64,000 nucleotides of DNA from Pseudozobellia sp. WGM2 (lineage in GTDB: Bacteria; Bacteroidota; Bacteroidia; Flavobacteriales; Flavobacteriaceae): the NCBI RefSeq assembly GCF_017810075.1, contig NZ_JADNYK010000003.1, positions 186,001-250,000 of the forward strand, given 5' to 3'. Under the pieces are notes generated by a model, which worked only from the letters and a program-made list of their open reading frames with translations, did not search any database and had not been told where the DNA came from. Positions 1-64,000 of the stretch are shown here, one piece after another. The first letter of the stretch is position 1; every line of letters begins with the position of its first letter. A program made the translations under genes and the position numbers.

Positions 1-177
1 TGCACTAATAGCAAAAATAAGTGCTTCAGTAATCAGACCGATAGCGAGTAGGACACCACCGTTAAGGGGGCCAAGCTCCCAGTGTAAGATTTTAAATAAC
101 GCACCAATGATTACTACCGATGCTCCAAGGCCATAGGCCATGTTAAAGAGTTTCTTTGTTGATTTTGACTGTGCCAT
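1..177 (-). CDS. gldL: Gliding motility / type IX secretion protein GldL, 5' part
   Basis: Only the first 59 codons are present; the gene runs off the left edge. The ATG at 177 gives a product beginning MAQSKSTKKLFNMAYGLGAS, followed by a hydrophobic segment and a second one after a short HWELGPLNGG turn. This N-terminus of two membrane helices is characteristic of GldL, which with GldM forms the inner-membrane proton-driven motor of the type IX secretion and gliding machinery. It lies 167 bp downstream of gldK on the same strand, the order seen in gldKLMN operons. Recognition is firm although the remainder is missing. Confidence 0.9.
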   Translation of the reverse strand, partial: MAQSKSTKKLFNMAYGLGASVVIIGALFKILHWELGPLNGGVLLAIGLITEALIFAISA

Positions 178-344
178 AATTTAAGATTTAATTTGAAATT
201 TAATGTTAAAAATAAAGATTTGGTTTACTATTTGAAATTTTGTTCTTCATCACTCAAAATACTGCAATTCAGAACGGTGTATTTGAACTTTAATTATGTA
301 CGGTACCCAATTCCGCATTGGTTTTTATAATGGGCAAAATTTAA

Positions 345-1700
345 TTATTGTGTTGAATCTTCTTCACCCATGTAATCTTGAACGGTTCTAAAACCGATAT
401 AACTACGGGCCGAATCAGCATATTCATAATCTCTTGTGCTCACTTGTAGGAAATAAGCAACATCTTTCCAAGAACCGCCGCGAATTACTTTTCTAGCGTT
501 GGCGCCATCACCTCCGTTAGGGTTCATCGTTGAAACGAATTCGTAAGAGTTCGGGTCGTAGGTAGAATTGGTCCACTCTGATACATTACCCGCCATATTG
601 TACAGGTTAAAGTCGTTAGGCTCATAAGATTTCGCTTCAACAGTATATAATGCTGCATCGGCTGCATAATCGCCCCTTTGCGGCTTGAAGTTGGCCATAA
701 AGCAACCTGTGTCACTTATAACATAAGGACCACCCCAAGGGTAAGTTCCTCCTTCGATACCACCTCTGGCAGCATACTCCCACTCCGCTTCGGTAGGTAA
801 CCTGAACTGGTTTACAAACTGCTTACCTTTACTTTTCTGATCATCGTTCTTGAACTTAGTTCTCCAATTACAAAAGGCTCTTGCCTGTGCCCAAGAAACA
901 CCCACTACAGGGTAATCGCTATACGCATCGTGCCAGAAATAATCGTTATGCATTGGCTCGTTATAAGAATATTCGAAATCACGGATCCAAACTGTAGTAT
1001 CAGGATAAATCTCTAACTCTTCTTGACGGATAAAGTCTTTTCTACTACCCTTTCTTGAACGAGCGGCAGCTTCGATATCCATCCAGCTATACTTATATTT
1101 CAATTTTGTTACATCGACTGTACGTTGGCCATTATAAGATTCCTCCTCTGGAATATAAAGCGAATCCATAACTTCGGTATAGTATTCATCTGGGTAATCT
1201 GAAATATCCCAAATAAGATCTTGGTCTTTATTGAGACCTCTACCCTCAAAACCAGTTTCGCCCATACCGGCATAATTATCCAGCATGTACTTATCGTATG
1301 CAGAAAGTCTAGTCGTATCGGCATCTTTAAATGCGTATTCACCAATACCTCCATCTTCTGGCCCTAGACCCAATTCATCTGCCAAAACGGCTAATCGCGT
1401 TCTTGTGATGGAATCTTGCACCCATTCTACGAACTGGCGATACTCGCTATTCGTAATCTCGGTATCATCCATATAGAACGATCTGACCGTTACGGTCTTT
1501 GTTGGCGCGTTAAGAATTTTAGCTTGGTCTTCTTCAGATTTACCCATGATATAAGAACCTCTTGGAATGAGCTCCATCCCATAAGGTTTCTCAGGATACC
1601 ACTTTTTTCCTTGGGCCCCGACTAGCTCTCCCTTTGTTTTTGATCCGCAACTGCTGAGCAAAAAAACAAACGCTATAGATGATAACAATAGCTTTTTCAT
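345..1700 (-). CDS. gldK: Gliding motility lipoprotein GldK
   Basis: 451 residues. A lipoprotein signal peptide ends in LLSSC with the acylated cysteine at residue 18. The rest is a formylglycine-generating-enzyme/sulfatase-modifying fold: an early PRGSYIMGKSEED block, VVGVSWAQARAFCNW, RLPTEAEWEYAARGG, NMAGNVSEWT and a C-terminal VIRGGSW...GFRTV block. GldK builds the periplasmic ring of the type IX secretion system with GldN and anchors to the outer membrane. The catalytic chemistry of the FGE family is not thought to be used by GldK. It heads gldK-gldL on the minus strand. The 189-bp upstream gap (1701-1889) shows no convincing TAnnTTTG element on the minus strand. Confidence 0.95.
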   Translation of the reverse strand: MKKLLLSSIAFVFLLSSCGSKTKGELVGAQGKKWYPEKPYGMELIPRGSYIMGKSEEDQAKILNAPTKTVTVRSFYMDDTEITNSEYRQFVEWVQDSITRTRLAVLADELGLGPEDGGIGEYAFKDADTTRLSAYDKYMLDNYAGMGETGFEGRGLNKDQDLIWDISDYPDEYYTEVMDSLYIPEEESYNGQRTVDVTKLKYKYSWMDIEAAARSRKGSRKDFIRQEELEIYPDTTVWIRDFEYSYNEPMHNDYFWHDAYSDYPVVGVSWAQARAFCNWRTKFKNDDQKSKGKQFVNQFRLPTEAEWEYAARGGIEGGTYPWGGPYVISDTGCFMANFKPQRGDYAADAALYTVEAKSYEPNDFNLYNMAGNVSEWTNSTYDPNSYEFVSTMNPNGGDGANARKVIRGGSWKDVAYFLQVSTRDYEYADSARSYIGFRTVQDYMGEEDSTQ

Positions 1701-1889
1701 ACTTTAGGTTAAATTTCGATTCTGGTTATAAACTGCAAATACTATGATTTAATTCTACACTCTAAAACTGTGATTTATTTAAATTATTGTATGGACGGCA
1801 ATTATACTTTAATTTTTTTCGCATCCTCAATATTATCTATTCATGACTGCTAAAGCCCTAGTACAAAAGCCTTTTATATAGCAATGATT

Positions 1890-3047
1890 TTAGTTGAACC
1901 CTTTTTTATAGGCCTTTAACCATCTTTCTGGAATGTTCTGGTCGCATGCCTGTAAATAGTCAGTTTTTGTGCATGGTAATAACGCCACTGTATCGGTTTT
2001 AGTGTGCGGGGCCAAAACCGAAGGCACCTCTACCCACCACCTATCGGTAAGATGACTTTTATGAAAAACCAACTGCTCACTGTCACAGGGCACATTATAC
2101 TTTGTAAAGTTCTCAGGTTCTTCTAATGGCGATTCGGTAATTCTAAAATTGAAACCTTCAATAAAATACCATATAATCTGAGCGATCAACTGACTAGATT
2201 GTACGGCGTTTTCCATTTCGTATATGCCGAACAGACAGACCTTATCACTAAAACCGGCATATCGCGCAATAGCACAAATCTCTCTACCCGTAAAACCGTT
2301 CGGTGAAAAATTATCGAGCAAACCGATTTCACTTGCTCTTACGGCACGCATATCCATACTGACCATATGGGCATTTCTTAAAACCGGTTCTGCCAAAGAA
2401 ATATCGGAACCCAGCTCACCCAATCGGTAAGCATCGAAGAAAAGCCGCTCCATCAAATCCATTTCTTCTTGAGCATTAAAATAGCTCTGGTACCCAATAT
2501 TCGAGAAGTTATATAAATTGTTCGGCTGGTCGGTAATGATTTTACTCATGTAAGAATGGGAAGAAATCAGCTCATCATCCATACCAAAATCGAAACGACT
2601 ATCCACAGCCACCAAGTTGACCAGATTTTTTATACCATCGAATGCCCGGTATGCGGGATAGGTAATATCTTGGGTAGCACCAATTATTATAGGTACTACA
2701 CCTTGCTTCAAAAGAGCCGTCAAGGTATTTTTAACCACAAAATAGGTGTCTTCGACCGTAGCGCCCTCTTCGATATCGCCTATATCGGCCAAACGAAAGC
2801 TCCAATTGCCCAGCAACAGTTTATAAAGCTGAATGCGTATGGCAGAGACATCAATTTTTTCAGGCTTTTTTTCAAAGGCATTTCTAGACTCCTTTACACC
2901 CAAGAAAGCTATTTTTACAGCACTCATTTCAGGCAAGCCATCGCGTTTAGAGTGAACTTTTATATGCTTGCCCATTGCCTGTTGGGGCAAAAGCTCACAA
3001 TGAGCCAGCACTTTATCATCAACAGGCACTAAAAAATCCAATTCCAT
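1890..3047 (-). CDS. Arginase/formimidoylglutamase-fold protein with degenerate metal sites
   Basis: 385 residues with the ureohydrolase layout, but key metal ligands are altered. The arginase GGDHS position reads GATQD (123-127), the DAHxD motif reads DSRFD (149-153), and SxDxD reads SMDMR (230-234). Thus the histidines that bind manganese in arginase and agmatinase appear to be Q and R, and one aspartate is R. Bacteroidota homologues are usually annotated as formimidoylglutamase or arginase by fold alone. It sits between topA and gldK on the same strand, in a neighbourhood tied to gliding genes, with no histidine- or arginine-catabolism partner nearby. I infer a non-catalytic or differently acting family member. 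Fold assignment is good; enzymatic function is doubtful. Confidence 0.75.
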   Translation of the reverse strand: MELDFLVPVDDKVLAHCELLPQQAMGKHIKVHSKRDGLPEMSAVKIAFLGVKESRNAFEKKPEKIDVSAIRIQLYKLLLGNWSFRLADIGDIEEGATVEDTYFVVKNTLTALLKQGVVPIIIGATQDITYPAYRAFDGIKNLVNLVAVDSRFDFGMDDELISSHSYMSKIITDQPNNLYNFSNIGYQSYFNAQEEMDLMERLFFDAYRLGELGSDISLAEPVLRNAHMVSMDMRAVRASEIGLLDNFSPNGFTGREICAIARYAGFSDKVCLFGIYEMENAVQSSQLIAQIIWYFIEGFNFRITESPLEEPENFTKYNVPCDSEQLVFHKSHLTDRWWVEVPSVLAPHTKTDTVALLPCTKTDYLQACDQNIPERWLKAYKKGFN

Positions 3048-3170
3048 TTAGTTCTAAAAATTATATCGTTAATGGGCCTCGGCCCTTAAGCTACCAAAGA
3101 TAATAACCGCTATCGAAGTAGCGGACGACATTTGACTTTAATCAAAAATAATAATCGAACTTATAACTTT

Positions 3171-3201
3171 AAACAAAAACACCCCGACCAAATGATCGGG
3201 G
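3171..3201 (-). terminator. Rho-independent terminator after topA
   Basis: Read on the minus strand, CCCCGA (from 3201) pairs with TCGGGG (to 3182) around an 8-nt loop, with a further T-G pair possible, followed by a T-rich run ending near 3171. It lies 41 bp past the topA stop, so it probably ends the topA transcript before the ureohydrolase-like gene. Confidence 0.8.
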
Positions 3202-3241
3202 CGCTGTCTATTCAAATGTCGTCTTAATTGATTCTACTCCA

Positions 3242-5728
3242 TTATTTCTTCTTGGCCCTAGGCTTCGCTTTTTTCTTAGGTGCTTTCTTTTCGAGCAGTG
3301 TCTTAGCTTCTTCTAGAGACATTTTAGAGGCATCAACAGTTTTCGCCAACTCTACCTTAGTTTTGCCTTTGATAATATTGTGCCTTCCCCATCGGGCTTT
3401 TTCAATACGTACGCCTTCCTCTTCCCAATTCTGCACAACCTTATCGATTTCTTTCTGCTTCTTCGCCTCTATAAGTTCAATAAGATCCGCTTCGGAAAGA
3501 TTATCAAAATCGTACTTCTTGTTCACATTTATGAACATGCCGTCCCATTTGATAAACGGACCAAAACGACCCGTACCTTTGGTTACATCTTTATTTTCAT
3601 AAGAATAAATAGGTGCGTCTGCCTTCTGTTTTTCCTTTATCAGCTCAACAGCGCGCTCAAAATCGACATCAAATGCGCTCTCACCTTTTTCTAAGGAAAC
3701 AAATTTCTTTCCGAAACGTACATATGGTCCAAATCGCCCCACATTGGCCTCTACTTCTTCACCTTCATAAACTCCCAATTTTCGCGGTAGTTTAAAAAGC
3801 TCCATTGCTTCATCGTAGGTAATAGTATTTAGAGATTGATCCGGTAAAAGGCTAGCGAATTTCGGTTTTTCTTCATCATCGACCGTGCCTATCTGAACCA
3901 TCGGCCCAAAACGGCCCAACCGAACAGAAACCTGTCGACCCGAAGAAGGATCCTCACCCAGTACTCGCTCACCACTTGCCCGGTCTGCATTTTCTTGTAC
4001 GTCTAGAACCGTTGGGTGAAAATCTTTATAAAAAGCTTTCATCACTTTTTGCCAATCTTCAGCACCTTCGGCAATTTCATCGAAATCTTCTTCGACCTTT
4101 GCCGTGAAGTTATAATCTAAAATATTAGCAAAATGACTTACCAAGAAGTCATTCACAATCATACCTATATCGGTAGGAACTAATTTGCCCTTGTCGGAAC
4201 CCACCATTTCAGATAGCCCCTTCTCTTTAACGGCCCCTGCCTCTAATAGCAATTGAACATATTTACGCTCAGTACCTTCAACGGTACCTTTCTCGACATA
4301 ACCTCTATTTTGAATAGTGGAAATAGTTGGTGCGTATGTGGATGGTCGACCAATACCCAACTCTTCTAACTTCTTGACCAGCGATGCTTCGGTAAAACGG
4401 TATGGTGGCCTTGAAAAACGCTCGGTAGCAGTTATATAATTATTATTTAATGATTCACCTACTTTCATAGCCGGAAGCATGCCTTCCTGCTCTTCGGCAA
4501 TATCTTCTTCATCGACACTTTCCATATAAACCTTAAGAAAACCATCGAACTTGATGACCTCACCATTTGCGGTAAATAAATCGGAATGGGTCGTAGCCGC
4601 AATCTTGACGTTGGTCCGCTCTAACTGCGCATCACTCATTTGAGATGCAATCGTACGTTTCCAGATGAGTTCGTACAACTTCATTTGATCACGCTCTAAA
4701 GAAGGTGATTGATTTGTTATATCGGTGGGGCGAATAGCTTCATGAGCCTCTTGAGCGCCCTTCGACTTTCCTTTAAAATTACGTACCGAACTATACTTTT
4801 CACCATAGTTGTCGATAATGGCATCTTTAGCGGCATTGATGGCCTCGCTAGAAAGATTCACACTATCGGTTCTCATATAAGTAATTAAACCTGCTTCGTA
4901 TAGCCTTTGCGCTACTTGCATTGTTCTCGAAACGGAGAAATAAAGCTTACGGGAAGCTTCTTGTTGAAGGGTCGATGTGGTAAACGGAGCCGCAGGTGAT
5001 TTCTTTGCCGGCTTTTTATCTAAACTGCCTACCGAAAAATCTGCCCCGATATTACTTTTCAAAAATGCCTCGGCCTCTTCTTTAGAAGCAAAGGTTTTAT
5101 TCAGCTTGGCCCCAAAAACGCTACCCTCTAAAGTTTTGAATTCAGCGGCTATTCGAAACGAAGCCTCTGCGGTAAACGCTTCAATATCCCGTTCTCTTTC
5201 GACTATAAGACGTACTGCCACTGACTGTACCCTACCGGCAGAAAGTCCTGGTTTTATTTTTTTCCATAGAACAGGTGATAGCTCATAACCGACCAAACGA
5301 TCTAAAACTCTTCGGGCCTGCTGCGCATTAACTAAGTCATAGTTGATTTCCCTGGGGTTCTCAATAGCCTTCTGAATCGCACTTTTGGTAATTGAGTTGA
5401 AAACGATTCTTCTAGTTTTACTTTTATCGAGACTCAAAGTTTCTGCCAAGTGCCATGAAATTGCCTCTCCTTCTCGATCCTCATCACTAGCAAGCCAAAT
5501 AGTTTCCGCTTTTTTTGCAAGATCACGCAACTTTTTCACCAAGGCCTTTTTATCGCTATCGACGATGTATTTAGGTTCAAAGTCGTTGTCAACATCTACC
5601 CCCAGCTCTTTGGAAGGCAGGTCGGCAATGTGTCCGAAACTGGACTCTACCTTAAAATCCTTTCCTAAAAATTTCTCGATGGTCTTCGCCTTAGCGGGAG
5701 ACTCTACTATTACTAGATTCTTGGCCAT
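3242..5728 (-). CDS. topA: DNA topoisomerase I
   Basis: 828 residues, type IA topoisomerase that relaxes negative supercoils. The N-terminal Toprim domain begins MAKNLVIVESPAKAKTIEKF and carries the acidic SDEDREGE motif at 81-88. The catalytic tyrosine is Y284 in LITYMRTDS. GIGRPSTYA follows in the central domain. Instead of the zinc-ribbon modules of enterobacterial TopA, the C-terminal part carries cysteine-free repeats of the GRFGPxVxxG type (for example GRFGPMVQIG, GRFGPYVRFG, GRFGPFIKWD), and ends in a lysine-rich tail (KKAPKKKAKPRAKKK). That C-terminus is typical of Bacteroidota TopA. Own terminator downstream; upstream neighbour is separated by another terminator, so the gene is probably monocistronic. 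Confidence 0.97.
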   Translation of the reverse strand: MAKNLVIVESPAKAKTIEKFLGKDFKVESSFGHIADLPSKELGVDVDNDFEPKYIVDSDKKALVKKLRDLAKKAETIWLASDEDREGEAISWHLAETLSLDKSKTRRIVFNSITKSAIQKAIENPREINYDLVNAQQARRVLDRLVGYELSPVLWKKIKPGLSAGRVQSVAVRLIVERERDIEAFTAEASFRIAAEFKTLEGSVFGAKLNKTFASKEEAEAFLKSNIGADFSVGSLDKKPAKKSPAAPFTTSTLQQEASRKLYFSVSRTMQVAQRLYEAGLITYMRTDSVNLSSEAINAAKDAIIDNYGEKYSSVRNFKGKSKGAQEAHEAIRPTDITNQSPSLERDQMKLYELIWKRTIASQMSDAQLERTNVKIAATTHSDLFTANGEVIKFDGFLKVYMESVDEEDIAEEQEGMLPAMKVGESLNNNYITATERFSRPPYRFTEASLVKKLEELGIGRPSTYAPTISTIQNRGYVEKGTVEGTERKYVQLLLEAGAVKEKGLSEMVGSDKGKLVPTDIGMIVNDFLVSHFANILDYNFTAKVEEDFDEIAEGAEDWQKVMKAFYKDFHPTVLDVQENADRASGERVLGEDPSSGRQVSVRLGRFGPMVQIGTVDDEEKPKFASLLPDQSLNTITYDEAMELFKLPRKLGVYEGEEVEANVGRFGPYVRFGKKFVSLEKGESAFDVDFERAVELIKEKQKADAPIYSYENKDVTKGTGRFGPFIKWDGMFINVNKKYDFDNLSEADLIELIEAKKQKEIDKVVQNWEEEGVRIEKARWGRHNIIKGKTKVELAKTVDASKMSLEEAKTLLEKKAPKKKAKPRAKKK

Positions 5729-5796
5729 TAATGGTTTTTTGATGCAACAAAAGTAATTGAATTTTTTAATTTGCCCCTACATCATATAAGGTAGGA

Positions 5797-5826
5797 ACAA
5801 AAAACGCCCCGACAAAACGGGGCGTT
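5797..5826 (-). terminator. Rho-independent terminator after the LVIVD lipoprotein gene
   Basis: AACGCCCC (5826 to 5819 on the minus strand) pairs with GGGGCGTT (5810 to 5803) around an 8-nt loop, followed by a T run to about 5797. It lies 22 bp past the stop of the lipoprotein gene. Confidence 0.85.
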
Positions 5827-5847
5827 ACTTACTTTTATTTTATCCAT

Positions 5848-7137
5848 TCAATTTAAATCAAAAGTGCTTATCAAACGAATATCACTTTCTAAATACTCAT
5901 ATTGATACAAAATTTTATCCCCAATCATTAGAAGTGAATTTGGCAAAGGGATTACATCATAAGTAACAATATCTTCAAAATGGTTTAACAACGTCAGGTT
6001 ATCTACATCACTTTTATCATAGACCTTGAGGCCAGAAGCCCCATCACATATAAAAAGATGATCACCTTTAAAACCGAGACCATATGGGCCATCTAATGGA
6101 TAGAATTTCCTTAGCTCTGGGCTCGCCAAATTTGACACATCTACAATGTAAAGTCCGCTTTCGGTACCACCACAAGAATTTTCACCTCTTAACGTTACAA
6201 AAGCGGTATCACCATCGACCACAACCGGGTCGCAAGCAGTACCGTGCGTAAACTCACCCACAAAAGAGGGTTTGCTCGGTGTACTTATATCATATATATA
6301 CATACCTTGGGGCCCACCTAAAAATAATATCTCACCCTGATTATAAATAGTCTCTATAGCACCTTCGGTATAAACATCTTCGAGTGTTTTTGGGGCATCT
6401 AAGTCAGATATATCAAAAATGCTGATACTAGACCATTCTACCGCATACAGATAATCGCCCACAATCTTAAACCTTGCCAACGAACCACCCTGCCCTACTG
6501 AACCATCGCTCACCGGAGCATCAGAGCTAAAAGCCTCCTCTGCCAAATATAAATCTTCGTTATAACCGAATCGACTTTCGAATTCTTCATCAGAGAGCCT
6601 TTCCGTCTTTACTTCCCAACCTATAATAGCCTGATTGCTCGAATTAAAATCACCATAATCGATATAATCAGCCTCAGGCCAATCAACATCAAAACCTACC
6701 GTACACCAAAATTCTTGGTAAATCGCATTTTCAATTCGCTTCGCAGTAGGAATATTATTTACATCGGAAATATCAAAAATTACTAAATCTCCATAGCTAT
6801 CTGCATACAACCTATCGTCTTTAATCGAAATATCATTATTGCCCTCAAGTTTGATAAAAGCTACGTTCTGTGGTACCTCAGGGTTACTATTATCTAAAAT
6901 ATGGATACCCAAATTTACATCGTTCACAAAGACATAATCTTTATAGGCGTATATCTTACCCGATTCTCTAATTGGCACAGGCTCGCTTATCGCAACCGCC
7001 TCTTCCTTGAATTGCTGTAAATTTGATGTCAAAGGCGTCGCAATCAAATATTCTTGTTTTCCGGCATCATCATCTTCCGAACAAGAAAACAGCGTAATTG
7101 CCATGGCCACGAACAATAACAGAGAAATCTTTTTCAT
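5848..7137 (-). CDS. LVIVD-repeat beta-propeller lipoprotein
   Basis: 429 residues. The N-terminus is a lipoprotein signal peptide with lipobox LFSC followed by an acidic SEDDDAG stretch, so the mature protein is lipid-anchored and probably surface or periplasmic. The body holds repeated segments of the form x-LVIFDISDVNNIP, SISIFDISDLDAP, GMYIYDISTPSKP, GLYIVDVSNLASP and GLKVYDKSDVDN, about 40-60 residues apart; these are LVIVD repeats predicted to form a beta-propeller. Function of such proteins is unknown; ligand or protein binding at the cell surface is a reasonable guess. Monocistronic, with its own terminator. Confidence 0.85.
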   Translation of the reverse strand: MKKISLLLFVAMAITLFSCSEDDDAGKQEYLIATPLTSNLQQFKEEAVAISEPVPIRESGKIYAYKDYVFVNDVNLGIHILDNSNPEVPQNVAFIKLEGNNDISIKDDRLYADSYGDLVIFDISDVNNIPTAKRIENAIYQEFWCTVGFDVDWPEADYIDYGDFNSSNQAIIGWEVKTERLSDEEFESRFGYNEDLYLAEEAFSSDAPVSDGSVGQGGSLARFKIVGDYLYAVEWSSISIFDISDLDAPKTLEDVYTEGAIETIYNQGEILFLGGPQGMYIYDISTPSKPSFVGEFTHGTACDPVVVDGDTAFVTLRGENSCGGTESGLYIVDVSNLASPELRKFYPLDGPYGLGFKGDHLFICDGASGLKVYDKSDVDNLTLLNHFEDIVTYDVIPLPNSLLMIGDKILYQYEYLESDIRLISTFDLN

Positions 7138-7227
7138 GATTTTAATTGGTTTGTTTATTTTAAAGATACGATCACTTTAAAAAAGTTGCGTCAAAAACAT
7201 CTTAGTAACAATCACTTAACACTAGTC

Positions 7228-7962
7228 CTATTTATTTTTCATCGCATCTTTGTAAATAAAATACACTGGTATTTTACTCAACATGGCAGTAAATAATATA
7301 CCAACAAAGCATAAAATTATACCTAACTCGGCCACCAAACCCATAACTATAATGAGCCCGAAGATGGTCAACCAGTTTTTATTTCCGAGCTGAAAACTGG
7401 CCTTTGTAATTTCAGTGGCGCTCAAATTTTCATTAAATGAGTAAAAGGCCGACATTAATGAAATAGGAACGATAAAATAGAAAATTCCAATCCCGCAAAG
7501 CGCTACACCCAATAGTGACAGACCTAAAACAATTAAACCCAACATGAGACTTTTTTTCCATCTCCCTGCTTTAAAAAAATAAAAATAGTCGTCAGGTTCA
7601 GTACTGTTCGAATCTTTCAGCATGCATATGCGCAAGAAGGCAGAGTTGAGCGCGACGGACACCGTCATAACACCCGCTATGAAAAGTGGCACCAAAACCA
7701 CCATGGCACGTGTGAGTGCAGGACTCATCTCTTCATTACCTATCATTTCAGGATCAGATATACCTGCGGCTAGCATAGGGCCGTAAACCAAAAAATAAAA
7801 TGGTAGAATTAATACAAAGGTTAGCATTAAGGTCAAAAAACCCTGTAGCCATACTTTCTTAAAGAGTTCAATAGAGCGGCTAAAGATGCTTCCGAAGTCA
7901 AGAGGTTTACTTTCTTTTATACATTTGGCGGTCTGTTCAAAATTCATGGCGGTCAATTTCAT
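7228..7962 (-). CDS. Multi-pass membrane protein of unknown function
   Basis: 244 residues with a soluble N-terminal amphipathic stretch (FGSIFSRSIELFKKVW, about 23-38) followed by hydrophobic segments near 38-60, 88-110, 136-170 (probably two helices) and 199-232 (probably two). The pattern resembles the membrane domains found in glycerophosphodiesterase-associated and DUF4013-type proteins, but I do not recognise a defined family and give no function. A second ATG at 7947 is an equally good start. It lies divergently to miaB with a 150-bp gap that contains a perfect palindrome. Confidence 0.75.
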   Translation of the reverse strand: MKLTAMNFEQTAKCIKESKPLDFGSIFSRSIELFKKVWLQGFLTLMLTFVLILPFYFLVYGPMLAAGISDPEMIGNEEMSPALTRAMVVLVPLFIAGVMTVSVALNSAFLRICMLKDSNSTEPDDYFYFFKAGRWKKSLMLGLIVLGLSLLGVALCGIGIFYFIVPISLMSAFYSFNENLSATEITKASFQLGNKNWLTIFGLIIVMGLVAELGIILCFVGILFTAMLSKIPVYFIYKDAMKNK

Positions 7963-8013
7963 CTAAAATTAAGAAGAATACAGTAAACCCCGACCTAAAG
8001 CGATGTGCTTAGC

Positions 8014-8029
8014 ACTATTTTAAAATAGT
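8014..8029. promoter_or_regulatory. 16-bp perfect palindrome upstream of miaB
   Basis: ACTATTTTAAAATAGT reads identically on both strands. It sits between two divergent genes, 18 nt upstream of the -33 element proposed for miaB. It could be an operator; AT-rich chance occurrence is possible. The same half-site ACTATT/AATAGT recurs at 20997-21010. Confidence 0.35.
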
Positions 8030-8047
8030 ATTAAAATTCACTGTCAA

Positions 8048-8080
8048 TTTGTCATAAAACTGTATAAAGCCCTATATTTG
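8048..8080 (+). promoter_or_regulatory. Bacteroidota-type promoter of miaB
   Basis: TTTG at 8048-8051 and TATATTTG at 8073-8080 with 21 nt between match the TTTG/TAnnTTTG consensus. The -7 element ends 32 nt before the miaB ATG. An AAGGAG at 8104-8109 precedes the start, an unusually clear Shine-Dalgarno for this phylum. Confidence 0.65.
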
Positions 8081-8112
8081 CTGCCTCTATTTTTTACAGG
8101 GAAAAGGAGTCT

Positions 8113-9561
8113 ATGGAAAAAACAATTGACGAATCAGCTCAGGGCTCTGCCCTAACATTGCAAGAGAAAAAAACAAATGGCCGAAAGCTTTATATTGAAA
8201 GCTACGGGTGCCAGATGAATTTTTCCGACAGCGAAATAGTTGCTTCTATACTATCAAATGAAGGTTTTAACACCACTCAAGAACTAAAGGAAGCTGACCT
8301 AGTTCTAGTCAACACTTGCTCAATTCGTGAAAAAGCGGAATTGACCGTAAGAAAACGTCTTGAGAAATTCAATGCCATTAAAAAAGATAGACCGCACATG
8401 AAAGTGGGGGTTTTGGGCTGTATGGCCGAACGGTTGAAGCATAAATTTCTTGAAGAAGAAAAAATAGTCGACATGGTCGTTGGCCCCGATGCCTACAAAG
8501 ACCTACCCAATCTGATTCAAGAAATCGACGAGGGAAGAAATGCAGTGAACGTTATTCTGTCGAAAGACGAAACCTATGGCGATGTCGCACCGGTTCGGCT
8601 GAACACAAATGGTGTTACCGCCTTTGTGTCGATAACCCGTGGTTGCGATAACATGTGTACTTTCTGCGTGGTACCTTTTACCCGGGGACGTGAACGAAGC
8701 CGTGATCCGCAATCGATTATTGATGAAGTAAATGACCTGTGGAAAAAAGGTTTTAAAGAAATAACCCTGCTGGGCCAGAACGTCGACAGTTACCTTTGGT
8801 ATGGCGGAGGATTAAAAAAAGATTACGATAAGGCATCGGAAATGGAAAAAGCCATGGCGGTCGATTTTTCACAATTGCTCGAAAAAGTAGCCTTGACACA
8901 ACCGCGTATGAGAATTCGGTTTTCCACCTCAAATCCGCAAGACATGACTTTAGATGTCATTCACACCATGGCCAAATATGAAAACATCTGTAATTACATA
9001 CATCTTCCTGTTCAGAGCGGTAGCAACCGCATTCTTAAAGAGATGAACCGATTGCATACCCGAGAAGAATATTTCGAGCTTATAGATAACATTAGAACAA
9101 TTATTCCCGATTGCGCCATATCGCAAGATATGATTACCGGCTTTCCGACAGAAACGGAGAAAGACCATCAAGACACCCTCTCTTTAATGGAGTATGTTAA
9201 GTACGACTACGGTTTTATGTTCGCCTATTCCGAAAGACCGGGTACGCTTGCTGAAAGAAAATTAGACGACGATATTCCCGAAGCAATTAAAAAGAGAAGG
9301 TTAGCAGAAATTATTGAGTTGCAACGCCAGCACTGTCAAGAACGTACCGAACAACACCTAAACAAAGTTCAAGAAGTTCTTATCGAAGGAACTTCTAAAA
9401 AATCGGACGAACATTGGATGGGAAGAAATTCACAGAATACCGTAGCTGTATTTCCAAAGGAAAATTATAAAGTGGGTGACTTTGTTATGGTTCGAATGAA
9501 TAGTTGTACCTCGGCAACATTGAAGGGTGAAGCCGTTGGATATTCTAAAAATAGTCTTTAG
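8113..9561 (+). CDS. miaB: tRNA-2-methylthio-N6-dimethylallyladenosine synthase MiaB
   Basis: 482 residues. A radical-SAM methylthiotransferase that adds the 2-methylthio group to i6A37 of tRNAs reading UNN codons. The N-terminal UPF0004 domain carries the auxiliary-cluster cysteines C33 (YGCQMN), C69 (NTCSIR) and C103 (LGCMAER). The radical-SAM cluster motif is C178-x3-C182-x2-C185 in [12 protein letters not shown]-terminal TRAM domain covers about the last 65 residues. First gene of a plus-strand run with the sigma-54 activator, lptE, a TPR gene and secG. Confidence 0.97.
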
Positions 9562-9637
9562 TGAAAAGTTTCGTTCCCGTTTACGAAAACACATTAATCA
9601 AAAAACAATGCCCATAATTTATGGGTTCTAAGATACT

Positions 9638-10903
9638 ATGGAAAGTGTACAGGCCATAAAACAACGTTTCGAACTCATCGGAAACGACCCTAAACTAAAT
9701 CGGGCCATCGAAAAGGCTTTACAGGTTGCCCCTACCGATATTTCGGTATTGGTCACTGGTGAAAGTGGTGTGGGTAAAGAAGCTATTCCGAAAATTATTC
9801 ATTCGCTTTCGCACCGAAAACACGCTAAATATATTGCAGTTAACTGTGGTGCCATACCCGAGGGCACTATCGACAGTGAACTTTTTGGGCATGAAAAAGG
9901 TGCATTTACAGGAGCTACCCAAACCCGTAGCGGTTATTTTGAGGTTGCCGATGGCGGCACAATTTTTCTTGATGAAGTTGGTGAGTTACCGTTAACCACC
10001 CAAGTTCGTTTACTTCGAGTGCTAGAAAATGGTGAGTTCTTAAAAGTAGGGTCTTCACAAGTACAAAAAACCAATGTTCGTATTGTCGCTGCGACCAATG
10101 TAAATATGTTCGAGGCCATAAAACGAGAAAAATTTCGTGAGGATCTTTACTACAGGTTGAGCACGGTAGAATTAAATATTCCGCCATTACGCGAACGGCA
10201 AGGCGATATTCATTTACTTTTCAGAAAATTTGCTTCCGATTTCGGGCAGAAATATAAAATGCCGACCATTCGACTTGAAGACGATGCCGTAGAGCTGCTT
10301 CTCAAATATCGTTGGCCGGGCAACATCCGACAGTTAAGAAATATTGCCGAACAAGTTTCGGTGCTCGAAGAGAGCCGTTCTATTTCTTGGTCAACATTGA
10401 ACGGGTACCTGCCCAATGCCAATAGTACGAATCTACCCGCCGTGGTAGGCCAGAAAAAATCGGAAGGCGACTTTAGCAATGAAAGAGAGATTCTTTACAA
10501 GGTTTTGTTCGATATGAAGGGTGACCTTAACGACTTAAAAAAGCTTACCCTTGAATTGATGAAAAACAATGACGGTGAGAAAGTTCAAGAGGAGAACGAA
10601 GGTCTTATTCGAAAAATCTATGGAGACGATGACGATATTCAAGAGGAAGAACGTTCAGCCTTAGAGGTGCTTCATTTGCCAGAACCTCAATTAGAACAGA
10701 GTTCAAGCAGAGCACAGATTGAGGACAAATACCATTTTGCAGAAGAAATAGAGGAAGAAGAAACCCTATCTTTACAAGAAAAGGAAGTAGAGCTAATCAG
10801 AAAATCTTTAGAACGAAATCGGGGGAAACGAAAAGCCGCAGCTGCTGAACTCGGTATTTCTGAACGAACCCTCTATCGCAAGATCAAGCAATACGATCTT
10901 TAA
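9638..10903 (+). CDS. Sigma-54-dependent transcriptional activator without sensory domain
   Basis: 421 residues. The AAA+ domain starts almost at the N-terminus: Walker A GESGVGKE at 41-48, the sigma-54 contact loop GAFTGA at 88-93, Walker B GGTIFLDE at about 106-113, and the arginine-finger region FREDLYYRL. A Fis-type helix-turn-helix ends the protein (KRKAAAAELGISERTLYRKI). There is no receiver, GAF or PAS domain; instead an acidic low-complexity linker lies between AAA+ and HTH. Activity must therefore be set by expression level or by a partner protein. It is placed directly before lptE (18 nt), an arrangement that suggests a link to envelope biogenesis, although its targets cannot be seen. 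Confidence 0.92.
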   Translation: MESVQAIKQRFELIGNDPKLNRAIEKALQVAPTDISVLVTGESGVGKEAIPKIIHSLSHRKHAKYIAVNCGAIPEGTIDSELFGHEKGAFTGATQTRSGYFEVADGGTIFLDEVGELPLTTQVRLLRVLENGEFLKVGSSQVQKTNVRIVAATNVNMFEAIKREKFREDLYYRLSTVELNIPPLRERQGDIHLLFRKFASDFGQKYKMPTIRLEDDAVELLLKYRWPGNIRQLRNIAEQVSVLEESRSISWSTLNGYLPNANSTNLPAVVGQKKSEGDFSNEREILYKVLFDMKGDLNDLKKLTLELMKNNDGEKVQEENEGLIRKIYGDDDDIQEEERSALEVLHLPEPQLEQSSSRAQIEDKYHFAEEIEEEETLSLQEKEVELIRKSLERNRGKRKAAAAELGISERTLYRKIKQYDL

Positions 10904-10921
10904 TTATAGAAAACAAAAGAA

Positions 10922-11440
10922 TTGAAAATATTTAGAAGCATTTTAATCTTACCCTTATTGGCATTTTGCCTTCAAGGCTGCGGAGTTTATAATTTTACGG
11001 GAGGCAATGTAGGTACTGCAACTACTTTTGCGGTTCCGCGATTTCAAAACTATGCCACACAAAGCCCTGGGTCTACTTTTGAACCGGGCTTAGAACGTGA
11101 TTTCACCTTAGCGCTTCAAGACCGTATTCTCAATCAGACCAGTCTTGATTTGGTGACTTCAAACGGAGACCTTCTTTACGAGGGAGAAATTGTAGAATAT
11201 CGAATCTCGCCCATGAGTGCTACCGCCCAGCAGACAGCAGCCCAAAACCGATTGTCAATGGCCGTAAAAGTTAGATTTTATAACAAAACAAAGGAAGACG
11301 CCGATTTTGAACAACGCTTCTCCTTCTTTTATGATTATCCCGACAATGTTCAACTTTCAGCGGTTAAAGATGAAGCCCTAGAGGTCATTTTCGAACGTAT
11401 AACACAAGATATTTTTAACGCCTCTTTGGCAGATTGGTAG
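10922..11440 (+). CDS. lptE: LPS-assembly lipoprotein LptE
   Basis: 172 residues starting at a TTG codon; no ATG in frame would retain the signal peptide. The signal peptide ends at LQGC with acylated C20, followed by GVYNFTGG, typical of the LptE (DUF/secretin-like) family in Bacteroidota. It would plug the LptD barrel at the outer membrane during lipopolysaccharide insertion. Sequence after residue 50 shows the FEPGLERDFTLALQDRI helix and LLYEGEIVEYRI strand common in the family. Only 18 nt follow the sigma-54 activator and 25 nt precede the next gene, so it belongs to the miaB-secG run. Confidence 0.85.
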   Translation: MKIFRSILILPLLAFCLQGCGVYNFTGGNVGTATTFAVPRFQNYATQSPGSTFEPGLERDFTLALQDRILNQTSLDLVTSNGDLLYEGEIVEYRISPMSATAQQTAAQNRLSMAVKVRFYNKTKEDADFEQRFSFFYDYPDNVQLSAVKDEALEVIFERITQDIFNASLADW

Positions 11441-11465
11441 CGAAACTAGAAGATTGCACCCCTTT

Positions 11466-12377
11466 ATGAATGTAAAAGATTTTACATACTTACTTCAAAA
11501 TCCTGAAAAGGTCGTTACTCCGGTTCACACCAAACAGCTTGGGGATGTTCTTGAAGAGTACCCATATTTTCAAGCGGCTCGGGCATTACATCTTAAAGGG
11601 TTAAAAAACCTTAATAGCTTTAAATACAATAATGCGCTGAAATTAACGGCAGCCTATACTACCGACCGAGATGTACTTTTCGATTTTATCACATCGGCCG
11701 ATTTTTTGCAAAATGCCATTGCCGACAGCATTTCGGGTAAGACGAATACCTTGGCCGAAACAGAAATAATTTCAGAAGAGGTAATAGTTGAGCCCCAGCA
11801 AAGCGACACTCAAGAAAATGAGAAAGAAACCAGGCTTCCCCTTTCTAAAAAAGAAGCAGATACAATTCTAGATCCTCAGCTATTCAAATCAAAAGACCCA
11901 AAAATTGATGAAGAAATAGCAGCTTCTAAAGCGAGGGCAGAGAAAGAACTTGAAATGGGGCAACCCCTTCCTTTTACCAAAAAAGAAAAATATTCATTTG
12001 GGGAGTGGCTTCAGCTTACCTCCTTTGCCCCTACAGGTGATAAAATTGAACCGAAAGAAGAACCGAAATCTATTAATTTTCCGTTAGAAGAAGATGTTCT
12101 TAAAAAGAAAAAGTTCGACCTTATCGACAAATTTATTGCCGATAAACCGAAAATAAGTCCACATAAAGAAGCTCCAAAGGTGAGCATTTCAGACTCGGTC
12201 AAAATTGACAAAAAAGAGCTGATGACAGAGACTTTGGCAAAGGTTTATTTGGAGCAAAAAAAGTACAAAAAAGCCATTCAAGCCTATAAAATTTTAAGTT
12301 TGAAATATCCGGAAAAAAGTGGTTTCTTTGCAGACCGAATTAAAGCGGTTGAAAGAATTCAATTAGATAACAAGTAA
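11466..12377 (+). CDS. Conserved hypothetical protein with C-terminal TPR
   Basis: About 303 residues from the ATG at 11466 (a TTG at 11454 is a weaker alternative). No signal peptide. The N-terminal part (MNVKDFTYLLQNPEKVV, then EEYPYFQAARALHLKGL) is a helical region seen in a family conserved beside lptE and secG in Flavobacteria. The middle is charged and low-complexity, with many K and E. The last 45 residues form a TPR-like hairpin (TLAKVYLEQKKYKKAIQAY...LSLKYPEKSGFFADRI). Function is unknown; TPR repeats and neighbours suggest a cytoplasmic adaptor linked to envelope export. Confidence 0.8.
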   Translation: MNVKDFTYLLQNPEKVVTPVHTKQLGDVLEEYPYFQAARALHLKGLKNLNSFKYNNALKLTAAYTTDRDVLFDFITSADFLQNAIADSISGKTNTLAETEIISEEVIVEPQQSDTQENEKETRLPLSKKEADTILDPQLFKSKDPKIDEEIAASKARAEKELEMGQPLPFTKKEKYSFGEWLQLTSFAPTGDKIEPKEEPKSINFPLEEDVLKKKKFDLIDKFIADKPKISPHKEAPKVSISDSVKIDKKELMTETLAKVYLEQKKYKKAIQAYKILSLKYPEKSGFFADRIKAVERIQLDNK

Positions 12378-12384
12378 GGAAGTT

Positions 12385-12747
12385 ATGAGCACGTTTACCA
12401 TTTTTTTAATCCTTATAATAATCGTCTGTTTTTTGTTGGTTTTGGTCATTATGGTCCAAAATCCTAAAGGCGGCGGATTATCATCTTCTTTTGGAGGTGG
12501 CGGCAGCCAAGTAGTTGGCGGCGTAAAAAAGACAGGGGATTTTCTCGATAAAAGTACATGGACTTTGGCCATACTATTGGTCGTTTTGATTTTAGCATCG
12601 AACGTGGCTTTGAAAGGCAACTTTGGAACCAATGATTCGAAATTGCTTAATGGAGATGATATTGAAACGGTAGTACCTGAAACGGTACCCGAATCACTAC
12701 CTGAAGAAACACCAGCTCCAGCGGCAAATCCGTCAGACAGTTTGTAA
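12385..12747 (+). CDS. secG: Preprotein translocase subunit SecG
   Basis: 120 residues. Helix 1 (IFLILIIIVCFLLVLVIMVQ), the conserved NPKGGGLSSSFGG loop and helix 2 (TLAILLVVLILASNVAL) are the SecG signature. SecG stimulates the SecYEG channel. The C-terminus after helix 2 is a proline- and glutamate-rich tail (PETVPESLPEETPAPAA), longer than in enterobacteria but common in Bacteroidota. Starts 7 nt after the TPR gene and is followed by a strong terminator. Confidence 0.93.
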   Translation: MSTFTIFLILIIIVCFLLVLVIMVQNPKGGGLSSSFGGGGSQVVGGVKKTGDFLDKSTWTLAILLVVLILASNVALKGNFGTNDSKLLNGDDIETVVPETVPESLPEETPAPAANPSDSL

Positions 12748-12768
12748 TTACTGCACAAAACATAACAA

Positions 12769-12806
12769 AAATGCCAGCTTAATGACAAGCTGGCATTTTT
12801 GTTTTA
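12769..12806 (+). terminator. Rho-independent terminator after secG
   Basis: A 12-bp stem, AAATGCCAGCTT (12769-12780) with AAGCTGGCATTT (12787-12798), a 6-nt loop and a T-rich tail. It separates the miaB-secG run from groESL. No CIRCE-type inverted repeat is visible between it and groES. Confidence 0.9.
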
Positions 12807-12891
12807 ACAATGTGTCAGTTTTTAGTGCATGGCATAATTTCTGCCAAGTAGCATATTAGATTAATATTATTTCGAACTAAAAACTAAAAAT

Positions 12892-13170
12892 ATGGCAAAA
12901 GTGAACATTAAACCATTGGCCGATCGAGTACTTATCGAGCCTATGGCCGCTGAGACAAAAACTGCGTCCGGCATCTACATTCCAGACACTGCAAAAGAAA
13001 AACCTCAACAAGGTAAAGTTGTGGCTGTTGGACCTGGAACCAAAGACGAAAAAGTTACCGTAAAAGTTGGTGACACCGTTCTTTATGGAAAGTATGCTGG
13101 CACAGAACTTAAGCTTGAAGGCGTAGACTATCTTATGATGCGCGAAAGCGATGTTTTAGCAATAATTTAA
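12892..13170 (+). CDS. groES: Co-chaperonin GroES
   Basis: 92 residues. Starts [13 protein letters not shown], has the mobile loop around [19 protein letters not shown] and the [22 protein letters not shown] core, all diagnostic of GroES. Caps GroEL during protein folding. The gene is followed by groEL after 114 bp, a longer spacer than usual, with no terminator between. Upstream I see no CIRCE element and no clear TAnnTTTG match (TATTATTTCG at 12865-12874 is the nearest). Confidence 0.98.
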
Positions 13171-13269
13171 GCTAACACCATTCTACAAAAAACAAAATCC
13201 GAATTCCAAATAAATTGAATACCTCTTAACCGGTAAGCGTATTTAATGTTTGGGGTTTTTAAATTTTAA

Positions 13270-14916
<1,647 letters not shown>

Positions 14917-14940
14917 TCGTTCTTCTGAGCAGTAAACTTA

Positions 14941-14978
14941 AAAAGCGGTTCTAGATTAAATCTAGAACCGCTTTTTTA
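14941..14978 (+). terminator. Rho-independent terminator of groESL (copy 1)
   Basis: Perfect 15-bp stem: 14941-14955 (AAAAGCGGTTCTAGA) with 14961-14975, loop TTAAA, merging into a T run. A close copy lies 266 bp downstream. Confidence 0.93.
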
Positions 14979-14994
14979 TTTATTATAAATCAGA

Positions 14995-15200
14995 TTTTAA
15001 TATTGAATATATCCCCCTCCCTGCCGCCCCCCCCTTCAAAGTGGGAGTATCAATTGTCCCCTTTAGGGGACAGTAAAAACCGAAACGGTTTTTACAGGGG
15101 TGTTTCGTCATTGCTTTCTACTCATTATAATTATTCCTGTCTTTACTTTTTACTACTGTTGGCACGAGCACGGATGCTCTCGCCAGCGGGGGGAGCAATA
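14995..15200. repeat. Intergenic repeat-like block with three hairpins
   Basis: This non-coding stretch between groEL and the copper module has a C-rich start (CCCCCTCCC...GCCCCCCCC near 15012-15034), then two abutting perfect hairpins: TGTCCCC/GGGGACA (15055-15061 and 15066-15072) and GTAAAAACCG/CGGTTTTTAC (15073-15082 and 15086-15095, AAA loop). A third, GAGCA/TGCTC, lies at 15166-15179, followed by a G-rich GCGGGGGGAG. It differs in composition from the surrounding AT-rich DNA. The combination resembles REP-like intergenic repeats dispersed in flavobacterial genomes, but only one copy is in the window so dispersal is inferred. Confidence 0.55.
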
Positions 15201-15208
15201 AGCTTAAG

Positions 15209-15245
15209 AAGCGTTTCTAGATTGAATCTAGAAACGCTTTTTTTT
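15209..15245 (+). terminator. Second terminator hairpin (copy 2)
   Basis: 12-bp stem GCGTTTCTAGAT (15211-15222) with ATCTAGAAACGC (15226-15237) followed by eight Ts. It is nearly identical to the groEL terminator, with one G-C pair replaced by T-A on both arms. On the minus strand it may also help end the copper-module transcript, whose last gene stops at 15259. Confidence 0.85.
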
Positions 15246-15258
15246 CAATAAGTCATAT

Positions 15259-15615
15259 TCAATGATGACCACTGTCATCAGAATTATCTTCACGGTATCT
15301 GCAGCACGGGTGAACACTATTATAGGCATCCTCGGTCGCCTTTAATTCTTTGGTATCATGGCCGACCTCTACAAGTGCCTTTTTTATAATCATAGGATTA
15401 GTCTTTCTTTCATCGACAATCAACGACAATTGATGCGATGGAATATCCCACATGGCATATTTCACCCCTTTTACACCCAATGCCGCTTTTTCAATTCGGG
15501 TTTTACACATGTCGCACTTGCCGTCGACATCAATAGTTAATTTCTTGTTCTTGTCTTGCGCATAGCTTATTGTACTTAGCAAGGCAAGGCTTAAGGCAAA
15601 TACTATTTTTCTCAT
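15259..15615 (-). CDS. Periplasmic heavy-metal-associated (HMA) domain protein
   Basis: 118 residues. Signal peptide MRKIVFALSLALLSTISYAQ, then one HMA/ferredoxin-like fold with the metal-binding pair C34 and C37 in GKCDMCKTRIE. A second potential site, HPCC near residue 103, and a C-terminal SGHH add thiol and histidine ligands. Such proteins are thought to carry Cu(I) in the periplasm. Last gene of the copper module, 19 bp after the TonB-dependent receptor and transcribed with it. Confidence 0.88.
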   Translation of the reverse strand: MRKIVFALSLALLSTISYAQDKNKKLTIDVDGKCDMCKTRIEKAALGVKGVKYAMWDIPSHQLSLIVDERKTNPMIIKKALVEVGHDTKELKATEDAYNSVHPCCRYREDNSDDSGHH

Positions 15616-15634
15616 ATTGATTAATTTTTAGTTT

Positions 15635-17875
15635 TTATATTTTAAATCTAAATCCTGCATAGAACATTCTTCCCATAATTGGGGCGTACACAATAGTGGT
15701 ATCAAAATACGGACCAAAAGGGCCATCACCCCCCAATACCGGACTATCTTGAGTGACTTCGCTTAAATTTTCACCTCCAACATATATCTCAAAAGAATCG
15801 GAAAATACTTTGGTTACCTGTGCGTTCATGTGATTATAGGGAGAAGAGTACGCATCTAAACGATAATTCATCGGATTGCTCGATGTGCTGGGCAATCGCT
15901 TTTCACCAAAACTGTGCAGGGTATAATCGAAACGCCAATGCGCTCCATTTTCCTTTACTTTAGTTTCATACCCAATATTGGCAAAAAAACGGTGCTGGGC
16001 CTGTAACGGCTTTTGAAGCGTACCGCTATTGTAGTCAGTCTTTACATCATAATATTTGTATGCGGTTCGAATTTCGGTACGCGGTAAAATTCTATGGTTA
16101 AGTTCTAATTGAAAACTACTTCCGTAGCTATCACCGTCTAAATTGTAAAATGAAACTTCTTGGGGATTTTCCCAATCGACTACGACTTGATTCTTAAAAT
16201 CCGTTCGATAAAAATCAAAAGCTACTTCCCCAGGGCGCCCTAGAAAAGTAAAACCTTGAAGAAAACTTACCCCATAGTTCCATGCATCTTCAGGTTCCAG
16301 TCCGTAAACACTTCCTCCATCATCTAAAATTCGTATCTCCCTTGAAGAAGCAAAAAGCTGCTGGTTCTCTGCAAAAATGTTCGCAGCTCTTTTCCCCCTA
16401 CCCAAAGAGCCTTTTAAGCTAGCTCGCTCCCAAGGGGTGTAGCGTATATGAAATCTTGGTGTTACAAAAGTTCCTAACCTGTTATGATTATCTATTCGCA
16501 ACCCTGCGGTAAGACTTATTTTTTCCAAGTTGTCATAACCATATTCAAAAAAGGCACCGACCGACCTATCATTTCGAGAATAATCAGCTGTCGTCACCAT
16601 TTCGTCATAACCATCGTAAGCGAAGGTCAGACCTGTTTTAAATTTGTTCTGTGTATCGCCAATAATGGAGTTGAACAATAAATTTCCATAAAGACTTTCA
16701 TGGTCAATATTGTACTCCCGAAAGCCAAAATAAGAATCTTGAATATGTTTGCTGTACGACATCTGAAAACCCATACTTTGAAAGGGGAGCTCAGGAAAAA
16801 CATAACCTAATTTTAAAGATGTATCAAAACGTCGCGTATCAATTTCACTACCCCAAGCATTTCTAGTGAACTTATCCGTCGATGGATCAAAGTCTACCTG
16901 CCCCACTTGCTTTTCATCATTTAGAAATCGCACATTAAAAAAACTTACCCATCCGTTTTCGGGATCTTGATACTGCCATCGGTTCATCACATTTATCTGA
17001 TCCGCCAAAGGCGCATCTAGATACCCATCTTCATTATCATCTTCTTTCTGAGTTCGCTTGTTACCATGAACATACAGACCGGTACTCCATTTATCGGTCA
17101 ACTTCTTATTAAAATGTGTGTTTATTTCGTATCTACCATTTTCATTGGCATACCCGTTTACGAAAACCGCATTATCGGTCAATGGCTTGACCAACTCGGT
17201 ATTTATTTGACCTGAGATACTCTCATAACCATTCACCACACTACCTGCCCCTTTAGTGATTTGTATGCTTTCGATCCAAGTACCAGGGGTAAATGTTAGA
17301 CCATAAGCTTGTGAAGCTCCGCGTACCATAGGAATGTTCTCTTGGGTAATCAACAAATACGGACTTGTCAATCCCAGCATTTGAATTTGCTTGGTGCCGG
17401 TCAACGCATCGGAAAAATTTACATCTATGGAGGGATTGGTCTCAAAGCTTTCCGCTAGATTGCAACAAGCGGCCTTGAGCAGCTCTGCACTATTGACGGT
17501 AATCACATTTTGAGAGCTAAAATATGCCTTTTGAAGTGGTTCTTTCTTCTGTTCGACCACAACCTCTTCCAATTCATTGGAAGCTTTTAAGGAATGATTT
17601 ACGATTTTCGGTTCAGTTACGGTAAGCGTATCCGACTCGAAGCCCACATAACTGATGATCAATCGATCATATTCCTTTTTATAGGGAATATCAAACTCCC
17701 CATTTTGGTCTGTGACCGTACCGGTTTGAGAATTCATCCAATACACGCTCGCCCCAGACAATGCCAAGCCATTTCCAGATGCCACGGCCTCGGTTATCTT
17801 ACCCTTTACTTTTTCTTGAGAAAAGGAGAGTAAAGGCAATAGACTTGTTATAATTACTATTATATATTTATTCAT
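15635..17875 (-). CDS. TonB-dependent receptor of the copper module
   Basis: 746 residues. Signal peptide (about 1-20), a carboxypeptidase-regulatory-like domain (about 20-95, ending SNELEEVVVEQKK), a plug domain and a 22-strand-type barrel ending in an aromatic-rich strand (MGRMFYAGFRFKI). The plug contains AACCNLAESFETNPS and QIQMLGLTSPYLLI, a vicinal-cysteine plug variant I associate with flavobacterial receptors that sit next to HMA proteins and CopA. It imports or senses a TonB-dependent ligand, most likely metal-related. It begins 20 bp after copA on the same strand and is followed by the HMA protein. Substrate identity is inferred only from context. Confidence 0.88.
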   Translation of the reverse strand: MNKYIIVIITSLLPLLSFSQEKVKGKITEAVASGNGLALSGASVYWMNSQTGTVTDQNGEFDIPYKKEYDRLIISYVGFESDTLTVTEPKIVNHSLKASNELEEVVVEQKKEPLQKAYFSSQNVITVNSAELLKAACCNLAESFETNPSIDVNFSDALTGTKQIQMLGLTSPYLLITQENIPMVRGASQAYGLTFTPGTWIESIQITKGAGSVVNGYESISGQINTELVKPLTDNAVFVNGYANENGRYEINTHFNKKLTDKWSTGLYVHGNKRTQKEDDNEDGYLDAPLADQINVMNRWQYQDPENGWVSFFNVRFLNDEKQVGQVDFDPSTDKFTRNAWGSEIDTRRFDTSLKLGYVFPELPFQSMGFQMSYSKHIQDSYFGFREYNIDHESLYGNLLFNSIIGDTQNKFKTGLTFAYDGYDEMVTTADYSRNDRSVGAFFEYGYDNLEKISLTAGLRIDNHNRLGTFVTPRFHIRYTPWERASLKGSLGRGKRAANIFAENQQLFASSREIRILDDGGSVYGLEPEDAWNYGVSFLQGFTFLGRPGEVAFDFYRTDFKNQVVVDWENPQEVSFYNLDGDSYGSSFQLELNHRILPRTEIRTAYKYYDVKTDYNSGTLQKPLQAQHRFFANIGYETKVKENGAHWRFDYTLHSFGEKRLPSTSSNPMNYRLDAYSSPYNHMNAQVTKVFSDSFEIYVGGENLSEVTQDSPVLGGDGPFGPYFDTTIVYAPIMGRMFYAGFRFKI

Positions 17876-17895
17876 TTACTTATTCTATATTTTAA

Positions 17896-20283
17896 TTAAT
17901 CAAGTTTTGCGGTTCTTAACCGCAACGCATTAGCAATTACCGACACTGAACTGAAGCTCATAGCCAGAGCTGCCAACATAGGTGATAATAGCACCCCAAA
18001 AAATGGGAAAATCACGCCTGCTGCTATGGGTACCCCAATCGTGTTATAAATCAAGGCAAAAAACAAGTTTTGTTTAATGTTCTTCATGGTTTTTACACTC
18101 AGCCCATGAGCTTTGACTATACCGTGCAAATCACCTTTCACTAAAGTAATCGCCGCACTTTCAATTGCCACATCGGTACCGGTTCCCATAGCAATACCCA
18201 CATCGCTTTTCGCAAGCGCCGGAGCATCGTTGATTCCGTCTCCGGCCATGGCAACTTTTTTACCCCCATTCTGTAGTCGCTCTACTTCATTGAGTTTATC
18301 TTGAGGCAACATCTCGGCTTTGAACGTATTTAAGTTCATTTCTTGGGCTACAGCCTTGGCCGTACCAGAATTATCACCTGTGAGCATTATTACTTCAATA
18401 CCCTGTTCTTGAAGTTTTTGAATGGCCTGCTTACTGGTTTCCTTAATTTTATCAGTTATTATTACCGACCCGATCGCTATACCCTCGATCGCCAAATAGG
18501 AAACAGTTTTACCCTTCTCCTGTTCTTTGGAAACGATTTTACCCAATTTCTCTGAAACCTCGATCTTTTCATTCTGTAACAGCTTCAGGTTTCCTACGAG
18601 CACCCTTTTTTCATTTACCAAGCCTTTCACTCCTTTTCCACTTACAGAATCAAAATCGGTGGTTTTCAGAAGTTGAATATTCCTTTCCTTGGCATAACTG
18701 ACCGTAGCATCTGCAAGAGGATGTTCACTTAACTGATTAAGACTGGCGATGTACTGAATTATATCATTTTCGTCAAAAGTATCGGACACCCCGACAATCT
18801 TTTCTACCGATGGTTTTCCTTCTGTAATTGTTCCTGTCTTGTCAATAATCAACACATCGACCTTATCCATCTTCTCCAAGGCCTCGGCATTTTTAATAAG
18901 CACTCCGTTTTGGGCGCCCTTGCCCACACCGACCATCACTGACATTGGTGTTGCCAAACCTAAGGCGCAAGGGCAAGCGATAATCAAAACTGCTATAGCA
19001 TTAACCAAGGCATAGACATAGGCCGGCTCAGGACCAAAAATGGCCCACACCACGAAAGTGATTAGAGAAATAAGTATTACAGTCGGAACGAAATAAGCGG
19101 AAATTTTATCTGCCAGCTTCTGAATGGGAGCCTGACTTCGACTGGCCGTATTCACCATTTCTATGATTTGCGAAAGCAAAGTGTCGGAGCCTACCGTTAC
19201 GGCCTTCATCACGAAAGACCGTTTACCGTTGATAGTTCCGGAACTGACAGAATCTCCAACTGCTTTACTAACAGGAAGGGGCTCTCCAGTAATCATCGAT
19301 TCATCTATGGTACTTTCTCCTTCAACAATTTCGCCATCCACAGGAATTTTATCTCCTGGTTTTACCCGAAGCAAATCTCCAATTTCGATTTTATCGATTG
19401 TTATAGATTCTTCTTTATCGCCTACTAAGCGAATCGCCTTATTCGGAGCAAGTTTCAATAACTCCTTTACTGCCGAATTTGTCTTACTATGGGCACGCGC
19501 TTCCAAAACCTGCCCCATTAGTACCAAGGTCAAGATTACGGTTGCGGCTTCAAAATAAACATGAACCGTACCCGAATCGGTCTTAAACTGTGGCGGAAAA
19601 AAATCTGGAAAAAGCATTCCGAAAAAACTAAAAAGCCAAGCAACACCAGCACCGATACCAATCAGAGTGAACATGTTAAGATTCCATGTTATAATAGACC
19701 GATAAGCACGTTCAAAGAAGACCCAAGTCGCATAGAAGACTACGGGAAGTGAAAGACCAAACTGAATCCAATTCCAATAACCGACCGGCAACAAATTGTT
19801 CAAAGGGTTCTCATTGAGCATTTCAGACATCGCAATCATGAAAATTGGCGCCGTAAAAAACAAGGCTATCCAAAACTTTTTCAGTAGTCCTTTATACGTT
19901 TTCTCTTCGGCAGATACATCAGCCTTGGCCGGCACAAGGTCCATACCACAAACGGGGCAATCGCCCGGTTCTGCATATGTTTTATCTCCCTCACAATGCA
20001 TGGGACAATAAAAAAAACCGATACCCTTGAACTCCTTATTGGTTTTTTTTGCTTCAGGTTGACGGTTCGTCTTTTCTGTATGAATGGAATAACGCCCTCC
20101 ATCTTTCTTCAATGCTTCTTGAAGCTTTTTTAGAGCAACCTTATTTTCCATCTCAAGAACCGCTTCCGCTTTCTCTAAATTCACCTCCACACTACTTACA
20201 CCCTTTATCTGGGCCAAAGTATGCTCTACATGGCTTCTACAACCATTACAGGTCATACCATGTATATGATAGGTATATTGCAT
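17896..20283 (-). CDS. copA: Cu(I)-exporting P1B-type ATPase CopA
   Basis: 795 residues. One N-terminal HMA domain with GMTCNGC (C12, C15), then a heavy-metal-binding YHS-like segment with FYCPMHCEG and [12 protein letters not shown] (92-118), eight membrane helices, the phosphatase TGEP loop (332-335), the membrane copper motif CPC (437-439), phosphorylation motif DKTGT (481-485), SEHPLA nucleotide-binding motif (519-524) and [10 protein letters not shown] near the end of the P-domain. These define a P1B-1 copper exporter that detoxifies cytosolic Cu(I). It follows the HYC_CC_PP gene after 145 bp and precedes the TonB receptor. Silver transport is an alternative substrate. Confidence 0.95.
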
Positions 20284-20428
20284 ATAGTTTAATTTTTATG
20301 GGAATAATATTGAAATCTGGTCTGTGTTGAAAACTCGAAACCTCAAAAATCAGGAAGAGCGACTACACAGAACACGTAAAGCCCTTCATCTCATAGAGAT
20401 GAACGACACAATAGGAAAGCTTGTAAAA

Positions 20429-20842
20429 TCAAATTAGAAAAACATCGTCGAGCAGTTGAATATCTCGCACGATTAGGGGTGGACTATAATGTTCGTATGG
20501 GATTCTCTGTGCAGTATGCGGCTCGAACAGACCGAAATAAGAGTAAACGTAGGCAATAGCAAACTGCAACTGACCTATGTCAAAATCGTTATGAGCACTG
20601 GCGACATCATCTTGACCTTCTAAAAGAATGACCTCACTATCACAGCACGACTTTTTTTCTATAACGGTTTCCTGTTCTGCCCCAGAAGTCATATCCATAC
20701 CACAATCTTGAGCATCAACGAAAAAAGAGACATCCATCAAACGACCCATGCAATAGTGCTTTTCGACTTTCCAAGAAGTAGTCGAAAGCAACAATAGCAG
20801 TGCCATCAAACATGAAAATATACGATGTAGCTTTTCTTTCAT
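20429..20842 (-). CDS. HYC_CC_PP family protein
   Basis: 137 residues. N-terminal hydrophobic signal segment (IFSCLMALLLLLSTTSW), then KHYCMGRL (the HYC motif), a middle KKSCCDSE (the CC motif) and the C-terminal YSPPLIVRDIQLLDD (the PP motif). This is the signature of the HYC_CC_PP family of Bacteroidota. Function is not established; the conserved His/Cys ligands and position at the head of a CopA-receptor-HMA module suggest periplasmic copper binding. An additional CGMDM resembles a metal site. A possible -7 element lies almost on top of its start codon. Confidence 0.85.
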   Translation of the reverse strand: MKEKLHRIFSCLMALLLLLSTTSWKVEKHYCMGRLMDVSFFVDAQDCGMDMTSGAEQETVIEKKSCCDSEVILLEGQDDVASAHNDFDIGQLQFAIAYVYSYFGLFEPHTAQRIPYEHYSPPLIVRDIQLLDDVFLI

Positions 20843-20847
20843 TAATA

Positions 20848-20855
20848 CAAAAGTA
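20848..20855 (-). promoter_or_regulatory. Possible -7 element for the copper module
   Basis: On the minus strand TACTTTTG (20855 to 20848) matches TAnnTTTG and is followed only 5 nt later by the ATG at 20842, implying a leaderless or nearly leaderless message. No TTTG lies at the usual distance upstream, so this is weak. Confidence 0.35.
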
Positions 20856-20983
20856 GTGAATGATACTTTGATTTTGAATACAATAAGACATCTTTAACTC
20901 AAGACCGACCTATTTTAACTCAAGAAACGTCAAAATTGAAAAATAAATTAAAATCACGATAACTTATATAATTTAATAAGAGG

Positions 20984-21018
20984 TTTGGAGTTATATACTA
21001 TTACAATAGTATAATTTA
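20984..21018 (+). promoter_or_regulatory. Promoter with embedded palindromic operator candidate
   Basis: TTTG at 20984-20987 is followed 22 nt later by TATAATTTA (21010-21018), an imperfect -7 element. Between them lies a perfect inverted repeat with 9-bp arms and a 2-nt centre, TATACTATT-AC-AATAGTATA (20994-21013). A dyad placed between and overlapping promoter elements is the classical position for a repressor site. It precedes the acidic lipoprotein gene at 21053. Confidence 0.45.
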
Positions 21019-21052
21019 ATCACAACTATTAACTATAAATCTTATTTTGATT

Positions 21053-22159
21053 ATGAAAAAAAGACTACTAACAAAAATCACTTCAGGAGTGGTTATTTTC
21101 ACATTAGCACTTTTCATTAGCAGTTGCAGCAATGACGAAGGCAATGTATTCGACACTCCGAACGACCCAGAACAAGATAACCCCGATGATGAACCTGAGG
21201 AGGAAGAGGAAGTGGCTACCCTAATTTTTAATGAAGGAGACCCTAGCAATGACATAGTAGTGGCAGAAGCCAGTGGAGAAGTTGGTACAGAAGTAGAGGG
21301 CCGCGTAATTTTCACTTCTACCGACCTTACCCAAAGAAGAATGTATATTACTCAAAATGTTGGAGGCAGTGGCGACATGCCCTTTAACAACTTCGACCTA
21401 GATAGCGACGACCTTCAGAAAGCTACAAAGGCTGACGGTTCAATAGACTTAGACGGAGCTACTAAAAAAGAAATAGATTTTACTTTTAGTCTTCCTGTAC
21501 CCGATATCGATAATGGAGAAATTGTGTATAGCTTTTGGACTACCACGGGTAAGGGTGATTTTAGAGACCCTACAAAAAGATTGGCTTTAGGCGTAGGTAC
21601 GATTACAGTAACTGTTGGTAACGGAAATAATCCAGATGCAGAGGTACGTAGCTTTACCGATATTCAGTTGTTCGCACCAGCCGAGGATGGTACAACAGAA
21701 ACATTCTTATCCTTCCTTAATGGTACTGTTTACAAAATTGTTGATGGTGATGTTGATGACCCTGAACAAGGTGCCGCCTTCCGTGCTTTTTGGGATTTCG
21801 GATACTATTATACCAATGACGAAAAAGCTTCTTTCGCTTCAACGGCGTTTTATAAAACTGCTTTTCCCTTCGATGTAGAAGGCTTTGAAGCAGAAGAAGG
21901 CGTAGAAGACGAAGAGCTCAATGAGATGTTCTTTGAGCTTTCAGCTATCACTAAAACTGAATTTGATGCCATCACGCTTTCTGAAGATTTAGACGGTATT
22001 GAACAAGATGAGTTTCAAAAAGTAACCAGCATGAATGTTGGTGATGTTATTGAGTTTGTTGACAACTATGGCAAAAAAGGTTTAATTAAAATAACGGAAA
22101 TTGAGCCTGGCTTTAATAACAACGACTATATTATGTTCGACGTAAAGATCCAGCCTTAA
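21053..22159 (+). CDS. Acidic surface lipoprotein of unknown function
   Basis: 368 residues from the ATG at 21053; the TTG at 21047 is less likely. Lipobox ISSC, then an acidic, proline-containing stretch (PNDPEQDNPDDEPEEEEE), a pattern associated with surface-exported lipoproteins in Bacteroidota. The rest is beta-rich with no cysteine, rich in D and E (for example FEAEEGVEDEELNEMF). I do not recognise a family. It is monocistronic, with its own operator-containing promoter and a 13-bp terminator, so it is probably conditionally expressed. Confidence 0.85.
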   Translation: MKKRLLTKITSGVVIFTLALFISSCSNDEGNVFDTPNDPEQDNPDDEPEEEEEVATLIFNEGDPSNDIVVAEASGEVGTEVEGRVIFTSTDLTQRRMYITQNVGGSGDMPFNNFDLDSDDLQKATKADGSIDLDGATKKEIDFTFSLPVPDIDNGEIVYSFWTTTGKGDFRDPTKRLALGVGTITVTVGNGNNPDAEVRSFTDIQLFAPAEDGTTETFLSFLNGTVYKIVDGDVDDPEQGAAFRAFWDFGYYYTNDEKASFASTAFYKTAFPFDVEGFEAEEGVEDEELNEMFFELSAITKTEFDAITLSEDLDGIEQDEFQKVTSMNVGDVIEFVDNYGKKGLIKITEIEPGFNNNDYIMFDVKIQP

Positions 22160-22180
22160 CCTCAACTCAAAATACTTTAT

Positions 22181-22212
22181 AAAAAGGGATGCCACGCGGC
22201 ATCCCTTTTTTG
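22181..22212 (+). terminator. Rho-independent terminator after the acidic lipoprotein
   Basis: 13-bp stem AAAAAGGGATGCC (22181-22193) with GGCATCCCTTTTT (22198-22210), 4-nt loop ACGC, T tail. Confidence 0.93.
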
Positions 22213-22259
22213 CTTTTTAGATTGTAAGGTTTTAGCAAAAGCACGAACTACAGTATGAT

Positions 22260-22267
22260 TATATTTG
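22260..22267 (+). promoter_or_regulatory. -7 promoter element inside the 5' end of the GAF ORF
   Basis: TATATTTG is a perfect TAnnTTTG match. If used, transcription starts near 22274, downstream of the ATG at 22255, so translation would begin at the ATG at 22282. No clear -33 partner is seen. Confidence 0.4.
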
Positions 22268-22281
22268 TAAAAAAGATTGTC

Positions 22282-22743
22282 ATGCTGACCGAACTTCGCC
22301 CAAAAGCATTAGAAATATTACGCTCTCAAAAATCAATTGAAGAAAAACAACAAGAACTTTGCAGTTTCTTGCAAGCAAAGGTTGACCACTATGATTGGGT
22401 GGGTTTTTATTTTAAGAATGGAGATAAAGAGGAACTCAAACTTGGTCCTTACGCCGGGGAGCCCACAGACCATACCATTATACCGTTCGGCAAAGGAATT
22501 TGCGGCCAGGTTGCCGTTTCAAACCAAAACTTTGTAGTTCCTGATGTTGCAGCGCAAGACAATTATATAGCATGTAGCATAACCGTCAAGGCTGAAATTG
22601 TGGTGCCTTTATTTGTTAATGGGGAGAACGTGGGGCAGATCGATATAGATTCAAACACCCCAGATCCGTTTACACAAGAAGATGAGCGCTTTTTAGAGTT
22701 TATAAATAGTGAAGTGGCCAAGTTGATTGAATTGAAATACTGA
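22282..22743 (+). CDS. GAF-domain protein, free methionine-R-sulfoxide reductase-like
   Basis: 153 residues from the ATG at 22282; the open frame extends back to an ATG at 22255, but a -7 element lies between. The whole protein is one GAF domain with the fRMsr landmarks WVGFYF, LGPYAGEP, IPFGKGICGQV, VPDV, NYIAC, EIVVPLF and GQIDIDS. Free methionine-(R)-sulfoxide reductases use three cysteines (C84, C94 and C118 in E. coli). Equivalents of C94 and C118 are present (C74 and C98 counted from this start), but the C84 position is histidine (H64). Activity is therefore plausible with a simpler disulfide cycle, or the protein may be a non-catalytic homologue. Counted from 22255 these residues are 9 higher. 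Confidence 0.82.
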   Translation: MLTELRPKALEILRSQKSIEEKQQELCSFLQAKVDHYDWVGFYFKNGDKEELKLGPYAGEPTDHTIIPFGKGICGQVAVSNQNFVVPDVAAQDNYIACSITVKAEIVVPLFVNGENVGQIDIDSNTPDPFTQEDERFLEFINSEVAKLIELKY

Positions 22744-22900
22744 ACAAGCGGTTCTATTTCACTCCTAAAACCGCCCTCAATTCTGCCTAAGACCAGTAAT
22801 AATTAAACTTTTTCCGATTTATATATTAAAAGTAGTCCAAAGGGTTTAAAACTTCTCTGTAATTGTTGATAACCTCGTCGGATTTTTGTCTTTAAAGATT

Positions 22901-22938
22901 TACTTTTGCGTGTCATAAATCCGTTAACCACACGCAAA
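22901..22938 (+). promoter_or_regulatory. purH -7 element and overlapping dyad
   Basis: TACTTTTG (22901-22908) matches the -7 consensus. Overlapping it, TTTGCGTGT (22905-22913) and ACACGCAAA (22930-22938) form a perfect inverted repeat with 9-bp arms and a 16-nt spacer, ending 4 nt before the purH ATG. It could be an operator or a 5'-UTR stem that hides the start region. No -33 TTTG lies at the normal distance. Confidence 0.45.
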
Positions 22939-22942
22939 CAAC

Positions 22943-24469
22943 ATGAGCACTAAAAAAGCTACTTCCGCCTTAATTTCCGTATTTCATAAAGATGGTCTCG
23001 AACCCATCGTTAGAAAGTTCGATGAACTTGGTATCACTATCTATTCTACCGGAGGAACCGAAAAATTCATAAAAGAACTTGGCATTGAGGTAGTGCCCGT
23101 TGAAGATGTAACGAGCTATCCATCAATATTGGGCGGTCGGGTAAAAACTTTGCACCCCAAGGTTTTTGGCGGTATTTTAAACCGTCAAGACAATGAGAAC
23201 GATGTTAATCAACTAAAGGAGTTCGACATTCCCCAACTCGATATTGTTATCGTAGACCTATACCCTTTTGAAAAAACCGTTGCCAGTGGTGCTTCGGAAC
23301 AAGATATTATCGAAAAAATCGATATCGGAGGTATTTCATTGATTCGTGCAGCTGCAAAAAATTATAAAGATGTTCTTTGCGTTTCTTCTATGGAAGACTA
23401 CAGTGATTTTCTTGAAGTAATATCAAAAGACAATGGAAATACGACTCTAGAAGACCGAAAGCAATTTGCTGCAAAGGCCTTTAATGTTTCTTCTCACTAC
23501 GATTCGGCAATATTCAACTATTTTAATCAAGATGAAAAGCCTGTTCTGAAAATTAGTGAAACTAATGGAAAAGAGCTTCGTTACGGAGAAAACCCACATC
23601 AGAAAGGGTATTTCTATGGTGATTTCGAAGCAATGTTCGACAAACTTCACGGCAAAGAACTTTCGTACAATAATTTATTGGATGTTGATGCCGCGGTCAA
23701 CCTGATGACCGAATTTAAGGGCGACGCCCCTACCTTTGCCATTCTTAAACACAACAACGCCTGTGGTCTTGCCCAAAGAGACACTATTCACCAAGCTTAT
23801 GTTGATGCCTTGGCAGGTGATCCGGTTTCCGCTTTTGGTGGCATATTGATCAGTAATGTTGAAATTGACAAGGCAACAGCTGAAGAAATACATCAATTGT
23901 TCTGTGAAGTAGTTATAGCGCCAAGTTATTCCTCAGATGCCCTTGAAATTTTAAAGGGTAAAAAGAATCGCATTATTTTAGTACAAAACGATATTGAATT
24001 GCCGAACAAACAGGTAAGAACCTGTCTCAATGGCCTGCTCGTTCAAGAGAAAGATAATAGAACCGACAGCATCGAAGATTTGCAATATGCTACCGAAAAG
24101 CAGCCTACCCAAAGCGAACTTGACGACCTTATTTTCGCATCGAAACTTTGTAAACACACAAAATCGAACACCATCGTACTAGCAAAAAACAAGCAGTTGT
24201 GTGCCAGTGGCACCGGACAGACTTCTCGTGTAGACGCTCTAAATCAAGCGATTCACAAGGCAAATCACTTTAATTTTGATTTAAATGGAGCCGTTATGGC
24301 GAGCGATGCTTTCTTCCCATTTCCAGATTGTGTAGAAATTTCGCATAAAAACGGTATTTCTAGCGTTATACAGCCGGGCGGGTCTATTAAAGACCAATTA
24401 AGCATCGATTATTGTAATGAGAATAATGTGTCAATGGTGATGACGGGAACCCGTCATTTCAAGCACTAA
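22943..24469 (+). CDS. purH: Bifunctional AICAR formyltransferase / IMP cyclohydrolase
   Basis: 508 residues. The N-terminal MGS-fold IMP cyclohydrolase domain shows STGGTEKFI, GGRVKTLHPK and the IGGISLIRAAAKN motif; the C-terminal AICAR transformylase domain shows LRYGENPHQKG, KHNNACGLA, DPVSAFGG and the terminal VMTGTRHFKH. Catalyses the last two steps of IMP synthesis. Followed after 68 bp by mreB, an adjacency found widely in Bacteroidota, with no terminator seen between them. Confidence 0.98.
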   Translation: MSTKKATSALISVFHKDGLEPIVRKFDELGITIYSTGGTEKFIKELGIEVVPVEDVTSYPSILGGRVKTLHPKVFGGILNRQDNENDVNQLKEFDIPQLDIVIVDLYPFEKTVASGASEQDIIEKIDIGGISLIRAAAKNYKDVLCVSSMEDYSDFLEVISKDNGNTTLEDRKQFAAKAFNVSSHYDSAIFNYFNQDEKPVLKISETNGKELRYGENPHQKGYFYGDFEAMFDKLHGKELSYNNLLDVDAAVNLMTEFKGDAPTFAILKHNNACGLAQRDTIHQAYVDALAGDPVSAFGGILISNVEIDKATAEEIHQLFCEVVIAPSYSSDALEILKGKKNRIILVQNDIELPNKQVRTCLNGLLVQEKDNRTDSIEDLQYATEKQPTQSELDDLIFASKLCKHTKSNTIVLAKNKQLCASGTGQTSRVDALNQAIHKANHFNFDLNGAVMASDAFFPFPDCVEISHKNGISSVIQPGGSIKDQLSIDYCNENNVSMVMTGTRHFKH

Positions 24470-24537
24470 TTTTACTACATTTGTCGATGAACAGCATACC
24501 CCAATCAAGCTAGTAACGTAACCAAAGAAAATTACAA

Positions 24538-25566
24538 ATGGGATTTTTTGATTTCTTGACTGAGGAAATCGCTATCGACCTAGGTACTGCGAACACCCTC
24601 ATCATTCATATGGACAAGGTCGTTGTCGACAGTCCGTCTATTGTTGCCCGGGATCGCATTTCCGGTAAAATTATCGCCGTTGGTAAAGAAGCCAACATGA
24701 TGCAGGGCAAAACCCACGAAAATATCAAAACGATTAGACCTTTAAAAGATGGTGTAATCGCAGATTTCGATGCATCGGAGAAGATGATCAACATGTTCAT
24801 CAAAAATATTCCGGCCTTAAAGAAAAAATGGTTCCCTCCTGCTTTACGAATGGTAATCTGTATTCCATCAGGTATTACCGAAGTGGAAATGCGTGCTGTT
24901 AAAGAATCTGCAGAGCGTGTAAATGGTAAAGAAGTCTATCTAATTCATGAACCCATGGCGGCCGCCATTGGTATCGGACTCGACATCATGCAGCCAAAAG
25001 GTAATATGATCGTCGATATAGGTGGTGGTACTACCGAGATTGCGGTTATCGCTTTGGGAGGTATCGTTTGCGACAAATCGGTGAAAATTGCAGGTGATGT
25101 ATTCACCAACGATATTATTTATTACATGCGCACACAGCACAACCTTTATGTAGGTGAAGCTACAGCTGAAAATATCAAAATAGAAATAGGTTCGGCCACC
25201 GAAGACTTACAGACACCACCGGACGAAAAGTCGGTTCAAGGTCGTGACTTGCTCACAGGTAAGCCGAAGCAGGTACAGATTTCATATCGTGAAATCGCCA
25301 AGGCTTTGGATAAATCGATTCTTCGTGTGGAAGATGCGGTCATGGAAACTCTTTCTCAAACCCCACCAGAATTAGCTGCCGATATTTACAACACAGGTAT
25401 TTATCTAGCAGGTGGTGGTTCTATGCTACGTGGTTTGGACAGGAGGTTGTCTCAGAAAACGGACCTGCCGGTGTACATTGCGGAAGATCCCTTACGTGCG
25501 GTTGTTCGAGGTACGGGTATCGCTTTAAAAAACCTTGAACGCTACAAAAGCATTCTTATTAAATAA
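24538..25566 (+). CDS. mreB: Rod-shape-determining actin homologue MreB
   Basis: 342 residues. Actin-fold motifs are present: phosphate 1 IAIDLGTANTLI, phosphate 2 MIVDIGGGTTEIAVI, adenosine motif GIYLAGGGSMLRG. N-terminal MGFFDFLTEE is the amphipathic membrane-binding segment. MreB filaments guide lateral cell-wall synthesis. First gene of the mreBCD-mrdA-rodA operon. TACATTTG at 24478-24485 is a possible -7 element without a -33 partner. Confidence 0.98.
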   Translation: MGFFDFLTEEIAIDLGTANTLIIHMDKVVVDSPSIVARDRISGKIIAVGKEANMMQGKTHENIKTIRPLKDGVIADFDASEKMINMFIKNIPALKKKWFPPALRMVICIPSGITEVEMRAVKESAERVNGKEVYLIHEPMAAAIGIGLDIMQPKGNMIVDIGGGTTEIAVIALGGIVCDKSVKIAGDVFTNDIIYYMRTQHNLYVGEATAENIKIEIGSATEDLQTPPDEKSVQGRDLLTGKPKQVQISYREIAKALDKSILRVEDAVMETLSQTPPELAADIYNTGIYLAGGGSMLRGLDRRLSQKTDLPVYIAEDPLRAVVRGTGIALKNLERYKSILIK

Positions 25567-25608
25567 ACCTAAACGAATTCGGGGCGATTTCGAGGTTTAT
25601 TATCTTTT
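25562..25608 (+). terminator. Possible attenuator between mreB and mreC
   Basis: AATAAACCT (25562-25570) and AGGTTTATT (25593-25601) form a 9-bp stem around a 22-nt loop, followed by ATCTTTT. The arms include the mreB stop codon. The stem is weak and the loop large; it may reduce read-through so that MreB is made in excess over MreC and MreD. Confidence 0.35.
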
Positions 25609-25650
25609 CTATTCGGAATGGCTTCGCAGGTTTCATAAAAATCTAAGTGA

Positions 25651-26472
25651 ATGCAGCAGATCATCAATTTTATCATTCGATATAAGAACTTTCTTCTTTA
25701 TATCTTCTTGATGATCATATCTTTGGGTTTCACCATACAGTCCCATTCATATCATCAATCCCGTTTTTTCAATTCTTCAAATTGGATAACTGGAAATATT
25801 TTGGACACTTCCAATGATGTCTCAACCTATTTTGGTCTCGATCAAGAGAACCAAAAACTCATTGATGAAAATAAAAGGCTGCGAAACCTCCTTTTTAATA
25901 ATAACCTTGGAGATTCTATAACCTTAGATTCCGTACAAAGAACTTATACCATTACCACCGGCAAGGTTATAAAGAATAGTTTTGCCCACCCTCGCAATTA
26001 TATTACCATTGACCAAGGGGAACGTGATAGCGTAAAACCCGACATGGGTGTAATTACCAGTAAAGGAATTCTAGGCATCGTAGAAAACACTTCAAAAAAC
26101 TTTGCCACGGTTCAGAGTATTCTCAATGAAAAATCGAACATCAACGCCAAAATTAAAAATACAGACCATTTCGGTTCTTTAATTTGGGATATGAAAAGAT
26201 TCGACGTAGTGCAATTGGTAGATATTCCACGATTGGTACCGTTAACCATAGGAGACACTATAGTTACGGGCGGCATGAGCAGTATTTTCCCAGAAGGCAT
26301 ACCGATAGGCACCATTCGCAAGTTTGACCTGAATACCTCTAAGAGTTTTTATAGTATCGACATTACCTTATTCAACGATATGACCAATATTAAAAATGTT
26401 TATATCGTGAATAACGCATTTCGTGAAGAGATACTAGAACTACAAAACGAGACCCAGACCGATGATAAGTAA
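25651..26472 (+). CDS. mreC: Rod-shape-determining protein MreC
   Basis: 273 residues: one N-terminal membrane helix (FLLYIFLMIISLGFTIQ), a coiled-coil stretch around LDQENQKLIDENKRLRNLL (about 68-88), then the periplasmic double beta-barrel with NYITIDQGERDSVKPDMGVI and DTIVTGGMSSIFPEGIPIG. Couples cytoplasmic MreB to the periplasmic elongation enzymes. Its end overlaps the mreD start by 11 nt. Confidence 0.96.
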   Translation: MQQIINFIIRYKNFLLYIFLMIISLGFTIQSHSYHQSRFFNSSNWITGNILDTSNDVSTYFGLDQENQKLIDENKRLRNLLFNNNLGDSITLDSVQRTYTITTGKVIKNSFAHPRNYITIDQGERDSVKPDMGVITSKGILGIVENTSKNFATVQSILNEKSNINAKIKNTDHFGSLIWDMKRFDVVQLVDIPRLVPLTIGDTIVTGGMSSIFPEGIPIGTIRKFDLNTSKSFYSIDITLFNDMTNIKNVYIVNNAFREEILELQNETQTDDK

Positions 26473-26971
26473 CTACTATTTCTTAAATGTAATCAGGTTT
26501 ACCTTGCTTGTGCTGGTACAGGTTCTCATTTTCAATAGACTGAATTTTTTCGGGTTTATCAATCCCATGGTCTATATTCTTTTTCTTTACTGGTACCCGA
26601 TCAAAGAAAATCGGGCTGCCTTTATTGGCTTAGGCTTTCTTTTGGGTCTTGCCATCGATTTCTTTTCCGACACCATGGCCATTCATGCGGCCTCTACCAT
26701 TACTATTGCCTATATAAGGCCGGCCATTATGCGATTTGTTTTTGGCGTTAACTTCGAATTTCAAAGTTTTAAACTAAGTAACACCACTCAAGTACAACAA
26801 ATTACGTTTTTAACGTTATTGATAATAGTACATCATCTTGTATTCTTTATGCTGGAAATTTTCAGTTTGGCCAATTTCCTCTTAGTTTTGAAGAAAGTTC
26901 TGGCCACAGGGGCGGCTACACTTATACTTTGTCTACTTTTCGGATCACTTTTCAGCGTACGGAAAGATTAA
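26462..26971 (+). CDS. mreD: Rod-shape-determining membrane protein MreD
   Basis: 169 residues, almost entirely hydrophobic, with about five membrane helices and an FIGLGFLLGLAIDFFSDT motif typical of the MreD family in Bacteroidota. Overlap with mreC indicates translational coupling. The 52-bp gap to the PBP2 gene contains a small hairpin, CTATTC/GAATAG, at 26981-26997. Confidence 0.9.
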   Translation: MISNYYFLNVIRFTLLVLVQVLIFNRLNFFGFINPMVYILFLYWYPIKENRAAFIGLGFLLGLAIDFFSDTMAIHAASTITIAYIRPAIMRFVFGVNFEFQSFKLSNTTQVQQITFLTLLIIVHHLVFFMLEIFSLANFLLVLKKVLATGAATLILCLLFGSLFSVRKD

Positions 26972-27023
26972 TATTTTTAGCTATTCTTAGGGAATAGTCA
27001 ACCTAAAGCAAATTTCATCATAG

Positions 27024-28934
27024 ATGAAAAAGATTCTGTTATCGTCTATCATCATCATCATAGGTATCACCTTTTTGGGGAGGCTGTCTTATTTGCAACT
27101 ATTCAGTTTTTCACCTGACCAGGTATTAGATGACCCAGCTATAAAACGTGTTTATGATTATCCTGAACGCGGGTATATTTATGATAGAAACGGTGAATTG
27201 CTCGTTGGTAACGATCCTGCATACGATGTAATGGTCATACCTCGCGAGGTTCGCGCAATAGATACCCTTGAGTTTTGTGGTTTGCTGGGTATAGACAAAG
27301 AGAAATTCAAAAAAGAACTTAGAAAGGCTCGTGTGTACTCCCCAAGATTACCCTCGGTTTTTGTACCTCAACTCTCTAAAGAAGATTACGCCAAGCTTCA
27401 GGAAAAGATGCGACATTATCGTGGCTTCTACATACAAAAGCGATCCCTTAGATATTATGACACCAATAGTGCCGCCAGTGTGCTCGGGTATATTAGTGAA
27501 GTTAACGAAGGTGATTTAGCCAAAAACCCATATTACGTGCAAGGTGAGCTTACCGGTCGTACAGGGGTCGAAAAGCAGTACGAAGATATTCTACGGGGCC
27601 GTAAAGGAGTTCAATATATTCAGAAAGATCGCTTCAACAGAGATATCGGTAAATATAAAGGAGGAGTATTAGATACTTTGCCCGAACAGGGGCTAGAGAT
27701 CAATATAACCATAGACAAAGCCATTCAAGAGTATGGTGAGAAATTAATGCAGGGCAAACGTGGTGGTATCGTTGCTATAGAACCTTCTACTGGCGAAATA
27801 CTTGCCATGATTTCTGGGCCTACCTACGACCCTGCCCTCTTGGTCGGTAGAGAACGCTCGCGTAATTATAGCGAATTGTACTATGATTCCATTGCCAAAC
27901 CTTTGTACAACCGCGCTATTTTAGCAGAGGGCTCGCCCGGTTCGCCGTTCAAAACACTTAACGCCTTAGTGGCTCTACAAGAAGGGGTAATTACCCCAAA
28001 TACCACCGTACAATGTTATAATGGTTTCTACGTAGGGCGAAAGAAAAGAGGTTGCCACTGTGGTGGGGGTCTAAGAAAACTCAACGACGGAATCTACAAT
28101 TCGTGCAATGCCTATTTCGCAGCTACTTTTAGAAAAATCTACGAGAAATTCGAAACCACCGATGAAGGAATGGATGTTTGGGAAGAACATATGAAAAGTT
28201 TTGGTCTCGGCCAATATCTTGGTTATGACCTACCGACCGGAAGAAAGGGTAGAATACCAAGTAAAGAATATTATGATAAATGGTATGGTGACAATAGATG
28301 GGCACCATCCTATATTATTTCAAACTCTATAGGCCAGGGTGAAGTTGCGGTCACTCCTATTCAGCTGGCAAATATGACCGCGGCCATCGCGAATAGAGGA
28401 CATTATTTCACACCTCATATATTAAAAAAAGTAGATGGCAAAGACATAAGCATACCTGATTTCGTAGAGCCAAAACACACTACTATAGACAAACGGCATT
28501 TTGAGCCTATAGTTCAAGGTATGGCCGACGTATACGAGAAAGGTACGGCTAAATGGATACAGATACCTGATGTAAAAATAGCCGGTAAGACCGGTACTGT
28601 TGAAAATTTTACCAAAATTGATAGTGTTCGGGTTCAACTCACCGACCATTCTGTATTTGTGGCCTTTGCCCCGGTCGAAAATCCTAAAATTGCTTTGGCC
28701 GTCTATATCGAAAATGGTTATTTCGGTGGGCGCTACGCAGGTCATATTGCATCGTTATTGATTGAAAAATATGTTAAGGGAGAGATAACCAGAACCGATC
28801 TTGAAAAACGTATGCTAGAAAGAACTTTAGAATATGAATATGCTAAACCTTTTACTGGTAAAGAATTTAAAATTAACGAATACGACTGGAGCCAGCATGC
28901 ACGTAAACCTGAAAAACAATCGAGTTTAGAATAA
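27024..28934 (+). CDS. mrdA: Penicillin-binding protein 2 (elongasome transpeptidase)
   Basis: 636 residues. One N-terminal membrane helix (LSSIIIIIGITFLGRLSYLQ), PBP dimerisation domain (ERGYIYDRNGELL), and transpeptidase domain with the serine motif SPFK (within EGSPGSPFK, S at about 312), SCN as the second motif and KTGT as the third. The segment between motifs one and two contains a Cys/Gly-rich insertion (RGCHCGGGLR) common to Bacteroidota PBP2. Cross-links peptidoglycan during elongation together with RodA, whose gene begins 6 bp downstream. Confidence 0.96.
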   Translation: MKKILLSSIIIIIGITFLGRLSYLQLFSFSPDQVLDDPAIKRVYDYPERGYIYDRNGELLVGNDPAYDVMVIPREVRAIDTLEFCGLLGIDKEKFKKELRKARVYSPRLPSVFVPQLSKEDYAKLQEKMRHYRGFYIQKRSLRYYDTNSAASVLGYISEVNEGDLAKNPYYVQGELTGRTGVEKQYEDILRGRKGVQYIQKDRFNRDIGKYKGGVLDTLPEQGLEINITIDKAIQEYGEKLMQGKRGGIVAIEPSTGEILAMISGPTYDPALLVGRERSRNYSELYYDSIAKPLYNRAILAEGSPGSPFKTLNALVALQEGVITPNTTVQCYNGFYVGRKKRGCHCGGGLRKLNDGIYNSCNAYFAATFRKIYEKFETTDEGMDVWEEHMKSFGLGQYLGYDLPTGRKGRIPSKEYYDKWYGDNRWAPSYIISNSIGQGEVAVTPIQLANMTAAIANRGHYFTPHILKKVDGKDISIPDFVEPKHTTIDKRHFEPIVQGMADVYEKGTAKWIQIPDVKIAGKTGTVENFTKIDSVRVQLTDHSVFVAFAPVENPKIALAVYIENGYFGGRYAGHIASLLIEKYVKGEITRTDLEKRMLERTLEYEYAKPFTGKEFKINEYDWSQHARKPEKQSSLE

Positions 28935-28940
28935 ATATAT

Positions 28941-30224
28941 ATGTCGGGTAAAAGTGTTCTTAAAAGGGTTGATTGGCTAGCCGTTCTTTTCTATCTTCTT
29001 CTAGTCGCCATCGGGTGGCTGAATATATATTCGAGTACGTTTTCAGAATCTGATTCTTCTATTTTCGACTTTGGAACACTACATGGTAAACAGCTATTTT
29101 TCATTGGGGCCAGTTTAGCTTCAATTGTCATACTACTTGCGCTTGAAGCCAATTTCTATGAGCGATTTTCCAGTTTGTTGTATCTCATTAGTATGGTATT
29201 GCTCTTGGGGCTATTTGTATTCGGTAAAACGATTGCCGGTGCCACCTCATGGTACAATCTTGGCTTTTTCAACCTACAACCATCAGAACTCGCAAAAGTA
29301 GCCACGGCTCTTGCCCTCGCCAAATACTTAAGTGATATTCAGACTGATATCAAAAGACGAAAAGATCAACTTTACGCTTTCAGTATTATTTTGATTCCGG
29401 CAATATTGATTATACCTCAACCCGATCCAGGTAGTGCCTTAGTATTCTTTTCTTTATCATTTGTGATCTTTAGGGAAGGACTTCCTTTATACTATCTCGG
29501 CATAGCCCTAATGGCCATTTTAATTTTTATAACAACATTAATGTTCGGTACTATTTGGATAGTAATCTTTATAGCCTTAATGATTATTCTGTTCTTTTTA
29601 TTAAAGAAAAAAAAGTTCAGGGTTCCGGTATTACCTCTAACGGCAGGGGTAATTGTTGCAATTCTCTTTTCGCTATCGGTAGATTTCGTTTTCAACAATG
29701 TGTTCGAGCAAAGACATAGAGACCGATTCAGCCTATGGTTGCGACTTGAAAAAGACCCCAATAAGTTAGAACAGATTAGAAAAACAATTGGTTACAATAC
29801 GTACCAGTCTGAAAAAGCCATAGAATCAGGAGGTTTTTTCGGAAAGGGTTTTCTGGAGGGTACACGCACCAAGGGGGATTTCGTGCCCGAACAACATACT
29901 GACTACATTTTCAGCACCGTTGGTGAAGAATGGGGCTTTATTGGCACATCAACTGTTGTTATTCTCTTTACACTTTTATTGCTTCGGTTGGTCTTTCTTG
30001 CCGAAAGGCAAAAAACTGATTTTAGTCGCATGTATGGTTATGGAGTAGTGTCGATACTGCTTATACACTATTTTATAAATATAGGCATGGTCATTGGCGT
30101 GCTACCGACCATTGGCATACCATTGCCCTTCTTTAGCTATGGGGGTTCGGGCTTGTTGTTTTTTACCGCTCTTCTGTTCGTATTCTTAAAACTAGACGCC
30201 AATCGGCTTAAAGAAGGTATTTAA
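28941..30224 (+). CDS. rodA: Peptidoglycan glycosyltransferase RodA
   Basis: 427 residues, SEDS family, about ten membrane helices. Diagnostic pieces include WYNLGFFNLQPSELAK, IPQPDPGSALVFF, the long extracytoplasmic loop with the catalytic-type EQHTDYIFSTVGEEWGF, and IGIPLPFFSYGGSGLLF. Polymerises glycan strands in the elongasome. Last gene of the mre operon; its stop is separated by 1 nt from the stop of the convergent nuclease gene and no terminator is visible between them. Confidence 0.97.
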   Translation: MSGKSVLKRVDWLAVLFYLLLVAIGWLNIYSSTFSESDSSIFDFGTLHGKQLFFIGASLASIVILLALEANFYERFSSLLYLISMVLLLGLFVFGKTIAGATSWYNLGFFNLQPSELAKVATALALAKYLSDIQTDIKRRKDQLYAFSIILIPAILIIPQPDPGSALVFFSLSFVIFREGLPLYYLGIALMAILIFITTLMFGTIWIVIFIALMIILFFLLKKKKFRVPVLPLTAGVIVAILFSLSVDFVFNNVFEQRHRDRFSLWLRLEKDPNKLEQIRKTIGYNTYQSEKAIESGGFFGKGFLEGTRTKGDFVPEQHTDYIFSTVGEEWGFIGTSTVVILFTLLLLRLVFLAERQKTDFSRMYGYGVVSILLIHYFINIGMVIGVLPTIGIPLPFFSYGGSGLLFFTALLFVFLKLDANRLKEGI

Positions 30225-30225
30225 A

Positions 30226-31029
30226 CTATTGAAACCTCCAACCTGTAACATCTACAGTTGATTCTAAATCGGCTTCAATCTTATCGGAAAGCTTTTCAAA
30301 GAAGTCTATCCCCGTTCTTTGCTCGATTTCATCTACCGTTACCGCAAATTCACGAAGTGGATTTGTACTTTCTTTCCCCAGAAATAAAAACCCGAGCATT
30401 TTGGTCGAATTGCCTTCTTGTCTAGCCAAAATCTTATAATAATAATGGGGCACATCTACATCTTCTTCTCCTATTTCTTCAAGTCCGTTCTCTAAAACTC
30501 CGCCGGTAACTACAAAAATCTCCCCATATTGTTTGGCCCATTGGCGCACTTGCATTTCAAGTCGGTTCCAGATTCCAGCATTGAACGCTCTGTCTTGTGG
30601 GCTTATATTACTCGTATAAAATGTTTCATTATAGGCTTGCTCAGAAAATTTACGGTCACCGGCCGGGCAAAGATGACCTCTATCGTACCCGGAACCTTTG
30701 TAATTGCGCCAATCGGCAGATTTAGTCTTTACCTTAGGGTCTTCAATGAAATATGGACGCTTTCGTTGATCATTTGTCAAATGTTCACGCTTTAAAGTAT
30801 ACGCGACCCATTCGGCTTGCTCATAAGGCTCGTTATACGAGAGTGCAAAATGACTATGGTTGATCACAGCACCCGTAGTTGAGCTAGGTAAAAAGTCAAA
30901 AGCAATTTCAGTAACCAACCCTTTCTGAGATTCATCGGAATAGGTGGCTGGGGTATAGAAATTATCAAAGACCCAAAAACCTACTATACAACAAATCAAA
31001 ATTATAGTATATACGGTTTTTCTTTTCAT
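30226..31029 (-). CDS. Membrane-anchored DNA/RNA non-specific endonuclease
   Basis: 267 residues from the ATG at 31029; a TTG three codons upstream is a poor alternative. A single N-terminal helix (TVYTIILICCIVGFWVFDNF) acts as uncleaved anchor or signal. The catalytic beta-beta-alpha-metal motif reads YDRGHLCPAGDR with the general-base histidine near residue 119, followed by NISPQDRAFNAGIWNRLE supplying the metal-binding asparagine. This is the NucA/Serratia nuclease family. It may salvage extracellular nucleic acid or degrade incoming DNA at the envelope. Not part of the mre operon; transcribed from its own promoter towards rodA. Confidence 0.92.
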   Translation of the reverse strand: MKRKTVYTIILICCIVGFWVFDNFYTPATYSDESQKGLVTEIAFDFLPSSTTGAVINHSHFALSYNEPYEQAEWVAYTLKREHLTNDQRKRPYFIEDPKVKTKSADWRNYKGSGYDRGHLCPAGDRKFSEQAYNETFYTSNISPQDRAFNAGIWNRLEMQVRQWAKQYGEIFVVTGGVLENGLEEIGEEDVDVPHYYYKILARQEGNSTKMLGFLFLGKESTNPLREFAVTVDEIEQRTGIDFFEKLSDKIEADLESTVDVTGWRFQ

Positions 31030-31246
31030 ACATTTCAAAAGTAAAATAATCTCAGATCTTAAATCAGTTTTAACAGGATATTTGAACAGGAATGGATGGC
31101 TAAACTATTTATTCAACATTGTAAGTTCACCCTTTGTTCTACGACAAAACTAAGGAGGAAATAAGCTCTCATTTTAAGTTTATAGGATAGTTTAATTCTA
31201 CGACCTTTTCTATCTTGTTTCCACTTTAAAAAAGAAGATTCTATAT

Positions 31247-31711
31247 ATGTTAACTTGGAAAGACATTATTAATTTTAGCGTAAAAGGAAACCCAGAGCCC
31301 GATAAAAGAGTTGAAAAAACTGAGGCGGAATGGCGTGAAGTTTTGACACCTGAACAGTTTTATATTACTAGACAAAAGGGTACTGAACCCGCACATACCG
31401 GGGCCTTATGTAGTGCCCATGAAGCAGGAAAGTATAACTGCATTTGTTGCGACACACCCCTATTCGATTCAACTATCAAATTCGAATCGGGTACAGGCTG
31501 GCCCAGTTTCACCCAACCTATCGAAGAAAATGCCATCAAATATGAGCGAGATACTACCTTTGGCATGGTACGAGTTGAGGTAATGTGCAATACTTGTGAC
31601 GCTCATTTAGGCCATGTTTTCCCAGACGGACCAGAACCAAGTGGCCTTCGGTACTGTGTAAATTCAGATTCATTGCAACTACAAAAAGAAAAATTAAGTC
31701 ATGAACAATAA
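31247..31711 (+). CDS. msrB: Peptide-methionine (R)-S-oxide reductase MsrB
   Basis: 154 residues. Zinc-binding CxxC pairs in NCICCDTPL and MCNTCDAHLGH, substrate region GTGWPSF, and catalytic cysteine in RYCVNSDSL near the C-terminus. Reduces the R-sulfoxide of methionine in proteins. No signal peptide, so cytoplasmic. First gene of a four-gene repair operon; its stop overlaps the msrA start by 11 nt. Confidence 0.96.
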   Translation: MLTWKDIINFSVKGNPEPDKRVEKTEAEWREVLTPEQFYITRQKGTEPAHTGALCSAHEAGKYNCICCDTPLFDSTIKFESGTGWPSFTQPIEENAIKYERDTTFGMVRVEVMCNTCDAHLGHVFPDGPEPSGLRYCVNSDSLQLQKEKLSHEQ

Positions 31712-32252
31712 TAGTTTGGAAATCGCCACACTTGGTGGCGGATGTTTTTGGTGCGTTGAGGCTCTACTTCAACAAATCAGAGGGGTAGATAAAGTAATAT
31801 CGGGTTACAGTGGTGGAAACGCTCCCGGAAAGCCAACATATAAGGAAGTTTGCTCAGGGCTCACAGGACATGCGGAAGTCGTTCAAGTCAGTTTCGACCC
31901 TAGCGAAATTTCGTACAAAGACCTATTGACCATTTTTATGACCAGTCACGACCCAACTACATTAAATCAACAAGGTGGTGATATCGGAACCCAATACCGT
32001 TCTGTAATTTATTTTCATAACGCAACTCAAAAAGAAACGGCAGAAGAAGTTATCAAAGAACTGGCACCTTATTTCGACAACCCAATTGTTACCGAAATAA
32101 GTGCTGCTGAAACTTTTCACGAGGCTGAAGCGTACCACCAAGACTATTATCGAAATAACACTACCCAGGGGTACTGTAATGCCGTAATTACACCCAAACT
32201 GGCAAAGCTACGCAAAGCCCACTCAAACAAGTTGAAAAGCGTTTCTACATAG
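31701..32252 (+). CDS. msrA: Peptide-methionine (S)-S-oxide reductase MsrA
   Basis: 183 residues. GGGCFWCVEA with catalytic C15, then GVDKVISGYSGG, HAEVVQVSFDP, FMTSHDPTTLNQQGGDIGTQYRS and AEAYHQDYY are standard MsrA landmarks. Reduces the S-sulfoxide epimer, complementing MsrB. Cytoplasmic. Translationally coupled to msrB. Confidence 0.96.
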   Translation: MNNNSLEIATLGGGCFWCVEALLQQIRGVDKVISGYSGGNAPGKPTYKEVCSGLTGHAEVVQVSFDPSEISYKDLLTIFMTSHDPTTLNQQGGDIGTQYRSVIYFHNATQKETAEEVIKELAPYFDNPIVTEISAAETFHEAEAYHQDYYRNNTTQGYCNAVITPKLAKLRKAHSNKLKSVST

Positions 32253-32257
32253 TATAC

Positions 32258-32512
32258 ATGAGTAAGCTTCGTGAAAGAATTCAGAAGTTACCCATCGGAT
32301 ATTCAGTGGTATTTTTTAAATCTAAGAAATATGGGGTTTCACGTAGTGACTTCAATAATGGACGAAGTGTAAAGCTGTTCGCCGAAGAACTAGGCGACAA
32401 TGATTTTATTAGTTTGAACTACTACATTACCGACCAAGCGGATTGTCTAAAACCCTGTGAAATGCCAAAACAGAAAGTGATCGATTTTTTAAACGGGTAC
32501 CAATTTGCATAA
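32258..32512 (+). CDS. Small conserved protein in the msr operon, function unknown
   Basis: 84 residues, 5 bp after msrA and 6 bp before the second msrA, so co-transcribed. No signal peptide or membrane helix. Features: basic N-terminus SKLRERIQKLPIGYSVVFFKSKKYGVSR, then GRSVKLFAEELGDNDFISLNYYI and a late CLKPCEMP with a CxxxC pair. It looks like a compact alpha/beta protein. I do not recognise a named family; the cysteine pair and context raise the possibility that it delivers electrons to, or adapts, one of the reductases. Confidence 0.8.
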   Translation: MSKLRERIQKLPIGYSVVFFKSKKYGVSRSDFNNGRSVKLFAEELGDNDFISLNYYITDQADCLKPCEMPKQKVIDFLNGYQFA

Positions 32513-32518
32513 TTTTCT

Positions 32519-33016
32519 ATGGATAAGATAGCCATGGGCGGCGGATGTCATTGGTGTACCGAAGCTGTATTTCAAGAACTCAACGGAGTACAAAAAGTTG
32601 AGCAAGGTTTTGTAGCTTCAAACGAGAAAACATCATCATTTTCAGAAGCAGTGATTGTTCATTTTGATAATAACGTTATATCCTTATCCGACTTAATAAA
32701 AATTCATTTGTACACCCACCGTAGCACTTCGAACCATAGTATGCGAGATAAGTACCGCTCGGCAATTTACACCTTTACTTTCGAACAACACCGAGAGGCC
32801 GAAAATGCGCTAAAGCAATTGCAATCTGAATTTCAGTTACCCCTAGTCACTAAGGTTTTACCTTTCTCACAATTTAAGCCCAGCGCTGAGCACTTTAGAA
32901 ATTACTATTCGAAAAATCCGGAGAAACCATTTTGCAAAAGGTACATAGACCCCAAACTAGAACTGTTGCAAAAACGTTTTTCCAAGAAATTGGCAGATAA
33001 AAAATCTTTAAGCTAG
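32519..33016 (+). CDS. Divergent second MsrA-like reductase
   Basis: 165 residues. MsrA fold with MGGGCHWCTEAVF (C10, C13) replacing the usual GCFW, so the conserved active-site phenylalanine that packs against the substrate methyl group is histidine. Other MsrA features remain but are altered: EAVIVHFDNN for the usual AEVVxVxFDP, HLYTHRSTSNHSMRDKYRSAIY, and AEHFRNYYSKNPEKPFC in place of AEAYHQDYY. It is probably still a thiol oxidoreductase acting on a different or free sulfoxide. Fourth gene of the operon; followed by a bidirectional terminator. Confidence 0.85.
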   Translation: MDKIAMGGGCHWCTEAVFQELNGVQKVEQGFVASNEKTSSFSEAVIVHFDNNVISLSDLIKIHLYTHRSTSNHSMRDKYRSAIYTFTFEQHREAENALKQLQSEFQLPLVTKVLPFSQFKPSAEHFRNYYSKNPEKPFCKRYIDPKLELLQKRFSKKLADKKSLS

Positions 33017-33026
33017 AAAAATTAAA

Positions 33027-33058
33027 AAGCCCCGAACTTTCATTCGGGGCTTCTCTAT
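33027..33058. terminator. Bidirectional terminator between the msr operon and prc
   Basis: AAGCCCCGAA (33027-33036) pairs with TTCGGGGCTT (33043-33052), 6-nt loop. The T-rich tail is stronger on the minus strand (TTTTTAATTTTT), so it mainly serves prc, but can also stop the msr transcript. Confidence 0.85.
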
Positions 33059-33072
33059 CTACAAAATATTAT

Positions 33073-35217
33073 TTATCCCTTTACGGCAAGTTTGCCATGC
33101 TTGATATTATTTGTTTTTAGATCTTGAAGCACATTCACCGCTTCTTCAACATAAACATCTTTAGCCAAATTTTTATGCCATCTGTCACGCTTCTCTCTTA
33201 AGACAGAGTCTTTCGTGAATAATTCTTCTTCATACTTTAAAGATTCAAACGATAATTTCGAATCGTACTCAGCAATTGTCTTGAAATAATCAGATTTCAG
33301 CTTATGCTTTTGTTCTTCCTTACGGTATGCCTCATAATTCAACGAAATTTCGGTTTCATCTTGCTCTGACTTTAACCATTTGGCATTTTCTTCAATCAAT
33401 TTTATCTGGGCATTATTCGCCATTCTCTTAGAGCTGTTCGAAACTGTCTGCTCATAATCGATATAACCATCCCAAGGTTTATAATCTGCAGGCGATATTT
33501 TATCCCATCCTAACGGATTCGATTGATCTCGTTCACCCAAATCGATATAGCTGTATTTATCTGGAACGACCACATCACTTTTAACCCCTTCCAGTTGAGT
33601 TGAACCCCCGTTTATTCTATAGAATTTCTGGGTAGTCAATTTTATAGCGCCAAGTTCACCATGCTCATTACTGCGCACAATATTATCCAAAGGAATTACA
33701 TTCTGAACGGTACCCTTACCGAATGTCTGCTTACTACCAATAACAATGGCCCTTTTATAATCTTGCATTGCAGCAGCCAAAATTTCAGATGCCGATGCTG
33801 AAAGTTCATTGACCAAAATCACCAACGGGCCATCCCATTGAATACGCTCATCCTTATCATCATACACATCTTTGCCTTTGCCCGAAGAACGTACTTGAAC
33901 GATAGGCCCATCTTTAATGAAGAGACCGGCCATCTCTACTACGGTTTTCAAAGATCCGCCACCATTATCACGTAAATCAAGAATTAAGCCCTCGACACCT
34001 TCCTGTTTCAAACGGTCAACTTCTTTAGCCACATCGGTCGCCGCATTACGTTCTGTATAATCATCAAAATCTACATAAAACTTTGGTAAATCGATCAACC
34101 CATATTTTTTATCATCTTTGATAATATTAGCTGATTTGGCAAAAGATTCTTCTAGTTCGACTACATCACGAGTTAGGGCTACAGTTTCCATCGAACCATC
34201 GATTTTTCGAACGGTAAGATTCACTTTGGTGCCTTTTGGACCTTTAATCAACTCAATGGCATCGTCTAAACGCATACCCACTATATTAATGGGCTCTTCC
34301 CCTTCCTGGCCAACTTTTAAAATAAGATCTCCAACTTCTAATTGACCATCTCGCCATACCGGACCGCCAGAAATTATATCATCTATCTTAGCTCCCTCAG
34401 GTTTTTTCTGCAAGCGAGCTCCGATACCCTCAAACTTGCCCGACATGCTCATATCGAACCTCTCTTTGTCTTTAGGAGCAAAATAAAAAGTATGGGGGTC
34501 AAACTCATCGACTATAGTATTGATGTATTGAACAAACCAATCTTTACGCTCCAAATCGTCAACGAAATCGAAGAACTCGTCCAGGGTTTTTTTTGTCGAT
34601 GCTCTAGAAGAGACCTCTGCTTCATCGGCAGTCATTGGTTTATCTTCTGCTTTGCCGCTATCTTCATCATTAAACTCTCCGGCCTTTTGAATTTGGCGCA
34701 TTTTCGAGTCATAAGTTCCTAAAGTTGCATACTTAAGTTGCAACCTCCACCGCTCTTTCAGGTTTTCCCTATCTGCTGCGAACGACATTTTCTCGTAATC
34801 AATATTGATATTCTCGTTAGCACCATAATCGAAAGGAGTTTCCAAAACCTCTTTGTAAATTACCTTGGCCTCTCCCATGCGTTTGATCAAACGCTCATAA
34901 ACCAAATTAAAAAACGAGATATCGGTACTTTTTATTTGATCGTCAAGTTGAAATTTATACTGCTCGAACTCTTTAATATCCTCATCAAGAAAATAACGTT
35001 TTGTGGGATCGATTACATCGATAAAATCATTGAAGACATTGACCGAAAAATCATCGTTGATATCTTTTGGCTCATAATGCCCCTTTTGTAAAACGTAAGT
35101 AATAAGATCTAGAAGTAATTTATCTTTATCATCATTTTCGAAAGACTTATTCGTAAAGCCACATGAAGCAACAGAAATAAGCATCACCCCGAGTATATAG
35201 GCTAAATTTCGTTTCAT
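33073..35217 (-). CDS. prc: Carboxy-terminal processing (tail-specific) protease
   Basis: 714 residues, S41A family. Lipoprotein-like signal peptide ending SVASC (C19), N-terminal helical domain, PDZ domain around 245-330 (GIGARLQKKPEGAKIDDI, GGPVWRDGQLEVGDLIL), then the catalytic core with LDLRDNGGGSL, the nucleophile-bearing NELSASASEI and the lysine of GKGTVQ; C-terminal DUF3340-type helical region rich in lysine. It degrades periplasmic proteins with accessible C-termini and is linked to envelope turnover. Monocistronic. Confidence 0.93.
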   Translation of the reverse strand: MKRNLAYILGVMLISVASCGFTNKSFENDDKDKLLLDLITYVLQKGHYEPKDINDDFSVNVFNDFIDVIDPTKRYFLDEDIKEFEQYKFQLDDQIKSTDISFFNLVYERLIKRMGEAKVIYKEVLETPFDYGANENINIDYEKMSFAADRENLKERWRLQLKYATLGTYDSKMRQIQKAGEFNDEDSGKAEDKPMTADEAEVSSRASTKKTLDEFFDFVDDLERKDWFVQYINTIVDEFDPHTFYFAPKDKERFDMSMSGKFEGIGARLQKKPEGAKIDDIISGGPVWRDGQLEVGDLILKVGQEGEEPINIVGMRLDDAIELIKGPKGTKVNLTVRKIDGSMETVALTRDVVELEESFAKSANIIKDDKKYGLIDLPKFYVDFDDYTERNAATDVAKEVDRLKQEGVEGLILDLRDNGGGSLKTVVEMAGLFIKDGPIVQVRSSGKGKDVYDDKDERIQWDGPLVILVNELSASASEILAAAMQDYKRAIVIGSKQTFGKGTVQNVIPLDNIVRSNEHGELGAIKLTTQKFYRINGGSTQLEGVKSDVVVPDKYSYIDLGERDQSNPLGWDKISPADYKPWDGYIDYEQTVSNSSKRMANNAQIKLIEENAKWLKSEQDETEISLNYEAYRKEEQKHKLKSDYFKTIAEYDSKLSFESLKYEEELFTKDSVLREKRDRWHKNLAKDVYVEEAVNVLQDLKTNNIKHGKLAVKG

Positions 35218-35341
35218 ATAAATTTAAATTTCGAAGTTTAAAGGGCCGTTCGAAATAGCGATCAGAACCCCCTTAATTAAAAGTATGAATTCCCTAAGAT
35301 ACAGAAAAAACCATGCCACCTTTGAAGAGGGGCATTAATAT

Positions 35342-35372
35342 TTTGTTAAACGAACTTAGGCCGATATGTTTT
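35342..35372 (+). promoter_or_regulatory. Promoter of the surE-lpxB-comEC run
   Basis: TTTG (35342-35345), 19-nt spacer, TATGTTTT (35365-35372), one mismatch from TAnnTTTG. It lies 34 nt before the surE ATG. Confidence 0.55.
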
Positions 35373-35406
35373 CTAAAACGTATTTTTATGCCATAAAGTA
35401 TCTGAT

Positions 35407-36192
35407 ATGAAAAAACCTTTGATCCTGGTTACGAATGATGATGGAATTACCGCTCCGGGGCTTCGAGCACTTATAGGGTACATGAAAAAAATAGGGGATG
35501 TCGTGGTTGTGGCGCCTGACAGTCCGCAATCAGGTAAAGGCCATGCAATTACTATTGACAACACCTTATTTTCAGCGAAGTTGGTTATCGATAAAGAAGA
35601 GGGCACTCCACTTGAGTATAGTTGTAGCGGTACACCCGCCGATTGTGTAAAACTGGCCTTGCAAGAACTTCTTGACCGTCGCCCTGATATTTGTGTTAGC
35701 GGTATTAATCACGGGTCGAATTCCTCCATCAACGTAATTTACTCTGGTACCATGAGTGCAGCAATAGAAGCAGGTATCGAAGGTATACCTGCCATTGGTT
35801 TTTCTCTGTGCGATTACGCTTGGGACGCTGATTTTGAAGCAGCCGATGACGCCATTACCTCTATTGTTCAGAAAGCACTCGAATATGGCATACCCAAAGG
35901 GGTGGTACTCAACGTGAATATACCTAAAGCGGATAAAGAACAATTAAAAGGAATTAAAGTCTGCCGTCAAGCTCGGGCCAATTGGAAAGAGCAATTCGAC
36001 AAACGTAAAAGTCCGTCTGGGCGTGATTACTACTGGCTGTCAGGTGAATTCGAGCTCTTGGACCAAGGTGAGGACACCGATGAATGGGCATTGTCAAATA
36101 ATTATATTTCTGTGGTACCCACCCAATTTGACCTTACCGCCCATCATGCCATTCAAGGCCTCAACGAATGGGGGTTTACAAAGAAATCTTAG
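35407..36192 (+). CDS. surE: 5'/3'-nucleotidase SurE
   Basis: 261 residues. N-terminal VTNDDGITAPGL with metal-binding D11 and D12, APDSPQSGKGHAIT, the SGTPADCVK loop and SGINHGSN with its metal-binding asparagine are all present. SurE dephosphorylates nucleoside 5'- and 3'-monophosphates under stress. First gene of a plus-strand run: a small membrane protein, lpxB, a C40 peptidase and comEC follow. Confidence 0.95.
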   Translation: MKKPLILVTNDDGITAPGLRALIGYMKKIGDVVVVAPDSPQSGKGHAITIDNTLFSAKLVIDKEEGTPLEYSCSGTPADCVKLALQELLDRRPDICVSGINHGSNSSINVIYSGTMSAAIEAGIEGIPAIGFSLCDYAWDADFEAADDAITSIVQKALEYGIPKGVVLNVNIPKADKEQLKGIKVCRQARANWKEQFDKRKSPSGRDYYWLSGEFELLDQGEDTDEWALSNNYISVVPTQFDLTAHHAIQGLNEWGFTKKS

Positions 36193-36214
36193 ATTAAAAT
36201 GAAATACGATTTCA

Positions 36215-36499
36215 ATGAACAATAAGAAAGAATTAATAATTGGCTTCCTAGTAGGGCTTATCGCCAATGCGATAGGCACTTTACTCTATATACTTTTGTT
36301 TTCCGATTTAGGCATTGTAGAAACTTTCGAAGCGGCCGTAGCACAAGAACACGTGGGCAGTCTTTTAGCTCTAGGCGCTATTTTGAACTTATTGGCCTTT
36401 TTCGCATTTTTAAGATTACGCCGCGACCAGAGGGCCAAAGGGGTTTTAATTGCTACCATCTTAACCGCCATGGTCATTCTATACTATAAAGTTTTTTAA
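36215..36499 (+). CDS. Small three-helix membrane protein
   Basis: 94 residues, 22 bp after surE and 19 bp before lpxB. Three hydrophobic segments: ELIIGFLVGLIANAIGTLLY, SLLALGAILNLLAFFAFL and VLIATILTAMVILYYKVF. No motif I recognise. Conserved position between surE and lpxB is known from other flavobacteria to my recollection, and suggests a minor role linked to lipid A synthesis at the membrane, but this is speculation. Confidence 0.75.
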   Translation: MNNKKELIIGFLVGLIANAIGTLLYILLFSDLGIVETFEAAVAQEHVGSLLALGAILNLLAFFAFLRLRRDQRAKGVLIATILTAMVILYYKVF

Positions 36500-36518
36500 C
36501 AGCTTATAAACCCAGCAC

Positions 36519-37631
36519 ATGAAATACTACATTATTGCGGGCGAAGCATCGGGAGACCTTCATGGTTCGAACCTGATCAAAGCTTTACAGGTAAAAGATA
36601 GAAATGCAGATATTCGATGTTGGGGCGGTGATTTGATGCAACAGGCTGGTGGGGTTTTAGTACGCCACTACAAAGAAATGGCCTTTATGGGCTTTTTAGA
36701 AGTGCTACTCAATCTTGGTAAAATATCGAACGCCATAAAATTCTGTAAAACAGATATTGAAGAGTTCAAACCCGATGTTATCATATTCATCGATTACTCG
36801 GGCTTTAACCTGCGAATAGCAAAATGGGCCAAACAAAAGGGCTACAAAACCAATTACTACATTTCTCCACAAATATGGGCTTCTAGAGAAGGAAGAATAA
36901 AGGATATCAAACGGGATATCGATGCCATGTATATCATATTACCTTTTGAGAAAGATTTTTACGAAAAGAAACATAAATACCCTGTTGAATTTGTCGGACA
37001 TCCACTACTAGATGCCATTGGAGAACGGAAACCAGTAGATAGCAATAATTTCAGGAATGAGTTTCAATTAGACGCCACAAAACCCATTATAGCACTTTTA
37101 CCCGGAAGCCGAAAGCAAGAAGTTCAAAAAATGCTGTCGGTAATGCTATCGGTCGTGAAAGATTTCTCCGAACATCAATTTGTAATCGCCGGCGCACCTA
37201 GCCTTGATGAAGATTTCTATCTACCTTATTTGAAGAACCCGCAGGTTAGCTTTGTTATTAACAGAACCTACGATCTTTTAAGTATCTCTCATGCAGCGTT
37301 GGTGACCAGCGGCACAGCTACTTTAGAAACCGCCATTTTTAAAGTACCGCAAGTGGTTTGCTATAAAGCCAACTGGCTATCATATCAGATTGCCAAGCGT
37401 ATAATTACTTTAGAATTCATCTCTTTGGTCAATCTTATTATGAAAAAAGAAGTAGTCAAAGAATTGATACAAGACGATTTGAATACCAAAAACCTCAAAT
37501 CTGAGCTGCTCAAAATTTTAGATGGCCCTAATAGACACGCACAATTAGAAGCCTATTCGAAACTCGAAAAACTATTGGGCGGTAGGGGTGCCAGTGAGAA
37601 CGCAGCTTCACGTATTGTAGAAAATGCTTAA
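36519..37631 (+). CDS. lpxB: Lipid-A-disaccharide synthase LpxB
   Basis: 370 residues. GT19 family: starts MKYYIIAGEASGDLHGSNL, with MAFMGFLEVL, IDYSGFNLRIAKWAK, YYISPQIWAS, FVGHPLLDAI, ALLPGSRKQEVQ and SGTATLETAIF. Condenses UDP-diacylglucosamine with lipid X to give the lipid A disaccharide, at the inner-membrane surface. Its stop lies 37 bp before the preferred start of the next gene. Confidence 0.97.
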   Translation: MKYYIIAGEASGDLHGSNLIKALQVKDRNADIRCWGGDLMQQAGGVLVRHYKEMAFMGFLEVLLNLGKISNAIKFCKTDIEEFKPDVIIFIDYSGFNLRIAKWAKQKGYKTNYYISPQIWASREGRIKDIKRDIDAMYIILPFEKDFYEKKHKYPVEFVGHPLLDAIGERKPVDSNNFRNEFQLDATKPIIALLPGSRKQEVQKMLSVMLSVVKDFSEHQFVIAGAPSLDEDFYLPYLKNPQVSFVINRTYDLLSISHAALVTSGTATLETAIFKVPQVVCYKANWLSYQIAKRIITLEFISLVNLIMKKEVVKELIQDDLNTKNLKSELLKILDGPNRHAQLEAYSKLEKLLGGRGASENAASRIVENA

Positions 37632-37668
37632 TTTTGGTATCCGGGTGAAGTGTTCATTACTTGGATCT

Positions 37669-38220
37669 ATGCGCAAAATCATTTACATTCTACTTATTCT
37701 ATCGCTCGCAAACTGTGGGGTTTCAAAAAAGAAAACTACCTACAGTAAAACGAGAAAGGTAAGTGTTGCACCCAACAAGAACCAAAACCTTTCAAAAGAA
37801 ACTCCCGTTCCCAAGCGTGCTTTCTCCCGTAAAATGGGCAAGGCCGACGAAATTATTGAGACTGCACTTCAATTCTCAGGCGTTCGCTATAAGTACGGGG
37901 GTACTACTAAAAAGGGAATGGATTGTTCAGGCCTCCTTTATGTCGCCTTTGGAGAAAACGATGTGAAACTGCCCCGTACCTCGTACCACATGGCCGAAGA
38001 AGGCAAACGCATTGGCATAAATAATGTTGAAAAAGGTGACCTTTTATTTTTTAGGACAAGTAGGCGAGCCAAGCGTATAAACCATGTCGGCATGGTGGTC
38101 GCAGTCGAGAATAATGAAGTCAAATTTGTACATGCTTCCTCTTCAAGGGGTGTAATCGTCTCTTCCTTGCGTGAAGGGTATTGGAACAGTGCTTTTGTAA
38201 AGGCCACACGCGTACTCTAA
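37669..38220 (+). CDS. NlpC/P60 (C40) peptidoglycan endopeptidase lipoprotein
   Basis: 183 residues from the ATG at 37669, chosen because it directly begins a lipoprotein signal peptide (MRKIIYILLILSLANC); the upstream ATG at 37624 would overlap lpxB and bury the signal. The C40 domain starts near residue 65: YKYGGTTKKGMDCSGLLY with the catalytic cysteine, LPRTSYHMAEEGK, NHVGMVVAVENN with the catalytic histidine and FVHASSSRGV. Cleaves gamma-D-glutamyl-diamino-acid bonds in peptidoglycan stems. Immediately precedes comEC (1 bp). Confidence 0.93.
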   Translation: MRKIIYILLILSLANCGVSKKKTTYSKTRKVSVAPNKNQNLSKETPVPKRAFSRKMGKADEIIETALQFSGVRYKYGGTTKKGMDCSGLLYVAFGENDVKLPRTSYHMAEEGKRIGINNVEKGDLLFFRTSRRAKRINHVGMVVAVENNEVKFVHASSSRGVIVSSLREGYWNSAFVKATRVL

Positions 38221-38221
38221 T

Positions 38222-40234
38222 ATGAGACTCTTACGTTTTATTCCCATAAAATTAACTTTGATACTGGTTTTGGGAATTGTACTGGGCAAGTATCTTGATT
38301 TCGGATTGACCATTCCCGCTATTGCCTCATTATCTTTATTTTTATTATTAGGGATTCTCTACTTCAAAAATAACCGAACACCTTTATTGGGATATTGTGT
38401 TGTTTTACTCACCATGTCAATTGGTGTTCTAGCGGTTTCGTCAACTCGACCGGAAAACATCTCCAATCATTATTCAAATCAAACATTTTCAGAAAATCAG
38501 GTTTGGCATTTGAAAATCAGGGAAGTTCTTAAACCGACCCAATTTTCAAACCGCTATATAGGTATGGTACAATCCGTCGAGGAAAAAGGTCGATCAGGGA
38601 AAATTCTGGTGAGTACGCCCCGCGATTCAATCCAAAATTCATACAAGGTCGATGACGAACTTATTTTCTACGGAGCTTCCAATAAAATTCAATCTCCACT
38701 TAATCCACATCAATTCGATTACAGTGAATACATGCAAAACCTTGGTGTTGTTCGTCAAGTTCAAGTTGAGTCAAACAAAGTTTTTGTTAAACAGAACCCC
38801 TCCAGAACGTTATATGGCTTTGCTTCTCAAGCCAGAGAGCACATCATAACTAAATTAAGACAGGCTAATTTCGGAGAAGAAGAATTGAGCATAATTCAAG
38901 CCCTTTTATTAGGGCAACGAAGTGATATTTCAGAAGCCACTTACGACAACTACAAGAATGCGGGCGCAGTTCATATATTGGCCGTATCAGGCTTACATAT
39001 AGGTATTCTACTAATTATGCTTCAGTTTGTTTTAAAACCTTTGGAGCGCCTACCCAAGGGTAAAACCATAAAATTAATCACCGTAGTACTTTTACTCTGG
39101 GGCTTTGCACTCTTGGCTGGCTTCTCGGCGTCGATTGTCAGGGCGGTCACCATGTTTTCATTTGTGGCCTACGCCTTATATCTAAACAGACCCAGTAACA
39201 CTTTCAACATTCTTGCTTTATCAATGTTCTTCATTCTCTTAATAATTGATCCCAACCTTTTATTTCAGGTCGGTTTTCAAATGAGTTATGCAGCGGTATT
39301 GGCCATTGTATGGGTTTACCCTCTGCTGCAAAGGTTATGGTACCCAAAAAATAAAATTATCCGATATTTCTGGCAGTTGCTTTCGGTGAGTATTGCTGCT
39401 CAACTTGGGGTTCTACCTATAAGCCTTTTCTACTTTCATCAATTTCCCGGGTTGTTCTTTATTTCCAATCTACTTGTAATTCCTGGATTGGGCTTTGTCT
39501 TAGGAACAGGCATTCTGGTCATCATCTTGGCCGTTCTCAACCGGTTGCCCGATTTCTTTGTTTCCTTTTATGATACAATTATTGGCTGGCTCAATGATTT
39601 AATAGGCTGGGTCGCTCAACAAGAAGCTTTTATATTTAAGAATATTTCATTCGATGGAGTTCAACTGCTACTCAGTTACGTAATTATCATAGGTTTCATT
39701 GTATTTCTTACTAAGCCCAATTTTAGAAAATTAGGCTTAGTAGGCCTTGGTATTATTAGCTTTCAGCTATGGATGATTTTTTCCGAATATGAAACCTCTC
39801 AAAAAGAGACCTTGCTTCTGGCCCATCAAACAAAAAATTCAATACTCATACACCAAGAAGGAAGCACTTTAAAAATCATATCCAATGATAGTACTCGATT
39901 GAATAGAATTGTGACAGAATATAGGGTCGCTGAACGTGTGGACAGTCTAAACCACATCCCTCTTCAAAATAGTTATAAATGGATTGACAAAGATTTGTTC
40001 TTGATTGATAGCATGGCGGTTTATCCAAGAGAACAAAAGAAAATAGATTATTTGATACTAACTCAATCCCCAAAAATTAATTTGAACCGTTTGATTGATT
40101 CCGTTCAACCCAATATCATTATTGCCGACGGCAGTAATTATCGAAGTTATGTAAACCGTTGGAGAAAGACTTGCACCCAAAGAAAACTCCCTTTTCATTA
40201 TACGGGCGAAAAGGGAGCCTATTATTTTGAGTAG
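38222..40234 (+). CDS. comEC: ComEC/Rec2-family competence protein lacking the beta-lactamase-like domain
   Basis: 670 residues. N-terminal membrane helices, a DUF4131 segment (about 30-190), then the competence membrane core with AVHILAVSGLHIGILLIML, SIVRAVTMFSF, DPNLLFQVGFQMSYAAVLAI and AQLGVLPISLFYFHQFP. ComEC forms the channel for single-stranded DNA in natural transformation. After the last helix (about 500) only about 170 residues remain, and they contain no HxHxDH metallo-hydrolase signature; they end KLPFHYTGEKGAYYFE. This truncated form is usual for Bacteroidota. Last gene of the surE run; its stop lies 4 nt from that of the convergent transporter. Confidence 0.93.
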   Translation: MRLLRFIPIKLTLILVLGIVLGKYLDFGLTIPAIASLSLFLLLGILYFKNNRTPLLGYCVVLLTMSIGVLAVSSTRPENISNHYSNQTFSENQVWHLKIREVLKPTQFSNRYIGMVQSVEEKGRSGKILVSTPRDSIQNSYKVDDELIFYGASNKIQSPLNPHQFDYSEYMQNLGVVRQVQVESNKVFVKQNPSRTLYGFASQAREHIITKLRQANFGEEELSIIQALLLGQRSDISEATYDNYKNAGAVHILAVSGLHIGILLIMLQFVLKPLERLPKGKTIKLITVVLLLWGFALLAGFSASIVRAVTMFSFVAYALYLNRPSNTFNILALSMFFILLIIDPNLLFQVGFQMSYAAVLAIVWVYPLLQRLWYPKNKIIRYFWQLLSVSIAAQLGVLPISLFYFHQFPGLFFISNLLVIPGLGFVLGTGILVIILAVLNRLPDFFVSFYDTIIGWLNDLIGWVAQQEAFIFKNISFDGVQLLLSYVIIIGFIVFLTKPNFRKLGLVGLGIISFQLWMIFSEYETSQKETLLLAHQTKNSILIHQEGSTLKIISNDSTRLNRIVTEYRVAERVDSLNHIPLQNSYKWIDKDLFLIDSMAVYPREQKKIDYLILTQSPKINLNRLIDSVQPNIIIADGSNYRSYVNRWRKTCTQRKLPFHYTGEKGAYYFE

Positions 40235-40238
40235 CCTA

Positions 40239-41771
40239 TTAATGAACCCTACCCATTAAACGCTTGATCAAAGGAGACGCCAAGAGCACAATAATACCGG
40301 CGCCTAGAGCATATTTGGCAATAAGTTCAAAACCATCTGTGTAAACCGTAAGAGTTTCAAAGCCACCGACATTCTTATCGGTGCTCTCTATGGCCAACTG
40401 TTTACCGATAAAACCTACTACCTGAAAAGCAAAGGCAGACGATAAAAACCACACCCCCATCATAAATGCTACAATTCGCTTGGGAGATAGATCGGTAATT
40501 TTAGAAAGTCCCACCGGTGACATAAACAACTCGCCAATCGAAAGCAAAAAGTACATCAGCAATAAATAGGAAAAAGGCACCAATCCGCTATCATTGGCGC
40601 TACCTGCACTTAGTGCCAACGCATAAAAACTGATACCTGCGAACACCAAACCTAAACCGAATTTGTAGGGTGTACGGGGGTTCAGATTCTTCTTGCTTAG
40701 GTAAGTCCACATAAGTGAAATGGGTATAGCCAGTATAATAATGAACATTGAGTTCAAAGAATTGGTTTGAGCTGCAGACATTAAAGTCAACTCAACATTA
40801 CGTGCGGCGAAAAGGGTAATTACACTACCCGACAATTCATGAAAACCCCAAAATATTGTCATAAAGAACGTAATCAAAACCGCCACAAAAAGCTTCTTAC
40901 GTTCATCTAAAGTAGCCTTGAACATGATGTAACCCAAGTAAGCCAGTATGGAAATACCTATAAGCTTGAAGATTACGTTAACTATATTTTGATCCTCAAA
41001 AAATGTACCCTCAGCACCCAAGGCCTTATAAGCCGATAGCAAAAAAGCAATAACAGGAGCGGCAATCACAGCTAATACAGGAACCAGAATTCCTTGTTTG
41101 ATGCCCATAACCTTCTTCTCTAAAACCTCATCGTTCGGCGGTAGGCCCCTATCCCCAAAAACATTCTTTTTTATTCCGCTCCAGAAGAAAATTAGGCCTG
41201 TAAGCATACCAATACCTGCGAGTCCGAAGCCATAATGCCACCCATACTCAAACGCTAACCAACCACATAGTAGCGGCGCGACCCAGCCACCGATATTAAT
41301 ACCCATATAGAATATAGTAAAACCGGAATCTTTCTTTGAGTCACCGGGAGGATATAAAGTGCCCACAAAAGTCGAAATATTAGGTTTAAAAAACCCATTA
41401 CCGACTATAATCAAAGACAAGGCAAGATAAAAGGCCATATCATTTTCAATGGCCAAGACAAAATGACCGATCGACATGAGAATACCTCCTAAAAAAATAG
41501 AGTTACGCATTCCTAAAATGGTATCTGAGATTCTACCACCGATTACCGTTGAGGCATAAACCAGAGAACCATAAGATGCATAAACGGCAGCAGTGGCAAA
41601 ATCACGTTCAGCAAGGGCAGCAAAAATAACGTCTACCATATAGAGCGTTAACAATGCCCGCATACCATAAAAGCTAAAACGCTCCCACAACTCAGCAAAG
41701 AACAGATAAAACAGGCCTTTTGGGTGGCCGAACATCTGCTGTTGTTCCATAAATTCGCTTTTAGTCTCCAT
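40239..41771 (-). CDS. Proton-dependent oligopeptide transporter (POT/PTR family)
   Basis: 510 residues, about 14 membrane helices. ELWERFSFYGMRALLTLYMV carries the POT E-x-x-E-R-F-x-Y-Y-like signature, GGRISDTILGMRNSIFLGG and GNGFFKPNISTFVGTLYPPGD with FTIFYMGINIGGWVAPLLCG are the PTR2 motifs. Imports di- and tripeptides with protons. The dipeptidyl peptidase gene lies 88 bp upstream on the same strand, so peptide cleavage and uptake appear to be organised together. Substrate range is inferred from the family. Confidence 0.93.
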   Translation of the reverse strand: METKSEFMEQQQMFGHPKGLFYLFFAELWERFSFYGMRALLTLYMVDVIFAALAERDFATAAVYASYGSLVYASTVIGGRISDTILGMRNSIFLGGILMSIGHFVLAIENDMAFYLALSLIIVGNGFFKPNISTFVGTLYPPGDSKKDSGFTIFYMGINIGGWVAPLLCGWLAFEYGWHYGFGLAGIGMLTGLIFFWSGIKKNVFGDRGLPPNDEVLEKKVMGIKQGILVPVLAVIAAPVIAFLLSAYKALGAEGTFFEDQNIVNVIFKLIGISILAYLGYIMFKATLDERKKLFVAVLITFFMTIFWGFHELSGSVITLFAARNVELTLMSAAQTNSLNSMFIIILAIPISLMWTYLSKKNLNPRTPYKFGLGLVFAGISFYALALSAGSANDSGLVPFSYLLLMYFLLSIGELFMSPVGLSKITDLSPKRIVAFMMGVWFLSSAFAFQVVGFIGKQLAIESTDKNVGGFETLTVYTDGFELIAKYALGAGIIVLLASPLIKRLMGRVH

Positions 41772-41859
41772 AAATCAATGAGTTTGGTTTAGGTGTCGCA
41801 CGGCTCTAGTAGCTGTTTTGCGTACACAGAATTTAATTAAAAATAGCTTGAGTGTGAAT

Positions 41860-44097
41860 TTAACCCTTAATTTGCTGCCTGTTCATTTCTGACTGCCCTC
41901 CCTCAGGTTTTGATTCCTCAACCTTTCGGTCTCGCAAATTCTCGTGCATGAAATTGGTCATTTTATTGAAAAGGTGTACTCTAGTGTTACCTCCGTAAAT
42001 ACCATGGTTTTTATCGGGATATATCGCCCAATCAAATTGCTTGTTTGCCTGTATAAGGGCTTCAGCCATTCTCATAGAATGCTGAACGTGTACATTATCA
42101 TCTCCAGAACCATGTATCAATAAATAATCGCCCTGTAAAAGTTCAGGGTAGTTCAAAGGAGAATTCTCATCGTATCCACCAGGGTTTTCCTGTGGGGTAC
42201 GCATAAACCGTTCAGTGTAGATGGTATCGTAAAAACGCCAAGAAGTAACCGGTGCAACGGCAATCGCCATTTCAAAAACCTCATTTCCTTTCAGCAAACT
42301 GTTGGTCGCCATATGCCCGCCGAAACTCCATCCCCAGATACCCGTTCTATTTTCATCGATATATGGCAAATCACTAAGTTTTTTTGCCGCGGCTATCTGG
42401 TCTTTGGTTTCGTACTTTACTAAATTCAAATACGTTGATTTTTTAAAATCAGCACCTTTGAAACCTGTTCCTCGCCCATCAACACATGCAATTACATACC
42501 CTTCCGCAGCCAATTGTTGATGCCAATAATCGCGGTAGCCTAACCACTGATTCACTACACTTTGCGACCCTGGCCCACTGTATTGGTACATCAGTAAAGG
42601 GTATTTCTTTTTAGGGTCAAAATCTTTAGGTTTAATGGTGTACATGTTCAATTCGTTGCCATTAATCTGAATGGTAGAAAACTCTTTGGCACTCAGCTCA
42701 TACCCTTTCAGCTTGTCCAATAGCTTTTCATTGTTCTTGATTTCCTTGATTTTTTTACCGGATACAGCTTTATGTAAAGTATAAATCGGGGGTGTGGTTG
42801 CACTGGAATAGGTATGAATGAAATAGGTGAAATCAGCACTAAAGTCGGCGGAATTATATCCTTCGTCAGCGGCGAGGGCCATTTTGTTACCCCCATCACT
42901 CTCTACACTGTAAACACCTCGATTTATAGAACCATTTTCTGTAGACTGATAATAAATTCTATCTTCATTTTGGTCATAACCGTAATATTTGGTCACTTCC
43001 CAAGGGCCTTTAGTGATCTGATTCATCAAATTACCCTCTTGATTATAAAGATAGATATGGTTGTACCCATCTTTCTCGCTTGGCCAAATAAAACTATCAT
43101 CCGCTAGAAAGGTTAAATCATCATTGGTATCGACATAAGCATCATCCGTTTCTTCTAAAAGAATAGAAACTTTATTATCTTTTGCATTTACAGAATGAAG
43201 TGTTAGATGATTTTGATGGCGATTCATGGTCTGAACACTTAAAAAGTTGGGGTCGTTCATCCACTTTATTCTCGGAATGTAATAAGGTTTACCTAAGTCA
43301 ACTTGAGAAATATTATTTAATCTTACATCTAGCATGTGAAGCGTAACCAGCGCATTATCTTCCCCTGCTTTCGGATATTTAAATGTCTCTTGAGTAGGGT
43401 ACAATTCAGAGCCGTACACATCCATAGAAAACTGTGGCACATTGGTCTCATCAAAACGAAGAAACGCAATTTTATTTCCGGTGGCATTCCATGCAAATGC
43501 GCGAACGAAAGCGAACTCCTCTTCGTAGACCCAGTCGGTGATTCCGTTGATAATCTTATTTTTCTCGCCATCAGTGGTCACTTGATCAGTTTCCTTTGAC
43601 TTTATGTCAAAAATAAAAAGGTTGTTATCTGTAACATAGGCCACTTTTGTTCCGTCAGGGGACAAAGACGGTTCTTGAATTTTCACATCGGCTACTTTGG
43701 TCACCTCTTTAGTCTTTACATCATAGACATAGTAATGTGCTAGCGTAGAATGCCGATATATCGATTCTACATCGGTTGCCAATAGTATTTTCGATTCGTC
43801 GGCACTGAACTGATAATCAGAAAATCTCTGAACCGTCTCTAAATCTGACGAATTCACAATGGTTTCCACCTTTTTCAAGGTAGTATAATCATATTTATCT
43901 ACCGAACTCAGACCAGTGTTTCTGTCTATATGGAGAACTGTATACTGCTTACCGTTTTTCATCGAACGCAAGGCATCCATCCCCTCTGTTCTGAATTCGC
44001 TTTTATAGACCGCTTCAACGGTAATCTGTTTTTCTTGGGCCAGTAAAATGTTTGAAAAAGCAAGTAGAAAAAATAGGGAGGGAAGGAACTTTTGCAT
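41860..44097 (-). CDS. Dipeptidyl peptidase IV-type S9 peptidase
   Basis: 745 residues. Signal peptide (1-20, ending LLAQ), an N-terminal eight-bladed propeller (DPP IV_N) containing NGITDWVYEEEFAFVRAFAW with the two glutamates that bind the substrate N-terminus, and a C-terminal alpha/beta-hydrolase with the nucleophile in GWSFGGHMA, the aspartate in GSGDDNVHVQHS and the histidine in DKNHGIYGG. Removes X-Pro/X-Ala dipeptides from peptides in the periplasm. Pairs with the POT transporter 88 bp downstream. Confidence 0.94.
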   Translation of the reverse strand: MQKFLPSLFFLLAFSNILLAQEKQITVEAVYKSEFRTEGMDALRSMKNGKQYTVLHIDRNTGLSSVDKYDYTTLKKVETIVNSSDLETVQRFSDYQFSADESKILLATDVESIYRHSTLAHYYVYDVKTKEVTKVADVKIQEPSLSPDGTKVAYVTDNNLFIFDIKSKETDQVTTDGEKNKIINGITDWVYEEEFAFVRAFAWNATGNKIAFLRFDETNVPQFSMDVYGSELYPTQETFKYPKAGEDNALVTLHMLDVRLNNISQVDLGKPYYIPRIKWMNDPNFLSVQTMNRHQNHLTLHSVNAKDNKVSILLEETDDAYVDTNDDLTFLADDSFIWPSEKDGYNHIYLYNQEGNLMNQITKGPWEVTKYYGYDQNEDRIYYQSTENGSINRGVYSVESDGGNKMALAADEGYNSADFSADFTYFIHTYSSATTPPIYTLHKAVSGKKIKEIKNNEKLLDKLKGYELSAKEFSTIQINGNELNMYTIKPKDFDPKKKYPLLMYQYSGPGSQSVVNQWLGYRDYWHQQLAAEGYVIACVDGRGTGFKGADFKKSTYLNLVKYETKDQIAAAKKLSDLPYIDENRTGIWGWSFGGHMATNSLLKGNEVFEMAIAVAPVTSWRFYDTIYTERFMRTPQENPGGYDENSPLNYPELLQGDYLLIHGSGDDNVHVQHSMRMAEALIQANKQFDWAIYPDKNHGIYGGNTRVHLFNKMTNFMHENLRDRKVEESKPEGGQSEMNRQQIKG

Positions 44098-44251
44098 AGC
44101 TTGTTATAAAAGATAATAAATCGCCCAAGTTTAGTGATAATTTTACAAAAAATTAAACTTTAATCTATAAAAGAAGCCTATGCAGGGCTATTTTGGGGCC
44201 CGTGAGCGTATTAGACCTAATCGTTATCTTTACCCCCTATAATTTTACTTT

Positions 44252-45568
44252 ATGATTAAGCCAGTAGAGGGATTCTCAAAACTGACCAAAGAACAAAAAA
44301 TAGATTGGCTTACGACCAACTATACGAAAGACCCAAAAGCCGCCAAAGCGCTTCTTCAACGTTACTGGAACGACGATACCAAAGTACAGAAACTTCATGA
44401 TGAGTTCATCGAGAACACCGTGACTAATTTCTATTTACCCTTTGGTGTCGCCCCCAATTTCTTGATAAACGACAAACTTTATGCCATACCTATGGTTATT
44501 GAAGAGAGTTCAGTTGTGGCAGCTGCCAGCAAAGCCGCAAAATTTTGGTTGAATAAGGGAGGGTTCAAGACCACAGTCATTGGTACCGAAAAAATCGGCC
44601 AAGTACATTTTATGTACCATGGCGACCCAACCAAACTGAAAAGTTTTTTTAACTCAGTAAAACCGAAGTTACTTGAAAAAGCCGCCCACATCACCAAAAA
44701 CATGAAAAAGCGTGGCGGGGGTATCACCAACATTGAACTTAAAAATAAAACTGACAAGCTCGACCATTACTTTCAACTGCATTGTACTTTTGAAACCCTA
44801 GATGCCATGGGGGCAAACTTTATTAACTCATGCTTAGAAAGCTTTGCCGAAACCTTAAAAACTGAATCTCTAGCCAATCTTGACTTCTCTGAAAAAGAAA
44901 AGAATATAGAAATTGTCATGAGCATATTGTCGAACTATGTACCGAACTGTGTCGTCAGGGCCGAGGTGAGCTGCCCAGTTGACGAACTCAACATAGACCA
45001 CCAAATGCCTTCTAAGGAATTTGCACAGAAAATAGTGCAGGCAGTGAATATAGCCCAAGCAGAACCCCATAGGGCGGTCACTCACAACAAAGGCATTATG
45101 AACGGGGTCGATGCGGTAGTATTGGCTACAGGCAACGACTTTAGGGCCATAGAAGCAGGCGTTCATGCTTATGCAGCAAAAGAAGAGGGTTATTCGAGCC
45201 TAACACATGCCGAGGTTGAGAACGAAATTTTTAAATTTTGGATTGAACTTCCCCTTGCCTTGGGCACTGTTGGAGGTTTGACCAGTTTACACCCTTTGGT
45301 AAAACTGGCTTTAGAAATCTTAGGAAAACCATCAGCTACCGAACTTATGCAAATAGTAGCCGTAGCCGGTCTGGCGCAAAACTTTGCAGCGATCCGTTCT
45401 TTGGTGACCACAGGTATTCAAGAAGGCCATATGAAAATGCACTTATTGAATATTCTAAACCAATTAGGTGCCACCGAGATCGAAAAAACGACCCTGACCA
45501 ACTATTTTAAAAAACATACGGCAACCCACAGCTCAGTGGTAGAAGCTTTTCAGAAATTACGACAGTGA
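44252..45568 (+). CDS. mvaA: Hydroxymethylglutaryl-CoA reductase
   Basis: 438 residues, class II-like HMG-CoA reductase. Motifs: PIVEGFSKLT-type N-terminus, DAMGANFINS, the catalytic lysine in NKGIMNG, the aspartate in TGNDFRAIEAGVHAYAA, and the histidine in QEGHMKMH. Family members of this class are often called degradative, but in Flavobacteriia the enzyme supplies mevalonate for isoprenoid synthesis, which fits the GHMP kinase gene directly overlapping its stop. Cytoplasmic. Confidence 0.94.
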   Translation: MIKPVEGFSKLTKEQKIDWLTTNYTKDPKAAKALLQRYWNDDTKVQKLHDEFIENTVTNFYLPFGVAPNFLINDKLYAIPMVIEESSVVAAASKAAKFWLNKGGFKTTVIGTEKIGQVHFMYHGDPTKLKSFFNSVKPKLLEKAAHITKNMKKRGGGITNIELKNKTDKLDHYFQLHCTFETLDAMGANFINSCLESFAETLKTESLANLDFSEKEKNIEIVMSILSNYVPNCVVRAEVSCPVDELNIDHQMPSKEFAQKIVQAVNIAQAEPHRAVTHNKGIMNGVDAVVLATGNDFRAIEAGVHAYAAKEEGYSSLTHAEVENEIFKFWIELPLALGTVGGLTSLHPLVKLALEILGKPSATELMQIVAVAGLAQNFAAIRSLVTTGIQEGHMKMHLLNILNQLGATEIEKTTLTNYFKKHTATHSSVVEAFQKLRQ

Positions 45569-46482
45569 GTACAAAAGAGTTTTATAGTAGCGGAAAATTG
45601 CTTATTACAGGGGAATATGCCGTTTTAGACGGTGCTTTGAGTCTCGCCGTACCAACACGTTTTGGGCAAGCTTTGAAAGTTAGTCCGATTGCTTCTCCAA
45701 CAATAGAATGGAAAAGTCTTGATCAAGCAGGAAAAATATGGTTCGAGTGGACCTATCAAACAGAAAATTTAATCACCGACGATGACAAGGCCCTTGAAAA
45801 CGATACTGCCAAGACACTTTTGAAATTAATTCGTGAAGCAAAGAAACTGAATCAAAATTTTTTAATCGGTGCTACAGGGTATAATGTTGAATCTAGATTG
45901 GAGTTTCCACGTAATTGGGGGTTAGGTTCATCTTCTACATTGATCAATAACATTGCACAATGGGCAGAGGTAGACCCTTTTGAACTTTTATGGAACGCCT
46001 TTACGGGCAGTGGATATGATATTGCCTGTGCACAGACAAATTCTCCGTTGACCTATAAAGTACTTGATCAAAAACCATTATTCAAAGCTGTAGATTTTTC
46101 ACCCACTTTTTCAGAGAATCTTTTCTTTATACACTTAGATAAAAAGCAGAATAGTAGAGAAGGCATAGCCCGCTATCGAGACCAAAAGGGCAATAAAAAG
46201 ATATTGACAGAGCAAATATCATCGATAACAGAAGATGTACTTAAGTGTTCAAATCTTAAGGGTTTTGAATTTTTGATAGAACAGCATGAAAAATTGATTT
46301 CAGAATACATTCGCCTACCTACCGTCAAAGCAGAACTATTTTCCGATTATTTCGGAACACTCAAAAGTCTTGGAGCTTGGGGAGGTGATTTTATTTTGGC
46401 CACCGGCAACGAACAAACACCGGCTTACTTTCGCAAAAAAGGTTATAGAACCGTATTATCATATAAAGAAATGATAGCATAA
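45565..46482 (+). CDS. GHMP-family kinase, probably mevalonate-pathway
   Basis: 305 residues starting with GTG that overlaps the mvaA stop (GTGA), implying translational coupling. N-terminal YSSGKLLITGEYAVLDGALSLAVP is the GHMP substrate motif; the phosphate-binding motif 2 reads NWGLGSSSTLINNIAQW; a later SGYDIACAQ corresponds to the GYD element of this flavobacterial subgroup. The C-terminal motif 3 (GAWGGDFILATG) is present. Phosphorylates mevalonate or phosphomevalonate; which one cannot be decided here. Confidence 0.88.
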   Translation: MSTKEFYSSGKLLITGEYAVLDGALSLAVPTRFGQALKVSPIASPTIEWKSLDQAGKIWFEWTYQTENLITDDDKALENDTAKTLLKLIREAKKLNQNFLIGATGYNVESRLEFPRNWGLGSSSTLINNIAQWAEVDPFELLWNAFTGSGYDIACAQTNSPLTYKVLDQKPLFKAVDFSPTFSENLFFIHLDKKQNSREGIARYRDQKGNKKILTEQISSITEDVLKCSNLKGFEFLIEQHEKLISEYIRLPTVKAELFSDYFGTLKSLGAWGGDFILATGNEQTPAYFRKKGYRTVLSYKEMIA

Positions 46483-46507
46483 AAAAACCCTCATAAAGAG
46501 GGTTTTT
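46483..46507. terminator. Bidirectional terminator
   Basis: AAAAACCCTC (46483-46492) and GAGGGTTTTT (46498-46507) form a 10-bp stem with an ATAAA loop between the convergent GHMP kinase and PpiD-like genes. Confidence 0.85.
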
Positions 46508-46527
46508 AATTAGTTATATACGTTTTT

Positions 46528-48648
46528 CTAGTAGAAAGCAGATCGATTATCCTCAATTTCAGAATCGTCTTTCAGTGCTTGGTAGACCGAAGTATTAACT
46601 CTAGCTTCTCTAGAACTTCTAACTGAATTGGAATACGTACTATAATTATCCAATTTCGGTCCTTCAGTTTTCTTGGTGACCGTTAATTTGAAGACTCCTG
46701 TATTACCTTCAATGAGCTCAGAAGTGGCTCCTTCAGCTAAAGCATAAGCAGTGCCGACAACCGCAGGTTCAGAACCTGCACCTGGTATCGTAGGTGACTT
46801 TACATTCAATGCAGAAGCTGTTGAAACATTCGTATTATTATCCTTGGCCAAATCATCAAGAGATTTACCCTTGTTGTTTGCTATAATCTGTGCTGCCTTA
46901 CGTTCTTTTCTGATAATGGGCAGTACTGTTGGTGAAGCATCTTCAACGGCCATCAAACCTTCTTCATACTTTTTTGTCAATTGCACTACGGCGTAGCCGC
47001 TAGGCAAGTCAAAACGTTTGATATCTCCTACACTGGTTTCACCGTTGAAAGCCCACTGAACGATACTACGTTGTGAAGATAGACCAGGCAGATTTTCATC
47101 GGTAGATTTAATTTGATTGACCGGCCGTACCGAATAACCTGATTCTTTAGCCAAATCGGGGAATGCATTATCGGAAGAAATAGACTCCATCTCAAATTTA
47201 GTAGCGTCGGTAAACAAGGTATTGACCGTTTCTTCTGAAGGTTCGATTTCACGAGCTAAGGTAGCTACTTGAACGATATCTTGCTTATCGTCTATTTTAA
47301 TAACATGAAAACCGAAATCGGTTTCTACCATACCGATGGTACCAACACTGTTGTCGAAAGCGAAATCATTAAATGCAGGCACCATAGTACCTTCTTGAAA
47401 GTAACCAAGGTCGCCACCGTTCGGTGCAGATGGGCCATCAGAGTTATCACGCGCCAACTCGACAAATTTCGCATCTTTCTTTCTCGCTTCACGTAACAAA
47501 CGTTTGGCTTCCGCTTCCGCTTCCTCTTTAGTACGTGTAACCTCTGGGTTGGCTCGTTGAGCACCTTCATACGCAAGAAGAATATGACTGGCCTTTACAG
47601 AACCATTGCCCTTTCGCCCCATCATTCTAGAAACTTTAAAATAATCCCCATCTCTGTAAGGGCCGTAAATTTCACCAGTTTGTAAGGTCATTAGAGTATC
47701 GGCAACTCTTGCAGACAAACTATTCTTTGCCTTATAAATCGTATCGAACTTGATATCTGAATGCCTATCTAAAAAAGCAGCCATGTCATCGGTAGTTTTA
47801 AAACCTTTGATCGTATCGTTTTTATCGGTCTGTGCGTTGTATTCTACCGTGTCATCAAGTAATTTACCCAAGGCATCTTCAACCTCTTTTTCATCAGCAG
47901 CGGAAGCTTTCTCCTCAAAATAAACGAATTGTATATCACGAGCAGGTTCTTGCTTATAATCATCTTTATGTTCGTTGATGTACGACTGAATTTCACTTTT
48001 GGAAACTGAAATTGTGCTATCAGGTATAGAAGAGTACGGCACACGCACGTATTTCACATCTATCTTATCATTACCCAATTTATAATCGAATTCACCTTCT
48101 TTAAGCGTAGCACCTACCCCGGCCTTGATCAAATTGAAATAAACCTGTTGCTTGGCATTTTCAATAATCGCTTTTTCATCTTGCAACCAAAGATTATACT
48201 GGGCAGGGTTGTTAACCTTAAGATCTGCGATAAACTCCCTGAATTTATTCTGATCAAAAACACCATTTTCATTTTGAAACTGTGGACTTTGAGAATAACC
48301 GGGAATAGTACCGATATAGTTCAATATTTGATCTTGCTCGATATCGATACCCAGACCTTCTAACTGTTGACCAAGAATTGCATTTCTCACCTCTTGTTCA
48401 TATACTTGGTTCACCGTCTGCATCGTCGAGGCGTTCGGGCCTGAACGTCTTGATGCCAGGTCTACCTTTTGACGAAACTCGTCTATTGATATATCTTCAT
48501 CATTAATTTCGGCTATACTTGAACCTACTTTACCACCACTAAAATCACTATTGGTAAAAACACCGGAAATCACAAAAGCGAAAAGTGCCAAACCTATAAT
48601 AAGAATTAGAACCGTTGTTCGTTTTCTTATATTCTCTAAAATTGCCAT
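46528..48648 (-). CDS. PpiD/SurA-like periplasmic peptidyl-prolyl isomerase
   Basis: 706 residues. One N-terminal membrane helix (TTVLILIIGLALFAFVISGVF), SurA_N-like helical domain (LRQ-type, about 55-190), a parvulin domain beginning KASHILLAYEG (about 350) and containing FVELARDNSDGPSAPNGGDLGYF and VETDFGFHVIKI, then a long C-terminal domain. Membrane-tethered chaperone that assists folding of exported and outer-membrane proteins. Last gene of the coaX-to-ppiD minus-strand run, separated from the CBS gene by 139 bp. Confidence 0.92.
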   Translation of the reverse strand: MAILENIRKRTTVLILIIGLALFAFVISGVFTNSDFSGGKVGSSIAEINDEDISIDEFRQKVDLASRRSGPNASTMQTVNQVYEQEVRNAILGQQLEGLGIDIEQDQILNYIGTIPGYSQSPQFQNENGVFDQNKFREFIADLKVNNPAQYNLWLQDEKAIIENAKQQVYFNLIKAGVGATLKEGEFDYKLGNDKIDVKYVRVPYSSIPDSTISVSKSEIQSYINEHKDDYKQEPARDIQFVYFEEKASAADEKEVEDALGKLLDDTVEYNAQTDKNDTIKGFKTTDDMAAFLDRHSDIKFDTIYKAKNSLSARVADTLMTLQTGEIYGPYRDGDYFKVSRMMGRKGNGSVKASHILLAYEGAQRANPEVTRTKEEAEAEAKRLLREARKKDAKFVELARDNSDGPSAPNGGDLGYFQEGTMVPAFNDFAFDNSVGTIGMVETDFGFHVIKIDDKQDIVQVATLAREIEPSEETVNTLFTDATKFEMESISSDNAFPDLAKESGYSVRPVNQIKSTDENLPGLSSQRSIVQWAFNGETSVGDIKRFDLPSGYAVVQLTKKYEEGLMAVEDASPTVLPIIRKERKAAQIIANNKGKSLDDLAKDNNTNVSTASALNVKSPTIPGAGSEPAVVGTAYALAEGATSELIEGNTGVFKLTVTKKTEGPKLDNYSTYSNSVRSSREARVNTSVYQALKDDSEIEDNRSAFY

Positions 48649-48787
48649 CTAAGGAGTTTTAAAATCAGTGTGCGAAATTAGTATTTTCTTTTGGAATATT
48701 AAAGACTTTAAGAACCACGCTTTCAGGTTTATTACTTATATCTCAGCGATACTCTTAAATGGAGTTCAATAAATAGTATAAGCTTAG

Positions 48788-50083
48788 CTATTCTTTATCG
48801 AGAATTTGCAGAGACACCAAGTCGATTTTGGTGTTGGAAACTTCTAAAATTTTAAAGAGGAAATGTTCAATCTGAATCTCAGAGTCTTTCTCGGGTATTT
48901 CGCCCTTATCGTTAACTATAAAACCACCAAGAGTTTCATACTCATCACTTTTGGGCACTTCAAGCTTATAAGTTTCATTGATATAATCAACCTCTAACCG
49001 AGCAGAAAATTTATACGATCCGTCTTCTAGCTGTTCTTCTATCAAATCGGTTATATCGTGCTCATCTTCAATTTCACCGAACAACTCTTCAACAATATCT
49101 TCAACGGTCATTAAACCGGAAGTACCACCATATTCGTCTAAAACCACGGCTATACTCTTTCGCTTTTTGGTCAGAACATTTAAAATGTCTTGAACAAGCA
49201 TTGTCTCAGGCACAAATTCTACAGGCAGCAAAATACTTTTTATCGTTTTCGGCTTCTTGAACAACTCGTATGAATGTACATAACCTATAATATTATCGAT
49301 GGTATCTTTGTAAATCAATATCTTAGAGAGGCCTGTTTCAGTAAATAATTTGGCCAAATTCTTAGGGGTTTCATCAAGTTCTACCGCCTTTATTTCGGTA
49401 CGGGGCACCATGACCTCCCGAGCTTTTACTTCTGCAAACTCAAGGGCATTTTGAAAAATTTGTATTTCAGAGTCGACCTCATCTTCTTCATTGACGGTTT
49501 CCATCTGCTCATTAATATAATCTCCTAACTCTATTTTGCTAAAAGACAGTTGCACCTCATCGCCATCCGTCTTAAAGAACACTTTGAGTATTAAATCTGA
49601 AACCCAAATAACAAAGTCGGAAATCACCGAAAACAGAAGATAAAATAGATAGGCAGGTACTGCCAAAAACTTAAGTAAGTTATTAGAATAGATCTGGAAC
49701 AAAACCTTAGGCAGAAATTCGGCCGTAAAGAGAATGATCAAGGTAGAGATTACCGTTTGCACCAAGAGGCTAAAATCTGTCAAAATCAGATTTATAAATT
49801 CACTGGAAGATGGCAACATACTTTGAAACCAATACATCAAAAGGTCTCCCATAAAAAAACCATAGATGACCAATGCTATATTGTTACCTATGAGCATGGT
49901 AGCAATAAACTTAGAAGGCTTTTTGGTCAGCCGTGTCAAAACCTTGGCCAAGATACCTTCTTGCTTTTTCTCTATTTCAATATGAATCTTATTCGCCGAG
50001 ATAAAGGCTATTTCCATACCCGAAAAAAAGGCGGAAAAAAGAAGGGAAAGAATTATTATAAAAATAGCAGTTTCCAAAATCAC
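48788..50083 (-). CDS. CNNM/HlyC-CorC-type membrane protein with CBS domains
   Basis: 431 residues starting with GTG, which overlaps the upstream gene's stop (GTGA). N-terminal DUF21/CNNM domain with four hydrophobic segments and FFSGMEIAFISANK, a CBS pair (about 205-330, with VMVPRTEIKAV and DEYGGTSGLMTVEDIVEELFGEI) and a C-terminal CorC_HlyC domain (TLGGFIVNDKGEIP). Family members are linked to Mg2+ or Co2+ efflux; hemolysin is a historical name. GldE in flavobacteria belongs to the same family, but GldD is not adjacent here, so I do not assign that name. Confidence 0.9.
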   Translation of the reverse strand: MILETAIFIIILSLLFSAFFSGMEIAFISANKIHIEIEKKQEGILAKVLTRLTKKPSKFIATMLIGNNIALVIYGFFMGDLLMYWFQSMLPSSSEFINLILTDFSLLVQTVISTLIILFTAEFLPKVLFQIYSNNLLKFLAVPAYLFYLLFSVISDFVIWVSDLILKVFFKTDGDEVQLSFSKIELGDYINEQMETVNEEDEVDSEIQIFQNALEFAEVKAREVMVPRTEIKAVELDETPKNLAKLFTETGLSKILIYKDTIDNIIGYVHSYELFKKPKTIKSILLPVEFVPETMLVQDILNVLTKKRKSIAVVLDEYGGTSGLMTVEDIVEELFGEIEDEHDITDLIEEQLEDGSYKFSARLEVDYINETYKLEVPKSDEYETLGGFIVNDKGEIPEKDSEIQIEHFLFKILEVSNTKIDLVSLQILDKE

Positions 50084-50283
50084 TGCTGGTTATCGCGCTT
50101 GCGCTGTTCAAATTTTTTACGGTAATTTCTTCTGAACAAGAACATACCTATAGAGACTACGGCAAAGAAAATAAACAAATAGGCACTTTGTCGGTCTACA
50201 TTCCAGTCTGTATAGATACGGTACAGCGAAAAACCGCATACCGCTAAATATAAGTATTCGGTATATCTTAAAATATTAATCAT
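50080..50283 (-). CDS. Small two-helix membrane protein
   Basis: 67 residues. Hydrophobic stretches YTEYLYLAVCGFSLYRIY and SAYLFIFFAVVSIGMFLFRR, then a strongly basic tail (NYRKKFEQRKRDNQQ). Overlaps lptC by 8 nt upstream and the CBS gene by 4 nt downstream, so it is tightly coupled to both. No recognised family; position suggests a helper in the inner membrane. Confidence 0.78.
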   Translation of the reverse strand: MINILRYTEYLYLAVCGFSLYRIYTDWNVDRQSAYLFIFFAVVSIGMFLFRRNYRKKFEQRKRDNQQ

Positions 50284-50884
50284 TCGTTTCTTCCTTTATC
50301 GTCATTAGACCAAAAGTCTTGTGTGCATTAAAAAAACTAAGGTCTTTATTGAAATCCATTCCCTCACCATCCATCACCGTTCCATCTTCAGGATTGGTAA
50401 ACTTAAACTTTTCTTGAGTGAAAATCCAATCACTATCTTGATCCCAAAAGAGCTGAGGCGCTTCTAACTTTTTACCATCGTGGCTTTCAATTACCACATT
50501 GCCTTGCAAATCTATTACATTTGTAGCTGAATAGATAATTCCGTAGTCGGCCTTTATAATACTTTTATCGCCACTCTCATTATAGAAATCTATTAGTAAG
50601 CCCTTCGGAAACGTACGGTACGGAAATTTGAGATTTTCGTAATCATTATTTATCGGACTGGTCAGCACTGCAATAACCCGAGTACCCGTAGAATCTTCAG
50701 AACCTAACTCTTCCTTTGCTTCAGTATAGGTTAAGGTGAAATCTTCTGTAATCCCCATGGGGTATACCAATGGCACTTTCTCTTGCCCAGATCGCTTATA
50801 ATTATCGTCACATGAAAAAAAAAGTATTGCCATGATAACTACCATGGCAATACTTTTAAAATTTATTTGAAACGATTGTTTCAT
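50276..50884 (-). CDS. lptC: LPS export periplasmic protein LptC
   Basis: 202 residues from the ATG at 50884, which follows immediately after the upstream stop (50886); the longer open frame to 50917 is not needed. N-terminal hydrophobic segment ending LFFSC, which may be a lipobox. The body matches the LptC/OstA-like beta-jellyroll: LIDFYNESGDKSIIKADYGI, ATNVIDLQGNVVIESHDGKKL, LFWDQDSDWIFTQEKF and VMDGEGMDFNKDLSFFNA. Hands lipopolysaccharide from the inner-membrane LptBFG to LptA. Confidence 0.92.
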   Translation of the reverse strand: MKQSFQINFKSIAMVVIMAILFFSCDDNYKRSGQEKVPLVYPMGITEDFTLTYTEAKEELGSEDSTGTRVIAVLTSPINNDYENLKFPYRTFPKGLLIDFYNESGDKSIIKADYGIIYSATNVIDLQGNVVIESHDGKKLEAPQLFWDQDSDWIFTQEKFKFTNPEDGTVMDGEGMDFNKDLSFFNAHKTFGLMTIKEETND

Positions 50885-50885
50885 C

Positions 50886-52259
50886 TTATAGATTAGGCAC
50901 TTTAACGCTACCACCAACCCAACAACTAAAGCTTACCGTTTTACCGGCCATACCAGAGTTGAATATATCGGTTTTAGACGGGGCCTTTGCCGCGTAACTT
51001 TTAGCCGATTGATTGGCATTCGAACTTAAAGATGGATCAACACGACCTGCTTGTCTGGCCAAATCTGCTGCTTTCCAATAAATCGCACGCTTTTCAAATG
51101 GCGTACTACCACAATCGTTAGCACTAGTCGCATATAAATTAGCGATTAATAAATATGCCTTACCGTTTGCTTGATTGGCATTTATCGCCATTTGCGCATA
51201 TTTTCTAGCGGTAGACTTACTACCTTTTCTCTTATTGATAATTGCAACTTTATAGGCTATATCAGATTTCTTGTAAGGATCTGTTTCTAAACTCATGGCT
51301 TTATCGAAATCTTCTAAAGCACCTTTCGAATCACCATTCTTCATTTTTAAAGTACCACCATAAACATAGGCACTTGCAGATGGATCTAAAGCCAACTGAG
51401 CCTCGAACAACTTCTGGAATAGAGGGTCATCGGTACATTCTTTATTAAACATTCTACCGACAGCTCTTTTTACCCAAGTAACGTCTCCTTTTTTCTCTTC
51501 AAAACTCTTTTCGTAAAGCGGAATCAAGTTTTCACAATCAGCCAAGGCACCCAATTTAGAATCGACACTACCGGCAATCTTACCGTAAGACTCCGAGTTG
51601 GTCGTAGCAACCCGTAATTTTCTTTTCTCCTTAGAAGTTAGCGTACCTGTCGAATCTTTTGGAAGCAATTTTGTAATGATATCAGTCAACTGCTTGTTCT
51701 CTTCTTCTATTTTGTCATTCACATTATCGTAAACATCGAATACTTCTTGAAGTTCTTTACTTCCACTCTTATGCAAATCAACTAGACTAGAGAAATACAG
51801 ATAAAGAGCCCTAGGGTTTTTGAAGTTCTTAGGGTCTTTTTGAAATGCTTCATCTAACATAGCATAGATTTCTTCATCAGAGCCCATTTTGTTTTCGTAC
51901 ATAAGCAATGCCTTGTCGATAGCCACTACTGCAGGAGTGTATCTTTTTGGAAAGTACTTAGCACTATTATCATAAAGCGCCATCATATCTTTGATGTAGC
52001 CATCTTTCTCGGCACCTGAAGATTTTTCAATCTTATCGTCCAGAATCTTTTCTCCCAAAGAAAAGTTCGCCTTGTTCAAATCAGGACAGTTTTCATAGAC
52101 CATTTTCCATGGTGTATATGCCGCCTCATAATTCTTTACCTTGGCATGCTCTGCATAGATTGAAAGGTTGGTCATACATTCTGGGTTCTGGGCCTGTGCA
52201 TTAACTGCCACAATGAACCCGAAAAGCATAATTGCAGTAGAGTAAATTTTAGTTTTCAT
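50886..52259 (-). CDS. Secreted TPR-repeat protein
   Basis: 457 residues from the ATG at 52259, which begins the signal peptide (MKTKIYSTAIMLFGFIVAVNAQA). The rest is helical repeats of TPR type; clear units are ASAYVYGGTLKMKNGDSKGALEDFDKAM, YKVAIINKRKGSKSTARKYAQMA and AYLLIANLYATSAND. A few cysteines occur in the C-terminal third. It lies just before lptC, consistent with a periplasmic scaffold for envelope assembly, but its partner is unknown. Confidence 0.82.
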   Translation of the reverse strand: MKTKIYSTAIMLFGFIVAVNAQAQNPECMTNLSIYAEHAKVKNYEAAYTPWKMVYENCPDLNKANFSLGEKILDDKIEKSSGAEKDGYIKDMMALYDNSAKYFPKRYTPAVVAIDKALLMYENKMGSDEEIYAMLDEAFQKDPKNFKNPRALYLYFSSLVDLHKSGSKELQEVFDVYDNVNDKIEEENKQLTDIITKLLPKDSTGTLTSKEKRKLRVATTNSESYGKIAGSVDSKLGALADCENLIPLYEKSFEEKKGDVTWVKRAVGRMFNKECTDDPLFQKLFEAQLALDPSASAYVYGGTLKMKNGDSKGALEDFDKAMSLETDPYKKSDIAYKVAIINKRKGSKSTARKYAQMAINANQANGKAYLLIANLYATSANDCGSTPFEKRAIYWKAADLARQAGRVDPSLSSNANQSAKSYAAKAPSKTDIFNSGMAGKTVSFSCWVGGSVKVPNL

Positions 52260-52506
52260 TTGTTCAATTTTATTTATTTTCAAAAAGTCAAGCACAAATT
52301 GCTTTCAAAAGCTATTTATCGAATAAACTTCATATGAGCGCTTTGTGTCTAGGTTTCCGTTTTTGAGGGGGTTAATGTACTAATTTTTTGCCAAGCGAGC
52401 CATTTGAAATTTAGAAATTAGGCTCGAGCATCTTGTTTTTAAGGTTGTTTTTCAACATTATGAAAATTTAGAGCTGATTTTTAACAAAACCTCAATACTT
52501 TATTCT

Positions 52507-53793
52507 CTAATTTATCTTGCGCTTTCTGAACCAGACATCGTTTAAAGAAAGGCCTACATTCACCTTAAAGTAACTTTCTTCGATCAAGTCTGCCGAAGTG
52601 GTACCTCTTCGACCGAGCTCGAAACCTAAATTAAGGTTCGATAGATTGTTCCCAAGCGGAAGACCTAATCCAAAAGTTATGCCAAAGTTGTTTACTTCTT
52701 TATCGTTTACCACCATACCGGTCTGATCCATTCTTACACCGGCCCTATAAGTTACTCTGCTAAGATAGCTTTCGAAAGAACTACTATTGGGAATATAGAA
52801 ACCTCCCAATGCAAAAGTACTTGCATCGTCATATACCAGATTATCTATTTCTAAAAATACATTTGAATAGTCAGACAACTGCTGATAGCTGTATTCGAAA
52901 CCTAAGAACCATTTCATTTTCTCACCGTAACCTAAGCCCACGGTGGCTGTTGTAGGTATTTTAATTCCGGTTTCTTTCAGGCCTTGCGCCTCTAAATTTA
53001 CATCTATGGCCTCAACATCTTGCTGAGTCAACAATGAAAACGAACCTATTCTTTTTGTATTTCTTGCGGAAAGGTTCGCCTGTGTATTTATGCGTAACGA
53101 TGTATAAAGCGTATGCTTCTCATCCACTTCAGGTGTATAATACACCGCATAATTCAGATCCATGCCATCAATTCTAGAGCTACGCTCATCTTTGACCCCA
53201 TATTGCACATTCTCGGTACTTTGAATTCTAAGACTCTCAACGACACCAAAATTGTAGTTGGCCGAAACACCTACACTAAAATTTTTGAACACTTCATAAC
53301 CTAAAGAAAGGTATATACGGTTCAGGCCACCTTCGCCACTATATTCATTAATAATACGCGACCCTTCAGCACCCTGCTCATCAACAAAACTGTAACCTAC
53401 CGAAGTATAGGGCATAACACCAAAACCTAGACCCAATCCTTTCTTAAGCGTAAAACCCAAAGAAAGATAATCGAGATTGGTGACCGCACTACTCTGTTGG
53501 TCGCTAAAGCTTTTCAATTGGGTCTGTTTGTGTGAAATACCTGCAGTATACGTGGTAATACCAAAACTTTCACCAGCCTTGATACCTAACTTACTGTAGG
53601 CAGCAGGGTTTCTTAAGTTCACATGTATACTATCGGCATACACCCCAATGCCACCCATCATTTGATTTTCTACCGTCGAAGAGGCACTTGTTTCACCAAG
53701 ACCAAAATAAGAATAAGGAGAAACGGTACCATTTTGGGCGTAACCGTTCAATGCGACTAGGCACACTAAAACAAAAACTATTTTTTTAACCAT
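52507..53793 (-). CDS. Outer-membrane beta-barrel protein (OmpP1/FadL-like)
   Basis: 428 residues. Signal peptide ending NGYAQ, then NGTVSPYSYFGLGE, a common start of flavobacterial putative outer-membrane proteins, followed by repeated amphipathic strands (GFGVMPYTSVGYSF, LGYEVFKNFSVGVSANYNFG) and a C-terminal aromatic-ended region. Resembles OMPP1/FadL/TodX hydrophobic-compound transporters, but no family motif decides the substrate. It directly abuts coaX (adjacent nucleotides). Confidence 0.78.
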   Translation of the reverse strand: MVKKIVFVLVCLVALNGYAQNGTVSPYSYFGLGETSASSTVENQMMGGIGVYADSIHVNLRNPAAYSKLGIKAGESFGITTYTAGISHKQTQLKSFSDQQSSAVTNLDYLSLGFTLKKGLGLGFGVMPYTSVGYSFVDEQGAEGSRIINEYSGEGGLNRIYLSLGYEVFKNFSVGVSANYNFGVVESLRIQSTENVQYGVKDERSSRIDGMDLNYAVYYTPEVDEKHTLYTSLRINTQANLSARNTKRIGSFSLLTQQDVEAIDVNLEAQGLKETGIKIPTTATVGLGYGEKMKWFLGFEYSYQQLSDYSNVFLEIDNLVYDDASTFALGGFYIPNSSSFESYLSRVTYRAGVRMDQTGMVVNDKEVNNFGITFGLGLPLGNNLSNLNLGFELGRRGTTSADLIEESYFKVNVGLSLNDVWFRKRKIN

Positions 53794-54522
53794 TTAATGT
53801 TTGTTGTATTCCAACAGATAGTTCAACCCTTTAAGGAGAAATTTGGAATCCGCAAATATGGTATTTTTTAACCGTTTTGACAAAAATGGGGCATCACCGC
53901 CTGTTAAAATAACTGTTAAATCTGCAAAACGCGTTTTGTAACCGCTAATGACCCCGTCAATTTCATGGCAGATACCATTTACAACACCACTATGTATACT
54001 GTTATCAGTAGAATTTCCTATAAAATCAAAAGGTGCTTTAGGTTCTAACAACGGTAGTTTAGCCGTTTGTACTTGAAGCGCCTTGTAACGCATTTTTAAG
54101 CCTGGTGAAATAGCCCCGCCTAAATATTCACCATAGTCATTAACCATATCGTAGGTAACACATGTACCCGCATCGATGACCAATGTATTTCCCCTAGGGT
54201 TATGATAAAAAGCCGCAGTAGCTAGGGCTATTCTATCAACCCCTAATGTTTGCGGAGTAGCATATGAATTCTTATAGGGAGTTTTGGAAGAGGGAGTCAA
54301 TTCGTGCACATCACAAAAAACTGTGAGAACTGCTACCACCTTAACATCAAGATTACCTACACTAGACACGATACCGTTAGATATTTTCGGGTAGTGATCA
54401 CAAACCTTCTTTACTTGTACAGGTATTTCTTCACCATCGACTTTTTGATAAAAGATAAGAGCACCTTTATCAAAAACCGCAAGTTTCACAGAAGTGTTTC
54501 CGGCATCTATAATTAAGTTCAT
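53794..54522 (-). CDS. coaX: Type III pantothenate kinase CoaX
   Basis: 242 residues. N-terminal LIIDAGNTSVKLAVF contains the phosphate-binding and catalytic aspartate; TLGVDRIALATAAF and VIDAGTCVTYDMVN with GGAISPGLKMR are further type III signatures, and VILTGGDAP supplies the adenosine region. First step of coenzyme A synthesis. Heads the minus-strand run through ppiD. Confidence 0.95.
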   Translation of the reverse strand: MNLIIDAGNTSVKLAVFDKGALIFYQKVDGEEIPVQVKKVCDHYPKISNGIVSSVGNLDVKVVAVLTVFCDVHELTPSSKTPYKNSYATPQTLGVDRIALATAAFYHNPRGNTLVIDAGTCVTYDMVNDYGEYLGGAISPGLKMRYKALQVQTAKLPLLEPKAPFDFIGNSTDNSIHSGVVNGICHEIDGVISGYKTRFADLTVILTGGDAPFLSKRLKNTIFADSKFLLKGLNYLLEYNKH

Positions 54523-54577
54523 ATTACAAAGATCAAAAAAAAGAGTGAGAACAAATCACCTTTTTTTCGAGAAATTG

Positions 54578-54608
54578 TTTGGATATCGCAAAATTGAAAT
54601 TATATTTG
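54578..54608 (+). promoter_or_regulatory. Promoter of the tRNA-Phe gene
   Basis: TTTG (54578-54581), 19-nt spacer, TATATTTG (54601-54608): a full match to the TTTG-N19-TAnnTTTG consensus of Bacteroidota sigma-A promoters, 17 nt before the mature tRNA 5' end. Confidence 0.85.
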
Positions 54609-54625
54609 CAGCCCCTTACAGGGAT

Positions 54626-54698
54626 GGTGCCTTAGCTCAGTTGGTAGAGCAATGGACTGAAAATCCATGTGTCCCTGGTTCGATTCCTGGAGGCACCA
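54626..54698 (+). tRNA. tRNA-Phe (anticodon GAA)
   Basis: 73-nt cloverleaf. Acceptor stem GGTGCCT/AGGCACC, D arm with GCTC/GAGC, anticodon stem ATGGA/TCCAT with loop CTGAAAA (GAA at 54659-54661), T arm CCTGG-TTCGATT-CCTGG, discriminator A at 54698. CCA is not encoded (ACA follows). A terminator begins at 54701. Confidence 0.98.
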
Positions 54699-54700
54699 CA

Positions 54701-54736
54701 AAAAATCCTTACGATTCGTAAGGATTTTTTTGTTTT
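54701..54736 (+). terminator. Terminator after tRNA-Phe
   Basis: 13-bp stem AAAAATCCTTACG (54701-54713) with CGTAAGGATTTTT (54717-54729), ATT loop, T-rich tail. It stands before the kinase gene, whose own promoter I could not locate. Confidence 0.9.
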
Positions 54737-54764
54737 TACAAGTATATTGCATAAAACTCCTGTT

Positions 54765-55739
54765 TTGAAAGCAATAGATATTTCAACACCTATTCCTGAG
54801 CTAGAAAACTACCTTTCCAAAAATTCTTGGCTCAATTCCGGAGAAAAAATAGAATCGGTCGAACAACCTGGCGAGGGCAATATGAATGTTGTCGTACGGG
54901 TCAAAACCAATGAGCGTTCTTTTATTTTAAAGCAATCGAGACCTTATGTTCAAAAATTCCAACAGATTTCAGCACCCTTAAATCGAATCGCTGTTGAGAA
55001 GAACTTCTATCAAGTGGTTCGAGAAAATGCAGTTAGCGCACACATGCCGAAAGTTATCGGGTATGACAGCGTTGAGAACCTTTTACTTCTTGAAGATCTA
55101 GGGCACTGCGAAGATATGACCCTAATCTACAATAATAAGACAATAGCAGCGGCACATCTTGATCGATTGGTTTTTATTCTTGGCCTCATACATCGCACAG
55201 AGGTCAATACTAACTTTCCTGAAAACCTGCAGATGCGTTTTTTGAACCATAAACATATATTCGTTCTTCCGTTTTCAGAAGACAGTGATATGAACCTTGA
55301 TGAAATTCAAGAAGGGCTACAAGAACTCTCTATGGCTTTTAAGTCGAGTAAAACCATTAAATCTGTAGTTGACCAAATAGGCGAGAAATACCTTTCTCCC
55401 GGCAGTACGTTAATCCATGGCGATTACTACCCCGGCAGTTGGATGACCGAAGCAGACAATCTGTATATTATCGATCCGGAGTTTGGTTTTCCCGGTTTTC
55501 CCGAGTTCGACCTTGGGGTTATGGCCGCACATATTATTATGGCCACCGGCAAAAAAAGTTATTTGAACAGAATACATTCTATTTACCAAGGTGAGGCCGA
55601 CAAAAAATTAATGGGCCAAGTTGCGGGTATTGAGATTGCCAGGCGTATTATCGGACTTGCACAACTACCTATGGAAAGAACACTTAAAGAAAAAGCCAAG
55701 CTCTTAAAAAAGGCCCGCAAACTAATTTTGGCTCAATGA
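54765..55739 (+). CDS. APH-family sugar kinase, methylthioribose-kinase-like
   Basis: 324 residues from a TTG start; no ATG is available downstream of the tRNA terminator. Features: GEGNMNVVVRV nucleotide loop (36-46), FILKQSRPYVQKF with the ATP-binding K56, LLLLEDLG hinge, catalytic loop LIHGDYYPGSWM with HGD at 218-220, and IIDPEFGFPG with metal-binding DPE at 237-239. The KQxxPYV, HGDxxxGS and DPEFxF combination is that of methylthioribose kinase (MtnK) rather than aminoglycoside kinases. Its stop overlaps the next gene's ATG (ATGA), so the two are coupled. No other methionine-salvage genes (mtnA, mtnN) are in the window, so the true substrate may be another ribose-like sugar. Confidence 0.78.
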   Translation: MKAIDISTPIPELENYLSKNSWLNSGEKIESVEQPGEGNMNVVVRVKTNERSFILKQSRPYVQKFQQISAPLNRIAVEKNFYQVVRENAVSAHMPKVIGYDSVENLLLLEDLGHCEDMTLIYNNKTIAAAHLDRLVFILGLIHRTEVNTNFPENLQMRFLNHKHIFVLPFSEDSDMNLDEIQEGLQELSMAFKSSKTIKSVVDQIGEKYLSPGSTLIHGDYYPGSWMTEADNLYIIDPEFGFPGFPEFDLGVMAAHIIMATGKKSYLNRIHSIYQGEADKKLMGQVAGIEIARRIIGLAQLPMERTLKEKAKLLKKARKLILAQ

Positions 55740-57031
55740 CTAAATTCTTCTCAGCGGCATTATTTCTTCTCTTTTTTCTTTCTTGCCAAGAACCTACTCC
55801 CAAGATGGATATTCCATCTCCGAAAAAGCAACAACATACGGGTTCAAAACCCAATCTAAGCAAAGAAGAATATTATGATAAGGTATTAGGAGCATTGGTA
55901 GGTTCAGCCATAGGTGATGCCATGGGTGCTTCGACCGAAATGTGGCACAGAAAAGATATTCAGTTAAAACACGGTTATATTACAGGCCTGACGCCGGCAG
56001 TCAGAAACCAATCGCCCGAAGGCACCTGGGACCATAATCTATTGGCCGGTGCAACCACTGATGATACCCGATGGAAATTGGCCATGGTAAAATATCTAAC
56101 CCAAAACAAGGGAGAACTCAACGGTGAAAGTTTTATTAATTTCATTATTGATTACTACGGCTCACTAACCCGCACCTTATCCGATGGAAATCGAATTCCG
56201 GATACTGATTTTCTTGATGTTCAAATAGAAAAGATAGACTGGGTCAAAGAATGGGCACGTGTTTCAATGGCCTACAAAAAGAGCGATGCAGAATACCAAA
56301 AGGCACTTAACCGTTTTTACGGCGGCGAAATGTCTTGCGCAGGGCAATTATACACTCCTATGTTCGGGCTAATTACTTCCGACCCTGAAGAAGCCTATAA
56401 TTTAGCCTATGAGCACACTTTGTTCGATATTGGCTATGCTAAAGATATTTCTGCCCTGGTTTCTTCGATGACTCAAATGGCCATGCAGACCAGTGATATA
56501 GATTCTATAATAAATACAGCAACATTCGTCGACCCGATCGGTTATCAAGACAGCAGGTTGGTAGGGCGTATTTCTCATGATGTCGCAGAAACATCTGTAA
56601 AGAGTGTCATGGCTATTAAAAATTTGATTTTCGTCGACTCGCTATTAGCAAAAGACTCTTTACTTTATCGTGTACCCCTGGGGTTCTATGAATCAAAACA
56701 GGAGTGGGCAAAGCAAGAAATGGCTTATCAATTTTTGGAAAAAGACAAAAAAGCCATTGCCTTTCACTCAGGTGAAATTTGGCAAATTCTAATAACTGCT
56801 CTTGAATTCGGAGAAGGTGATTTTGAAAAAACCATGCAATTTATCGTTAACTACGGCCGTGACAACGACACAGTTGCCGCAGTGGCCGGCATGATACTTG
56901 GTGCTAAAGACGGCTACTCAAATCTATCACCGGCATTGCGCACACAAGTACTTTCGGTCAACAAAGATAATATGGGCATTGATCTTCAAGCTTTGGCCAA
57001 GGAACTCACCGAAATACAGGAATTCAATTAG
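55736..57031 (+). CDS. ADP-ribosylglycohydrolase-fold lipoprotein
   Basis: 431 residues. Signal peptide with lipobox LSC (C17). The DraG/ARH fold is indicated by GALVGSAIGDAMGAS (52-66), GATTDDTRW with the metal-binding TDDT at about 108-111, and YGRDNDTVAAVAGMILGA with RDNDT at 375-379, equivalent to the usual G-D-x-D-T metal site. Family members hydrolyse N-glycosidic bonds of ADP-ribose or nucleoside-like compounds using two Mg2+. The lipoprotein signal places it outside the cytoplasm, whereas classical ARHs are cytoplasmic. Coupled to the kinase upstream; converges with the GH32 gene at 1 nt. Confidence 0.85.
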   Translation: MTKFFSAALFLLFFLSCQEPTPKMDIPSPKKQQHTGSKPNLSKEEYYDKVLGALVGSAIGDAMGASTEMWHRKDIQLKHGYITGLTPAVRNQSPEGTWDHNLLAGATTDDTRWKLAMVKYLTQNKGELNGESFINFIIDYYGSLTRTLSDGNRIPDTDFLDVQIEKIDWVKEWARVSMAYKKSDAEYQKALNRFYGGEMSCAGQLYTPMFGLITSDPEEAYNLAYEHTLFDIGYAKDISALVSSMTQMAMQTSDIDSIINTATFVDPIGYQDSRLVGRISHDVAETSVKSVMAIKNLIFVDSLLAKDSLLYRVPLGFYESKQEWAKQEMAYQFLEKDKKAIAFHSGEIWQILITALEFGEGDFEKTMQFIVNYGRDNDTVAAVAGMILGAKDGYSNLSPALRTQVLSVNKDNMGIDLQALAKELTEIQEFN

Positions 57032-57032
57032 G

Positions 57033-58598
57033 TTACCAAATACTTTCAATTTTACTGATTTTAAAATTATTGAAGTTCAACGCCTCATCTTCTAAATTCT
57101 CTATGGTCAATTTTGTATACACCTCATTCGGAAACAACTGTGCAGTCATCACGTACTGACCTTTATTAATAAATATTTCAATCGAAGACCGGTCTATGAG
57201 CATTCGAACCTCATAAACTTCGTCAGGCAAATTGGGCACGGGCATTATTTGAACCCCCTCTCCAAAATCTTTTTGAAAATCGACTTTACCCGAGTTTGAT
57301 CGATTCAATAAAAACTGTTTGCCCCCTCCTCTCATGCTCAGCAAAAGCTCTTGACCTAATTCATTCGATAACTTTAATTGAAAAGTTTTTGCGTCTGTGT
57401 TGAAAATAACCTCAGCCTGCTGAAGCCCCCTATTTTCGATTGTTCGAGTAGTGTGGGCCCCTATGACCAAATTCTCTGAAGAAGATTTAGTTATGACCTC
57501 GTTAAATTGGCGCACAGGATAATTGGAGAGGTAATATTCTCCGTTTACTTTTTTCAAATCAAACTTACGGGGCACTGTCATTGCGCTACGCCATTTCTCG
57601 GTAGGGGTGGCTTGTGCATAGAGCCAGTTGCTCATCCAACCAATAAAAATCTTCTCATCATTTGGGGCGTTGCTGTAGGTTACCCCAGCATAGTTGTCTG
57701 TTCCCCAATCGACCCAGCGATTTGCTTTCTGCTCGGTAACAAAGGTGCTTCCATCAAAATCGCCAACAAAATATTGTGTACCGCTACCTCCGTTCGGAGC
57801 TCCGGGATTGATACTTATCAGAAGCACCCATTTTTCTTCATCAGAATCAGCTACTTTTAACTTAAAAAGATCAGGACACTCCCAAACTCCGCCATGGGCT
57901 CCCTTTTCTTTTCCGAATTCACCGCTAAGTTGCCATTCCTTTAAATCTGTAGAACTATAAAATTGCGCATGGTCACCGGCTACCAAGGTCATTACCCAGC
58001 GCTGAGTTGGTTCATGCCACATGACCTTGGGATCGCGAAAGTCTCTAACACCCTCATTACCTATCACAGGGTTATTTTCATACTTTGTCCAGCTATCCCC
58101 ATTATCTAAACTATAGGCAATACCTTGGGTCTGAAATGTAGAATCTCCCCGTTTTTCACCCTTCGGGTCATGATACGTATAGATTGCGACCAATGGCGGG
58201 TTCTCATCAGTACCGAATCCCGAAGAATTTGACTCATCAAGTACGGCGCTACCAGAAAAAATGTAACCCAATTCATCAGGGTACAGTGCAACGGGTTTGT
58301 GCTGCCAATGTATCAAATCTTTACTTATCGCATGACCCCAATGCATCGGGCCCCAAACTATACTATCAGGATAGTATTGATAGAACAAATGATAAACCCC
58401 TTCGTTATAAACCATACCATTGGGGTCGTTCATCCACATTTTTTCAGGGGAAAAATGAAATTGCGGCCTGTAATCTTCACTATAGTACGGATTTGATTTT
58501 TCAGTAATTTCAGAAGGCTGCTTTTCTGTTTTATCCCTACAAGAAGGAAAAATTATAACCAGGGAAAAAAGAATAAACCAAACGGAGCAAAATTTCAT
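57033..58598 (-). CDS. Glycoside hydrolase family 32 lipoprotein (fructanase/levanase type)
   Basis: 521 residues. Lipoprotein signal peptide with lipobox FPSC (C20). The five-bladed propeller carries the GH32 catalytic triad: WMNDPNG with nucleophile D58, FRDPKV (transition-state stabiliser) and WECPDL with the acid/base glutamate. A C-terminal beta-sandwich includes VRMLIDRSSIEIFINKG. Hydrolyses beta-2,1 or beta-2,6 fructans or sucrose at the cell surface or periplasm. No susCD pair, fructokinase or regulator is nearby, so it is not part of a visible polysaccharide utilisation locus. Confidence 0.93.
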   Translation of the reverse strand: MKFCSVWFILFSLVIIFPSCRDKTEKQPSEITEKSNPYYSEDYRPQFHFSPEKMWMNDPNGMVYNEGVYHLFYQYYPDSIVWGPMHWGHAISKDLIHWQHKPVALYPDELGYIFSGSAVLDESNSSGFGTDENPPLVAIYTYHDPKGEKRGDSTFQTQGIAYSLDNGDSWTKYENNPVIGNEGVRDFRDPKVMWHEPTQRWVMTLVAGDHAQFYSSTDLKEWQLSGEFGKEKGAHGGVWECPDLFKLKVADSDEEKWVLLISINPGAPNGGSGTQYFVGDFDGSTFVTEQKANRWVDWGTDNYAGVTYSNAPNDEKIFIGWMSNWLYAQATPTEKWRSAMTVPRKFDLKKVNGEYYLSNYPVRQFNEVITKSSSENLVIGAHTTRTIENRGLQQAEVIFNTDAKTFQLKLSNELGQELLLSMRGGGKQFLLNRSNSGKVDFQKDFGEGVQIMPVPNLPDEVYEVRMLIDRSSIEIFINKGQYVMTAQLFPNEVYTKLTIENLEDEALNFNNFKISKIESIW

Positions 58599-58667
58599 AA
58601 GTTAATTTTAAGAGGAAACACGACAATTAAAAGCCTACCTAAAATACTATCTTTACGTCAATAATCT

Positions 58668-59171
58668 ATGGTTACTATGAGATTTAAAATTAGCGTTCTT
58701 TTGGTTTTTCTTTTGGCCGATTCCCTTTTAGCGCAGAATAAGATGGACAAGGCCATAAAAAAATGGAACAAAGCAAGTGTACCCTATATTCAAGTAGAGG
58801 AACTTGAAAAATCAGACGATGTCTGGCTTTTAGATACTCGAAAAGTGGAAGAATTCAGTGTCAGCCATATCAAGAATGCCCTTTGGGTCGGTCATAAAGA
58901 ATTTGAAATCGATTCAATAAACGAACATATCAAGGACAAAGACAAGAAGATAGTGGTTTACTGTTCAATCGGCGTAAGGTCGGAAGATATAGGAGAAAAA
59001 TTATTACAAGCCGGCTACTCGAATGTGCAAAATCTTTATGGCGGTATTTTCGAGTGGAAAAACAAAGGATATACCGTATATGATATAGAAGGAAATGAAA
59101 CAGAGAAAATACATGCTTTCAACAAGCATTGGGGCAAACTTTTAAAGAACGGCGATAAGGTGTTTGATTAA
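58668..59171 (+). CDS. Periplasmic rhodanese-domain protein
   Basis: 167 residues; an ATG three codons in (58677) is an equally good start. Signal peptide ending SLLAQ, then a single rhodanese domain with WLLDTRKVEEFSVSHIKNAL and the active-site loop VVYCSIGVRSEDIG containing C99. Exported single-domain sulfurtransferases of this kind often accompany arsenosugar-type cassettes in flavobacteria as I recall, which fits the following genes; the gap to the next is 81 bp. Sulfur donor and acceptor are unknown. Confidence 0.85.
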   Translation: MVTMRFKISVLLVFLLADSLLAQNKMDKAIKKWNKASVPYIQVEELEKSDDVWLLDTRKVEEFSVSHIKNALWVGHKEFEIDSINEHIKDKDKKIVVYCSIGVRSEDIGEKLLQAGYSNVQNLYGGIFEWKNKGYTVYDIEGNETEKIHAFNKHWGKLLKNGDKVFD

Positions 59172-59252
59172 GAACATGCTGTAAGCAATCAGCCCCGATT
59201 TCAACTAATAAATGGAAAAACTTCGGGTTCACTTCGAAAAAATTAAAAAATT

Positions 59253-59930
59253 TTGAGCATAATTCTTCCTATAGATAAATTGCCGGAGCTTTCCGCTATC
59301 AATTATCACAACTTGACTTCTAAAAATTTACTTCTCATTTTTACCAGAAATCCACAGTTGGGCAAATGCAAAACTCGTTTAGCCGCTACCGTGGGCAATC
59401 AAACTGCGCTAGATATCTATAAATTTTTACTGAACCACACAATAAACATTACTAAAAACCTGAATGTAGCCAAACAGGTTTGGTATTCTAAAGAAGTGTG
59501 GGAAGATGATATCTGGGACGGTAAAATATATGATAAAAAATTACAGAAAGGCGATGATTTAGGCACTCGAATGGGTAATGCTTTTCAAGAAGGTTTCGAG
59601 CAAGGTTTTGAACGCATTATTATTATTGGTAGCGACATGTTCGACCTCAATCAAAAAGATTTGGAAAAGGCTTTTAAAAAACTTCATGACCATAATTATG
59701 TCGTGGGCCCTGCTGATGACGGCGGATACTACCTTCTAGGAATGACCAACTATAAAAATGAACTTTTCATAGGAAAAAATTGGGGCCAAGACACGGTTTT
59801 GCAAGACACTTTGACAAACCTCAAAAATGAAAAATGTCATATATTGGATACCAGAAACGATGTTGACCTCTATGAGGATATTAAAGACATAGATGCCTTT
59901 CAACCTTTTTTTAAAAATATTGAAGAATGA
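59253..59930 (+). CDS. TIGR04282-type nucleotidyl/glycosyltransferase (arsenosugar cassette)
   Basis: 225 residues from a TTG at 59253; no ATG precedes the conserved core KNLLLIFTRNPQLGKCKTRLA, so a later TTG (59280) is also possible. DUF2064/GT-A fold with IIIIGSDMFDL, PADDGGYYLLGM and NDVDLYEDI. Family TIGR04282 is named for its recurrent place in arsenosugar biosynthesis cassettes. A 14-codon open frame (59212-59256) overlaps the TTG, giving possible coupling. The stop overlaps the purine nucleoside phosphorylase ATG (ATGA). Confidence 0.82.
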   Translation: MSIILPIDKLPELSAINYHNLTSKNLLLIFTRNPQLGKCKTRLAATVGNQTALDIYKFLLNHTINITKNLNVAKQVWYSKEVWEDDIWDGKIYDKKLQKGDDLGTRMGNAFQEGFEQGFERIIIIGSDMFDLNQKDLEKAFKKLHDHNYVVGPADDGGYYLLGMTNYKNELFIGKNWGQDTVLQDTLTNLKNEKCHILDTRNDVDLYEDIKDIDAFQPFFKNIEE

Positions 59931-60742
59931 CGCAAAAGCAACTGAAAGATTCGACTGCTTATCTACAAAGTAAAGGGTTCGACAAGCCAGAAATCGGTAT
60001 TGTTCTGGGTACCGGCCTCGGCAAATTGGCCGACCAAATCGAAAACCCCATAATCGCCCATTACAATCACATTCCTTTTTTTCCTTTAGCTACTGTAGAG
60101 TTTCATTCGGGCAAACTTATTTATGGTACACTCGAAGGTAAGAAGGTCGTAGTTATGCAGGGGCGTTTTCATTTGTACGAAGGATATGATTTCATTGATA
60201 TTACCTACCCAATTAGGGTGATGCATCAACTAGGTATTAAAACCCTGTTCATTTCGAATGCCGCTGGTGCTATCAATCTTGATTTCAACAAGGGTGACCT
60301 TATGCTCATTGAAGATCATATTAATCTTCAAGGCGGCTCGCCATTGGCGTTTAAAGGGGTTAGTAAATATGGAGAACGTTTTACCGACATGGCGGAACCC
60401 TATGACCCATCGATGAGAAAAAAACTTCTCGAAATTGCAAAGAACGAGAATATCGTTTTAAGACAAGGTGTCTACGCATCGGTAGTAGGACCTCAATTGG
60501 AAACTAAGGCCGAATACCGAATGCTTAAAATTATTGGTGCAGATGCGGTAGGCATGAGCACGGTGCCCGAAGTTATCGTTGCCAACCATTTGAATCTGCC
60601 CATAGTTGCCGTTTCAGTACTTACAGATGAATGTGACCCCGATAGTCTAGAGCCTTTAGATGTTCAAGAAATAATTGATACAGCCGCCAAGGCAGAACCT
60701 AAAATGGTAAAATTGTTCAAAGAACTGATCAAACAAATATAA
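59927..60742 (+). CDS. Purine nucleoside phosphorylase
   Basis: 271 residues, trimeric (human-like) PNP family. VLGTGLGKLADQIE phosphate site, VEFHSGKLIYG, MQGRFHLYEGYD, ISNAAGAINLDF and DAVGMSTVPEVIVANH are all present. Splits purine nucleosides with phosphate into base and ribose-1-phosphate. In arsenosugar cassettes a PNP removes adenine from the 5'-arseno-5'-deoxyadenosine product before glycosyl transfer; the flanking TIGR04282/TIGR04283-type genes support that role, but ordinary nucleoside salvage is an alternative. Confidence 0.95.
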   Translation: MTQKQLKDSTAYLQSKGFDKPEIGIVLGTGLGKLADQIENPIIAHYNHIPFFPLATVEFHSGKLIYGTLEGKKVVVMQGRFHLYEGYDFIDITYPIRVMHQLGIKTLFISNAAGAINLDFNKGDLMLIEDHINLQGGSPLAFKGVSKYGERFTDMAEPYDPSMRKKLLEIAKNENIVLRQGVYASVVGPQLETKAEYRMLKIIGADAVGMSTVPEVIVANHLNLPIVAVSVLTDECDPDSLEPLDVQEIIDTAAKAEPKMVKLFKELIKQI

Positions 60743-60779
60743 ACTGCTAGGGCCCACCATTTGTTATACTGTTCGACTA

Positions 60780-61481
60780 ATGAAAAAGACGCCAACTATC
60801 AGTATAATCATTCCGGTTCTTAATGAAGAAAATTATATCAAGAAGTTGCTTGACTATTTAAAACCCTATCAAGCTTCATATTTGCTAAAAGAAATAATAG
60901 TAATCGATGGGGGCAGTTCAGACCATACCCTAAAAATTATATCGGAGTATAAAGTAAAAGTTTTTCATTCAGAAAAGGGTCGCGCAAAACAAATGAATCT
61001 TGGAGCAAAACATGCCACTGGGGATATTTTATATTTTCTTCACGTGGATACCAAGCCCCCAGAGAATTTTCACTTTGATATTCTTCAAGCAGTGAAACAT
61101 GATTTTAAGGCTGGTTGCTTTAGAATGCGATTCAATAGTCGAAACTTATTTCTCGCTTTCTTCGCGTATTTCTCCCGATTCAATCATATTATTTGCAGAG
61201 GGGGCGATCAATCTCTCTTTGTTACTCGACATCTTTTCGAAAAGGCCGGAAGGTTCAATGAAGAGTACATTATTTACGAGGATACCGAATTTATCGGCCG
61301 GTTATACCAACTGTGTAATTTTAAGGTAATACCCGACTACATAACTACCTCAGCCAGAAAATACGATCAAGTGGGTACAGCCAAGTTACAATACTATTTC
61401 GGGGTTATTCATTTCAAACGGCTATTTGGGGCGACGCCGGAAAACTTATATCGATACTACAAAAGAAAAATAACCGTCTGA
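60780..61481 (+). CDS. TIGR04283-type GT2 glycosyltransferase (arsenosugar cassette)
   Basis: 233 residues. GT-A fold: SIIIPVLNEENYIKKLL, EIIVIDGGSSDHTLK, KGRAKQMNLGAKHATGDILYFLHVDT (donor-binding D in LHVDT) and FNEEYIIYEDTEFIGRL. The RAxQMNxGAxxAxGDxLxFLHxDT pattern is that of family TIGR04283. It follows the PNP by 37 bp and converges with the amidase gene at 3 nt. No acceptor can be deduced. Confidence 0.85.
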   Translation: MKKTPTISIIIPVLNEENYIKKLLDYLKPYQASYLLKEIIVIDGGSSDHTLKIISEYKVKVFHSEKGRAKQMNLGAKHATGDILYFLHVDTKPPENFHFDILQAVKHDFKAGCFRMRFNSRNLFLAFFAYFSRFNHIICRGGDQSLFVTRHLFEKAGRFNEEYIIYEDTEFIGRLYQLCNFKVIPDYITTSARKYDQVGTAKLQYYFGVIHFKRLFGATPENLYRYYKRKITV

Positions 61482-61484
61482 ATA

Positions 61485-62537
61485 CTATTTTTCATAATCT
61501 AAAATAACCCCTTCCGAAATCCATTTGGCTAATGCCTGCCGATTATCGGGGTCTAAGATTCGACGCTGATCTTTCTTACTTCGAATATTACCTATTTCTA
61601 TAAAGGTCATTGCCGGATGTGTTTTTTTGACCAAGTACAAAGATGAACGGTCTTCAAAAGTACCCGAATAAATCCGATTGGGTTGAAATTTTTTATACTT
61701 CTCTTGAAACGTTTTATGTATACTTTCCGCTAACTTTTTACCGTTCTTACTTTTTTCATGGTGATAGAAGAAAACATCTATATTCTGCCCCCTACTTCTA
61801 CTATCAACGTGGGTAACGATTAAACGTTGATACTTGCCACGATTTTCCCTATAAAGTTCATTCACAATTTCGACCCGTTGCTTCAAGCGTGCCACTTGAT
61901 TCAAGGGTATAGTCTTATTTGGGTAGGCTACTTCGTCATGATCAATTTTTAATACACGCTCGTCACGAATGCCATCATTTTCATCTCTAATGATAATGTA
62001 TACAAAAGCCCCATGCGACATCAGTTCTTTTGCCAATCTTAAGGTAATATCATATGCATATTCATCTTCAGCGATCATTTGATTGCCATACTTCGCCATA
62101 GCACCGGGGTCAGGGCCACCATGCCCTGAGACCAAGTAGTAAACATTACCCTTCAACCGCTCACTCTTTTCTAATACAGTCGCATGTTTTTTACCAAAAA
62201 TCGCAAAATCTTCACCCTCGATTTTTTTAATCTTAGTACTATTCTTTTGAATAGTCTCTACCACTTCGACCGTATCGAGTTCAACAGGGGGAATCAGATA
62301 TTTACGACCTGCATACAAATGAATGCTGTCACGAAGGTTATCAACATTCATGGCTATAAAATCATCGTAGTGATCATAAGGATCGATACCTTGTTTTCTC
62401 AAAAGTGAAAGTATGCCGTCACCTTTTTTGGCCACTACTACCTTTAATGAATCTTGACCATAAATAGTATTCTCAGCACCGAAAAGAAGTGCTAAAACAA
62501 AAAATGTTTTGAAATATCTAAAAAAGGTGTGATTCAT
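61485..62537 (-). CDS. N-acetylmuramoyl-L-alanine amidase with LysM
   Basis: 350 residues. N-terminal signal peptide (ending IYGQ), a LysM-like segment (about 34-86, VVAKKGDGILSLLRKQG ... GRKYLIPP), then an Amidase_3 domain: zinc ligands H in VSGHGGPDPG, E in AEDEYAYDI and H in VTHVDSRSR, with the catalytic glutamate in IEIGNIRSK. Cleaves the bond between muramic acid and the peptide stem, usually for daughter-cell separation. Monocistronic. Confidence 0.92.
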   Translation of the reverse strand: MNHTFFRYFKTFFVLALLFGAENTIYGQDSLKVVVAKKGDGILSLLRKQGIDPYDHYDDFIAMNVDNLRDSIHLYAGRKYLIPPVELDTVEVVETIQKNSTKIKKIEGEDFAIFGKKHATVLEKSERLKGNVYYLVSGHGGPDPGAMAKYGNQMIAEDEYAYDITLRLAKELMSHGAFVYIIIRDENDGIRDERVLKIDHDEVAYPNKTIPLNQVARLKQRVEIVNELYRENRGKYQRLIVTHVDSRSRGQNIDVFFYHHEKSKNGKKLAESIHKTFQEKYKKFQPNRIYSGTFEDRSSLYLVKKTHPAMTFIEIGNIRSKKDQRRILDPDNRQALAKWISEGVILDYEK

Positions 62538-62787
62538 TTTCTATTCTTGAATACCTTGAAAAAAACAAAAACAATGCCTAAAATTACTCTGATAGCGCAA
62601 AAATAAATAACCCTCGTATATCCGCAGACAACCATTAAAAAAATTAGTTAACTATTTATTCAACAATACTAAACTAATAATGTTCCTATCAATTTTCAGC
62701 TTTAAAGCATTTCATTGACATTAACTTTGTATAAATTTTCGTTTTATTACGACCTATTAACCACTTCAACAAATCAAACCAATTCAT

Positions 62788-63594
62788 ATGAACAAACATT
62801 TTGCATTCTTTAGCATTTTGTGCTTCCTACTTTTTACCGCTTGTAAGACAGACAAGAAAACTAACCCGAACATGGCCGAAGAATCAAAAATATCCGATTC
62901 TACTGAAGTAACTTATGGACCGAGCAAAAGTGAACGGTTAATTCAAGCCTCGATTAAAGCACACGGAGGTCAATTATATAATAACGCCCACTACGGTTTC
63001 ACCTTTCGAAATAAATATTTCACTTTCAAAAACAGCGATGGTAAGTTCACATATACCATGGAGGAAACAAAAGAGGATGTGAAAATCAAGCACATATTGT
63101 CAAATAATAAACTTACTCAAACCCAAAACGGGAATCTGGTCAAGCTAACCGAAAAAGATAGTATCAAATATACCGAGGCGGTAAACTCGGTAATCTACTT
63201 CGCTACCTTACCCCATAAACTGAACGACAATTCGGTAATCAGTGAACATTTGGGTCAAACTAAAATTAAAGGCAAATCTTATGAAGTGGTAAAAGTTCAC
63301 TTTAAACAAGAAGGAGGAGGCGTTGATTTTGAAGATGTTTTTCTTTATTGGTTCAATGCCCAAACAAAGACGATGGACTATCTTGCCTATAAATACAAAA
63401 CCAATGATGGTGGTGTACGATTTAGAAGTACCTACAACCCTAGAACCATTGATGGAATACGTTTTCAAGACTATATTAATTACAAAGCTGAAATCGGCAC
63501 CCCAATGCAAGACCTACCCGAACTTTACGAAAACGGCAGCTTAAAAGAGCTTTCGCGTATTGAAACAGAAGATGTGGTAAATTTGAACAAATAG
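62788..63594 (+). CDS. DUF6503-type lipoprotein
   Basis: 268 residues. Lipobox TAC (C19), then a beta-rich region with AIKAHGG-like IKAHGGQLYNN, FTFRNKYFTF, FTYTMEE, VNSVIYFATLPHKLND and a long series of paired strands ending TYNPRTIDGIRFQDYI. I place it in the DUF6503 family of Bacteroidota outer-envelope lipoproteins. The fold resembles LolA/LolB-like lipid-binding sheets, which is only suggestive. Peptide deformylase starts 7 nt after its stop. Confidence 0.75.
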   Translation: MNKHFAFFSILCFLLFTACKTDKKTNPNMAEESKISDSTEVTYGPSKSERLIQASIKAHGGQLYNNAHYGFTFRNKYFTFKNSDGKFTYTMEETKEDVKIKHILSNNKLTQTQNGNLVKLTEKDSIKYTEAVNSVIYFATLPHKLNDNSVISEHLGQTKIKGKSYEVVKVHFKQEGGGVDFEDVFLYWFNAQTKTMDYLAYKYKTNDGGVRFRSTYNPRTIDGIRFQDYINYKAEIGTPMQDLPELYENGSLKELSRIETEDVVNLNK

Positions 63595-63601
63595 TATATT
63601 C

Positions 63602-64000
63602 ATGCCGACACTGGAAGTCATTAAAATGGGAAATCCTTTATTACGAAGTGTTTGCCAACCTGTAACCAACGACGAAATCGCATCACAAGAATTTCAAGCA
63701 TTTATCGACAGCTTGATTTTAACTATGCAAGAAGAAGACGGAGCGGGTATTGCCGCACCTCAGGTTGGGATTTTAAAACGGCTTTTCGTTATAGAGATGG
63801 ATGGTAACAAGAGGTACCCAGATGAAGATAATTTTCCAATGACTGTTATCATCAACCCTGAAATTAAGATTTTATCGAATGAAATAACCGATAGTTGGGA
63901 GGGTTGCTTATCTATACCGGGAATACGAGGGAAGTTAAAACGGTCTAAACAAGTTCAACTTAGTGGAGTGGATAGACACGGAGAACCTTTTGAAAAGATT
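63602..64000 (+). CDS. def: Peptide deformylase, 5' part
   Basis: 133 codons to the right edge; the gene continues outside. GAGIAAPQVG (motif 1) and WEGCLSIPGIRG (motif 2, zinc-binding cysteine) are present; motif 3 (HExxH) would lie beyond the window. Removes the formyl group from nascent proteins. The motif-2 form EGCLSIPGI rather than ECCLS is normal. This is one of possibly several paralogues. Confidence 0.93.
   Translation, partial: MPTLEVIKMGNPLLRSVCQPVTNDEIASQEFQAFIDSLILTMQEEDGAGIAAPQVGILKRLFVIEMDGNKRYPDEDNFPMTVIINPEIKILSNEITDSWEGCLSIPGIRGKLKRSKQVQLSGVDRHGEPFEKI

Follow-up and report, generated by a model that had tools for sequence, protein, structure and literature searches.

Arsenosugar cassettes are the closest described systems to the locus reported here. 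NCBIfam holds their families as ArsM (NF038099), ArsS (TIGR04167), TIGR04169, TIGR04282 and TIGR04283, the last two both labelled ‘arsenosugar biosynthesis glycosyltransferase’. Our window, a 64,000-nucleotide stretch of the Pseudozobellia sp. WGM2 genome, shares four gene families with this cassette in the same relative order, whereas its genome lacks both defining enzymes and the set itself has no TIGR04169 or DUF547 gene. A further likeness is to 5′-deoxyadenosine and methylthioadenosine salvage, for which (PMC8102628, PMC6079011) a shared start can be proposed, namely phosphorolysis of a 5′-modified adenosine to a 5-modified ribose-1-phosphate. That salvage goes on with an isomerase and an aldolase, whereas a putative nucleotidyltransferase and a glycosyltransferase stand here and MtnA was found in none of 20 genomes. 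The CofC/FbiD guanylyltransferases of the F420 pathway appear, from structure prediction, to have a fold in common with TIGR04282; the window protein scores 32.5 bits against TIGR03552, below the cut-off of 105. In the literature searched, mostly outside subscription journals, we found no publication on the set without ArsS, and a soil survey counts TIGR04282 among genes of tolerance to heat and arsenic stress (PMC11237643).

All four genes lie on the forward strand. The rhodanese gene (58668..59171) belongs to family NF045521 (rhoda_near_glyco), with 203.9 bits in the HMM scan against a cut-off of 145. The TIGR04282 gene (59253..59930) follows after 81 bp; it opens at a TTG codon, scores 214.3 bits (cut-off 134) over a matched core at 59316-59930, and has equally long homologues of 225 aa in two relatives (G421 and G198). 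The purine nucleoside phosphorylase (PNP) gene (59927..60742) overlaps its end by 4 bp and matches PRK08202 (345.9 bits, cut-off 218) and TIGR01700 (302 bits, cut-off 293.35). After 37 bp comes the gene for the GT2-family glycosyltransferase of TIGR04283 (60780..61481; 232.7 bits, cut-off 182). All four families thus exceed their curated cut-offs, and the genes are confirmed as genuine and correctly named in the first-pass annotation, which had also likened their tight order to that of arsenosugar accessory genes. This arrangement is not due to chance, as the order recurs in the loci of relatives and NCBI itself named the rhodanese family rhoda_near_glyco. The flanks had both been called convergent: this holds for the N-acetylmuramoyl-L-alanine amidase on the right (61485..62537, reverse strand; PF01520), whereas the GH32 glycosidase on the left (57033..58598, reverse strand; PF00251, PF08244) is divergent from the set. 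These two genes are landmarks that bound a conserved genomic site of the set in many relatives: of the 28 loci that are split or core-less, 19 have GH32 on one side and the amidase on the other. The gap between PNP and TIGR04283 (60743..60779) is where relatives carry ArsM and/or DUF547; neither is present now, and inspection by eye found no recognisable ArsM remnant there. This usual ArsM site had been missed in the first reading. A promoter scan returned 15 sigma-70-like sites against 9.4 expected and was uninformative.

The absence of ArsM and ArsS from the window extends to the whole genome (G000), a 4.70-Mb assembly in 69 contigs with a completeness of 99.97%. Whole-genome profile searches found no ArsS above the cut-off (best TIGR04167 match 29.1 bits), and none at stricter limits either, while the best match to arsenosugar-type ArsM (NF038099) reached 23.6 bits against a cut-off of 400. 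The single-contig genomes of a congener (G421) and of G430 also lack both genes. The earlier suggestion that the core genes lie elsewhere is therefore rejected for this genome, though it does hold for the ArsS of many relatives.

The complete cassette of relatives runs from a peroxidase-like gene through ArsS, rhodanese, TIGR04282, PNP, ArsM and DUF547 to TIGR04283. Six fetched loci (L140, L141, L142, L163, L164 and L165) contain the full cassette, including ArsS and ArsM, L142 with one additional gene upstream of DUF547, and the four genes of the window have the same relative order as in all six. Outside the family, L013 and L014 combine PNP with ArsM, ArsS, TIGR04282 and TIGR04283 in two different gene orders. 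The relatives display a graded loss, from intact cassettes, through sets whose ArsS has been relocated, to those from which ArsM has gone as well, and finally to the absence of both seen in the window. Many relatives have ArsS away from the set, as placed among the matches listed; for example, G208 retains ArsM within its set, with ArsS at another place in the genome. The phylogenetic profile proposed as a check shows ArsS in 185 of 202 genomes with TIGR04283 and in 29 of 97 without it (Fisher test without correction for kinship; the genome sets were matched by a script at family level and by eye at class level). Because this association is strong, the window is an exception, yet a recurrent one. 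Seventeen genomes of the family appeared to lack ArsS, one of which (G486) was excluded as a contig-edge case. Arsenosugar ArsM exceeded its cut-off in none of 16 ArsS-less genomes tested, and was likewise not above it in 5 of 15 ArsS-bearing genomes tested, so part-pathways occur. Replacement of arsenic methylation by arsenite efflux was rejected, as there is no link with Acr3: it matched in 11 of 15 ArsS-less genomes tested (G000 included; the match in G483 scores below the cut-off) and, among the other genomes, in 21 of 28.

The same state is found in several lineages. All four frames are present in the ArsS-less loci L095, L126-L130, L132-L136, L196, L200, L204, L205 and L229. Incomplete sets also occur, with TIGR04283 separated from the rest on another contig (G483), PNP outside the set (G353), no rhodanese (L226), or TIGR04283 alone in its available stretch (L197). 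Zobellia, alga-associated according to PMC9296495, and Cellulophaga are among the named ArsS-less carriers, with Zobellia russellii and Cellulophaga baltica as marine examples. A search for ArsS only, in 43 genomes of unstated completeness from 44 of 80 named loci, found 14 without it, which is not a rate because nearly all loci had been picked for showing no ArsS. On a FastTree tree of 83 sets, in which a few rows were flagged for long branches and odd composition, the minimum number of changes is nine, seven of them forced by well-supported branches. The trees leave out G353 and G483 for the reasons above, G234 (only a 3.4-kb stretch, L103) and two genomes that have no locus, G436 and G377, the latter also without any rhodanese match. 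The window's own genus clusters with G208 (support 100/97).

Against the congener G421, dN/dS was 0.23 for rhodanese, 0.24 for TIGR04282, 0.11 for TIGR04283 and 0.019 for PNP, whose constraint greatly exceeds that of the other three, with an excess of synonymous change in each (p = 5e-6, 0.002, 5e-10 and 8e-36, respectively). Eleven flanking genes ranged from 0.009 to 0.221, placing rhodanese and TIGR04282 at or slightly above their top. In nine triplets, partly non-independent, lineage-specific changes in rhodanese, TIGR04282 and TIGR04283 (ArsS-less:ArsS-bearing) were 48:43, 47:58, 46:53, 47:65, 61:76, 75:66, 70:62, 63:78 and 36:76. For the window's lineage against G208, 48:43 in the set compares with 82:138 in the flanks (p = 0.016; p = 0.90 with a second outgroup), and for G198, 46:53 compares with 81:254 (p = 0.000 as printed; second outgroup p = 0.26). 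The faster change of the set relative to its flanks in one of two comparisons could reflect mildly relaxed constraint in these two lineages. Rhodanese alone was faster in three ArsS-less loci (27:13, 33:9 and 24:10) and slower in others. Columns conserved in 85% or more of ArsS-bearing sets and in no more than 60% of ArsS-less sets were absent from rhodanese, TIGR04282 and PNP; two weak ones occurred in TIGR04283, and altered specificity in such columns was rejected as a candidate. The four genes are thus under purifying selection, with no general acceleration and with their active sites unchanged.

The rhodanese is a single-domain protein with the active-site loop CSIGVR, whose cysteine is present in 75 of 76 aligned sequences (the exception, L214, has a gap there), and its N-terminus looks signal-peptide-like by eye. 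TIGR04282, named a glycosyltransferase by NCBI, retains GxxKTRL, D107 and DGGYYLLG; the top PDB matches of its predicted model (pLDDT 95.6) are 3cgx, Rv2983/FbiD and 3-phosphoglycerate guanylyltransferase, and by this modelled fold it is a CofC/FbiD-like nucleotidyltransferase. TIGR04283 has a GT-A-type fold with D43, H88-x-D90 and E167 invariant. The PNP, the sole one of its type found in G000, scores above the inosine/guanosine PNP cut-off and below that of MTAP (98.8 versus 274.85 bits). At the columns where Clostridium perfringens PNP has Asn and His it has Asp and Val, the two residues to be expected for 5′-modified adenine nucleosides. Asp and Val belong to the PNP type and not to the cassette, because cassette-free G218 and G237 carry the Val/Ile residue and G222, which retains His, even has the Asp; cassette-specific PNP residues were accordingly rejected. 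MtnA was sought at E <= 0.001 (9 of 14 control genomes positive) and is absent from ArsS-bearing relatives as well, and G000 has just two PF01048 proteins at E <= 1e-6, so the usual MtnA-type and nucleosidase-type salvage was not found.

We favor, at about an even chance, the explanation that the set is an arsenosugar tail module left after the loss of ArsM and ArsS, which still works and yields a nucleoside-derived product without arsenic. PNP would phosphorolyse a 5′-modified adenine nucleoside to a 5-modified ribose-1-phosphate, from which TIGR04282, given its nucleotidyltransferase fold, may form a nucleotide sugar; TIGR04283 would then move the 5-modified furanose onto glycerol, lipid or another acceptor, and the probably secreted rhodanese may contribute to sulfur chemistry. 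ArsS-bearing species would start from 5′-dimethylarsinoyl-adenosine as the nucleoside and end with an arsenosugar. With both arsenic-inserting enzymes missing and the tail genes intact and under selection, an arsenic-free product is therefore most likely also made, and the likely PNP substrate in this lineage is predicted to be 5′-deoxyadenosine or methylthioadenosine, giving an arsenic-free glycoside. A different glycosylated product from a 5′-modified nucleoside, which the first-pass annotation had offered as its alternative, survives as the candidate reading: these genes stay conserved where the core is missing, and the PNP residues fit, although the latter are not cassette-specific. We regard as tentative, and on balance rather unlikely, the broader idea that TIGR04282-PNP-TIGR04283 is an arsenic-independent route that starts from nucleosides discarded by SAM chemistry (5′-deoxyadenosine, methylthioadenosine), activates the 5-deoxy- or 5-methylthio-ribofuranose from them with a nucleotide and transfers it to lipid or glycerol in MtnA-less bacteria, with arsenosugar synthesis as one use added by ArsM and ArsS.

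Several other explanations have to be weighed. Arsenic could come from outside, if methylated arsenic nucleosides or arsenosugar precursors of algae or neighbours were imported and then finished or remodelled. Zobellia and Cellulophaga are bacteria living on algae, rhodanese, TIGR04282 and PNP have no shifted columns, and the ArsS-bearing genomes without arsenosugar ArsM show that part-pathways exist. However, no importer was found among the annotated flanking genes, and since the arsenosugars of algae are already glycosylated, PNP and TIGR04282 would be superfluous for them, so we consider this unlikely. A little more doubtful still is that PNP alone matters, the other three genes being undecayed leftovers. 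Being the sole purine nucleoside phosphorylase of its type found in the genome may be reason enough for its retention: PNP is under the strongest constraint, G218, G222 and G237 retain it without the cassette, and some ArsS-less sets are incomplete. Yet all four frames persist in the remaining ArsS-less loci read, and rhodanese, TIGR04282 and TIGR04283 are each under significant purifying selection with no overall acceleration, across several lineages.

The core may instead have been replaced by another methyltransferase and radical SAM enzyme, missed by the models, that supply an arsenical or other 5′-modified nucleoside. In G457, whose congener G239 has a full cassette, genes for an ArsM-like methyltransferase (NF008823, 181 bits, cut-off 263) and for a radical SAM protein of no assigned class precede the set. 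G301 carries, some 25 kb away from its set, an ArsM-like protein scoring 89.8 bits. No such genes were recognised beside the set in the window's lineage, where the faint ArsM matches of G000 speak against replacement, and inspection by eye found no neighbour peculiar to ArsS-less loci; we hold this improbable. Loss of the core to an assembly gap or misassembly might be suspected in an assembly of 69 contigs, the more so as G486 seemed ArsS-less and has a cut ArsS at a contig edge and ArsM above the cut-off. Given the high completeness and the same absence in single-contig G430, and above all because the single-contig congener lacks the core as well, such an artefact is very unlikely and deserves hardly any credence.

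If selection holds on these genes without ArsM and ArsS, the arsenosugar label of their families exceeds what the genes show. Their retention would also open the last arsenosugar steps to study in organisms producing no arsenic nucleoside. The ArsS-less species amount to a series of gene removals provided by nature.

The four-gene set in the window is an orphaned tail module of an arsenosugar cassette on which selection persists. On the forward strand it comprises rhodanese (58668-59171), TIGR04282 (59253-59930, TTG start), PNP (59927-60742) and TIGR04283 (60780-61481). The family calls of the first-pass annotation were all upheld, each protein exceeding its curated NCBIfam cut-off with Pfam in agreement. 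The TIGR04282 gene shares 4 bp with PNP, and a 37-bp gap separates PNP from TIGR04283, spacing that appears as in an operon. Both flanks had been described as convergent; this is correct for the amidase gene on the right, but the GH32 glycosidase gene on the left is divergent.

The first-pass annotation had also considered that the core genes lie elsewhere. A genome-wide search of the organism's own assembly (4.70 Mb, 69 contigs, completeness 99.97%) returned no ArsS (TIGR04167) match above cut-off, the top score being 29.1 bits, and for arsenosugar ArsM (NF038099), where the cut-off is 400, a top score of 23.6 bits. The single-contig congener G421 has these four genes too, in a matching genomic setting, and neither ArsS nor arsenosugar ArsM was found there, so this explanation does not hold. 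Two defining features were tested and neither was present, which places the set outside the arsenosugar pathway.

Relatives preserve the complete arrangement. In G461 (locus L140) the genes run TIGR04169 peroxidase-like, ArsS, rhodanese, TIGR04282, PNP, ArsM, DUF547 and TIGR04283, with ArsS, ArsM, TIGR04169 and DUF547 assigned by NCBIfam and Pfam. Purpose-built profiles located the full cassette also in G239, G366, G460, G327 and G202 (L141, L142, L163-L165), with one additional gene ahead of DUF547 in L142. Two class-level loci from outside the family (L013, L014) hold PNP, ArsM, TIGR04282, TIGR04283 and ArsS together in differing orders, and the tie of PNP to the cassette therefore exceeds a single inherited order. 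Among 198 genomes of the class, TIGR04283 exceeds its cut-off in 13, and ArsS was detected in 31; compared by eye, 12 of the 13 carry ArsS, the sole exception being the window's genome. The 299 genomes of the family sample include 202 with TIGR04283, 214 with ArsS and 183 with rhodanese (181 over cut-off). A phylogenetic-profile check of this sample agrees with the link to arsenosugar cassettes drawn in the first-pass annotation: ArsS is present in 185/202 genomes with TIGR04283 versus 29/97 without (Fisher p = 6e-28, uncorrected for kinship), and given this strong association the arsenosugar label of the TIGR04283 family is well founded. Sets without the core are a minority, found in 17 of the 202 genomes, or 16 without G486, in which a contig end truncates ArsS.

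The fetched loci sort into graded states. Six have the full cassette (L140-L142, L163-L165). ArsS is distant and ArsM retained between PNP and TIGR04283 in L145, L146, L149-L151, L156 and L159-L161; ArsM is out of the set and ArsS elsewhere in the genome in L143, L147, L152, L154, L157, L158 and L162; and in G395 ArsM adjoins the distant ArsS (L144). Five further genomes with ArsM out of the set, namely G409, G272, G347, G370 and G247, were searched throughout, and none yielded an NF038099 ArsM over cut-off although ArsS is present; at ArsS loci L148, L153 and L155 from these genomes, a TIGR04169-like gene is its sole cassette companion. Both core genes are missing from the window's own L095, L126-L130, L132-L135 and L138, the last with TIGR04283 on a separate contig. 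G457 (L136) and G353 (L131) are also without ArsS, yet unlike the other core-less loci. Within the fetched stretches of 28 split or core-less loci (L095, L126-L130, L132-L136, L138 and 16 with distant ArsS), the amidase gene occurs in 25 and GH32 and amidase together in 19. The organism's genus pairs with G208 (support 100/97; IQ-TREE, 34 concatenated sets), which retains ArsM in the set and has ArsS elsewhere. ArsS presence requires a minimum of 8 changes on this tree (4 or more of them imposed by starred branches) and 9 on an 83-set FastTree (7 forced), counts that do not distinguish losses from gains. Carriers without an ArsS match on the 83-set tree include Zobellia russellii, Cellulophaga fucicola, C. 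baltica and Nonlabens xylanidelens, whose set is without rhodanese, as well as Christiangramia and Eudoraea MAGs.

In G457 (L136, contig C80, 1248-11531), an ArsM-like methyltransferase that scores under its cut-off, together with a radical SAM protein left unclassified, precedes the set in place of ArsM and ArsS, and TIGR04167 was found nowhere in the genome. Upstream there are also an ABC importer (PRK11622, 378 bits) and two small proteins without a family match, which we take to be ThuA-like. A congener, G239, has the full cassette. The methyltransferase and radical SAM pair may serve this tail as an alternative core.

Between the window and G421, dN/dS is 0.23 for rhodanese, 0.24 for TIGR04282, 0.019 for PNP and 0.11 for TIGR04283; eleven neighbouring genes span 0.009-0.221, with rhodanese and TIGR04282 at or slightly above the upper limit. 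The synonymous excess is significant for each (p = 5e-6, 0.002, 8e-36 and 5e-10, respectively). Nine relative-rate triplets gave no general acceleration of rhodanese, TIGR04282 and TIGR04283 combined in ArsS-less loci; the set was fast against its flanks in two, neither confirmed by a second outgroup, and rhodanese by itself was faster in three ArsS-less loci. With thresholds of 85% and 60%, rhodanese, TIGR04282 and PNP show no column that is conserved among ArsS-bearing sets and lost among ArsS-less ones; TIGR04283 shows two. Among 76 aligned rhodaneses, 75 have the loop cysteine, and TIGR04282 retains its nucleotidyltransferase signature. These patterns suggest that the four genes, though left over, still matter functionally.

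The TIGR04282 model (pLDDT 95.6) has 3cgx, Rv2983/FbiD and 3-phosphoglycerate guanylyltransferase as top matches, and the protein is, by predicted fold and motifs, a nucleotidyltransferase despite its NCBIfam name 'glycosyltransferase'. The TIGR04283 model (pLDDT 95.8) matches GT2-type glycosyltransferases. With PNP, the two would form a coherent chain, converting a nucleoside to a sugar-1-phosphate, a nucleotide sugar and finally a glycoside. The window PNP has Asp and Val at two positions filled by Asn and His in the C. perfringens enzyme; the human counterparts would be Asn243, holding the purine, and His257, able to bond the 5'-OH, although that bond was reported not to be strongly persistent (PMC4308819). 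All 35 of 35 cassette PNPs carry Asp plus Val or Ile at these positions. Asp and Val occupy the corresponding positions of methylthioadenosine phosphorylase, and the pair would suit an enzyme acting on 5'-modified adenine nucleosides. As cassette-specific marks the residues are ruled out by cassette-free genomes, since PNPs of G218 and G237 have both and that of G222 has Asp together with His; Asp/Val is thus a trait of the PNP type. The organism has just two PF01048 proteins at E <= 1e-6, the cassette PNP and one of 293 aa, taken by size to be uridine phosphorylase, and MtnA was absent in 20/20 genomes searched. From these PF01048 and MtnA searches, TIGR04282 would be the only exit found for 5-deoxy- or 5-methylthio-ribose-1-phosphate, an argument rather than proof.

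The organism's genome encodes a second, divergent TIGR04283 protein (G000:C44:240693-241352; L093:9642-10355), barely above cut-off at 184 bits and adjoining glyoxalase-like and metallo-hydrolase genes and a divergent DUF547 gene; similar divergent TIGR04283/DUF547 pairs occur in L015 and L016. A TIGR04282-like protein (G000:C55:149500-150198; L094) scores 96.8 bits, under cut-off, and one of equal length lies one small ORF from ArsS in G395 (L144:9322-10020). Aquimarina and relatives (L208, L211, L219, L220, L223, L234, L236) have 2-4 DUF547 genes upstream of TIGR04283.

The set in the window may well work like the tail of an arsenosugar cassette.
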